Part shown: piece by piece, positions 1 to 39,662 of the stretch
Numbering within the stretch: the first letter of the stretch is position 1
Layout of the letters: each line of letters begins with the position of its first letter
Assembly: GCA_025060475.1 (NCBI GenBank)
Contig: JANXBZ010000014.1
Coordinates: 1 to 39,662 of the forward strand
From: Dictyoglomus sp.
GTDB lineage: Bacteria; Dictyoglomota; Dictyoglomia; Dictyoglomales; Dictyoglomaceae
DNA: 39,662 bases
Reading direction: 5' to 3'
The notes under the pieces: generated by a model
What the model saw: the letters and a program-made list of their open reading frames with translations, nothing else
What the model was told of the DNA's origin: nothing
Databases searched by the model: none
Made by a program: the position numbers and the translations under genes

Positions 1-348
1 TATACAGAAAAGTTGAAAAAATATTCTTGGGTAAAAACTCCAGTAGTTAAGCCGTATGTTAGGATGAGTTGGTTTGTATATGTTATTACTCTTGAAAAAG
101 GACTTGATAGGGATATAGTGATAGAAGAAATGGAAAAGAAAGGGATTCCTGCAAGGGGATATTTTTCTCCAATACATTTACAACCATATGTCAAAGAAAT
201 GTTTAAAACTTATGAGGGAATGCTTCCAATAACAGAGGATATTTCAAAAAGGACTCTTGCTTTACCTTTTCATAATAATTTAAAAGAAGAAGAGATTGAA
301 GAAGTTATTGGGATTTTAAAAGAGGTTGTAGAAGAAAGATTTTTCTAA
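1..348 (+). CDS. DegT/DnrJ/EryC1/StrS aminotransferase, C-terminal part (5' end outside window)
   Basis: This is the C-terminal part of a PLP-dependent sugar aminotransferase of the DegT/DnrJ/EryC1/StrS class. The frame is open from base 1, so the gene starts upstream; a TTG at 13 is only an internal codon. The fragment has the typical small-domain features: a segment reading SWFVYVI, then GIPARGYFSPIHLQP, then LPITEDISKRTLALPFHN, and a last helix EEIEEVIGILKEV. In this family that region closes over the PLP and sugar substrate. The catalytic lysine lies outside the window, so the substrate cannot be named. The stop codon directly abuts the nikR start, so the two genes are probably cotranscribed. 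A second member of the family lies at 2855-4072. Confidence 0.8.
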   Translation, partial: YTEKLKKYSWVKTPVVKPYVRMSWFVYVITLEKGLDRDIVIEEMEKKGIPARGYFSPIHLQPYVKEMFKTYEGMLPITEDISKRTLALPFHNNLKEEEIEEVIGILKEVVEERFF

Positions 349-771
349 ATGGATTATAAAATTATGGGAAATATAAAGCGTTTTGGAGTATCTGTTGAAG
401 AGGAGTTACTAAAGAAATTTGATGAGGTTATTGAAAGGCAAGGATATAACAATAGATCTGAAGCAATAAGAGATCTTATAAGGGATTATCTTGTTAAAGA
501 AAAGTGGAGGATGAAAAAAGAAAAAATTATAGGAAATATAAGTGTTATTTATGAACATGATGTATATGATCTTTCTAATAAACTCATAGATATTCAGCAT
601 AATTATCATGATGTTATAATTTCCACGTTACATGTCCATTTTGATGAAAAGAACTGTTTAGAAGTAATATTAGTTAAAGGAAGAGTACAAAGAATTAAAA
701 AACTTTATAATGAAATTTCTTCTTTAAAATGGGTAAAACACACTGATATATCATTAACGGATATACTCTAA
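349..771 (+). CDS. nikR: NikR nickel-responsive ribbon-helix-helix repressor
   Basis: A 140-residue nickel sensor and DNA-binding repressor. Residues 8-50 form the ribbon-helix-helix domain, with the conserved stretch GYNNRSEAIRDLIRDYL. Residues 60-138 form the ACT-like nickel-binding domain. The four nickel ligands of Escherichia coli NikR (His76, His87, His89, Cys95) are matched with identical spacing by His84, His95, His97 and Cys103 in QHNYHD, TLHVH and NCLEV. The ATG at 349 follows the preceding stop with no gap; Met6 is an alternative start. NikR proteins normally repress nickel uptake. No nickel transporter is in view, but a [NiFe] hydrogenase operon lies about 24 kb away. The identification is firm; the targets are unknown. 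Confidence 0.93.
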   Translation: MDYKIMGNIKRFGVSVEEELLKKFDEVIERQGYNNRSEAIRDLIRDYLVKEKWRMKKEKIIGNISVIYEHDVYDLSNKLIDIQHNYHDVIISTLHVHFDEKNCLEVILVKGRVQRIKKLYNEISSLKWVKHTDISLTDIL

Positions 772-773
772 TT

Positions 774-808
774 TCAAAAAATTTTTAGGGAGGGGATATC
801 CCCCTCCT
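774..808 (-). terminator. Intrinsic terminator of the beta-galactosidase operon, possibly bidirectional
   Basis: AGGGAGGGG (787-795) and CCCCCTCCT (800-808) form a G/C-rich stem with an ATAT loop and one mismatch. Read on the minus strand, the stem is followed by TAAAAATTTTTTG, a T-rich tail typical of Rho-independent termination. The stem overlaps the TAG stop of the beta-galactosidase gene. The convergent nikR transcript would also meet it, but with a weaker T tract on that side. Confidence 0.7.
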
Positions 809-2858
809 ATTCTTCTAGGATTAGGACTTCTCTTGGATGTATTTCTATTTCTCCTTCCATTATTCTTCCTGAAAGAAGATCTTTTTTCTTTGTTCCAATA
901 TTTATCTTTTTTATCTCCTCAGTGTGGTTTAACACAAAGGTGAAGGTTTTTCCATTTTTTATTCTTTGGGTAATTTCAATCCCATATGGGATATCCTTAA
1001 ATAATTCACTAATTCCATGGGTTCTCATGATATATCTTACAAATTCTTTTAGAAATTTCATAGAGGGAAAGGTTCCAATATAATATGCATAGCCATTACC
1101 GTATTTATTTACTGTTATACAAGGATAACCTTTATAATAATCTTTCTTATAAACTCCTATAGCCTTTGTAGAATTATTTTCTAAATGAATTACATCAAAA
1201 ATTAAATTGCATTCATAGGTCTCCTCAGAAAAATCTTTTTTAAACTCATTTTGAATTACAATCTCATTTTTCATATCTGGGGGAAGGGCATCAAATTCTT
1301 CTACCCATATCCCAAGAATTTTTCTTAAAAGCCCAGGATATCCTCCTAAAATGACCAAGTCATTTTCATCTACAATTCCACTTAAAGTAGTAGTAACAAA
1401 AATTCCTCCGTTTTTAACATAATTTTCTATTTTCTTTGCAACTTCCTCTTTGGTCATATATAAAAGGGGAGCAATAATTAATTTATATTTTTCAAAATCA
1501 TCTTCTATTCCTATAACATCCACTCCTATAAGATTTTCATATAAAGCTCTAAAATAATTTTCTACTCCCTTTACATAATTTAAATCCATGCTGGGACCTT
1601 GAGAATTTTCAAGAGCCCACCAATTTTCCCAATCAAATAATACTGCGGATTGCGACTTTACTTTACTCCCCAAGAGGGTATCTCCAAGTTTTTTTAATTC
1701 TGCCCCTAACTCCTTCACTTCCTGGAATACTCTTGTATTTTCATGTCCTGCATGGGATATTACTGCACCATGAAACTTTTCTGGTCCTCCTCGGGATTGC
1801 CTTAGTTGGAAAAACATAACTGTATCTGCACCTTGAGCAATAGCCTGATAGCTTAAAAGTCTCATCACTTTTGGCCTTTTAATATAACAATAGGGTTGCC
1901 AGTTAGTCTGACTTGGGGTCTGTTCCATGAGCATGAAAGGTTCTCCCTTTTTAAGTCCTCTCATAAGAGAATGTCTAAAGGCAAGGGTTATATAATCGTC
2001 GGTAAGATAGGGATAACTATCCCAAGAGATCACATCCATATGTCTTGCCCATTCAAAATAATTTAAAGGTTTAAAGGTTGCCATTAAATTAGTGGTTATG
2101 GGAATATTTGGATTATATTTCTTAATTATATTGTATTCATTTAAGTAGCATTCTAAGGTGCTCTCGGACATGAATCGATAGTAGTCAAGAACCATACCTT
2201 GGGCAACAGTAGTTAATTTTCCTGTCCACCAGTGATGGAATATTACATTTCTTAAGTTTGGTACTGTTATTTCATCCCAATCATAGATAGTTTGTCCCCA
2301 GAAAGCTGTATACCATCTTTTATTTAACTCTTCTAAGGTACCATATCTCTTTTTAAGCCATTCTCTAAAAGCTTTTTCACAGTTTTCACAATAACAATAG
2401 GTTCCATATTCGTTAGCAATGTGCCAGACTAAAAGAGAAGGATGATTTGCATATCTTTCTGCTAGTTTTTCCACAAGTCTTTTAGAAAATTCCCTATAAA
2501 CTTTACTGTTGGGACAAAAATTAACCCTTCCTCCATGGGTTCTTTTCAAACCATTAATATCCTTTGGTAATACTTCGGGATATTTTAATGACATCCAGTG
2601 AGGTTGGGATGCTGTAGAGGTGGCAAGACAGATATAAATTCCGTTATTCCAAAGCAGGTCAATAATTTCATCCAGTTGAGAAAAATCATATTTATCTTCT
2701 GCGGGCTGAATTAGGGACCAACTGAAAACATTTACAGTAGCAATATTAATATTTGCTAATTTAAAGAGTCTTATGTCTTCTTTCCATATTTCCTTTTCCC
2801 ATTGTTCAGGATTATAATCTCCACCATACCAAATAAAGGGAAGTTTTGGGTTAATCAT
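807..2858 (-). CDS. GH42 beta-galactosidase (intracellular)
   Basis: A 683-residue glycoside hydrolase of family 42, which removes terminal beta-galactosyl residues with retention of configuration. The N-terminal TIM barrel starts with IWYGGDYNPEQW. The acid/base is Glu150 in HIANEYG and the nucleophile is Glu312 in MLMEQTPSQTNW, close to the spacing in Thermus A4 beta-galactosidase. Cys115, Cys155, Cys157 and Cys160 match the structural zinc site of many GH42 enzymes. A trimerisation-type domain (about 400-600) and a small C-terminal beta domain follow. There is no signal peptide, so it probably acts in the cytoplasm on imported oligosaccharides. Its start overlaps the stop of the upstream aminotransferase gene by four bases (ATGA), so the two are translationally coupled. 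The native substrate may be an arabino- or galacto-oligosaccharide rather than lactose. Confidence 0.93.
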   Translation of the reverse strand: MINPKLPFIWYGGDYNPEQWEKEIWKEDIRLFKLANINIATVNVFSWSLIQPAEDKYDFSQLDEIIDLLWNNGIYICLATSTASQPHWMSLKYPEVLPKDINGLKRTHGGRVNFCPNSKVYREFSKRLVEKLAERYANHPSLLVWHIANEYGTYCYCENCEKAFREWLKKRYGTLEELNKRWYTAFWGQTIYDWDEITVPNLRNVIFHHWWTGKLTTVAQGMVLDYYRFMSESTLECYLNEYNIIKKYNPNIPITTNLMATFKPLNYFEWARHMDVISWDSYPYLTDDYITLAFRHSLMRGLKKGEPFMLMEQTPSQTNWQPYCYIKRPKVMRLLSYQAIAQGADTVMFFQLRQSRGGPEKFHGAVISHAGHENTRVFQEVKELGAELKKLGDTLLGSKVKSQSAVLFDWENWWALENSQGPSMDLNYVKGVENYFRALYENLIGVDVIGIEDDFEKYKLIIAPLLYMTKEEVAKKIENYVKNGGIFVTTTLSGIVDENDLVILGGYPGLLRKILGIWVEEFDALPPDMKNEIVIQNEFKKDFSEETYECNLIFDVIHLENNSTKAIGVYKKDYYKGYPCITVNKYGNGYAYYIGTFPSMKFLKEFVRYIMRTHGISELFKDIPYGIEITQRIKNGKTFTFVLNHTEEIKKINIGTKKKDLLSGRIMEGEIEIHPREVLILEE

Positions 2859-4072
2859 CTTTCAACCTCCATTCTTTCTAAAATTTCATCCACATTTTCT
2901 TGAATCTTTTTAATGGCTATAATAATATCATCCATGTCTTCCTTTGTTCCCAAAAGTACATTCTGAGAAAACCATACCCCCTCTTCTTTACATGCTCTTT
3001 CTGTCTCAGGAAGATAAAGATCACATTGGTCCCCTTTTAAAGAGTTTGATATGGCAGGAATCTTATAAAGGGGAGTAGTATATCCAGGTTTTAAAGGGAT
3101 TCCTTCCGCATTCATTGCCTTTATAAACTCCATTTTAGGTAGTCCTTTGAAATATGAGGATTTATATTTAAATATAAAAAGATGGTAAGCGTGTCTTGAT
3201 ACTCCCTCATCAGGGGTTAGAATTTCTATTCCCTTTATTTCCTTTAATTTTTCAGTTAAATATCTTGCGTTTTCTTCTCTTTTTCTCATTAGTTCTTCCA
3301 TTCTTTCCATTTGAGCCAATAAGATTCCTGCCTGAAATTCTGTCATTCTATAATTTCCCGAGAGTATATAATGCATATACCATTCTCCTTTTCTTGACCT
3401 TCCTACATTCATCAAGGACCAAGCCTTTTCTGCTAATTCTTCATTATTAGTTAGTATTATTCCGCCTTCTCCTGCGTTTATATTTTTTGACGATTGAAAA
3501 CTGAATATGCCCATATCTCCTAGGGCTCCAACTTTTTTTCCTCTCCATTCTGCTCCATGAGCTTGGGCTGCATCTTCTAAAACCTTTAGATTATACTTTT
3601 TAGCAATTTCTAAGATTTTATCCATATTTGCAGGACAACCACCAATGTGGACGGGAATTATGGCTTTTGTTTTAGAAGTAATTGCGGGCTCAATTTTATC
3701 GGGATCTATATTGTAAGTCTTAGGATCAATATCTACAAAGATTGGTTTTGCTCCTACCATAAGAACAGAACTTGCAGTGGCAATAAAAGTATAGGCTGGA
3801 ACAATAACTTCGTCTCCAGTCCCAATTCCTAAAGCCCTTAAAGCAATTTCTAAAGCAGCAGTTCCGTTTACACAGGTGATTCCAAATTTTGCGGAATGAT
3901 ATTTGGCAAATTTTTCTTCAAATTCCTCGTTCTTTTTTCCATTAACCCTTCCCCATTTTCCACTTCTTAATACTTCAAGAAGAGCTTTTTCTTCTCTTTC
4001 ATCGAAAACAGGCCATGAAGGATAGGGTTTTTCTCTAACGGGTTTTCCTCCACAAATTGCTAGTTGGGCCAT
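2855..4072 (-). CDS. DegT/DnrJ/EryC1/StrS family PLP-dependent aminotransferase
   Basis: A sugar aminotransferase of about 405 residues that transfers an amino group to a keto-sugar or keto-cyclitol. The fold-type I landmarks are present: GGKPVREKPYPSWP at the N-terminus, GTAALEIALRALGIGTGDEVIVPAYTF around the PLP phosphate site, EDAAQAHGA, and SFQSSKNINAGEGG, whose lysine forms the Schiff base. I place the start at 4072 because GGAGGAAATC lies directly before that ATG; an upstream in-frame ATG at 4084 overlaps this ribosome binding site. The GGKPVR-type N-terminus resembles the inosose/sugar aminotransferase subgroup, but the substrate is not readable. It is the first gene of an operon with GH42 beta-galactosidase, which suggests use of a carbohydrate-derived substrate. 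Confidence 0.88.
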   Translation of the reverse strand: MAQLAICGGKPVREKPYPSWPVFDEREEKALLEVLRSGKWGRVNGKKNEEFEEKFAKYHSAKFGITCVNGTAALEIALRALGIGTGDEVIVPAYTFIATASSVLMVGAKPIFVDIDPKTYNIDPDKIEPAITSKTKAIIPVHIGGCPANMDKILEIAKKYNLKVLEDAAQAHGAEWRGKKVGALGDMGIFSFQSSKNINAGEGGIILTNNEELAEKAWSLMNVGRSRKGEWYMHYILSGNYRMTEFQAGILLAQMERMEELMRKREENARYLTEKLKEIKGIEILTPDEGVSRHAYHLFIFKYKSSYFKGLPKMEFIKAMNAEGIPLKPGYTTPLYKIPAISNSLKGDQCDLYLPETERACKEEGVWFSQNVLLGTKEDMDDIIIAIKKIQENVDEILERMEVER

Positions 4073-4117
4073 GATTTCCTCCATTTTTTTACAAGATATA
4101 AATTTTAACTATAATCA

Positions 4118-4145
4118 ATTATACTGAAAAGAAAAATAATTTCAA
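4118..4145 (-). promoter_or_regulatory. Promoter of the aminotransferase/beta-galactosidase operon
   Basis: On the minus strand TTGAAA (4145-4140) is followed after 16 bases by TATAAT (4123-4118), about 45 bases before the start at 4072. The -10 box lies in a small palindrome, TATAAT-TG-ATTATA, which could be a repressor site, though in such AT-rich sequence it may be chance. Confidence 0.55.
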
Positions 4146-4169
4146 AAGAAAAATAAGAAAAATCTTTGG

Positions 4170-4460
4170 ATGAAAAAAAGTTTTAAAGAGATATTATTAC
4201 TATTTAATATCTTAGAAGAATTAAAAAAACTTGGAGCATTGAAAATTATTCTTTTTGGATCATTGGTCCATGGGGATGTAGATGTAAATAGTGACTTAGA
4301 TTTATTAGTTATTATGCCTAATACAAAAAGTGGTAAAGAGTGAGAAAGAAAAATATCTGTGGATATAATTGTTTTTAATGAGCAAGAATTTAAAGAAGAA
4401 ATAAATATTAATCTCTTCTTGAATAATATAATTAAGATGGCTAATCCATTCAAAGGATGA
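4170..4460 (+). pseudogene. Degenerate MNT-type nucleotidyltransferase (antitoxin of an MNT/HEPN pair)
   Basis: The ATG at 4170 opens a 57-codon frame ending at TGA 4341. It encodes a helix, then IILFGSLVHGDVDVNSDLDLLV, the GS...G...SDLDL active-site motif of minimal nucleotidyltransferases. The same frame continues past the stop with ISVDIIVFNEQEF, the typical next strand (third metal-binding Asp) of this family, and ends at TGA 4458. Intact proteins have about 20 more residues between these blocks, so an internal deletion as well as the stop is likely. MNT proteins act as antitoxins to HEPN toxins, in known cases by AMP-modifying them. There is no clear ribosome binding site. I am confident that it is broken, fairly confident of the family. 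Confidence 0.75.
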
Positions 4461-4650
4461 ATTTGAAGACGCAGAAGAATTGAGAAAAAGAGGTAGATAT
4501 TATATACAGACAAGATATCTTAATTGCCTTCCTGGTGGGGTACCTTCAAGGTATTTTGATGATCCAGAAGAAGCTGAAAAGGCAATGAGACTTGCTAAGA
4601 TGGTTATAGAACTTGTAAGTGAGAAAATGGAAGAAGGTTTCTGTTCTTGA
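4432..4650 (+). pseudogene. HEPN-domain toxin remnant (C-terminal part only)
   Basis: The +1 frame relative to the MNT remnant is open from 4432 to TGA 4648. It encodes SKDEFEDAEELRKRGRYYI, then QTRYLNCLPGGVPSRYF, then DPEEAEKAMRLAKMVIELV. That is the characteristic end of small HEPN proteins (YI.TRYPN..P.GVP, then an A-E-A helix). The N-terminal helices and the RX4-6H ribonuclease motif are missing. Just upstream, in the MNT frame, an ATG at 4437 reads MANPFKG before a stop; this could be the original HEPN start, with the middle of the gene deleted between. With the MNT remnant it forms the usual gene order of this toxin-antitoxin system. The pair appears dead. Confidence 0.7.
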
Positions 4651-4674
4651 CCAAAAGGTTGCATATAATATAAT
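4647..4674 (+). promoter_or_regulatory. Promoter of the radical SAM/SPASM gene
   Basis: TTGACC (4647-4652), a 16-base spacer and TATAAT (4669-4674). It overlaps the last bases of the HEPN remnant and lies 77 bases before the ATG at 4752, which has a good ribosome binding site (AGAGGTGG). The roughly 70-base leader shows no obvious hairpin. Confidence 0.6.
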
Positions 4675-4751
4675 CTTATTTTAGATATAAAATTCTAATT
4701 TAACCCTTAGCCAATTAAAAAAATCTTTTAATAAACTTAAGAGGTGGTTTT

Positions 4752-5747
4752 ATGTATTTACTGGATATTGTGGAATTTGAGGTAACTACTCAATGTAATT
4801 TTAGATGTATTCATTGTTATTGTAATGCAGGAGAAAAGGATAAGGAAGAATTAAATTTTGAGGAGATAAAAAATTTAATCCTTCAAGTAAAGGAGTTAAA
4901 GATAAAAGAGTTGGATTTAGTAGGTGGAGAGCCTTTTATGCATCCAAAGATATTAGATATTATATCCTTCGCTCATAATATTGGTCAGAAGGTTATAATA
5001 AATACAAATGGTTCTTTAATAACCAATGATTTAGCAAAAAGTCTTAAAAAAATTTCTCCCAATTTGATCATAGGTGTTTCCTTAGAAGGACCTGATCCTG
5101 AGACTAATGATTTTGTAAGAGGTAAAGGAAATTTTGAAAGGGCAGTAAAGGGAATAGAAATCTTAATAAATTATGGTTTTCCAGTAACTATTTTAAATAT
5201 TATAAATAAAAGAAATTGGATGAAATTTGAAGAATTGGTAATATTTGCAAGAAATATAGGAGTTAGAAATATTTATGTAGATCGATTTATCTCTGTAGGA
5301 AGAGGGGAGATTTTCGCCCAATATCTGGATATGGAAGATAAGGAATGGATTGAAGCAATAAAGTATGTAAGAGAAGTTATTAAGAAATATAAAAAGGAAA
5401 TGAATTTTTTTGTGGAAGAATCAATTTCAGGAGAAGTATGTTCTGCAGGAATTTCTCATGTATCTATTCTTGCTAATGGATATGTGGTGCCTTGTGGGCA
5501 TCTGAGATTTGATAATAAATATTATTTGGGAAATATAAGGGAGAAAAGTTTAGGAGAAATTCTAGGTTTTACTAAATTGAAAGAAATTTTTAAAGAAGTA
5601 AATTCCTGTAAAAACTGTAACTTAAATAAATTATGTAACGGAGGCTGTAAAGCTTATCAAATATTAAAAAATAAAGAAAAGGACATTCCCCTTTGTGTAA
5701 TAAATAAAGAAAAAGGGAATATCCTTTTTGAAAGTTTTATTTCATAA
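4752..5747 (+). CDS. Radical SAM protein with C-terminal SPASM domain
   Basis: A 331-residue radical SAM enzyme. Cys15, Cys19 and Cys22 form the CX3CX2C motif binding the SAM-reducing [4Fe-4S] cluster, followed by the GGEPF motif (58-62) for SAM. The C-terminal part has a SPASM-type cysteine set for auxiliary clusters: Cys230, Cys248, Cys286, Cys289, Cys295, Cys299 and Cys315, with CGHLRF and CNGGCKAY. SPASM enzymes modify peptides, enzymes or cofactor precursors. No short precursor-peptide gene or partner is visible on either side, so the substrate cannot be named. It is a single gene with its own promoter. Confidence 0.85.
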   Translation: MYLLDIVEFEVTTQCNFRCIHCYCNAGEKDKEELNFEEIKNLILQVKELKIKELDLVGGEPFMHPKILDIISFAHNIGQKVIINTNGSLITNDLAKSLKKISPNLIIGVSLEGPDPETNDFVRGKGNFERAVKGIEILINYGFPVTILNIINKRNWMKFEELVIFARNIGVRNIYVDRFISVGRGEIFAQYLDMEDKEWIEAIKYVREVIKKYKKEMNFFVEESISGEVCSAGISHVSILANGYVVPCGHLRFDNKYYLGNIREKSLGEILGFTKLKEIFKEVNSCKNCNLNKLCNGGCKAYQILKNKEKDIPLCVINKEKGNILFESFIS

Positions 5748-5850
5748 AATATATTCTTCTTCAGATTCCTCTTCTCTGGAGCCTTATCAATAATTTTAAA
5801 ATCTTTTGTTTATTATACAATGCAACTTTCTTTTTAGAAAATCCGTATTA

Positions 5851-5856
5851 TATAAT
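5851..5856 (+). promoter_or_regulatory. -10 box giving a probably leaderless sigma-factor mRNA
   Basis: TATAAT ends five bases before the ATG at 5862, so transcription should begin at or next to the start codon. No Shine-Dalgarno sequence precedes the ATG. No good -35 box is seen at 17 bases (TTCTTT). Confidence 0.5.
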
Positions 5857-5861
5857 GGAAA

Positions 5862-6314
5862 ATGAAAGATATTTCTTATTATTTTAAACTTTATGGAAAG
5901 GAATTATATTCTTACTTGAGAAGATTAATTGGAGAAGAGGAAACAGCAAAGGATCTTCTTCAGGAGACTTTTTTAAGGGCTATGAAAATTTCTTTAGAAG
6001 AAAAAACTGCAAAATCTTATTTATATAAAATAGCTCATAATTTGGCTATGGATTATTTTAGAGAGAAAGTACATTTTGATGACATAAATTCTTATTGTGA
6101 AGAAACTAAAGAAAATCCTGAAAAATTAGTAGAAGATCAGGAAATTTGGAAAATTTTAAGTCCTATGGAAAGAAGTGTTCTTATACTTCACTATCAACAG
6201 GGATATTCTTATAAAGAGATTAGCGAAAAAATAGGAATTCCTTTAAATACTGTTAAAAGTTATGTCTTTCGAGGGAAAAGAAAGATTTATAATTATATAA
6301 AAGGAGATGAATGA
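5862..6314 (+). CDS. ECF-type RNA polymerase sigma factor
   Basis: A 150-residue group IV (ECF) sigma factor. Region 2 (about 6-78) contains YSYLRRLIGEEETAKDLLQETFLRAM and the -10-binding helix SYLYKIAHNLAMDYFRE. Region 4 (about 95-147) has LSPMERSVLILHYQQGYSYKEISEKIGIPLNTVKSYVFRGK, a helix-turn-helix for the -35 element. Regions 1 and 3 are missing, as usual in this group. It overlaps the next gene, a zinc-binding membrane anti-sigma factor, by eight bases, which is the standard layout. The target regulon is not known; the genes that follow in the run (nadE, sfsA, ogg) are candidates only by position. Confidence 0.93.
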   Translation: MKDISYYFKLYGKELYSYLRRLIGEEETAKDLLQETFLRAMKISLEEKTAKSYLYKIAHNLAMDYFREKVHFDDINSYCEETKENPEKLVEDQEIWKILSPMERSVLILHYQQGYSYKEISEKIGIPLNTVKSYVFRGKRKIYNYIKGDE

Positions 6315-6759
6315 ATTGGATTGTAAGGATTTTAAAGAAAAGATGTTTCTATATCCTGAAGTAGACGATGAATTTTATAAACATTTTGAAGTATGTGTTC
6401 CATGTAAGAATTCCTTTGAAGAATGGATAAAAATAGAAAAAATGTTAAGAAGTCCAATGCTAAAAAGGGAAATAGAGTTAGAATGGAAGATTATTTCAAA
6501 AAATATTGAAAGAAGAATAAATTTGGAGAGATATAAAAAAATTATTTTCATTGGTGTTCTTACCTTGATAGGAATTCTTACTTCTTTTATATTTTTCATA
6601 TTTCTTTTCAGATATCTAAATCTTTACTTAATCTTTTGGGGAATTAGTATTATTTTTAAAGAAATCTTTAATTTGATGTCTTATTTTACTATCCTCTGGA
6701 TACTAGTGTTAGCAGTTAAAAATGAAAGGGATATGATAAAAACAAAATCATGGAAATAG
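6307..6759 (+). CDS. Membrane anti-sigma factor with HX3CX2C zinc motif
   Basis: A 150-residue protein. The N-terminal 75 residues are cytoplasmic and contain His26-X3-Cys30-X2-Cys33, the core of the zinc-binding anti-sigma (ZAS) domain. A strongly hydrophobic region from about 78 to 145 holds probably three membrane segments, ending in a short charged tail. Little or nothing is left to act as an external sensor, so the signal may be sensed in the membrane or at the zinc site by redox change. It overlaps the sigma gene by eight bases and nadE by ten. Its role as antagonist of the sigma factor is inferred from motif and position. Confidence 0.8.
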   Translation: MNELDCKDFKEKMFLYPEVDDEFYKHFEVCVPCKNSFEEWIKIEKMLRSPMLKREIELEWKIISKNIERRINLERYKKIIFIGVLTLIGILTSFIFFIFLFRYLNLYLIFWGISIIFKEIFNLMSYFTILWILVLAVKNERDMIKTKSWK

Positions 6760-7637
6760 AAAGGGAAAAGGAAAGAATAATAAAATTTTTAAGAGAAAAA
6801 TTGAATGAGGAAAGAAAGGATGGTTATGTTTTAGGAGTAAGTGGAGGCATTGATTCCGCAGTAGTTTCTTATCTTTTAAAAGATGCAGTAGGAAGGGAAA
6901 GAATTTTTGCTCTTATTATGCCTGAAATGGATTCGGAACCAGCTTCTGTAGAGGATGCATTGCTTGTTGTAGAAAATCTTGGAATTCCATATAAGGTTTT
7001 TTCTTTGACAAAGGCCTTATGGATATTAGGAGTTTATAAGAGTGTACCTTTATTTTTCTTTCTTTTTAGACCTTTGAAAAGAAGAGTAGTAAAGTATTTA
7101 TATTCTGAATATAGTAAAATTTTAGGTAAACCAGTCTTCTTTGCTCAAAAGGAGAAATTGAATATTAAACTTCATTGGTTCTACGAGGGTATTGCATATC
7201 ATAGAATAAAACATAGATTGAGAATGGCTTTGTTATATTTTTTTGCAGAGAGAAAGAATTATTTAGTTGTGGGATGTAATAATCTTACTGAATCCTTAAT
7301 TGGTTATTATGTGAGATATGGAGATGATGCTTCTGATATTGAGCCTATTTCTCATCTTTATAAAACAGAGATAAGAGAACTTGCTAAAATCTTAGGAATT
7401 CCCAGGAGAATAATTGAAAAACCTCCATCACCTGATCTTCTACCAGGAATTTCTGATGAATTTTCCCTAGGATTAGACTATATGACTTTGGATAGGATTC
7501 TTAAATCCTTCGAAGAAGGAAAGGAACCTTCCCAGCTTAAGGATTTTGATGAGAAATTAATAAAGTTAGTATATGATCAATATTTATGGGTTAAGAAAGA
7601 AAGCAAAAAACCTTTAAGATTAGTTAGAGAAGAATAA
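6750..7637 (+). CDS. nadE: NH3-dependent NAD+ synthetase
   Basis: A 295-residue enzyme that amidates nicotinic acid adenine dinucleotide to NAD+ using ATP and ammonia. The PP-loop SGGIDS is at 31-36. KHRLRMALLYFF, NYLVVGCNNLTES, YYVRYGDDASDIEPI and PSPDLLPG.SDE are the conserved NadE blocks. No nitrilase/glutaminase domain is present, so ammonia must be supplied free or by a partner. Compared with usual short NadE proteins there is an insertion of roughly 35-40 residues (about 92-148), rich in Phe, Leu, Arg and Lys. The start overlaps the anti-sigma gene by ten bases and lacks a clear ribosome binding site, so translation is probably coupled. The next gene begins one base after the stop. Confidence 0.9.
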   Translation: MEIEREKERIIKFLREKLNEERKDGYVLGVSGGIDSAVVSYLLKDAVGRERIFALIMPEMDSEPASVEDALLVVENLGIPYKVFSLTKALWILGVYKSVPLFFFLFRPLKRRVVKYLYSEYSKILGKPVFFAQKEKLNIKLHWFYEGIAYHRIKHRLRMALLYFFAERKNYLVVGCNNLTESLIGYYVRYGDDASDIEPISHLYKTEIRELAKILGIPRRIIEKPPSPDLLPGISDEFSLGLDYMTLDRILKSFEEGKEPSQLKDFDEKLIKLVYDQYLWVKKESKKPLRLVREE

Positions 7638-7638
7638 A

Positions 7639-8295
7639 ATGTTATTTGGAAATTTACAAGAAGTAGAGGTTATAAGAAGGGAAAAAAGATTTAGACTACA
7701 TGTCTTATGCGAGGGTAGAGAAGAACTTGTTTATCTTCCAAATCCTGGAAGGCTTGAAGGTATCATCTTCCCTGGAGCAAAGGTTTTTGTAGAAAATAAG
7801 ATGAATGAAAAAAGAAAAACCAAATGGGAAGCTGTATTAGGTCTTGAAAATAACATTTATGTTTCCCTTAATGCAGGATTAGCTAACAAGATATTTTATG
7901 AGAATCTTAGCTTTTTTCCAGTAAAAGTAAAGGATTTAAAGAGAGAATTTGTTTTTGGAAAAAGTAGATTTGATTTTTTAATAAACAATAGAATCCTAGT
8001 TGAAGTAAAATCGGTAACTTTAGTAAAAGACAATATTGGTTTATTTCCTGATGCTCCCACGAGAAGGGGATCAAAACATATGGAAGAAATGGCAGGGTGG
8101 AGTTTTGAAAAGTGGATTGTCTTTGTAGTTCAAAGAAAGGATGCAAAACTAGTCATGCCTCATAAGAATATGGATAAGGATTTTTTTAATAGTATTAATC
8201 TCCTGAAGGAGAGAGGAGGAACTTTTTTTGCTTTTTATTGTGATGTAAGTCCCAGGGGAATATTTTTTGGAGATTTTATAGATGTCAAAATATAA
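7639..8295 (+). CDS. sfsA: SfsA family nuclease
   Basis: A 218-residue SfsA protein. The N-terminal OB-like part (1-85) has the family hallmark YLPNPGRL. The C-terminal PD-(D/E)XK nuclease-like part has Asp112 in SRFDFLI and Glu122-Val-Lys124 in LVEVKS, followed by the signature GLFPDAPTRRGSKHMEEM. Escherichia coli SfsA was first described as a sugar-fermentation stimulator; the fold and motifs indicate a nuclease, with an uncertain cellular role. The gene sits one base after nadE and overlaps the DNA glycosylase gene by 14 bases. Pairing with a base-excision enzyme fits a role in DNA metabolism. Confidence 0.93.
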   Translation: MLFGNLQEVEVIRREKRFRLHVLCEGREELVYLPNPGRLEGIIFPGAKVFVENKMNEKRKTKWEAVLGLENNIYVSLNAGLANKIFYENLSFFPVKVKDLKREFVFGKSRFDFLINNRILVEVKSVTLVKDNIGLFPDAPTRRGSKHMEEMAGWSFEKWIVFVVQRKDAKLVMPHKNMDKDFFNSINLLKERGGTFFAFYCDVSPRGIFFGDFIDVKI

Positions 8296-8917
8296 AAATT
8301 TGGTAGAAAGATTAAGAGAAATTGAAGAAGAAGCAAGAAATTTAGTAGCTGAGAGAATAAATGAATTTAAAAATCTTGGACTATATGGGACTGAGTTGGA
8401 TTTATTTTCTGAATTATCCTTTTGTGTGTTAACTGCTAATTGGTCTGCTCATGGAGGAATAAAGGCTCAGAATTTAATTGGAAAAAATAATTTTAGTCAA
8501 TTACCCTTAGAAGATTTAATTAAAGAATTAGAAAAAGTAGGACATAGATATGCAAGAAAAAGAGGAGAGTATATATTTGAAAACAGAAAACTTATTGGAA
8601 AGTTAAAAGGTATTTTAGATCTTCCTTCAAAAATTGCTAGAAAATTACTAGTGGAATCTGCAAAAGGAATAGGATGGAAGGAAGCAAGTCATTTTCTGCG
8701 AAATACTGGTAAATTTGACTTAGCGATACTGGATAAGCATATCTTAAGAATTTTGTATGCTGAAAAAATAATAGAAGAAATTCCCAAAAGTTGGACTGAG
8801 AAAAAATATTTATATATTGAAAATTTCTTTTTTGAACTTTCTCAAGAATTTGGAAAAACTCCAGGAGAGACAGATCTCTATATATGGTATTTAATTAAAG
8901 GAAAGGTTGAGAAATAA
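8282..8917 (+). CDS. ogg: 8-oxoguanine DNA glycosylase/AP lyase, Ogg2 type
   Basis: A 211-residue bifunctional N-glycosylase/DNA lyase of the Ogg2 family, best known from archaea and thermophilic bacteria. It removes 8-oxoguanine and cleaves the abasic site. The helix-hairpin-helix and catalytic region reads ESAKGIGWKEASHFLRNTG, then KFDLAILDKHILRIL. Lys133 is the Schiff-base lysine and Asp151 the helper aspartate, with the 18-residue spacing of the Methanocaldococcus enzyme (Lys129/Asp147). The ATG lies within the end of sfsA, so the two are translationally coupled. It is probably the last gene of the run that starts with the sigma factor. Confidence 0.9.
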   Translation: MSKYKNLVERLREIEEEARNLVAERINEFKNLGLYGTELDLFSELSFCVLTANWSAHGGIKAQNLIGKNNFSQLPLEDLIKELEKVGHRYARKRGEYIFENRKLIGKLKGILDLPSKIARKLLVESAKGIGWKEASHFLRNTGKFDLAILDKHILRILYAEKIIEEIPKSWTEKKYLYIENFFFELSQEFGKTPGETDLYIWYLIKGKVEK

Positions 8918-9020
8918 TAATTTTTAAAACCTCTTATACTCCCTAAATATTGTAATCAGAACAAACTTATGATATTCTTTTTTTGTTTTTGAAAATATCT
9001 TTTTAAGGAGGAAGAAGAAG

Positions 9021-10235
9021 ATGAGAAATATATCTGTAGAAAAATTAAATTCTCTACCTGTAGAGGAACATGGTGTAGAGTTAGTAGAAAGAAAAGGTGT
9101 AGGACATCCTGACTCCATTTGTGATGCTATAATGGATCAGATTTCTGTAAATCTATCTCAGGAGTATATAAGAATAGCTGGAAATATTCTTCACCATAAC
9201 ATTGATAAAAGTCTTCTTGTTGCTGGAGAAGTAGAGAGGAAAATTGGTGTTGGAGGAAGAGTAATAAAACCCATGCTTTTAGTAATCGGAGATAGAGCAA
9301 CATCTGAAATAGATGGGATAAAGATCCCAGTGGAGGAAATTGCTATTGAAACTGCAAAGGATTGGATAAGAAAAAATCTAAGATTTGTTGATCCTGAAAA
9401 GCATATTAAGTTTCAAGTGGAATTAAAGCCTGGATCTCCAGAGCTTACAGATATATTTAGAAGAAGAAAAGGATTGCTTCCTGCTAATGATACTTCTGCT
9501 TCTGTTGGATATGCACCCCTTACTGCTACGGAAAGATTAATTATAGATCTTGAAAGATATTTAAATTCTTCCAAATTTAAAGCAATTCATCCTGAGGTAG
9601 GAGAAGATATAAAAATTATGGGCTTTAGGAAAAAAAGAGTTCTTCAACTTACCATTGCTCTCCCATTAATTGATAGATTTGTAGAGAGTGTTCAAGATTA
9701 TTTCAACAAAAAGGAAATAATAAAAGGAGAGATTGAAAAATTTGTTCAAGAGAGAAATCAGTCCTTTGAAAAAATAATTATTGATATTAACACTTTGGAT
9801 GATCCCGAAAGGGGATTAGATGGAATATATTTAAGTGTACTTGGAACTTCAGCAGAAGATGGAGATTCAGGGCAGGTAGGGAGAGGAAATAGAGTAAATG
9901 GAGTTATTGCTTTAAATCGCCCCATGGGAACAGAAGCAGCAGCAGGTAAGAATCCTGTAAGCCATGTCGGTAAAATATATAACATTCTTGCCCATAAATT
10001 AGCTAACGAAATTTATCAAAATATACCAGGCATAAAAGAAGTATATGTATGGTTGTGTAGCCAGATTGGAAAACCAATTGATCAGCCTATGATAGCTACC
10101 GCACAGTTAATATTGGATAATGGAGTTTCCATTTATGATGTGGCAAAACCTGTGGAGAATATAATAGACCAAGAGTTAGCAAATATAGGAGCTTTTTGTG
10201 AAGATCTTGCAAAGGGGAAGTATCCTGTATGGTAG
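9021..10235 (+). CDS. metK: S-adenosylmethionine synthetase, archaeal type
   Basis: A 404-residue methionine adenosyltransferase of the archaeal family, which is distant from ordinary bacterial MetK. It makes SAM from methionine and ATP. Family blocks seen are GVELVERKGVGHPDSICDAI (start), GDRATSEI, LPANDTSASVGYAPL, LDGIYLSVLGTSAEDGDSGQ, and GRGNRVNGVIALNRPMGTEAAAGKNPVSHVGKIYN split across the nucleotide site. AAGGAGG (9005-9011) precedes the ATG by nine bases. The 103-base gap upstream shows no SAM riboswitch that I can recognise. It overlaps the class I lysyl-tRNA synthetase gene by seven bases. Such genes in bacteria are thought to come from archaea by transfer. Confidence 0.95.
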   Translation: MRNISVEKLNSLPVEEHGVELVERKGVGHPDSICDAIMDQISVNLSQEYIRIAGNILHHNIDKSLLVAGEVERKIGVGGRVIKPMLLVIGDRATSEIDGIKIPVEEIAIETAKDWIRKNLRFVDPEKHIKFQVELKPGSPELTDIFRRRKGLLPANDTSASVGYAPLTATERLIIDLERYLNSSKFKAIHPEVGEDIKIMGFRKKRVLQLTIALPLIDRFVESVQDYFNKKEIIKGEIEKFVQERNQSFEKIIIDINTLDDPERGLDGIYLSVLGTSAEDGDSGQVGRGNRVNGVIALNRPMGTEAAAGKNPVSHVGKIYNILAHKLANEIYQNIPGIKEVYVWLCSQIGKPIDQPMIATAQLILDNGVSIYDVAKPVENIIDQELANIGAFCEDLAKGKYPVW

Positions 10236-11800
10236 AAAAGACTCCCCATTGGGCGGATTTAACAGCAGAGGAAATAATAAAAATTAAGGGAAAGAAAAAT
10301 GTTGTAGCAACAGGTATTACTCCTTCTGGTCCCATTCATTTAGGAAATTTGAGAGAAATTTTAACAGGAGACGCAATTGCTAGGGCATTAAAGGAACAAG
10401 GATCAGAAGTCAGATTTATCTATATTGCAGACTCCTTTGATCCCTTAAGAAAAGTATATCCATTTTTGCCCGAATCCTATATAGAACATGTAGGAAAACC
10501 AATTTCAGAGATTCCAGATCCTGAGGGATGTCATGAGAATTATGCAGAACATTTTTTAAATCCATTTTTAGATGCTATAAAAGAATTAGGAATAGAGGTA
10601 GAAGTTATAAAGATTCATGAAGAATATGAAAAGGGGACTTACACATCAATTATAGATATTACCTTAGAAAAAAATGAGAGAATTACAGAAATTCTTAACG
10701 AGATTGCAGGAAGGAATCTAGAAAAGGACTTTGTTCCCCTCCTTCCTAAGTGTGAAAAGTGTGGAAAGTTAACTACAACTAAGATTATTTCCTTTGATAT
10801 TAAAAAACATCAAGTAGAATATCTCTGTAAATGTGGACATCAGGGATTTGCAGACTATAGTAAAGGAGAAGCAAAACTTCCTTGGAGATTGGATTGGCCA
10901 GGAAGATGGAAAATTTTTGGAGTAACGGTAGAACCTTTTGGAAAAGACCATGCTACTGCTGGTGGTTCTTATGATACAGGAAAGGTTATTGTAGAGGAAA
11001 TTTTTAATTATCCTGCTCCTTATCCTTTTATCTATGAATGGATATATTTAAAAGGTAAAGGAGCCATGTCTAGTTCCAAAGGTATTGCTATTTCTATAAA
11101 TGATATCTTAAAAATTCTTCCTCCTTCTTGGGTGAGATATCTTATTTTAAGATACAAACCTGATAAGCATATAGATTTTGATCCTGTTAATGGTTATATT
11201 CTTCTTGCAGAGGATTATGAAAGATTGGAAAAAATTTATTTCGGTTTAGAAGGAACTCCTGAGGAAAGAAAAGAATTAGCAAGGGTTTTTGAGATATCTC
11301 AAGTAAAAGATATTCCTAAGGAGCCTGGTCCTCAAGTTCCTTTAAGGCATATTATTACTCTTGCTCAAATATCTTTGGGTAATGAAGAATTATTAAAGGA
11401 GATGCTAATAAGAAGTGGATATGAAAAGGAACTTAATAAATTTTCAGAGATTTTAAAAAGAGTAGATTATGTAAGGAATTGGCTTGAAAATTATGCACCT
11501 TCCCATGTGAAGTTCAAACTGCAAGAAGATCTTCCTCAGATTACTAAAACCTTCTTGCCAAAAGAAAAAGATTTTCTGAAGGCTTTAGCTGAAAAAATAA
11601 GGGATAAAAATTGGGAAGGAGAGGAACTTCAGAATTTTATCTATCAGCTTTCTCAGGAGTTTAATATACCAGGAAAAAGAGCTTTTCAGCTTATATATCT
11701 TTCCTTTCTTAATCAAGATTCTGGTCCAAGGGCAGGATATTTTTTAGTTTCTCTTCCAAAAGATTTTGTAATTAGAAGATTAGAAGAAGCTGGAAATTAA
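10229..11800 (+). CDS. lysS: Lysyl-tRNA synthetase, class I
   Basis: A 523-residue class I LysRS, the form found in most archaea and a few bacteria (for example Borrelia), unrelated to the usual class II enzyme. It charges tRNA-Lys. The Rossmann domain has the HIGH-like sequence IHLGN at 36-40 within TGITPSGPIHLGNLREIL. The KMSKS-like motif is MSSSK at 280-284. Cys175, Cys178, Cys200 and Cys202 form a zinc-ribbon insertion. The C-terminal half is the alpha-helical anticodon-binding cage. Its ATG lies inside the end of metK, so the two archaeal-type genes are translationally coupled. No class II LysRS is seen in the window. Confidence 0.95.
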   Translation: MVEKTPHWADLTAEEIIKIKGKKNVVATGITPSGPIHLGNLREILTGDAIARALKEQGSEVRFIYIADSFDPLRKVYPFLPESYIEHVGKPISEIPDPEGCHENYAEHFLNPFLDAIKELGIEVEVIKIHEEYEKGTYTSIIDITLEKNERITEILNEIAGRNLEKDFVPLLPKCEKCGKLTTTKIISFDIKKHQVEYLCKCGHQGFADYSKGEAKLPWRLDWPGRWKIFGVTVEPFGKDHATAGGSYDTGKVIVEEIFNYPAPYPFIYEWIYLKGKGAMSSSKGIAISINDILKILPPSWVRYLILRYKPDKHIDFDPVNGYILLAEDYERLEKIYFGLEGTPEERKELARVFEISQVKDIPKEPGPQVPLRHIITLAQISLGNEELLKEMLIRSGYEKELNKFSEILKRVDYVRNWLENYAPSHVKFKLQEDLPQITKTFLPKEKDFLKALAEKIRDKNWEGEELQNFIYQLSQEFNIPGKRAFQLIYLSFLNQDSGPRAGYFLVSLPKDFVIRRLEEAGN

Positions 11801-11885
11801 TTCTTATCTCTTGATTTAATCAATCCATTAAATTCCCTTAACTTGTATTTTTTTAATCTTAATTTTATTTTTTTAAGTTCATTTT

Positions 11886-11914
11886 TTGACAAATTTAATA
11901 TTAAACTTTATAAT
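11886..11914 (+). promoter_or_regulatory. Consensus promoter of the ABC exporter operon
   Basis: TTGACA (11886-11891), 17-base spacer, TATAAT (11909-11914): a perfect housekeeping promoter. Transcription would start near 11921, giving a leader of about 35 bases with AAGGAG (11941-11946) before the ATG at 11956. The 85 bases upstream are A/T-rich and show no convincing terminator for lysS. Confidence 0.8.
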
Positions 11915-11955
11915 TTTAAAAGTAAGATTTTAAAAATTATAAGGAGTAAAAATCT

Positions 11956-13725
11956 ATGAGGAAAGAACAGGGTGGAAATATTTTCAAATTAATAAAGAAA
12001 AACATTTTCTTATTCCTCATAATATCCTTTCTTTCTATCATTGTTTCCTTTATTAATGTATCTTTTATAAATTTTGAGAAGGATATTTCCGATGCCATTT
12101 TAGAAAAGAATAGAGAAGTATTTACAAAAATTTTTTGGATTGTATGTAGCATTATGGTTTTAAAAATATTTTTGGAATATATAAAAGCTTATCTTATTGG
12201 AAAATTTATAGAAAAGGTTCTAATAAATTTAAGATTAAAAATTGCAGAAAAATTAAACAAGATAAAATTGTATCATATAGAAAAGAATACCACGGGAGAT
12301 TTAGTTTCAACTATTTCTAATGATTTATCCTTAATTCAAAATTTCTTAGGAAATCTAGGTGATATTTTATATCAGCCAGTAAGTTTTATTTTGGGATTAA
12401 TCTTAGCTTTTACAATAAATTGGAAGCTGACTCTTTTTAGTTTTGCTGTAATTCCCTTATGTTTTACAGGAGCTATTTTAATAAGTAAACCTATAGAAAA
12501 GTATACAAAAAGGCATCAAGATGTCTTTGGATATGTAAATACTGTATTTCAAGATGCTCTTTCTGGAATTATAATTGTTAAATCCTTTAATTTAAAAGAT
12601 GAAATTTCAAAGTTTTTTAATAATGAATTAAAAAGAGCCTTTAAGGAAGGAATTAAATCTATAAAATTTGAAGCCCTTTTAGATCCTGTTAAAGGAATAA
12701 TACAAATAGGTCCCTTTTTACTTATGTTTTTATATGGAGGAGATTTGGTAATAAGGGGAGAAATGACTGTTGGTGGAATTGTAGCTTTTATAGAGATCAT
12801 GAATATTTTTCTTAATCCTGTGAATACTTTTCCCAATATTCTTAATAATTATCAAAAGGCAAAGGCAGGTTTAAAAAGAATAGAAGATATTTTATCTCAA
12901 GAGGAAGAGAAGAATGGAGTTATTAAAGAGGAATATAAGAAATGTCAGTATGCCATTGAGTTCCAAAATGTATATTTTTCCTATGATGGAATCAATGAGG
13001 TTTTAAAAGATATAAGTTTTTCTGTTAAAAAAGGGGAAAAGATAGCGATTGTTGGAGGGAGTGGGAGTGGCAAATCTACAATTATAAAACTTATTCTTGG
13101 TCTATATAAACCTACTAAAGGTAATATTAAAATCTTAGGAGTTAATATAAATGATTGGGACTTACGTTCTTTAAGAGAAAAAATCTCAGTAGCAAATCAA
13201 GATATATATCTTTTCCCTGAATCTGTTAAAGAAAATATAAGATATGGAAAATATTTTGCTACTGATGAGGAAATAAAGGAAGTTACCTTAAAAATGTTGG
13301 CATATGATTTTATTGTTTCGGATTTAGGGGGTTTTGAAGAAGAAATAGGGGAAAGAGGCTTAAAGCTTTCTGGGGGTGAGAAACAAAGGATAGCTCTTTC
13401 AAGATTTCTTCTCAGAGATAATTGTGACATTTATCTTCTTGATGAAGCAACTTCTGCTCTTGATGCAGAAACTGAAATTCAGATTCAAAATATTCTAAAG
13501 GAGGAGTTGAAAAATAAAACTGTATTAATCTCTGCTCATAGATTTTCATCTATCAAATTTGTAGATAGGATTTTAGTATTGGATAAAGGGAAAATCGTAG
13601 AAAAAGGAACTCATGAAGAGCTTTTAAATAGAAAAGGAATATATTATAAACTTTATTTTAAACAATTAGAAAATAATTACTCATCTGGAACGGAGGAATT
13701 TACTTATGAGAAACAGATTAATTAG
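11956..13725 (+). CDS. ABC exporter half-transporter, first subunit
   Basis: A 589-residue fused membrane and ATPase protein of the type I (MsbA/BmrA-like) exporter group. Six membrane helices lie in residues 15-300. The nucleotide-binding domain (about 333-575) has Walker A GGSGSGKST (367-375), Q-loop Gln415, signature LSGGEKQR (471-478), Walker B IYLLDE (492-497, with catalytic Glu497) and H-loop SAHR. The gene overlaps the second exporter gene by 20 bases, so the two very likely form a heterodimer. Both ATPase domains keep the catalytic glutamate, so there is no obvious degenerate site as in TM287/288. The substrate is unknown; lipids, drugs or peptides are all possible. Confidence 0.93.
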   Translation: MRKEQGGNIFKLIKKNIFLFLIISFLSIIVSFINVSFINFEKDISDAILEKNREVFTKIFWIVCSIMVLKIFLEYIKAYLIGKFIEKVLINLRLKIAEKLNKIKLYHIEKNTTGDLVSTISNDLSLIQNFLGNLGDILYQPVSFILGLILAFTINWKLTLFSFAVIPLCFTGAILISKPIEKYTKRHQDVFGYVNTVFQDALSGIIIVKSFNLKDEISKFFNNELKRAFKEGIKSIKFEALLDPVKGIIQIGPFLLMFLYGGDLVIRGEMTVGGIVAFIEIMNIFLNPVNTFPNILNNYQKAKAGLKRIEDILSQEEEKNGVIKEEYKKCQYAIEFQNVYFSYDGINEVLKDISFSVKKGEKIAIVGGSGSGKSTIIKLILGLYKPTKGNIKILGVNINDWDLRSLREKISVANQDIYLFPESVKENIRYGKYFATDEEIKEVTLKMLAYDFIVSDLGGFEEEIGERGLKLSGGEKQRIALSRFLLRDNCDIYLLDEATSALDAETEIQIQNILKEELKNKTVLISAHRFSSIKFVDRILVLDKGKIVEKGTHEELLNRKGIYYKLYFKQLENNYSSGTEEFTYEKQIN

Positions 13726-15463
13726 GCTATTTTCTTTTATGTGGAAGGATGGTGGGAATTTTTTGTTAGGATTTTCCTATGTAATATCTATGCTTATAAC
13801 TTCCTCTCAAACCTTCTTCTTTAATTATTTTGCAGCTATGAGTTTGAAAATCATTACTGATGGGATTGTAAATAAAAATAGGGAATTGATTATTACTGGA
13901 GTAACTTATCTTTTCACAAGGTTTGGAATTCTTTTTCTTATATTTCCAGTCTTTTCTTATGTTTATATGTATTCTGTTAGAAAGACTACCTTTATTATTA
14001 GAAAAAAGCTCTTTGAACATATAATTTCTCTTCCTATGAGAGATTATGAAAAAATCCATTCAGGAGATTTTTTATCTCGACTAAATTATGATGTTAATAC
14101 TGCGGAAGGAGCATATTCTTGGCAGGTTATGGTATTATTAATGTCCATCATTAGTGCTATTGGAAGTAGTGTTGTAATTCATTCTATTAATAATGTTATG
14201 TTCTTATATGCTGTCATAATAGGATTTCTAAACGTAATTATTAACTCTCTTTTTATGAGACCTATAAGAAGAATAAGTGAAGATATTCAAAAGTCCATTT
14301 CCAAAATTATACAAAGATTTTCAGATATGATTGGTGGAGCTTTTATAATCAAAAGTTTTAATATTGGAGATATTATTTATAAAAAATTTGTCGAACTAAA
14401 CCTTTCCTTCTATAAACTCTCCATGAAAAGGGTTCATTATAATTCTCTTTTAGCATCTTTTAACTATTCTGTTGGTTATTTGATCTTTTTTGGAGAGCTT
14501 GTAATTGGTGGTCTTTTAATTATGGATAACAAAATGACCTTTGGTGAATTAACAGCTGTGGTACAACTTATGGGTCCTATCTTTTGGCTTTTTGGATCTA
14601 TTGGAAATTTTCTAACTAATTTACAAACTTCTCTTGCAGGTGCTGAAAGAATTTTTGAAATATTTGATAAACCAATAGAGGAGGAAATTCAAAGAGTTTC
14701 GATAAGGGAAAGAAATATAATATCAGAGGATAATTATTATGTGGAATTTAGAAATGTAAAGTTTTCTTATGATGGAGATGGAAATGTTTTAAAAGGAATA
14801 TCTTTTAAAGTAAGTAATAATATGAAAATTGCCTTTGTAGGGGAGAGTGGTGGAGGAAAAAGTACTATCTTTAAGCTTTTGTTAGGTTTTTATCCTGATT
14901 ATGAGGGAGAAATTTATTTATTAGGAAAGGAATTAAGAATGTATTCTTTAAAGGAATTAAGAAATTTAATTTCTTATGTTCCCCAAGATGTCTTTTTATT
15001 CAATAATACTATTTATGAAAATGTAAGATATGGAAGATTGGATGCAAAAGAGGAAGACGTTATTTTTGCATTAAAAGAAGCAAATGCTTATGATTTTGTT
15101 ATGAATCTTCCCAATGGTTTATATACAAGAGTAGGGGAGAGAGGAATATCTCTTTCAGGAGGTCAAAGGCAGAGAATTGCAATCGCAAGAGCGATTTTAA
15201 AAAATTCTCCTATACTTCTTCTGGATGAAGCTACATCCTCTCTTGATTCTGAGTCTGAGGAACTTGTTAATCAAGCTTTAGAAAGACTCATGAAAGGAAA
15301 AACAACATTAATCATTGCTCATAGATTATCTACAATAATGAGTGCTGATAGGATTTATGTAGTAGAAGATGGAAAAATAATTGAAGAAGGTACCCATGAT
15401 GAGCTTATGAATTTAAAGGGAAAATACAAGAAATTATGGGATTTAGGATTTAAATCTCTATAG
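13706..15463 (+). CDS. ABC exporter half-transporter, second subunit
   Basis: A 585-residue partner of the preceding protein. Six membrane helices fall in residues 20-300, with coupling-helix regions around 120-130 and 205-225. The nucleotide-binding domain has Walker A GESGGGKST (379-387), Q-loop Gln427, signature LSGGQRQR (483-490), Walker B ILLLDE (503-508) and H-loop AHR. A ribosome binding site (GGAGG) sits inside the end of the upstream gene. It ends eight bases before the convergent pyrE gene; a short stem AATCT-CTAT-AGATT followed by a T-rich run at 15453-15476 may help termination. Confidence 0.93.
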   Translation: MRNRLIRLFSFMWKDGGNFLLGFSYVISMLITSSQTFFFNYFAAMSLKIITDGIVNKNRELIITGVTYLFTRFGILFLIFPVFSYVYMYSVRKTTFIIRKKLFEHIISLPMRDYEKIHSGDFLSRLNYDVNTAEGAYSWQVMVLLMSIISAIGSSVVIHSINNVMFLYAVIIGFLNVIINSLFMRPIRRISEDIQKSISKIIQRFSDMIGGAFIIKSFNIGDIIYKKFVELNLSFYKLSMKRVHYNSLLASFNYSVGYLIFFGELVIGGLLIMDNKMTFGELTAVVQLMGPIFWLFGSIGNFLTNLQTSLAGAERIFEIFDKPIEEEIQRVSIRERNIISEDNYYVEFRNVKFSYDGDGNVLKGISFKVSNNMKIAFVGESGGGKSTIFKLLLGFYPDYEGEIYLLGKELRMYSLKELRNLISYVPQDVFLFNNTIYENVRYGRLDAKEEDVIFALKEANAYDFVMNLPNGLYTRVGERGISLSGGQRQRIAIARAILKNSPILLLDEATSSLDSESEELVNQALERLMKGKTTLIIAHRLSTIMSADRIYVVEDGKIIEEGTHDELMNLKGKYKKLWDLGFKSL

Positions 15464-15471
15464 ATTAATTT

Positions 15472-16041
15472 TTATTTTATATTTCTACTTCCTGGTTTAA
15501 CTAAAGGTATTCCTTCTTTGCACAAGGGACAATCTTCAGGAGTATAAGTATCTAATTTAAGTTGAATTAGGGAATATAAATCTTTATCAAAATTTACCTT
15601 TCCTCCACTTCTATCCACAATACATGCATATGCACAAATTTCTCCTCCTAAATTTTTAACAAGATTTGCTACTTCAAGGGCAGATCCTCCTGTGGTTATC
15701 ACATCCTCACATATAAGTATTCTTTCTCCTTGGGAAATAGAAAACCCTCTTCTTAGAGTCATTTTTCCTTCTTCTCTTTCTGAGAAAATTCCCCTTGCTT
15801 TTAGGGCTCTTGCCAATTCATAGGCGATAACAATTCCTCCTAAAGCAGGACCTATTACAGTGTCTATTTTTAAATCCTTTGGGATCTTTTTTGCTATATC
15901 TTTTGCGATTTCTTCAGCAATATCGGGATATTGAAGAATAAGGGCACACTGAAGATAGTTGGGGCTATGAAGTCCCGAAGATAATAAAAAATGTCCCTCT
16001 AAAAAGGCATTCTTTTCTTTAAAAACTTTTAACCAATCCAT
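15472..16041 (-). CDS. pyrE: Orotate phosphoribosyltransferase
   Basis: A 189-residue enzyme joining orotate to PRPP to give OMP in pyrimidine synthesis. The N-terminal hood reads EGHFLLSSGLHSPNYLQ. The PRPP loop is ERILICEDVITTGGSALEV, and VIGPALGGIVIAYELARAL is the conserved middle block. A C-terminal CPLCKEG pair of cysteines is present. I place the start at the ATG at 16041: an upstream ATG at 16062 would overlap the promoter box, and neither has a ribosome binding site. An extended -10 element (TGATATAAT) ends seven bases before 16041, so the mRNA is probably leaderless. No other pyr genes are nearby. Confidence 0.92.
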   Translation of the reverse strand: MDWLKVFKEKNAFLEGHFLLSSGLHSPNYLQCALILQYPDIAEEIAKDIAKKIPKDLKIDTVIGPALGGIVIAYELARALKARGIFSEREEGKMTLRRGFSISQGERILICEDVITTGGSALEVANLVKNLGGEICAYACIVDRSGGKVNFDKDLYSLIQLKLDTYTPEDCPLCKEGIPLVKPGSRNIK

Positions 16042-16048
16042 ATGAAAA

Positions 16049-16070
16049 ATTATATCACACATGATAAAAT
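16049..16070. promoter_or_regulatory. Divergent pair of extended -10 elements between pyrE and a radical SAM gene
   Basis: On the minus strand TGATATAAT (16057-16049) lies seven bases before the pyrE ATG (16041). On the plus strand TGATAAAAT (16062-16070) lies seven bases before the ATG at 16078. Both are extended -10 forms (TGN then hexamer). The two start codons are only 36 bases apart, so each promoter's upstream part lies within or beyond the other gene's start, and RNA polymerase probably cannot occupy both at once. Confidence 0.55.
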
Positions 16071-16077
16071 TTTTATA

Positions 16078-17133
16078 ATGGATTTTCCAAGAGAAGGAAG
16101 ATGTGAAATTTGTAATAAGAAATCTATTCTAATTTCCTCCTTCTTGGGAGTATGTAGAGATTGTATTTTAAAAGAATTTGACAAAGCCTTACCTATTATT
16201 AGATCCTCTCATAAGAAAGCAAGAAGTTATTTTAGGCTCTTTTATCCTACCAAATCAGAAAAACCTTTTTGTAATCTCTGTATTCATAAATGTTCTCTGA
16301 ATTTTCAAAAAAGTTTTTGTGGACTTATAGAGGAAGGAATAAGATGGGCAGGTTCATCTCAGAAAGGACTTTTGGAATGGTATTACGATCCTCTTCCCAC
16401 AAATTGTGTAGCATCTTTTATTTGTCCTGAGAAAGAAAATTATGGTTATAAAAACTTAGCAATTTTTTATGCTAGCTGTAATTTTAATTGTCTTTATTGT
16501 CAAAATTGGCACTATCATGATTATTTGAAGAAAAAAACTCCCATTTATTCTGTAAAAGATTTGATTGAAAAGATAGATAATAAAACTTCTTGTATATGTT
16601 TCTTTGGGGGTGATCCTACTCCTCAAATTGCTCATGCCTTAGCTTTAGCCAATAAGGTTAAAAATAAAGTAAGAATATGCTGGGAAACCAATGGATCTAT
16701 GAATTTTGAAATATTAAAGGAAATGTTTTCTGTTTCTTTGGAAAGTGGAGGAATTATAAAATTTGATTTAAAAGCCTTCGATGAAAGAATTCATATTGCA
16801 TTAACAGGGGTGTCTAACAAAAAAACTTTAGAGAATTTTCAATGGGTTGGTGAAGAAACTAGAAAATTTAAAGACAAAATAGTTTTAGTTGCAAGTACTC
16901 TACTTGTTCCTGGATACGTAACTGAAGAAGAGGTAGAAAAGATTGCAGATTTTATTTCAAAGATAAATCCCAATATACCTTATTCTCTTCTTGGATTTTC
17001 TCCTAATTTCTTTTTTGATAATCTTCCAACTACTTCAAAAAAGCATGCGGAAAGAGCCTTTGGAATAGCAAAGAGTAAAGGATTAAAATATGTTAATATA
17101 GGTAACATATTTTTACTTTCTGATTATTATTAA
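16078..17133 (+). CDS. AmrS-like radical SAM enzyme with N-terminal cysteine clusters
   Basis: A protein of about 351 residues related to the radical SAM member of the AmmeMemoRadiSam group and to pyruvate formate-lyase activases. Cys134, Cys138 and Cys141 in ASCNFNCLYCQNW form the CX3CX2C motif, and FFGGDPTPQ is the SAM-binding GGE-like motif. The C-terminal blocks SPNFFFDNLPTTS and GLKYVNIGN match AmrS proteins. Upstream of the core are Cys65, Cys68, Cys72 and Cys81, also seen in AmrS. An extra pair of CX2C motifs (Cys9/Cys12 and Cys26/Cys29) looks like a zinc ribbon. Memo and AMMECR1 partners are not nearby. The ATG at 16078 is preferred over 16042 on promoter position. Function unknown. 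Confidence 0.75.
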   Translation: MDFPREGRCEICNKKSILISSFLGVCRDCILKEFDKALPIIRSSHKKARSYFRLFYPTKSEKPFCNLCIHKCSLNFQKSFCGLIEEGIRWAGSSQKGLLEWYYDPLPTNCVASFICPEKENYGYKNLAIFYASCNFNCLYCQNWHYHDYLKKKTPIYSVKDLIEKIDNKTSCICFFGGDPTPQIAHALALANKVKNKVRICWETNGSMNFEILKEMFSVSLESGGIIKFDLKAFDERIHIALTGVSNKKTLENFQWVGEETRKFKDKIVLVASTLLVPGYVTEEEVEKIADFISKINPNIPYSLLGFSPNFFFDNLPTTSKKHAERAFGIAKSKGLKYVNIGNIFLLSDYY

Positions 17134-17150
17134 AAAAGGAGGAGAAAAAG

Positions 17151-17795
17151 ATGATTTTATGGGATAACCCTATAGATGTGAGTTTATTAATTCATGAGAA
17201 TATGCTTTTTTGGCCTTCAGATCCTAAATTCTTTTTAGAGAGAGTTTCTGAAATCTCAAAAGGTAATAATGCAAATCTTTCAAGGATTTCTCTTGGACTT
17301 CATACAGGAACTCATATTGATACTCCTTATCACTTCTTAGATGATGGAAAAACTCTAGAGAAAATTGATATTTCTAGGTTTTATGGTATTGCCAAGGTTT
17401 TTGAGATAAGAAGTGAGGATAAGATATCGTTAATAGATATTGAAAAATTAGAAATAGAAAAGGATGACATAATTCTCTTTAAAACCAAAAATTCCCTTCT
17501 TCTTAGAGAAAACATATTTCATGAGAATTATATTGGGCTCTCAATAGAAGGAGCAGAATATTTAGTAGAGAAAGAAATAAAAGCAGTAGGAATTGATTAT
17601 TTATCTATTGGTCCTAGGGGGGAGGAGGGAAGAAAGGTTCATAAAATTTTACTTAGCAGAGAGATAGGTATTGTAGAGGGTTTAGACCTTATCAATGTTT
17701 CTCCTGGTAAATACTTTTTTATTGCCTTACCCTTAAAAATAAAGGGAGGAGAAGGATCCCCTGTTAGAGCAGTACTTTTTCCTATAAAGGAGTAA
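17151..17795 (+). CDS. Cyclase/kynurenine formamidase-like metal hydrolase
   Basis: A 214-residue member of the cyclase (KynB-like) family. The metal-binding signature His51-Thr-Gly-Thr-His55-X-Asp57-X-Pro-X-His61 (HTGTHIDTPYH) is complete. Members hydrolyse N-formylkynurenine, isatin or other amides and lactones. No tryptophan-degradation genes are near, so the substrate remains open. A ribosome binding site GGAGG precedes the ATG by about seven bases. It lies 17 bases after the AmrS-like gene and five bases before the glycosyltransferase gene, so it is probably in one transcript with them. Confidence 0.85.
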   Translation: MILWDNPIDVSLLIHENMLFWPSDPKFFLERVSEISKGNNANLSRISLGLHTGTHIDTPYHFLDDGKTLEKIDISRFYGIAKVFEIRSEDKISLIDIEKLEIEKDDIILFKTKNSLLLRENIFHENYIGLSIEGAEYLVEKEIKAVGIDYLSIGPRGEEGRKVHKILLSREIGIVEGLDLINVSPGKYFFIALPLKIKGGEGSPVRAVLFPIKE

Positions 17796-17800
17796 AAATT

Positions 17801-18901
17801 ATGAAGATAGCATTAGTGCACGATTGGTTAATAAATATAGGTGGGGCAGAAAAAGTATTAGAATCAATTTTAGAAATATTTCCTGATGCCCATCTATTTA
17901 CTTTAATATATTCAAAGGCTACTTTAGAAAAATTATCTCAAAAACCAAAAAAGGTTTTTACTTCTTTTCTTCAAAGTTTTCCTAAAATTGAAAAACTATA
18001 TCCCAAACTATTATTTCTTATGCCATATGCCATAGAACAGTTTGATCTTTCCCAATATGATTTAATAATATCTAGCAGTCATTGTGTAGCAAAGGGAGTT
18101 TTAACAAAATCCTATCAGAAACATATATGTTATTGCCATACTCCTTTAAGATATGCTTGGGATTTATATTTCCCCTATCTTAAAGATCATGGATATTACT
18201 ATGGATTAAAGGGATTTTTAGCAAAGGGATTTTTGCACTATATAAGAGTATGGGATGTTATTAGTGCCAATAGGGTAGATTACTTTATTGCAAATTCTGA
18301 GAACGTTGCAAGAAGAATATGGAAAATATATAGAAGAGAAGCTAAGGTAATATATCCTCCTGTTGATCTTTCAAAATTTAAGCCCATTGATATTAATAAA
18401 AAGAAAGATTTTTTTGTTACAGTTTCTCGATTAGTACCATATAAAAAAGTAGATTTAATAGTAAAGACCTTTAATAATCTTAAACTTCCTTTAGTTGTTA
18501 TTGGAAGTGGAAGCGAAGAAAAAAAATTAAGGAAAATAGCAGAGAAGAATATAGAGATTTTAGGATGGCAACCTGATCATCAGGTTTATAAATATTTAGC
18601 GGAAGCTCAGGGATTTATTTTCTCCGCAGAGGAAGATTTTGGAATTGTTCCTGTAGAGGCTCAGGCTTGTGGTACTCCTGTCATTGCTTATAAGAGAGGA
18701 GGAGCTGTGGAAAGTGTTATTGAAGGGAAAACAGGAATTTTCTTTGAGGAGCAGACTGAAGAAAGTCTTAAAAATGCAATATTAAGATTTCTAAAGATAA
18801 AGGAGAGATTTAATACTGAGGAAATTGTTAATAATGCAAAGAGATTTTCAAAAGAAAGATTTAAAGAGGAATTTTTGAATTTTATATCTCAAATAATGTG
18901 A
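17801..18901 (+). CDS. Glycosyltransferase family 4 (GT-B fold)
   Basis: A 366-residue retaining glycosyltransferase of family GT4. The acceptor-side Rossmann domain begins with MKIALVHDWLINIGGAEKVL and contains HICYCHTPLRYAWDLY, typical of WbaZ-like mannosyltransferases. The donor domain starts at about 200 (FFVTVSRLVPYKKVDLIV) and has the EX7E motif Glu278-Glu286 in EEDFGIVPVE, then ACGTPVIAYKRGGAVESV. There is no signal peptide or membrane helix, so it probably acts at the inner face of the membrane on a lipid-linked or soluble acceptor. The sugar is probably mannose-like, but this is a guess from family resemblance. Confidence 0.9.
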   Translation: MKIALVHDWLINIGGAEKVLESILEIFPDAHLFTLIYSKATLEKLSQKPKKVFTSFLQSFPKIEKLYPKLLFLMPYAIEQFDLSQYDLIISSSHCVAKGVLTKSYQKHICYCHTPLRYAWDLYFPYLKDHGYYYGLKGFLAKGFLHYIRVWDVISANRVDYFIANSENVARRIWKIYRREAKVIYPPVDLSKFKPIDINKKKDFFVTVSRLVPYKKVDLIVKTFNNLKLPLVVIGSGSEEKKLRKIAEKNIEILGWQPDHQVYKYLAEAQGFIFSAEEDFGIVPVEAQACGTPVIAYKRGGAVESVIEGKTGIFFEEQTEESLKNAILRFLKIKERFNTEEIVNNAKRFSKERFKEEFLNFISQIM

Positions 18902-18984
18902 TTTTTATCACTGACAAAGAATAGATTTAGAGAGAAAATACTTTCTGAAATTATGGATATCTTATGAGGGAGAGGAATCAGTAT

Positions 18985-19332
18985 ATGAGATTGGAAGGAA
19001 ATTTAGATAGGATTGAATTTTTATCTTTTATTAATTTTTTGTCTTTACAGCGAAGAACAGGGGTTTTTTTAATAAAGGATGAAGAAGAAAGATTTGCAAC
19101 AGTTTTCCTTAAAAATGGGGATGTAATTGATGTAGAGTATTTAGGGGAAAGGGGAGAATCTGCTTTTTTTAAGTTACTTTCTCTTCCTGAGATAAATTTT
19201 GTTTTCACTGAAACACCTGTAAAAATAGAAAAAAGAATCAACCTCTCCTCAGAAAATTTAATCCTTGAAGCCATAAAGAAAATTGACGAAGAAAAAGAAT
19301 TATATATTACCTCGTTATTGGAAGCTATTTAA
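18985..19332 (+). CDS. DUF4388 (PATAN-like) domain protein
   Basis: A small protein of about 115 residues consisting of one DUF4388 domain. The pattern fits well: LEGNLDRIEFLSFINFLSLQ, then RRTGVFLIKDEEERFATVFL, then KNGDVIDVEYLGERGESAFFKLL, then a Phe-rich strand INFVFTETP. In larger proteins this domain is joined to response-regulator or motility modules; a stand-alone form may act as an adaptor. I choose the ATG at 18985 because AGAGG (18971-18975) lies nine bases before it, inside the extension from the in-frame ATG at 18964. It stands alone between the glycosyltransferase and an exported protein. No function can be assigned. Confidence 0.7.
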   Translation: MRLEGNLDRIEFLSFINFLSLQRRTGVFLIKDEEERFATVFLKNGDVIDVEYLGERGESAFFKLLSLPEINFVFTETPVKIEKRINLSSENLILEAIKKIDEEKELYITSLLEAI

Positions 19333-19412
19333 CCCTTCTATTGATTATCCATAAAATTTGTGATAAATATACTCAAAGAATAACCTAAATTTCTTTTTAG
19401 AGGTTTTATTTT

Positions 19413-20150
19413 ATGAAAAAATTTTTGTTATTTTTATTTATAATTATTCTATTTTCTTCTCCTATTTGGAGTTGGAGTGGAAAAACTCATCAAAGAATAG
19501 CAGAAAATGCATTAAAATATATGCCCAAGGAGTTTCAAAGAAGAATAATGCCTTATAAAAATGAGATTCTTGAGGGAAGTATAGCACCTGATAGGGTCTA
19601 TAGGGATTTTCAGAATCATATATATGATTTTGAAAGGAGAAAAGGGGGAGGAATAGAAAAAGTTAGAGAGAAATATTATCATGTTATTTCTCTTATAAGG
19701 GATAAAAAGCCATGGAGATTAATTGCCTATGAATTAGGAATTCTATCCCATTATATAGCAGATTTGAACCAGCCTTTACATACTTCTTCAAGTTATGAAG
19801 AAAAGGAATTTCATAGTAAGTTTGAGAAGGATGCAGAACAGATTGTCCCAAGAAGAATTAAAGGCTTAAATTTTATTTCGAAACCAGCTTATTATATATT
19901 TAGTAGTGCAAGGTCTGCTCATCTATATTATTATGATATAGAAAAAGCTTATACCAATAATAAAGGTTGGAAAGCTGTTTCTTCTTTAACCCAAAAGCAA
20001 ATAGATAAATCTGTAGAAGATGTGGCAAATTATTGGTATAGTATATGGGTGAGAGCCAACAGAGTTCCAACCTTAGGAGATTTATGGAATGATTTTCTTG
20101 ATTTTTTATTTCTCTATATAAATAAAATTTTTGCTGTTGAGGTGAAATAA
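19413..20150 (+). CDS. Exported zinc-dependent phospholipase C / S1-P1 nuclease-like protein
   Basis: A 245-residue exported protein. Residues 1-20 are a signal peptide ending SPIWS, so cleavage would leave Trp21 as the new N-terminus. In phospholipase C and S1/P1 nucleases the N-terminal Trp is itself a zinc ligand. The other ligands are visible: His26 (WSGKTH), Asp60, His69, His113, Asp117, His123, His134 and Glu138. The spacing His-X3-Asp-X5-His and His-X3-Glu is that of Bacillus cereus phospholipase C. It probably hydrolyses phosphodiester bonds in phospholipid or nucleic acid outside the cytoplasm. The stop overlaps the next start by one base (TAATG). Confidence 0.82.
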   Translation: MKKFLLFLFIIILFSSPIWSWSGKTHQRIAENALKYMPKEFQRRIMPYKNEILEGSIAPDRVYRDFQNHIYDFERRKGGGIEKVREKYYHVISLIRDKKPWRLIAYELGILSHYIADLNQPLHTSSSYEEKEFHSKFEKDAEQIVPRRIKGLNFISKPAYYIFSSARSAHLYYYDIEKAYTNNKGWKAVSSLTQKQIDKSVEDVANYWYSIWVRANRVPTLGDLWNDFLDFLFLYINKIFAVEVK

Positions 20151-20941
20151 TGAGGATAGCTATTATTGGGGGAACAGGAGTATATGATCCAAAGTTTTTA
20201 GAAAATCCAAAGGAGATTATTGTGTCTACCCCTTATGGGGATGCAAAAATTTTAAAAGGAAATTATATGGGAGAAGAGATAGGTTTTTTAGCAAGACATG
20301 GTGTAACACATTCGGTACCACCACATAAAATTAATTATAAAGCAAATATTTGGGCTTTAAAGAGTTTAGGGGTAGAAAGAATAATGGCTACAACAGCAGT
20401 AGGAAGTTTAAAAATGAACTTAGAGCCAGGAGATTTAGTTTTGCTAGATCAATTTATTGACTTTACAAAGGGAAGGGATTATACCTTTTATGATGGAAAG
20501 GATGGTAAGGTAATTCATATAGATTTTTCTGAACCATACTGTCCTGAATTAAGAAAGATTTTAATAGAAGAGGCAAAAAGCTTGGGTATTAAACTTCATC
20601 CCTTTGGAACTTATATTTGTACAGAAGGTCCAAGGTTTGAAACTCCTGCAGAAATAAAAATGTTTTCTTATTTTGGAGATGTGGTTGGAATGACCAATGT
20701 TCCTGAAGTGGTCTTGGCAAAAGAATTAGAGATTTGTTATGTTACTGTTTCTTTAGTTACTAATTATGCTGCAGGAATATCTAAAACTCCCTTAAGCCAT
20801 CAGGAGGTTCTTTCTGCAATGGCGGATAATATAGAAAAAGTTAGAAAACTCTTTTCTTCAGTAATATCTAAAATACCGATGGAAAGAAATTGTCCTTGTA
20901 AATCTGCATTAAAAGAATATAAGGAGAATGATGGGAGATGA
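20150..20941 (+). CDS. Purine nucleoside phosphorylase family; probably S-methyl-5'-thioinosine phosphorylase
   Basis: A 263-residue member of the MTAP/PNP family. Conserved blocks are IGGTGVYD, ARHGVTHSVPPHKINYKANIWAL, CTEGPRFETPAEI and GMTNVPEVVLAKELEICY. At the base-recognition site adenine-specific MTAP enzymes have an Asp-X-Asp (TDYD). Here the sequence is TNYAAG with Asn205 and Ala207, as in enzymes for 6-oxopurines. With an MTA deaminase two genes downstream, this suggests it splits methylthioinosine to hypoxanthine and methylthioribose 1-phosphate. A Cys248-X-Cys250 pair near the C-terminus recalls the CXC motif of hyperthermophilic archaeal MTAPs. It overlaps mtnA by four bases (ATGA). 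The family is firm; the substrate is inferred. Confidence 0.88.
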   Translation: MRIAIIGGTGVYDPKFLENPKEIIVSTPYGDAKILKGNYMGEEIGFLARHGVTHSVPPHKINYKANIWALKSLGVERIMATTAVGSLKMNLEPGDLVLLDQFIDFTKGRDYTFYDGKDGKVIHIDFSEPYCPELRKILIEEAKSLGIKLHPFGTYICTEGPRFETPAEIKMFSYFGDVVGMTNVPEVVLAKELEICYVTVSLVTNYAAGISKTPLSHQEVLSAMADNIEKVRKLFSSVISKIPMERNCPCKSALKEYKENDGR

Positions 20942-21987
20942 AGATTTTAGAGTGGAAGAATAATTCTCTTTATATTTTAGATCAAACCAAGCTTCCTTGG
21001 AAAGAAGAGTGGATTCAATGTCAAAGATATCAACAGGTAATTGAAGCTATTAAAAAATTGAAAATAAGAGGTGCTCCCGCCATAGGAGTTGCTGCAGGAT
21101 ATGGTGTGGCTTTAGCAGCTATTAAATATACAGGCTATAATCTTCATGAATATCTTCAGGGAGTTATTAGCGAATTTGCTTTATCTCGTCCTACCGCTGT
21201 AAATCTATTTGTTGTTTTAAAAAGACAAGGAGAAATTGTTTTAAGAAATAAACAGAAATCTTCGGTAGAGCTTAAATTAATGCTTCTTGAAGAGGCTCAG
21301 AAAATAGAGGAAGAAGAAAGAGAAAGATCCTATGCTATAGCAAATTACGGAGTAGATTTAATACCTGACAAAGCAAATATTCTTACCCATTGTAATACTG
21401 GAAGTTTAGCTACTATTGGTTTAGGGACTGCCTTGGGAATAATAAAAGAAGCGTGGTACCGAAGAAGAAATATAAATATGGTTTACTTTACTGAGACAAG
21501 ACCTCTACTTCAAGGAAGTAGACTCACAGGGTGGGAATTATCTCGAGAGAATATTCCTGCAACTCTTATTACTGATAATATGGTTGGTTATCTTATGTCA
21601 AAGGGAAATATAGATTTAGTTTTGGTGGGAGCGGACCGAATTGCCTTAAATGGAGACACTGCAAATAAAATTGGAACTTATACTTTAGCTGTTTTAGCGA
21701 AATATCATAATATCCCATTCTATGTAGCAGCACCCCTTTCCTCTTTTGATTTTCAATTAGAAAATGGTAATAATATTGTTATTGAAGAAAGAGATCCGGA
21801 AGAAGTATTTACGGTTTTAGGTAAAAGAATCGCTCCTGATGGGATCAATGCAATAAATCCTGCTTTTGATATCACTCCAAATGAATTAATAACTGCAATA
21901 GTTACTGAAAAGGGTATAATATTTCCTCCTTTTCGAGAAAATTTAGAGAAAATGAAGGAGGTAATTGTAGGTGAGAATACTTATTAA
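20938..21987 (+). CDS. mtnA: S-methyl-5-thioribose-1-phosphate isomerase
   Basis: A 349-residue isomerase of the MtnA/eIF2B-like family. It converts methylthioribose 1-phosphate to methylthioribulose 1-phosphate. The motif LKIRGAPAIGVAAGYGVALAA is the substrate loop. Cys152 in THCNTGSLAT and Asp233 in VGADRIALNGDTANKIGT correspond to the catalytic Cys160 and Asp240 of the Bacillus enzyme. The gene overlaps the phosphorylase by four bases and the deaminase gene by 17, so the three are translated as a unit. Later enzymes of the methionine salvage pathway (MtnB and onward) are not in the window. Confidence 0.95.
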   Translation: MKILEWKNNSLYILDQTKLPWKEEWIQCQRYQQVIEAIKKLKIRGAPAIGVAAGYGVALAAIKYTGYNLHEYLQGVISEFALSRPTAVNLFVVLKRQGEIVLRNKQKSSVELKLMLLEEAQKIEEEERERSYAIANYGVDLIPDKANILTHCNTGSLATIGLGTALGIIKEAWYRRRNINMVYFTETRPLLQGSRLTGWELSRENIPATLITDNMVGYLMSKGNIDLVLVGADRIALNGDTANKIGTYTLAVLAKYHNIPFYVAAPLSSFDFQLENGNNIVIEERDPEEVFTVLGKRIAPDGINAINPAFDITPNELITAIVTEKGIIFPPFRENLEKMKEVIVGENTY

Positions 21988-23248
21988 AAATGTTTCTTTA
22001 CTAAAAAATAATCAGATAATTCCAGAGATTGATATATTTATAAAGGATGATATTATTGAGCAAATAGATAAAAATATCACAAAAGATTATGACTATATAA
22101 TTGATGGTAAAGATAAATTAGCGATGCCAGGTTTAGTTAATGCTCATACTCATCTTGCAATGACTTTATTTAGGGGTTTTGCTGATGATCTTCCTCTAAA
22201 AGAATGGCTTGAAACGAAAATTTGGCCTAATGAAGCAAAATTGAAAGAAGAAGATGTATACTGGGGAAGTCTATTAGGGGCTTTAGAAATGATCAAAGGA
22301 GGAACTGTTGCTTTTGCAGATATGTATTTTTACATGGATAAGGTAGCAGAAGTAGTCGAGAAAAGCGGTCTTAGGGCAAACCTTTCTTGGGGGATGATTG
22401 CAATTCTTGGAGATGAAGAAAAAAGATTAGAAAATAGCTTAAAATTTGCAGAAAGATGGCACAAATCCTGTAATGGAAGGATTTTAGTGAGTCTTGCACC
22501 TCATGCACCTTATACTTGTCCTCCTAAATTTTTAGAAAAGGTAATTGATAAGGCTGTTCAATATGAATTAAGTATACATACCCATCTTTCGGAAACAGAA
22601 GGAGAAGTTAAAGAAATAAAAGAAAGATATGGTGAGACTCCAATAAGATTAATGGATAAAATTGGACTTTTTAATGTTCCTACCATATCCGCTCATTGTG
22701 TTTTTGTTGATTCCGAGGAGATAGAGATTTTAGCAAAAAGAAAAGTAGGAGTAGTTCATAATCCTCAAAGCAACTTAAAACTTGCATCAGGTATTGCTCC
22801 AATTAAAGATATGCTAGATAAGGGAGTAAGAGTAGGGCTAGGAACCGATGGTCCAGCAAGTAATAATAATTTAGATATGTGGGAAGAAATTAGGCTCTCC
22901 GCCACTTTACATAAAGGATATAAAAAAGATCCTACTGCTATTCCTGCTTTTTTAGCTTTAGAAATGGCAACAAGAAGAGGAATGGAAATTCTTGGTTGGG
23001 AAAATTCAGGAGTTATTGAGGAGGGGAAAAAGGCGGATCTTATTCTAGTTGATTTCAAAAGACCTCACTTCTTCCCTCGTTTCAATCTTATTTCCCATTT
23101 AGTTTATAGTGCTAATTCTTCTGATGTGGATACAGTTATTGTAGATGGAAAAATTCTTATGGAGAAAAGAGAAGTAAAAACTTTAGATGAAGAAAGAATT
23201 TTATATGAGACTGAAAAAAGAGCTTTTTTATTAGTAAAAGAAGAATAG
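21971..23248 (+). CDS. mtaD: 5-methylthioadenosine/S-adenosylhomocysteine deaminase
   Basis: A 425-residue amidohydrolase that deaminates methylthioadenosine (and often SAH or adenosine) to the inosine form. The metal site is formed by His59-X-His61 (NAHTHLAM), the histidine in [12 protein letters not shown] and Asp in [30 protein letters not shown] is the family signature. Translation starts at a GTG (21971), with AAGGAGG just upstream inside mtnA. The C-terminal beta sandwich strand [12 protein letters not shown] closes the protein. In this operon it would feed methylthioinosine to the phosphorylase two genes upstream. Confidence 0.93.
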
Positions 23249-23261
23249 GAGGAAAAATGTT

Positions 23262-24563
23262 ATGGCCATACCTTGGATATATATTGAAGATATACCTGAA
23301 ACAAGTGCCGAGAAAATAGAAATACGTGGTTGGCTTGCTAATAAAAGATCTAGTGGGAAAATTGTTTTCTTAATAATAAGGGACGGTACAGGTTTTATTC
23401 AAGGAGTCGCAGATCTTAATAATTTTTCTCAAGAAGAATTAGAAGCTATAGAAAAGATCCCATTAGAGTCATCAATTATTGTACAGGGGAAAGTAAAAGA
23501 AGAACCAAGAGCTCCTACGGGCTGGGAAATTTATTTAGATAAAGTAGAGGTTGTTTCTCTATCTCAAGATTATCCTATTCAAAAAAAGGAACATTCTATT
23601 GAGTTTTTAATGGAGCATAGACATCTTTGGATAAGATCCAGAAAACAACAAGCAATTCTGAGGATTAGAAGTGAGATAATAAAAGCAATTAGAGATTTTT
23701 TAGATGAGAGAGGATTTATTTTAGTTGATGCTCCTATTTTAACTCCATCTTCCTGTGAAGGAACCACAACTCTTTTTGAATTAGATTACTTTGATCTTGG
23801 AAAAGCATATCTTTCTCAAAGTGGACAGCTTTATATGGAAGCAGCATGCATGGCATTGGGAAAAGTTTATTGTTTTGGTCCTGCCTTTCGAGCAGAGAAA
23901 TCAAAAACAAGGAGACACTTAACAGAATTTTGGATGGTAGAGCCAGAAATGGCATATTGGGATTGGCAGGATAATATGAAACTTCAGGAGGATTTAGTAA
24001 GCTATATAGTTCAAAGAGTCTTAGAAAGAAGGAAAAAGGAACTTGAAATTCTTGAGAGAGATACGAAACCTTTAGAAGAGATCTTTCCACCTTTTCCAAG
24101 AATTACCTATAAAGAAGCTTGTGAATTGTTGAATAAAAAGGGAATTCCTTTTTCCTATGGTGAGGATTTTGGAGGAGACGAGGAAACAGTAATATCTCAA
24201 GAGTTTAATAAGCCTGTCTTCATTCATCATTATCCTGCAAAAATAAAACCTTTTTATATGCAACCAGACCCTGAAAATCCAGAGTTAGTTCTTAATGATG
24301 ATCTATTAGCTCCAGAGGGTTATGGAGAAATTATTGGGGGAAGTCAAAGAATTCATGATTTAAATCTTTTAGAAGAAAAAATAAAGGAAAATAATTTACC
24401 AAGAGAAGCTTTTGAATGGTATATTGATTTAAGAAGATATGGTTCTGTTCCCCATTCGGGATTTGGGCTTGGTATAGAGAGAACTACCGCTTGGATTTGT
24501 GGATTAAAACATGTAAGAGAAGCTATTCCTTTCCCGAGGATGATATATAGGATATATCCATAA
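23262..24563 (+). CDS. asnS: Asparaginyl-tRNA synthetase
   Basis: A 433-residue class IIb aminoacyl-tRNA synthetase. Residues 16-110 are the OB-fold anticodon domain ([26 protein letters not shown]). The catalytic core follows with motif 1 around 150-165, motif 2 at [27 protein letters not shown] and motif 3 at [13 protein letters not shown]. AsnRS is preferred over AspRS because of the short length, lack of a GAD insertion domain and the sequence [17 protein letters not shown] ribosome binding site precedes the ATG. It lies 13 bases after mtaD, so it probably shares that transcript. Confidence 0.92.
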
Positions 24564-24598
24564 GAATATTTTAATTCTAATTAAATTCTTGATTTTTT
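24562..24598 (+). terminator. AT-rich hairpin after asnS, possible terminator
   Basis: AAGAAT (24562-24567) pairs with ATTCTT (24585-24590), and within it TTTAATT pairs with AATTAAA around a CT loop. GATTTTTTAT follows. The stem has almost no G/C, so it would be weak unless the organism grows at modest temperature for such a stem. Confidence 0.4.
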
Positions 24599-24617
24599 AT
24601 ATTTATTTTTTTAAACT
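24589..24617 (+). promoter_or_regulatory. Candidate promoter of the hydrogenase operon
   Basis: TTGATT (24589-24594), a 17-base spacer and TAAACT (24612-24617), 17 bases before the hypA ATG. The -10 matches four of six consensus bases. AAGG at about 24625 may serve as ribosome binding site. No NikR-type or other operator palindrome is evident here. Confidence 0.35.
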
Positions 24618-24634
24618 AATTTAAGGCTTTCATT

Positions 24635-25033
24635 ATGCACGAATGGGCGCTCGCTGAGGCGATTGTAAATACCGCCATAAAAGAAGCTCAGAATAAAAAT
24701 CTGAGTAAGGTAGAATTTTTATCAATAAGAATAGGGGAAATTCAACAAATTGATCTAGAGATCTTTAAATTTGCTATCAAAGAGTTATCTAAAGATACAA
24801 TTCTTAAGGATGCAGAAATAAGATATGAAAACTATCCAGCTATTTTACTTTGTAATGTTTGTAGAAATGAATGGAGTTACACAGAAAGTTTTGAAAAATT
24901 AAATGATGAAGAAAAAGAAGCCATTCATTTCATTCCAGAAACAATTCATGTTTACATTTATTGTCCCAAATGTGGAAGTGTAGATTTTGAGATTAAAGAA
25001 GGAAGAGGGGTATGGATTGAGGAAATATTATGA
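24635..25033 (+). CDS. hypA: HypA, nickel chaperone for [NiFe] hydrogenase
   Basis: A 132-residue HypA. The N-terminal Met1-His2-Glu3 nickel site is intact (MHEWALAEAIV), which also fixes the start codon. The zinc domain uses Cys73-X2-Cys76 and Cys110-X2-Cys113. The 33 residues between the two pairs are longer than in Escherichia coli HypA and resemble the archaeal (Thermococcus) form. HypA delivers nickel to the hydrogenase large subunit together with a HypB nucleotidase. The stop overlaps the start of the MinD-like ATPase gene by four bases (ATGA), tying the two together. Confidence 0.93.
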   Translation: MHEWALAEAIVNTAIKEAQNKNLSKVEFLSIRIGEIQQIDLEIFKFAIKELSKDTILKDAEIRYENYPAILLCNVCRNEWSYTESFEKLNDEEKEAIHFIPETIHVYIYCPKCGSVDFEIKEGRGVWIEEIL

Positions 25034-25761
25034 AATTAATTGATCCAAGAGTTTATGCTATTGAGGGGAGAATTAAAGATATAAAAAGAATATGGGCAGT
25101 AAGTAGTGGGAAGGGAGGTGTGGGAAAGAGTACTTTATCCACTTTTATTTCTCTATTATTAAATAAAAGGGGTTATAAAGCAGGACTCTTAGATTTAGAT
25201 TTTTATGGCCCTTCTTCTCATTTAATATTGGGAGCTAATAATATAAAACCTATTGAGGATTATGGACTAAGACCTGCAGATATTGAGGGAATTAAATTTA
25301 TGTCTATTATATACTTCACTGAAAATAGACCCTTAGCAATGAGAGGAAAGGATATTTCTAACGTTCTTATAGAACTTCTAACTATTACCCGTTGGAATAA
25401 TCTAGATTTTTTAATCATTGATATGCCTCCGGGGATGGGTGAAATTCTTTTAGATATTATTCGCTATATATCAAATTTAGAATTTTTAGTTATTTCTAAC
25501 TCTTCAACAATATCCATGGAAACAGTAGAAAAATTAATAAAATTTTTGAATTCTCAAAATATTCCTATTTTAGGAGTTATTGAAAATATGAAATTTGTTC
25601 CCTCTGAGTATATTAAAAACAAATGTTACGAGCTTAATATTAAATATTTAGGAGAAATTTCCTTCTGTCCAGAAATAGAAAATTATTATGGAAATATTGA
25701 AAAGCTCTTAGATTTACGAATCTCTAAAGAGCTTAACAATATTCTTTCTTTTCTTATATGA
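25030..25761 (+). CDS. MinD/Mrp-type ATPase, probable ATPase-type HypB (HypBAT-like)
   Basis: A 243-residue ATPase of the MinD/Mrp (SIMIBI) class. The deviant Walker A is SSGKGGVGKST (25-35), with signature Lys28 and Lys33; Asp in LLDLDFYGPS and the IDMPPGMGE block complete the site. The CPXC motif of Mrp/Nbp35 iron-sulfur carriers is missing (ENMKFVPSEY stands at that place). The usual GTP-type HypB is not in the operon. In Thermococcus a MinD-like ATPase, HypBAT, replaces HypB and binds HypA. The four-base overlap with hypA here makes the same role likely: ATP-driven help in nickel transfer by HypA. It could still be an iron-sulfur assembly ATPase, but that is less likely. Confidence 0.8.
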   Translation: MKLIDPRVYAIEGRIKDIKRIWAVSSGKGGVGKSTLSTFISLLLNKRGYKAGLLDLDFYGPSSHLILGANNIKPIEDYGLRPADIEGIKFMSIIYFTENRPLAMRGKDISNVLIELLTITRWNNLDFLIIDMPPGMGEILLDIIRYISNLEFLVISNSSTISMETVEKLIKFLNSQNIPILGVIENMKFVPSEYIKNKCYELNIKYLGEISFCPEIENYYGNIEKLLDLRISKELNNILSFLI

Positions 25762-25788
25762 TTAAAATTTTTAGAAAGAAGGTGAACT

Positions 25789-27468
25789 ATGGAGAAAATT
25801 AAAATTAAAGTAAATGGAAAAGAAGTTGAAGTTTCTCCCGGAAAAACAGTTCTTCAGGTTCTTAAGGAATTAGGTATACATGTTCCAGTACTTTGCTACT
25901 ATGAACCTTTAATGCCCCAAGGATCATGTAGAATATGTGTGGTTGAGGATAGAGGTGTGTTAAAGACAGCATGTACTACACCTGTTGAGCCTAATATGGA
26001 TATAAAGACTGATACTCCTAATGTTATAAATTCAAGAAAACTTGTTCTTCAACTCCTTTTTTCGGAAAGAAACCATTATTGTATGTATTGTGAGGTTACT
26101 GGAGAATGTGAGCTACAAGACCTAGGCTATGAATTTGGATTAGATCACTTTGAATTTCCAACCTTTGAGAGAAAATTCCCAGTAGATAACACTCATGATT
26201 TCATAATGATAGACCACAATCGTTGTGTTCTTTGTAGACGCTGTGTGAGAGTATGTTCTGAGGTTGCAGGACATTATGTTTTAGGAGAAATGGAAAGAGG
26301 AATTGATACTATGATAATTGCAGATATGAATTTACCATTAGGAAATTCGTCCTGTGTATCTTGTGGGCTTTGTGCTCAAGTATGTCCTACGGGAGCAATA
26401 ATCGATAAAAGATCATCTTATCTTGGGAGAGAAATTCAATCCGATATTATCTATTCAAATTGTGATCTTTGTGCAGTAGGATGTGGAGTTGAGATTTACA
26501 AGAAAAAAGGAGCTAATTTCATTGTAAAGATTTATGGAGATTGGAATTCTGAAATATCTAAGGGAATTCTTTGTAAAGTAGGTAGATATTTATCTCTTTT
26601 CAATAACAAAGAAAGAGCTGTAGGAATTAGAGTTAAGGAAGAATTTGGTTTCAGAAAAATTCATGAGGATAATTTAGTTTCCTTGATAAAATCTAAACTT
26701 AATAATGCTGTAGCATATGTAGATGGTTCTCTATTTAATGAAGAGCTTGAGCTTATAAAGGAGCTATTTAAGGGAAGAGTATACTCCTTATATCCAAATG
26801 ATTCTCCTATTCCTTCAAATATAAATATTGAAGATTTAGATAACAGTAATTTCTTTGTAATCATAGGAGTAGATTTAAATAGAGAATATGGTACCATTGG
26901 TTCCTTTGTAAAGAGAAATGTAATTGGAAAGAAAGCAAAACTTATGGTTATAGATAAAGAATTAAATAGTCTTGCTAAAATTGCTGATTATGTATTTAAT
27001 ATTAAAGATATTAACATAGCACTTGATATTTTGAATAAAGAAAAAGAGGTAACAATTATATATAAAAATCTAACAGAATCGGAAAGATCTCTTCTTTTAT
27101 CTCTTTCCAATGCTAAATTTCTGCACCTTCCTATGGAGACAAATTCTATTGGCCTTCAAAAGCTTGGAATAAAACATGAAAAAATATCTGCTGAGAATGT
27201 GTTTGTTTTTGGCAAAAACTTAGAAGGTATAAAGGATTTACCAATTAAAAATTCATTTATGTTGATATTCACCCCCTATGAAGATGAAGAATTACATAAA
27301 GGAGATGTTATTGTAGGAATTACTGATTGGTTCGAAAGAGAAGGAACTTTCTATAATTTAGAAGGAAGAAAAGTAAAGAAGGAAAAAGTTCTAAAACCTA
27401 CCTTTGATGTAATTGATCTAAAGGAATTTATTTCTTATATGTTGGGTAAAACTGAGAGAATATCTTAA
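25789..27468 (+). CDS. NuoG/HoxU-like iron-sulfur subunit of the hydrogenase
   Basis: A 559-residue electron-transfer subunit. Residues 1-78 are a [2Fe-2S] ferredoxin domain (Cys36, Cys47, Cys50, Cys62). His96/Cys98/Cys101/Cys107 in NHYCMYCEVTGECELQ bind a [4Fe-4S] cluster as in HoxU. Two [4Fe-4S] ferredoxin motifs follow (Cys146, 149, 152, 156 and Cys189, 192, 195, 199). Cys225, Cys228, Cys232 and Cys262 form a further cluster site of the molybdopterin-oxidoreductase type. Residues 270-559 resemble a degenerate NuoG molybdopterin domain, a part that true HoxU lacks. It carries electrons between hydrogenase and an acceptor. No NuoE/NuoF-like flavin subunit is in the operon. A ribosome binding site (AGAAGGTG) precedes the ATG. 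Confidence 0.88.
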   Translation: MEKIKIKVNGKEVEVSPGKTVLQVLKELGIHVPVLCYYEPLMPQGSCRICVVEDRGVLKTACTTPVEPNMDIKTDTPNVINSRKLVLQLLFSERNHYCMYCEVTGECELQDLGYEFGLDHFEFPTFERKFPVDNTHDFIMIDHNRCVLCRRCVRVCSEVAGHYVLGEMERGIDTMIIADMNLPLGNSSCVSCGLCAQVCPTGAIIDKRSSYLGREIQSDIIYSNCDLCAVGCGVEIYKKKGANFIVKIYGDWNSEISKGILCKVGRYLSLFNNKERAVGIRVKEEFGFRKIHEDNLVSLIKSKLNNAVAYVDGSLFNEELELIKELFKGRVYSLYPNDSPIPSNINIEDLDNSNFFVIIGVDLNREYGTIGSFVKRNVIGKKAKLMVIDKELNSLAKIADYVFNIKDINIALDILNKEKEVTIIYKNLTESERSLLLSLSNAKFLHLPMETNSIGLQKLGIKHEKISAENVFVFGKNLEGIKDLPIKNSFMLIFTPYEDEELHKGDVIVGITDWFEREGTFYNLEGRKVKKEKVLKPTFDVIDLKEFISYMLGKTERIS

Positions 27469-27482
27469 AAGAGGTGAAAATT

Positions 27483-28025
27483 ATGGGAAAAATTAAGGTT
27501 GCTTCTATATGGTGTGAAGGATGTTCTGGATGCCATATGTCCTTTCTTGATATGGACGAAAGATTAGTTGAACTTATAAATAAAGGTTTAGAGCTAAATG
27601 CAACACCCATAACTGATTTAAAAGTACCCGATGAGGGAACAGATATAGGTATTATTGAAGGAGCAGTAGCAACAGATCATCATGAAGAAGAAGTAAAAAT
27701 GATGAGAGAAAGATGTAAAATTATAGTAGCCCTAGGAGATTGTGCTGTTTTTGGTGGAATTCCTACTATGAGAAATTACTTCACTGTAGATGACCTTTTA
27801 AAGAGAGGATATCTTACTACTGAAAGCACCGTAGATGGTAAAATTCCAATTTCTGAAGAACTTGGAAAACATCTTCCAAAAACTAAAGCGGTAAACGAAG
27901 TTGTAAAGGTAGACTTTTATATTCCTGGATGTCCTCCTTCTGCAGATGCTATATATCATGTGTTAAGAGAAGTGTTAGAGGGAAGAATTCCTAAATTAGA
28001 AGGCGAACTTCTGAAGTATGAATAA
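27483..28025 (+). CDS. hoxY: [NiFe] hydrogenase small subunit, HoxY type
   Basis: A 180-residue small subunit of a cytoplasmic bidirectional (group 3-like) [NiFe] hydrogenase. It holds the proximal [4Fe-4S] cluster: Cys14 and Cys17 in CEGCSGCHMSFLDMDE, a Cys in LGDCAVFGGIPTMRN and one in PGCPPSADAIY. It lacks a Tat signal and the medial and distal cluster domains of uptake hydrogenases, so it is cytosolic. The ATG at 27483 is preferred because AGAGGTG sits seven bases before it; an in-frame GTG at 27474 is part of that site. It lies between the NuoG-like subunit and hoxH, and is translated with them. Confidence 0.93.
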   Translation: MGKIKVASIWCEGCSGCHMSFLDMDERLVELINKGLELNATPITDLKVPDEGTDIGIIEGAVATDHHEEEVKMMRERCKIIVALGDCAVFGGIPTMRNYFTVDDLLKRGYLTTESTVDGKIPISEELGKHLPKTKAVNEVVKVDFYIPGCPPSADAIYHVLREVLEGRIPKLEGELLKYE

Positions 28026-28036
28026 GAGGTGAGAAT

Positions 28037-29461
28037 ATGGAAAAGAAAATTACTATAAGTCCAATTACAAGAATAGAAGGACATGCAAGGGTTACCATTC
28101 ATTTAAAGGACGATGGAAAAGTTGAAAAAGCTTTCTTTCATGTGGATCAATTTAGAGGTTTTGAGAAGTTTTCAGAGGGAAGACATTTTTCTGAGATGCC
28201 TGTTATTACTCCAAGAATTTGTGGGATATGTCCCATAAGTCACCATTTGGCTTCTGCAAAGGCAACCGATGAAATTATTGGGATAGATATACCAAGGCCT
28301 GCGAAACTTTTAAGAGAATTGATTCATATGGGACAATTTATTCAGTCCCACTCAATGCACTTTTTTGAACTAGCTGGACCAGACTTTATCCTTGGTTGGG
28401 ATGCAGATCCCAGAATAAGAAATGTGGTAGGTCTTATACAGGAAAATCCTGAATTAGCCTTGAAAGCAGTAAGATTAAGAAAATTTGGTCAAAGAATCAT
28501 AGAACTTGTAGCAGGAAGAAGAATTCATCCTGTTTTTGCAGTACCTGGTGGTGTAAATTCTGCTCTTTCTCCTTCTGCAAGAGATGAAATATTAAAAGGT
28601 ATAGATGAGATGATAGGATACATAAAAGAAGGAATAAAATTAGCAGAAGATTTTATTGAAAAAAATAAAGAAGAATGTAATAAGTTTGCTTCCTTCCCTA
28701 CAGGATATCTTGGTCTTGTAAAAGAGGATGGTTCTTTGGAGTTTTACGATGGAAAAATAAGATTTATGGATAAAGAAGGTAACATAGTAAAAGAATTTAA
28801 GCCTCAGTATTATTTAAGATACATAGGGGAAAGGGTAGAGGATTGGACCTATCTAAAATTCCCATATTATAAGCCCTTGGGATTTCCAGAGGGAGTTTAC
28901 AGGGTAGGACCTCTTGCAAGATTAAACATAGCGGAAAAAATAAGTACTCCTATTGCAAATGAAGAATTCAAAAAATTTAAATCCATAAATAATGGAAAGC
29001 CTGTAGAAGGTTCTTTATATTACCACTATGCAAGGTTAATTGAAACAATTTATGCCTTAGAGAGAGCAAGAGAAATATTAGAAGATCCAGAGGTTATGAG
29101 TCAAGATGTGCTAAGACTTGGTGAGGTAACAAACGAAGAAGGAATAGGAGTAGTGGAAGCTCCAAGAGGAACCTTAATTCATCATTACTGGGTTGATGAA
29201 AGAGGAACTATTGAGAAAGTCAACTTAATAGTTTCTACAGGACATAATAATTGGGCTATGAGTAAAGCTGTAGAAGAAATTGCAAAAGCATATGTAGATG
29301 GTAATAATTTAAAAGAAGGTATGCTAAATCGTGTGGAAGGTGCTATCAGATGTTATGATCCATGTCTTTCTTGTTCTACTCATGCAATTGGTAAAATGCC
29401 TATTATCATAGAATTTTATGATAAAGATGGGAAATTGATTAATTTTATAAAAAGAGATTGA
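28037..29461 (+). CDS. hoxH: [NiFe] hydrogenase large subunit, HoxH type
   Basis: A 474-residue catalytic subunit. The L1 motif RICGICP gives Cys62 and Cys65, the L2 motif DPCLSCSTH gives Cys443 and Cys446; these four bind the Ni-Fe(CN)2CO site. The N-terminus ISPITRIEGHARVTI is diagnostic. After His449 a 25-residue tail (starting AIGKMP) remains, which a maturation protease should remove after nickel insertion. The HoxY/HoxH pair reversibly oxidises H2 or reduces protons in the cytosol. The stop overlaps the TTG start of the protease gene (TTGA). A good ribosome binding site (AAGAGGTG) lies before the ATG. Confidence 0.95.
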   Translation: MEKKITISPITRIEGHARVTIHLKDDGKVEKAFFHVDQFRGFEKFSEGRHFSEMPVITPRICGICPISHHLASAKATDEIIGIDIPRPAKLLRELIHMGQFIQSHSMHFFELAGPDFILGWDADPRIRNVVGLIQENPELALKAVRLRKFGQRIIELVAGRRIHPVFAVPGGVNSALSPSARDEILKGIDEMIGYIKEGIKLAEDFIEKNKEECNKFASFPTGYLGLVKEDGSLEFYDGKIRFMDKEGNIVKEFKPQYYLRYIGERVEDWTYLKFPYYKPLGFPEGVYRVGPLARLNIAEKISTPIANEEFKKFKSINNGKPVEGSLYYHYARLIETIYALERAREILEDPEVMSQDVLRLGEVTNEEGIGVVEAPRGTLIHHYWVDERGTIEKVNLIVSTGHNNWAMSKAVEEIAKAYVDGNNLKEGMLNRVEGAIRCYDPCLSCSTHAIGKMPIIIEFYDKDGKLINFIKRD

Positions 29462-29886
29462 AAAAAATACTCTTAGTAGGATTTGGTAATGAATATAGAA
29501 AAGATGATGGATTAGGAATAAAGCTCCTGGATCTTATAGAGGGTGAATTTGACAAGATTAAGATCCAGGAGCTTACTTTTGATATGGCGGAAATTATAAA
29601 AAACTATGATATTGTAATTTTTGTTGACGCTTCTTTAGAAGGAAAGGAAATTTCTTTTAGAAAAATCTCAGAAAAATGTACCTTTTCTCCTCTTACTCAT
29701 CACACTTCCTGCGAGGAACTCTTAATTTGGACTAAAGCTTTGTATGGAAAAACTCCCGAATTTTATTTGCTATCTATAAAAGGCTATGATTTTGATTTTG
29801 GAGAGGAGTTATCAGAAGAAGCAAAGAAAAATTTAGAAAAGGGTCTTAAGTTTTTAAAAAGATTTATTAAAGGATTAAATGAATAA
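29458..29886 (+). CDS. Hydrogenase maturation protease (HyaD/HoxW type)
   Basis: A 142-residue endopeptidase that removes the C-terminal tail of HoxH after nickel insertion. It has the family start LLVGFGNEYRKDDGLGI, with acidic nickel-sensing residues in the DDG block (Asp16/Asp17), VDA with Asp57, and His81/His82 before TSCEELL. The first residue block reads GNEYRKDDG rather than the more usual GN.L..DDG. Translation starts at TTG 29458, overlapping the hoxH stop by four bases. A perfect 16-base inverted repeat lies at codons 22-39. It overlaps hypF by eight bases. Confidence 0.9.
   Translation: MKKILLVGFGNEYRKDDGLGIKLLDLIEGEFDKIKIQELTFDMAEIIKNYDIVIFVDASLEGKEISFRKISEKCTFSPLTHHTSCEELLIWTKALYGKTPEFYLLSIKGYDFDFGEELSEEAKKNLEKGLKFLKRFIKGLNE
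29521..29574. repeat. Perfect 16-bp inverted repeat inside the protease gene
   Basis: AAGCTCCTGGATCTTA (29521-29536) is the exact reverse complement of TAAGATCCAGGAGCTT (29559-29574); the loop is 22 bases. The stem has six to seven G/C pairs and no mismatch. It lies wholly in coding sequence (residues 22-39 of the maturation protease). The 3' side continues ACTTTTGAT, a short T run, so partial transcription termination or RNA processing before hypF is possible. Confidence 0.9.
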
Positions 29887-32137
29887 AACTTATAGAATAA
29901 AAATCTACGGTATAGTGCAGGGAGTAGGTTTTAGACCTTTTATATATAAACTAGCAAAGGATCTGAATCTAAAGGGATATATTTTTAACTCAACAGGTTC
30001 TGTACATATAAAGCTACAAGGGGATGAAGAAATTATAGAATTGTTTATGCAAAAAATTCTTAGAGATCATCCACCTCTTTCCAAAATAGAAAAAATAGAA
30101 AAAGAAGAAATCCTTTCAGAAGAAAAATACGAAGATTTTGAAATAATAGAAAGTAGAGAAGAACAAGGTTTTAATTTTATCTCTCCTGATATAGCTATAT
30201 GCAATGATTGTCTTTATGAAATGTACAATCCAGAAGATAGAAGATACAAGTATCCTTTTATCAATTGTACAAATTGTGGACCAAGATACACTATTATAGA
30301 AGATCTTCCTTACGACAGAGAAAAAACCACCATGAAAATCTTTAAAATGTGTCAAGAATGTGATAAAGAATATCATGATCCCCTAACAAGAAGATTTCAT
30401 GCTCAACCCATAAGCTGTTATAATTGTGGTCCCTCTCTATGGATCTATGAAGAAAAGACCGAGGATCCTCAAAATATCTTTATAAAAATATCTGAATATT
30501 TAAGAGAAGGAAAAATTCTTGCTATTAAAGGTATTGGCGGATTCCATCTTGCCTGTGACGCTACAAATAATAACTCTGTGAAAACTTTAAGGCTTAGAAA
30601 AAAAAGACCATCAAAACCCTTTGCTCTCATGATGAGAGACTTAGATATGATAAAGAAATATTGCTATGTAAGGGAACAGGAAGAAAAAGTATTAATCTCT
30701 AAAGAAAGACCTATTGTATTACTTCTAATAAAGGATCTTGGAGATATTTCTCCCCTTGTGGCTCCAAGAAATGAATATCTAGGAGTTATGCTTCCTTATG
30801 CTCCTTATCATTATCTTATTTTTGACTATTTTAATAGACCCTTAGTAATGACTAGTGGAAATATTACTGACGAGCCTATAATCAAAGACAATGAAGAGGC
30901 AATAAAAAAGTTAAAAAATATTGCAGACATATTTATATTTCATAACCGAAATATAGCAAGAAGAATTGATGATAGTGTAGTATTTTTTGAAAAGGATGGA
31001 CTCCAAATAATAAGAAGAGCAAGAGGATATGCTCCTGATCCTATAAAAATACCTATCACTATAAAGCCCATTCTTGCCTTAGGAGGAGAATTAAAAAGCA
31101 CCTTTGCTCTCGGAAAAGAAAACTATGTATTTGTAAGTCCTCACATAGGAGACTTGAAGGATAAGGACACTCTTGAAGTATATGAAGAAACAATTAGAGA
31201 ATTTATAAGACTTTTTAGAATTGAACCTGAAATTCTTGTACATGATCTGCATCCTCAATATCTTTCTACCGACTTTGCAGAAAAATTTAAAAAATATTTA
31301 GAAGTAAAATCTATTCAGCATCATAAAGCCCATTTCTTCTCACTCATCTTAGATAGAGAAATAAAAGATGAAATTATCTGCTTTTCCTTTGATGGAACAG
31401 GATATGGAGAAGACGGAAAAATTTGGGGAGGAGAGGTCTTTATAGGAAATATAGAGGAAGTGAAAAGAATAGGTCACTTTAAATATTTTCCAATAGCAGG
31501 GGGAGATTATGCTATAGAAAATCCTCAGAAAATTGCTCTTTCTTATCTTTTAAAATACTTTCCTGAAGAAGTGGAAAAGATATTTCCCTATATAAATTCT
31601 TTTGAAATAGAAATTACCAAAAAAATGATAGAAAAAGAAGAGAATATATTTTACACATCTTCCTGTGGAAGAATTTTTGATCTTGTCTCTGCTTTACTCA
31701 AAGTAAGAGAACATATTGATTATGAAGGACAAGCAGCCATAGAACTTGAAATGCTTGCTATGAAAAGTAGAGAAACAAAGCACTATTCCTTTGAAATAAT
31801 TAAAGAAAAGGAAAAATTTGTCATTGATGTAAAACCAACTATTGCGCAAATTATTGAGGAATTAAGGATTACTGATAAAAAGGATATAGGTAAAAAATTC
31901 CACAATACCATATCTCAGATAATTTTGTCTCTTTCTGAAATTTTAAGAGAAGAGTTCAAAATAAATAAAATCGGGTTTTCAGGAGGAGTTTTCCAAAATC
32001 GATTATTACTAAGAACAGTTGTAACATTACTAGAAGAAAAGGGTTTCCAAATTTTTACTCATAAAAAGGTGCCAACAAATGATGCTGGAATATCTCTTGG
32101 TCAGGTTATTTTAGGAAGATTAATAGAAAATAATTAA
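29879..32137 (+). CDS. hypF: HypF carbamoyltransferase for hydrogenase cyanide ligands
   Basis: A 752-residue HypF. It uses carbamoyl phosphate and ATP to carbamoylate the C-terminal Cys of HypE on the way to the CN ligands of the Ni-Fe site. The domains in order are: acylphosphatase (5-90, GIVQGVGFRPFIY); two zinc fingers (Cys108/111/130/133 and Cys158/161/180/183); a YrdC-like domain (about 195-380, with KGIGGFHLACDA and LRLRKKRPSKPFALM); and a Kae1-like domain (about 395-750, with HHKAHFFS, SFDGTGYGEDG and GFSGGVFQNRLL). It is the last gene of the hydrogenase operon; hypC, hypD and hypE are not in the window. Confidence 0.96.
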   Translation: MNKTYRIKIYGIVQGVGFRPFIYKLAKDLNLKGYIFNSTGSVHIKLQGDEEIIELFMQKILRDHPPLSKIEKIEKEEILSEEKYEDFEIIESREEQGFNFISPDIAICNDCLYEMYNPEDRRYKYPFINCTNCGPRYTIIEDLPYDREKTTMKIFKMCQECDKEYHDPLTRRFHAQPISCYNCGPSLWIYEEKTEDPQNIFIKISEYLREGKILAIKGIGGFHLACDATNNNSVKTLRLRKKRPSKPFALMMRDLDMIKKYCYVREQEEKVLISKERPIVLLLIKDLGDISPLVAPRNEYLGVMLPYAPYHYLIFDYFNRPLVMTSGNITDEPIIKDNEEAIKKLKNIADIFIFHNRNIARRIDDSVVFFEKDGLQIIRRARGYAPDPIKIPITIKPILALGGELKSTFALGKENYVFVSPHIGDLKDKDTLEVYEETIREFIRLFRIEPEILVHDLHPQYLSTDFAEKFKKYLEVKSIQHHKAHFFSLILDREIKDEIICFSFDGTGYGEDGKIWGGEVFIGNIEEVKRIGHFKYFPIAGGDYAIENPQKIALSYLLKYFPEEVEKIFPYINSFEIEITKKMIEKEENIFYTSSCGRIFDLVSALLKVREHIDYEGQAAIELEMLAMKSRETKHYSFEIIKEKEKFVIDVKPTIAQIIEELRITDKKDIGKKFHNTISQIILSLSEILREEFKINKIGFSGGVFQNRLLLRTVVTLLEEKGFQIFTHKKVPTNDAGISLGQVILGRLIENN

Positions 32138-32141
32138 AAAA

Positions 32142-33269
32142 TTATCTCTCTAAGTTTAAGCTTAGTATTCCTCCTATTAGCACAAATAAAGACATTAAAA
32201 TAAAGCTTATAAAATAACTCCCACTTACATCCTTAGCATAGCCAATTAAATATGGAGAGATCAAAGTGCTAAAATTTACAAAAATATTTAATATAGAATA
32301 TCCCATGCCTAAATTCTTAGTAAATTTTGGCAAAAGATAAAATACTGTAGGAGGGACTAAAACAGCAGAAATTCCAGAAAGAATTACTATAAAAGGAGAA
32401 CTTATAAAATAAATTAGAGTAAGAAAAAAAGAAAGCAAAATACTTCCTATTAAAATAAATAAGGATGGTTTTGATGCTACATCCAAAAGATATCCTAATA
32501 CAGGGCTTAAAAAAGATCCAAGCATATAAAGACTACTAATAAAAGCAGCATAATTTTCCGAATATCCTTTTAGTACAAAATAGTCAGGAGCAAAAGTAAA
32601 AAATGATAAAGAGCCTGCATTAAAAAGTCCCCATAAAACACCTAAGATTATTACCTTTGAAGAAAGACTTTTGAACAAATTAATAAAACTAAAATTAACA
32701 TCTTTTTCCATATTATCTTCTTTATAAAGAAACAATGCCCAAAGAAGGACAAAGAGTGTAAATACTAAAAGTACAATCATAGGAGATTTAAAGCCAAAAC
32801 TTTGAGCTATATATGGAAAAATATTAAAAGATAAGATACTTGCAAGGGGCATAGCAGTACCCCAATATCCTATTGCTCTACCTAATTTATTTCCCTTAAA
32901 CTTTTCTCCTATAATTCTTAAACCAACAACTGCAAATATTACACCCCCAAAACCAATAATGAATCTTGAAATAAGTAAAGAATTAAAATTTTTTCCTAAG
33001 ATAAATAAACCTTCTCCTATTATATAGAGGAGGAGAGAAATTATTATAGGAACTTTTACGCCCCATCTATCTAAGATATAGCCTCCTAAAATACCAAAGA
33101 AAAGCGGAGGAAAGGATACTACTCCCATAAGTAGTCCTGCTTGGGATCTTGTGATTCCAAGTTCTCTAATCATAAATGGAATAAGGGGAGGAATGGCTTG
33201 AAAATTAAGAGCAAGTACAAGAGATAGAAAATAAGCAGTTAAAAAATAAAATATTTTATCCTTTTCCAT
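32142..33269 (-). CDS. MFS transporter, about 12 membrane segments
   Basis: A 375-residue major facilitator superfamily carrier. Hydrophobic helices run through the whole length. The first half has the loop 2-3 motif around GGYILDRWGVK and helix 4 SRFIIGFGG, the second half the equivalent loop GYLLDVASKPS. It resembles the CynX/NimT-type branch (small anion or aromatic compound transporters), but the substrate is not readable. It is a single gene that converges on hypF with only four bases between the stops. The promoter upstream carries a perfect palindrome, so expression is probably controlled by a repressor or activator. Confidence 0.85.
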   Translation of the reverse strand: MEKDKIFYFLTAYFLSLVLALNFQAIPPLIPFMIRELGITRSQAGLLMGVVSFPPLFFGILGGYILDRWGVKVPIIISLLLYIIGEGLFILGKNFNSLLISRFIIGFGGVIFAVVGLRIIGEKFKGNKLGRAIGYWGTAMPLASILSFNIFPYIAQSFGFKSPMIVLLVFTLFVLLWALFLYKEDNMEKDVNFSFINLFKSLSSKVIILGVLWGLFNAGSLSFFTFAPDYFVLKGYSENYAAFISSLYMLGSFLSPVLGYLLDVASKPSLFILIGSILLSFFLTLIYFISSPFIVILSGISAVLVPPTVFYLLPKFTKNLGMGYSILNIFVNFSTLISPYLIGYAKDVSGSYFISFILMSLFVLIGGILSLNLER

Positions 33270-33299
33270 AAAATTCTCCTTTCAAATTTAGTTAGCTAT

Positions 33300-33331
33300 C
33301 TAATTATAATATAATTAGTTCTAATATACAA
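33300..33331 (-). promoter_or_regulatory. MFS gene promoter overlapping a perfect 9-1-9 palindrome
   Basis: On the minus strand TTGTAT (33331-33326), a 17-base spacer and TATAAT (33308-33303) precede the gene start at 33269. The -10 lies inside CTAATTATA-A-TATAATTAG (33300-33318), a perfect inverted repeat with one central base. A regulator bound there would block the promoter. Half-sites CTAA and TTAG occur again on both sides (TTAGCTAT before, TTAGTTCTAA after). Confidence 0.6.
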
Positions 33332-33368
33332 CAAATTATATCCCTATTAATTCAATTTAAATTCAATA

Positions 33369-33374
33369 TATAAT
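33369..33374 (+). promoter_or_regulatory. -10 box giving a probably leaderless GGCT-like mRNA
   Basis: TATAAT ends six bases before the ATG at 33381, and no Shine-Dalgarno sequence is present between. The predicted start of transcription falls on the ATG. No good -35 box is seen. Confidence 0.5.
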
Positions 33375-33380
33375 AAAAAC

Positions 33381-33773
33381 ATGAGCGACTACGATAATAA
33401 AAAAGAAAAATTAAAGCAATATCTTTTTGTTTATGGTTCTCTTCTTTCTCACAATTCTAGGAATTATCTTTTAAAAGATTCTAAATTTATTGGAAAAGCT
33501 ATTCTAGAGAATTATGGTTTATACAAAATCTCTTGGTACCCCGGAATTGTCTCTAAAGAGGGATCAAAAGTAGTAGGAGAAGTATATGAAGTAGATGATG
33601 TTACTCTTGAAAAAATTGATAATTTTGAAGGAGAGGGAGAATTATATAAGAGAGAAAGAGTTATTGTAAATCTTGAAAAAGGGGAAAAAATAGAAGCTTG
33701 GACTTATGTTTACCTAAATGAAGTAAAGGAAGAAAATTTTATACCCTTTGAAAACCAACCCTGGAGAGATTAA
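33381..33773 (+). CDS. Gamma-glutamylcyclotransferase-like (AIG2/GGCT fold) protein
   Basis: A 130-residue protein of the GGCT/AIG2 fold. The substrate loop FVYGSLLSHN (residues 17-25 region) is the family signature. GEVYEVDDVTLEKIDNFEGEGELYKRERV carries the typical VYEV...LD..EG..Y.R pattern, with a Glu in place for general acid/base catalysis. Members act on gamma-glutamyl amines or peptides, releasing 5-oxoproline. The first dozen residues are charged and variable. It stands alone and divergent from the MFS gene, with which it shares a 111-base intergenic region. Substrate unknown. Confidence 0.85.
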   Translation: MSDYDNKKEKLKQYLFVYGSLLSHNSRNYLLKDSKFIGKAILENYGLYKISWYPGIVSKEGSKVVGEVYEVDDVTLEKIDNFEGEGELYKRERVIVNLEKGEKIEAWTYVYLNEVKEENFIPFENQPWRD

Positions 33774-33872
33774 ATTAACAAATCCATCAAATAATAATCC
33801 AAAAGGTCTAATTCTGACCCCTTTAAATTTTAAAATTCTAAAAGAAATGAATAGAAGGGAGGCTGATAATTT

Positions 33873-34139
33873 ATGAAGAAGTATTTTTTAATTGTGATAA
33901 GTATCTTAGTAGTTTTGGTAGCTATTTTAATTTCATTAGGAAGAACTCAAGAGATGCAGAATGTAAAGTGGGAATATAGAGTGGAATATTTTTCTAGGGA
34001 GGATTTTAGTATTTTTATAAAGGCTTTAACAGTTAAGAAGATAAATGATCTTGGGAAAGAAGGCTGGGAATATGCAGGTCCTCTTTGTAATGATGGTATA
34101 AATGCCCAGTTTATATTGTTTAAGAGACCAATTAGGTAA
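33873..34139 (+). CDS. Small exported or membrane-anchored DUF4177-like protein
   Basis: An 88-residue protein. Residues 4-24 form a hydrophobic signal or anchor (FLIVISILVVLVAILISLG). The rest (VKWEYRVEYF, then INDLGKEGWEYAGPLC, then AQFILFKRP) matches the DUF4177 pattern, a short alpha-beta domain of unknown role (KWEY...LN.LG.EGWE). GGGAGG lies about nine bases before the ATG. It is followed after 15 bases by a second exported protein gene. The 99 bases upstream contain a possible hairpin (AAAAGGTC with GACCCCTTT, 33801-33825) that could terminate the preceding gene. Confidence 0.75.
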   Translation: MKKYFLIVISILVVLVAILISLGRTQEMQNVKWEYRVEYFSREDFSIFIKALTVKKINDLGKEGWEYAGPLCNDGINAQFILFKRPIR

Positions 34140-34154
34140 AAGGGGGGTAAAAGA

Positions 34155-34961
34155 ATGAAAAAATTTTTTCTTATATTAACTTTTTCTTTAGTATTTCTCT
34201 CTACTTTTTATTTATCTCATGCTTTAGCATTTAGTTGGTATAGTTTTTGGGCTTGGCTATATCATTGTAATCTTACTTTTGTTAGACCAATATATGGTGA
34301 TACTTATATTTACAACGAATCTTTAAGCACTTCTTTTACTGTATATGATGCCTTTGGAGATGATTACACTTTTTATATTAACCAAAACCCTACTGCTTCT
34401 AAAATTTCTTATTATTCTTTGAACATAAGACTCCCACTGTATTATAGTAATTATCTATCAATAGGAATTAGCAATATACAAAGATATTTTAATACAAATA
34501 TTTTTAGTGAAACAGGAATTACTCAAAGTAGTATTTTTATTGCAAATGGAGGAGGACTTTATGTAAATCTGAGAACCTACGATAGATTTTGGATAAATAT
34601 AGTACTAGGTATAGTTTATTATGAAATTGATGCCATTGCGGATGTGGTTAAACCATCATGGTATGGAGATCCTGGTCTATATTGGGGTGGGACATTTTAT
34701 GAGCCCGGAACTCCCTTAAGAGTGAAGGGAAAGAGTAATGATTTTTTCTCGTATTCTTTAGGTTTTAAATATCATCTAACTCCTGCTATATACCTTGAAT
34801 TTACTTATTATTATTTTCCCGGAGGTACGATAGAAAAAATGGACTATATTATTGAAGGTCCGCCTGATCTCAAGATTAATGTTTCCTCTTATAAATTACC
34901 AAAGCCAATTACTATAAAGGAATCTTCAATATTTACTTTTGGATTAGGATTTGGACTTTAA
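34155..34961 (+). CDS. Exported protein, probable outer-membrane beta-barrel
   Basis: A 268-residue protein with a signal peptide (1-24, ending SHALA). The mature part is rich in Tyr, Phe, Ser and Gly, with alternating hydrophobic strands such as SYYSLNIRLPLYYSNYLSIGIS, YVNLRTYDRFWINIVLGIVYY split by a loop, YSLGFKYHL, and a closing strand SIFTFGLGFGL. This is the pattern of small outer-membrane barrels of 8-10 strands, although the last residue is Leu rather than Phe. No family is recognised. AGGGGGG precedes the ATG by about eight bases. It is probably cotranscribed with the DUF4177-like gene. Confidence 0.7.
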   Translation: MKKFFLILTFSLVFLSTFYLSHALAFSWYSFWAWLYHCNLTFVRPIYGDTYIYNESLSTSFTVYDAFGDDYTFYINQNPTASKISYYSLNIRLPLYYSNYLSIGISNIQRYFNTNIFSETGITQSSIFIANGGGLYVNLRTYDRFWINIVLGIVYYEIDAIADVVKPSWYGDPGLYWGGTFYEPGTPLRVKGKSNDFFSYSLGFKYHLTPAIYLEFTYYYFPGGTIEKMDYIIEGPPDLKINVSSYKLPKPITIKESSIFTFGLGFGL

Positions 34962-35068
34962 TTTTAAGTTTATTATATTGGAGGTAGAGAAATATTTAAA
35001 CGGAGAAATCGTATTTTAAACGTAGTGTGGTTCTAAAGGTATAGTTCCTATAATTTATGGTTATCCCT

Positions 35069-37636
35069 TTAATCTTCCTCTACATCAATTTCAAGTTGGG
35101 AAAAAGCTTCCTTTATATTTTTTTCATACTCATTTTGAGTTATTTTCCCTTGGGTTGCTTTTATTTCAATTTCTACCTTATTAAATTTTTCTCTTAAGAA
35201 TCTTATAACACCTATTATTCCTGATGTTTTTCCTTCGGGAATCTCAAACTTTAATTTTACACTTTCTCTATAATTTTGTTGATGTGAATTTGGTAACTTT
35301 TCAGCCTCTTCTGTTATTATTCTAGTTTCTTGAGACATTTTGATATCCTCTTTTTTTATTTCCAAAAATGTTTCTGATCTACCCTCAAGCTTAGTTTCTT
35401 TTATTAATTTTTCACAGATTTCTTTATTTATTAAAATCTCTTCTTCTTCAAAAGAAACTTCTGGAGTTTTTTCTTTTCCATAGTAACTTAGAATAATTTT
35501 ACCTTCGCGAAGTTCTCCAATTCCTAAAATTTCATTTTTAACTGCTTTTTTTATCCCGTCAATCAAGACTTCTTTACTAGCAAACCTTAATGCTCCTGGT
35601 GTTCTATAACTCGAATTTATTATCTGTTTAGTGAATACATAGTCATTATTACCTAAAAACTTTTCTTTTATGACCTTTGGGTCAATAGTTTCTAATATGT
35701 AACCATTACTTTTTAAAGTTTCGTATACCAGTATATCTAGTGTTCTTTTTTCTCCTACTGTGGGTATTCCTAAATCTTCTTTTTCATTCTTTCCAGGTAT
35801 CACTATATTTCTATAAGCTCTTCTAAGTTGATCCTCTAAGGATTCTTTCAAATTTCTTAAATTAATTTCTATCTCTCTTTTTTGCTCATTAGAAAGATTT
35901 AAGTTTTTATCATTTTTTATATACTCATAGGCTAAATAGTTTCTTATTGTATTTTTTAAAGCTAAACGTTCACTTTCAATGGGAATTAGTAAAAATAATG
36001 AGTTTACATTTACTCTTGGAATTTCACCTTTAAATTTAATTATTTTATTAATCAATTCTTCTTTTTCTTCCTTTAAGATTATGAGTTTAAACTCTTCGTT
36101 ATCAGGAATATTTTCAGATTTTTCTTCCCATACATATACTTTTAATTTTTCTGAACGAACATTCTTTTTTATTAATTCTTTTTCATATTCTTCTATCTCT
36201 TCCTCTCTTATATTCTCTGCTTTTAGAACTAAAATTCTATTTAGATTGGGTTGATTTGAAAAGAAATATTTGTCGTTTTGATACTGTAGATAAAATAATC
36301 TATTTTTGAGAAGATCTAAGGCTTCGTTTATTACACTTGAGGGATTATTCAAAGTAGTAGCGGAGCGTTTTATTTCTAATATCGTTGCTCCTTTTTCTCG
36401 ACCTCCTGAAAAGGAATACATAAATATAGAAGTTGCACTACGAGTACCTAATTTTAAACCTCTATAGGAGATACCTAGATCATCATCTACCCTTCTACTT
36501 CCTGAATCCTTTCTTGTTATATCTTGAGCTATTACGCTATTATACTCTTCTCCTATATATTTTACGAGTTCAAATCTAATATCTTCATTGGAAAGGTCAA
36601 AATCCGAAAGAGTAATATAAGGAATATTACTGTATTTGAGAGAAGACACAACCAAAGAAAGTAATCTTAAAACTCCTCTTGTTCGTTGGAAATTTGGAAA
36701 ACTTCCCCAACGATGATAAAGTACATCTATCACGTCGGGCATAAAAGGATAAGAATCTATAAATCTATCTCTATACTCTGTGGGTTCTAAACCTATAGGT
36801 AATATTTTTTCTTTTTCAGCATAATTTATAAACTTATCAACTATGTTTTTAACTTCTTCTTCATCTATGTCAATAAAAAGTCTTTTTCTTATAATCTTTG
36901 CTATTTCATGGTCTTGTACTGGAGTATATATTCTCTCTACTCTTCCTACTACTTTTTGAAGTTGAGAAAATAATCTTTCCGCTTCAGTATCATAGTGCTC
37001 TATAGTACTTGATGGTAAAGTCACCACAAGACACGCTTTTTCTAAGGTAGCTACAACTTCTGTAAGTTCTTGCATGAAAGCTATGGTTTGAGCAGATAAT
37101 GTGCTGTTTCCCACTTTTACTCCAGCGGATTTTGTAACATATTCCAAAACTTCATCCATAAGAATCAATAAAGGTTGATTTTTTTCCAGAATACTTCTTA
37201 TTTTTTCTTTTCCTGGGGAGATTTGTCCTGTCATTATCTCATTTCTCCCTGTAAGTTCTTTCTCCAAAAGTCCCCAAAGAGTTTCTTCTTTTGCATCTAA
37301 ATTAGTCCCTACTATTACTGCTAAATTTATCTTCCAATCTACCTTTGCTTTATGCATTAAGGCAATTAAAGAATGGGTTTTACCACCTCCAAAGGGAGTT
37401 TGGAGCTGAATAATAGAATCTCCTAATCTTCCTTCTATTCTTTTTTTGACAATATCTAATAAGTTTTTTAATCCTTCAGTAATATATGTCTTCCGAAAGA
37501 AAAGATCATAATTCTTGTATTCATCGATTCCCTCTCCTTTATAAGCATTCCAAAGATCTGCTGCGAAGACATCCATGGCAGATCTTCCCTCTAGGATGTC
37601 TCTATGAGGAATAGCTACTGTGTGAAAGGGTTTCAT
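35069..37636 (-). CDS. DUF499 family AAA+ ATPase (defence-associated)
   Basis: An 855-residue predicted ATPase of the DUF499 family. Walker A is TPFGGGKTH (80-88), Walker B is LLILMDE (Asp161/Glu162), and VVTLPSS at about 205 is a sensor-1-like strand. The following 600 residues are largely helical and charged, with a stretch of about 550-620 (LSNEQKREIEINLRNLKESLE) likely to form a coiled coil. The C-terminus carries a small alpha-beta domain (KLKFEIPEGKTSGIIGVIRFL). It lies 22 bases downstream of a DUF1156 DNA methyltransferase gene, in the same direction, with GGGGG as ribosome binding site. Such ATPase/methylase pairs occur in phage-defence islands. It probably acts with the methylase in self/non-self recognition; the mechanism is unknown. 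Confidence 0.88.
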   Translation of the reverse strand: MKPFHTVAIPHRDILEGRSAMDVFAADLWNAYKGEGIDEYKNYDLFFRKTYITEGLKNLLDIVKKRIEGRLGDSIIQLQTPFGGGKTHSLIALMHKAKVDWKINLAVIVGTNLDAKEETLWGLLEKELTGRNEIMTGQISPGKEKIRSILEKNQPLLILMDEVLEYVTKSAGVKVGNSTLSAQTIAFMQELTEVVATLEKACLVVTLPSSTIEHYDTEAERLFSQLQKVVGRVERIYTPVQDHEIAKIIRKRLFIDIDEEEVKNIVDKFINYAEKEKILPIGLEPTEYRDRFIDSYPFMPDVIDVLYHRWGSFPNFQRTRGVLRLLSLVVSSLKYSNIPYITLSDFDLSNEDIRFELVKYIGEEYNSVIAQDITRKDSGSRRVDDDLGISYRGLKLGTRSATSIFMYSFSGGREKGATILEIKRSATTLNNPSSVINEALDLLKNRLFYLQYQNDKYFFSNQPNLNRILVLKAENIREEEIEEYEKELIKKNVRSEKLKVYVWEEKSENIPDNEEFKLIILKEEKEELINKIIKFKGEIPRVNVNSLFLLIPIESERLALKNTIRNYLAYEYIKNDKNLNLSNEQKREIEINLRNLKESLEDQLRRAYRNIVIPGKNEKEDLGIPTVGEKRTLDILVYETLKSNGYILETIDPKVIKEKFLGNNDYVFTKQIINSSYRTPGALRFASKEVLIDGIKKAVKNEILGIGELREGKIILSYYGKEKTPEVSFEEEEILINKEICEKLIKETKLEGRSETFLEIKKEDIKMSQETRIITEEAEKLPNSHQQNYRESVKLKFEIPEGKTSGIIGVIRFLREKFNKVEIEIKATQGKITQNEYEKNIKEAFSQLEIDVEED

Positions 37637-37658
37637 CCTTAAATTCCCCCTTTAATAA

Positions 37659-39662
37659 TCATAGATTCATATCAATTTGTCTTATTTCTCCCATCAATTT
37701 ACTTCTTCCCACCAAGAATCCCTCAAGAAGTTTTTTCTCTTTACTCTCATTGGGAAGAGTCTCGGAAATTGCCTGTGCTACTCTATAAAAAATTTCGCTT
37801 TTATGATAACCCCTTGTTTTTAATCTGTCTATCATATCTTCCCTTCTTCCAAGCTCCCAAAGGCAAAGCACATGGTGTAGCACATCTATAAGCTCAAAGG
37901 ATTCTTCTAAATCTTCAATCTTTCTCTCATGAGGTCCAAGAACTCTTATAAATTCTTTTTCTTTTTTGATAAATCCTTTTTTATTGCTCCATTCTTTCTC
38001 AAGATCAACACCACAACTTACAGCAAGCTTTCTTGCCTCATCGAATTCTACTTTTGCCTCTCCATACTCCCAACGATATAGTATATAAAATCTTGTAAGG
38101 TCAGAAATTTCTGCAGAAAACCCATTATGTAAAATTCTTTTTATGGCATATTCTGTTACTATTTTTCTTATATCTTCTAAAAGTCTGTCCGCTCTTATTA
38201 TATTTCCACTATAGTCCATGACTTTTTCATACCTACCGAAAATTTCAATAGCAGATCCTATAGCGGATATGAAAAAGTCAGCACCAGATATTCCTTCCTC
38301 CCAAAGTCTATCAAGTTTATCATTAAGATATTTTTTCATCTCCTCTTTTACTTCATTATAAAAACCTGTTTCTTTTTTCTCTCTTTTTCTTGCAACTATA
38401 TAAATAGAGGATGCTAAAGCTGCAGATTCTCTTGCTCTTAATCTTTCTTTCATCTCTGTATTTATGGGCCAAGAAGCGGTAATTATAAGTCCAGAATCAA
38501 GGAGAGAGTTTATCAAAGTCTCCCATCCTGAGGTAGACTTATGAGCATATACAATTACTGCAATACCCTCTGGTTTTAATACCCTATGGATCTCTTGAAA
38601 AGCTTTTTTTAAATTTTCTTCAAAAAATTTCTTACCTGCTTCAAATCCTCCTTCGTTGTGAGAATATGCAACTATTTCTTGACTTTTGGGAGTAAGTGGA
38701 GTAGAAAATAATTCAGGATATAAATCTCCAATACTTCTTTTTAGCCATACATAGAAAAAGTCAGAAAGATAAGAGTAGGGAACATTGTCATAATATGGAG
38801 GATCAGTAAATACAGCATCAAAGAAATTATCGGGATAGGGAAGGGAAGTGGCGGAGAAGTGGGAAATATTTTCATAGTTATCTGATAATTCGTGTCTATT
38901 AAAACTTAAAGTATCTAATACTTTCAAAACACTATCGTTAATAGTTTTCCAATTATATCCCTTTTCTCCCAAAATATTTGTCTCTATATAGTCCCAATTC
39001 ATAGGTAATGCTTGTCTAGAAAATGTTGTGGAAACTTTCTCCCAAGAACCATCCCAGTGACATAAGGTAGAATTAGTATCAGGTATTCTACTTATTATAA
39101 ACCCCAAATAACTCACCACTGCCTTTGCATATTCTTTATCGTATCCTTTTTTTATCATCTCCTCATATGCTTTTCTTACTTTTTCTGTAAAGGTTATAAG
39201 AGCAAGCTTTTGCCTTGAGTTGAAAAGATCTCCCCATTTAAGCATTCCATATCTTTGGACCCTAAATCCAAGAGTTTCTTTAGGAGGTAATGGCTCATCT
39301 GGCACAGGATCCATGCCCCATTCTTCCATTAGTTTTTCTCTCTTTATTTTTAAGTATTCTTCTGCCTCTTTATAGGCTTTTAGATCTTCTTCTTTGGAGA
39401 TTCTATAATATTTTCCTTCTTTTTCAGGATAATGTAGAACTACTGCTACCATTCTTTGTCCTGATTTTCCCTGCTGGAATAATCTTCTTGTGGTATCATC
39501 ATCTATGGTGCTCCCACATGCAGGACATCTTACCACTGCCCTCGATACAGTACCTTCCTCGGGATTAAAATTTTGTGGCATTTTTTCATAACCAGTGCCC
39601 ACAATTTTAAACTTTATCTCCTTTCCATCTACATATGGATATAGAGAAATTTTCTTCTTATC
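37659..39662 (-). CDS. DUF1156-type adenine-specific DNA methyltransferase (5' end outside window)
   Basis: The frame is open to the right edge, giving the last 667 residues or so of the protein; the apparent GTG start near 39602 is internal. Visible parts: a zinc-ribbon half CPACGSTI, then LKWGDLFNSRQKLALITF, typical of DUF1156 proteins, and the catalytic motif TDPPYYDNVPYSYLSDFFYVWLKR (near 38800), the DPPY motif of N6-adenine methyltransferases, followed by HRVLKPEGIAVIVYAHKSTSGWE. The C-terminal 250 residues are helical and of unknown role. The N-terminal DUF1156 segment and probably the rest of the zinc ribbon lie beyond the window. It is upstream of, and cotranscribed with, the DUF499 ATPase gene. 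Confidence 0.88.
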   Translation of the reverse strand, partial: DKKKISLYPYVDGKEIKFKIVGTGYEKMPQNFNPEEGTVSRAVVRCPACGSTIDDDTTRRLFQQGKSGQRMVAVVLHYPEKEGKYYRISKEEDLKAYKEAEEYLKIKREKLMEEWGMDPVPDEPLPPKETLGFRVQRYGMLKWGDLFNSRQKLALITFTEKVRKAYEEMIKKGYDKEYAKAVVSYLGFIISRIPDTNSTLCHWDGSWEKVSTTFSRQALPMNWDYIETNILGEKGYNWKTINDSVLKVLDTLSFNRHELSDNYENISHFSATSLPYPDNFFDAVFTDPPYYDNVPYSYLSDFFYVWLKRSIGDLYPELFSTPLTPKSQEIVAYSHNEGGFEAGKKFFEENLKKAFQEIHRVLKPEGIAVIVYAHKSTSGWETLINSLLDSGLIITASWPINTEMKERLRARESAALASSIYIVARKREKKETGFYNEVKEEMKKYLNDKLDRLWEEGISGADFFISAIGSAIEIFGRYEKVMDYSGNIIRADRLLEDIRKIVTEYAIKRILHNGFSAEISDLTRFYILYRWEYGEAKVEFDEARKLAVSCGVDLEKEWSNKKGFIKKEKEFIRVLGPHERKIEDLEESFELIDVLHHVLCLWELGRREDMIDRLKTRGYHKSEIFYRVAQAISETLPNESKEKKLLEGFLVGRSKLMGEIRQIDMNL

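Follow-up and report, generated by a model that had tools for sequence, protein, structure and literature searches.

Organization of the locus

The window, the whole stretch of 39,662 nucleotides analysed here, comes from a heat-loving bacterium of the Dictyoglomaceae, whose genome assembly (1.72 Mb, 99.56% complete) is divided into 81 contigs. Seven genes on the plus strand form an operon in the order hypA, ATPase, HydA/HoxU-like subunit, small subunit, large subunit, protease and hypF. The hypA gene (24635..25033) encodes a nickel metallochaperone of 132 aa, assigned to the archaeal/Thermococcus type by a score above the NF003008 cut-off and by its PDB and fold matches. It overlaps by 4 bp (ATGA) the gene of a 243-aa ATPase (25030..25761, stop codon included), which is assigned as an ATPase-type HypB (mmHypB / HypB-AT) by its match to 3vx3/5aun, its fold and its position in the tree. 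Downstream are the genes of a HydA/HoxU/NuoG-like iron-sulfur subunit of 559 aa (25789..27468; top PDB match 7t2r_A, E = 1.7e-71), a [NiFe] hydrogenase small subunit of the HydS/HoxY/MvhG type of 183 aa (27474..28025; 7t2r_E, 1.8e-53), and a [NiFe] hydrogenase large subunit of 474 aa (28037..29461; 7t2r_D, 2.1e-179), which is the predicted client. A hydrogenase maturation protease (C-terminal peptidase; 29458..29886; above the TIGR00072 cut-off) and the carbamoyltransferase HypF (29879..32137; TIGR00143, 837 bits, above the cut-off) follow. The intergenic gaps downstream of the ATPase gene are, in order, 27, 5, 11, −4 and −8 bp. The genes hypC, hypD and hypE are located on a separate contig (L005, 15409-17674).

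Other genes in the window were also observed. At 9021-11800, the gene of an archaeal-type S-adenosylmethionine synthetase (NF003363, 684 bits, above the cut-off) overlaps that of a class I, archaeal-type lysyl-tRNA synthetase (TIGR00467, 585 bits, above the cut-off), giving two additional archaeal-type genes in a bacterial window. An Ogg-type N-glycosylase/DNA lyase (8282-8917; NF002305, 264 bits, above the cut-off) is directly ahead of the S-adenosylmethionine synthetase gene. On the minus strand, at 35069-39662, a large DUF499 protein adjoins a 647-aa DNA methyltransferase-like ORF. This region is a possible defence locus; the DUF499 protein scores 174 of 1200 bits against the anti-phage-associated DUF499 family, far under the cut-off.

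HypA and the ATPase

HypA passes the NCBIfam model NF003008 (PRK03824) with 193.8 bits against a cut-off of 125, and fails the general HypA model TIGR00100 with 70 bits against a cut-off of 88. Its sole PDB sequence match is HypA of Thermococcus kodakarensis (3a43/5aun, 1.1e-34), with which it aligns gap-free over residues 1-129 at 44% identity. The N-terminal M1-H2-E3, His98 and all four zinc cysteines are present. The zinc motif is C73xxC76-x33-C110xxC113, and the spacer between the two CxxC elements is 33 residues here versus 12-14 in ordinary bacterial HypA. Thus the MHE motif, His98 and the CxxC-x(~33)-CxxC arrangement, which define archaeal-type HypA (NF003008), are all found.

The top PDB sequence match of the ATPase is T. 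kodakarensis HypB (3vx3/5aun, E = 3.3e-68, 48% identity), and ApbC is far behind (1.5e-31). The deviant Walker A sequence GKGGVGKS is located at residue 27. The protein has just two cysteines (199 and 213), and no CxxC or CPxC motif occurs across the 243 residues. The preliminary description, in which hypA overlaps the gene of a MinD/Mrp-class ATPase lacking CPXC, is therefore correct on both points. The ATPase scores 174.9 bits against the Pfam NUBPL/ParA family PF10609, and its matches to the NCBIfam MrpORP/ApbC models are under the cut-off. AlphaFold models were built using the window and locus sequences only (mean pLDDT 84.8 and 90.1). In fold searches, HypA matched 5aun_A (TM 0.83) and the ATPase matched 5auo_B (TM 0.92), and in each case chains of the HypA-HypB complex were returned first.

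Because the best PDB sequence and fold matches of both proteins are chains of the T. kodakarensis HypA-HypB complex, the identity of the two genes can be assigned. The ATPase is nearer to T. kodakarensis HypB than to Mrp/ApbC, belongs to a clade of its own and adjoins hypA in a genome without GTPase HypB; these features, together with the deviant Walker A and the absence of CPxC, are those of an ATPase-type HypB. We conclude with high confidence that the two proteins are a nickel-insertion pair of the T. kodakarensis kind, in a bacterium that lacks the GTPase HypB. The gene label is thereby corrected, as generic models would call the ATPase Mrp/ParA.

Pairing of long-loop HypA with the ATPase

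In a set gathered partly via the ATPase and partly via HypA profiles, long-loop HypA is located beside a CxxC-less ATPase in 75 of 75 distinct sequences (74 paired by script, and L181 by overlapping ORFs). Such an ATPase is beside none of 25 bacterial HypA with short or intermediate spacers. As a control, 20 archaeal HypA loci scoring low against the profile were inspected: 12 adjoin GTPase HypB, one (L209) adjoins the ATPase instead, and the others are partnerless in the fetched stretch. Some of the archaeal HypA beside GTPase HypB have a zinc spacer of 30-36 residues (L206, L207, L210, L211 and L212), and those five may be intermediate between the two types of HypA. His at the aligned column 98 is found in 9/9 of the aligned archaeal HypA that adjoin GTPase HypB.

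As marks of ATPase pairing, the long zinc spacer alone and His98 alone were dropped, since either can occur in archaeal HypA linked to GTPase HypB. The longer archaeal zinc spacing noted in the preliminary description is present, but spacing by itself is not diagnostic of the partner. Long spacing and His98 are both general features of archaeal-type HypA, and the HxxP[EDG] loop accompanies the ATPase; this loop and an adjacent ATPase are the diagnostic combination. Pairwise distances of HypA and the ATPase are correlated (r = 0.83; permutation maximum 0.25), a value to which shared organismal ancestry alone contributes part. The two genes are co-inherited.

Phylogenetic analysis

The ATPase tree contains 62 rows, with Mrp as the outgroup. 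The clade of ATPase-type HypB, including the window ATPase, is split from Mrp/ApbC with support of 100/100. The sister of the window group (Dictyoglomales and the families f14, f71 and f90) is formed by Thermococcales together with DHVE2-like archaea (96/87). A second group consists of WOR-3, Cloacimonetes, other bacterial families and three archaea (100/98). The tree without the longest branches gives the same picture. According to the Mrp rooting, several archaeal lineages diverge ahead of every bacterium. For the set without the longest branches, topologies that place the bacteria next to Mrp, or unite all archaea in one clade, were rejected (AU p = 0.02 each). One single bacterial clade was not rejected, either in the full set (AU p = 0.095) or in the reduced one (0.069). 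The HypA tree, which is short and has little resolution, was rooted on short HypA and recovers the main groups of the ATPase tree.

Because the bacterial sequences branch within archaeal groups, archaea are the most likely source of the pair in bacteria. We take these results to mean that the pair arose in archaea and was transferred to bacteria at least once, and probably more often, in agreement with the earlier suggestion of a transferred module.

Alternative explanations

Two readings would deny the ATPase its role as the HypB of this organism. In one, a GTPase HypB is present but was missed, owing to an assembly gap or to divergence, and the ATPase is an accessory protein; the division of the genome into 81 contigs is in its favour. 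However, a TIGR00073 search of the whole window genome, 99.56% complete, gave no match, so the absence noted earlier for the operon extends to the genome. The same search recovers HypB over the cut-off in 4 of 14 named genomes. None of the seven Dictyoglomaceae genomes has a GTPase HypB, and two of them (G003 and G004) carry the locus on single, chromosome-sized contigs of 1,855,560 and 1,959,987 bp. No GTPase HypB over the cut-off was detected in any of the 45 ATPase-carrying genomes (18 + 27), and the few sub-threshold matches score 17-41 bits versus 207-303 bits for true HypB. In a sample of 145 bacterial genomes, HypA was found in 70, GTPase HypB in 49 and a hypA-adjacent ATPase in 12, and the 12 carriers and the 49 HypB genomes do not overlap. 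Seven of these 12 carriers are Dictyoglomaceae, and they are therefore not independent events. A missed GTPase HypB was rejected on the whole-genome searches, and its probability is very small. In the other reading, the ATPase is an iron-sulfur carrier of the Mrp/ApbC/NUBPL type, which feeds clusters to the HydA-like and small subunits, and its adjacency to hypA is incidental. The PF10609 match and the sub-cut-off MrpORP/ApbC matches fit this, as do the 19 cysteines of the HydA-like protein. The window genome also lacks a housekeeping Mrp of its own; the only other matches of the ATPase search there are MinD (L007) and ParA/Soj (L008). Thus the ATPase could have extra duties in this organism. 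Against a carrier, most Mrp outgroup sequences have CxxC, usually CPxC, and the window ATPase has none; forcing the Dictyoglomales sequences into Mrp was rejected (AU p = 0.002), so that the ATPase falls outside the bacterial Mrp/ApbC proteins. Moreover, relatives of the ATPase adjoin hypA without a nearby HydA-like gene (L158, L163 and L164), and the related genomes G001-G006 hold a separate Mrp too. On the missing CxxC and the AU test the carrier was rejected, and we regard it as improbable.

The pair itself could be ancestral to bacteria and archaea, as an old vertical trait that was lost in most bacteria. The tests leave room for this in that the single bacterial clade was not rejected. 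On the other hand, archaeal lineages come first in the Mrp-rooted tree and the opposing topologies were rejected, the HypA tree concurs when short HypA is used as its root, and the distribution in bacteria is patchy, with long HypA (> 130 bits) in 17 of 386 genomes. Vertical ancestry therefore seems unlikely, although less so than either a missed HypB or a carrier, and transfer from archaea is the reading retained here.

Nine of the sampled bacterial genomes (G018, G031, G044, G073, G078, G093, G099, G103 and G134) have HypA, but neither GTPase HypB nor a hypA-adjacent ATPase of this clade. Either HypA has no partner in them or its partner is of a third kind, and the NTPase partner may be dispensable in places.

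Predicted client hydrogenase

The large subunit is the only PF00374 gene found in the genome, and thus its only [NiFe] hydrogenase. It has the CGIC and DPCLSC ligand motifs and a C-terminal extension past DPCLSCSTH. In PDB searches it scores 600 bits against 7t2r_D, versus 428 for Mvh and 416 for HoxH. The HydA-like, small and large subunits are all closest to the electron-bifurcating NiFe-HydABCSL of Acetomicrobium mobile (PDB 7t2r), which is their closest solved relative. HydSL of that enzyme resembles HoxHY (PMC8880783). Neither HoxE nor HoxF was found within the window, and the enzyme is not assigned to HoxEFUYH (group 3d). In contrast to the A. mobile enzyme, the window operon has neither HydB nor HydC; four NuoF-like genes are located elsewhere in the genome. 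The client had been called a HoxYH-type enzyme; it is a relative of HoxYH, closest to the bifurcating NiFe-HydABCSL, and not Hox proper.

Distribution in bacteria

Each of the seven sampled Dictyoglomaceae genomes carries the pair of HypA and the ATPase. The pair also occurs in several further families of bacteria, WOR-3 and Cloacimonadota records among them. This is not an isolated case: the module belongs to an entire bacterial family and to other lineages of bacteria. The operon order is identical in G173 (L157) and G369 (L160). In G033 (L164) the pair is beside an operon resembling a membrane group-4-type hydrogenase, and in G281 (L159) it is beside an Mvh-like hydrogenase operon. As these neighbours differ in class, the pair is not confined to a single type of hydrogenase. 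In G076 (L161, 6101-8851), hypA, the ATPase gene and a HydA-like gene are followed by a gap and then by CRISPR-cas-like genes, with no hydrogenase subunits following; this operon is possibly truncated.

On balance we favour, with some reserve, a wider interpretation, in which the complete archaeal module took the place of GTPase HypB independently in several lineages of bacteria, moved as a pair and serves different hydrogenase classes. The lineages would be the Dictyoglomaceae with their operon-sharing relatives, and the second cluster, which includes WOR-3 and Cloacimonadota. The classes would be the HydSL type in the window, the Mvh-like type in G281 and the membrane group-4-like type in G033. 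If this is true, HypA and its NTPase are an interchangeable cassette, independent of the remaining Hyp machinery. The fixation of the pair in a cultured bacterial family and its scattered occurrence elsewhere suggest that such a cassette can be exchanged for another at the nickel-loading step.

Reviews present the ATPase-type HypB as an archaeal peculiarity (PMC7055735, PMC12134894). The kind of system is already known; bacterial hosts are not described in the literature searched, in which the Thermococcus work was covered through reviews, and an earlier mention is possible.

Proposed mechanism

In Thermococcus, the ATP-bound ATPase and HypA form a heterotetramer, in which a nanomolar nickel site forms with MHE and His98. 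ATP hydrolysis is set off by nickel, and the large subunit receives its nickel from Ni-HypA ahead of C-terminal cleavage (PMC7055735, PMC12134894). The M1-H2-E3 motif, His98, the four zinc cysteines and the P-loop of the ATPase are conserved in the window, which also encodes a large subunit extended at its C terminus and the maturation protease that goes with it. By homology, a dimer of the ATP-bound ATPase would bind two HypA molecules. The binding would reshape HypA, so that the MHE site and His98 come together as a high-affinity nickel site. Nickel binding would then lead to ATP hydrolysis and the release of Ni-HypA, which would dock on the large subunit (28037-29461) in its immature form, after HypCDEF has supplied Fe(CN)2CO. 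The nickel would be handed to the large subunit, and the protease (29458-29886) would cut off the C-terminal extension. For the window organism, the formation of the complex, its coupling to ATP and the transfer of nickel are presumed from the archaeal pair. Most likely, the known archaeal system would work in bacteria by the same mechanism, which is an extension of its range. Dictyoglomus is a bacterial test case for the effect of ATP versus GTP in nickel delivery.

Comparison with known systems

CooC, the nickel ATPase of CO dehydrogenase, is likewise a MinD-class ATPase for a nickel enzyme (PMC9164220). However, it is absent among the best sequence and fold matches listed for the window ATPase, and the neighbourhood here is a hydrogenase operon. 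The Mrp/ApbC/NUBPL carriers share the P-loop superfamily and the deviant Walker A with the window ATPase, which differs from them in the lack of CPxC, in its separate clade and in its constant hypA neighbour. The usual bacterial pair of GTPase HypB and short HypA has in common with the window pair the predicted NTP-driven delivery of nickel to the large subunit. Its NTPase is a G3E GTPase, whereas that of the window is an Mrp/MinD ATPase; its HypA has a spacer of 12-14 residues instead of 33, and most of these HypA are without the His98 loop.

The T. kodakarensis HypA-HypB pair (3VX3, 5AUN-5AUQ) differs from the window pair in its setting, as the window host is bacterial and its operon includes a HydASL-type hydrogenase and hypF. 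The window ATPase group is sister to the Thermococcales clade, not within it. The order of hypA and the ATPase gene with the 4-bp overlap, seen in most Thermococcus loci fetched, is the same, and so are the fold, the nickel-site and zinc-site residues, and the absence of both GTPase HypB and CPxC; the identity is 48% for the ATPase and 44% for HypA.
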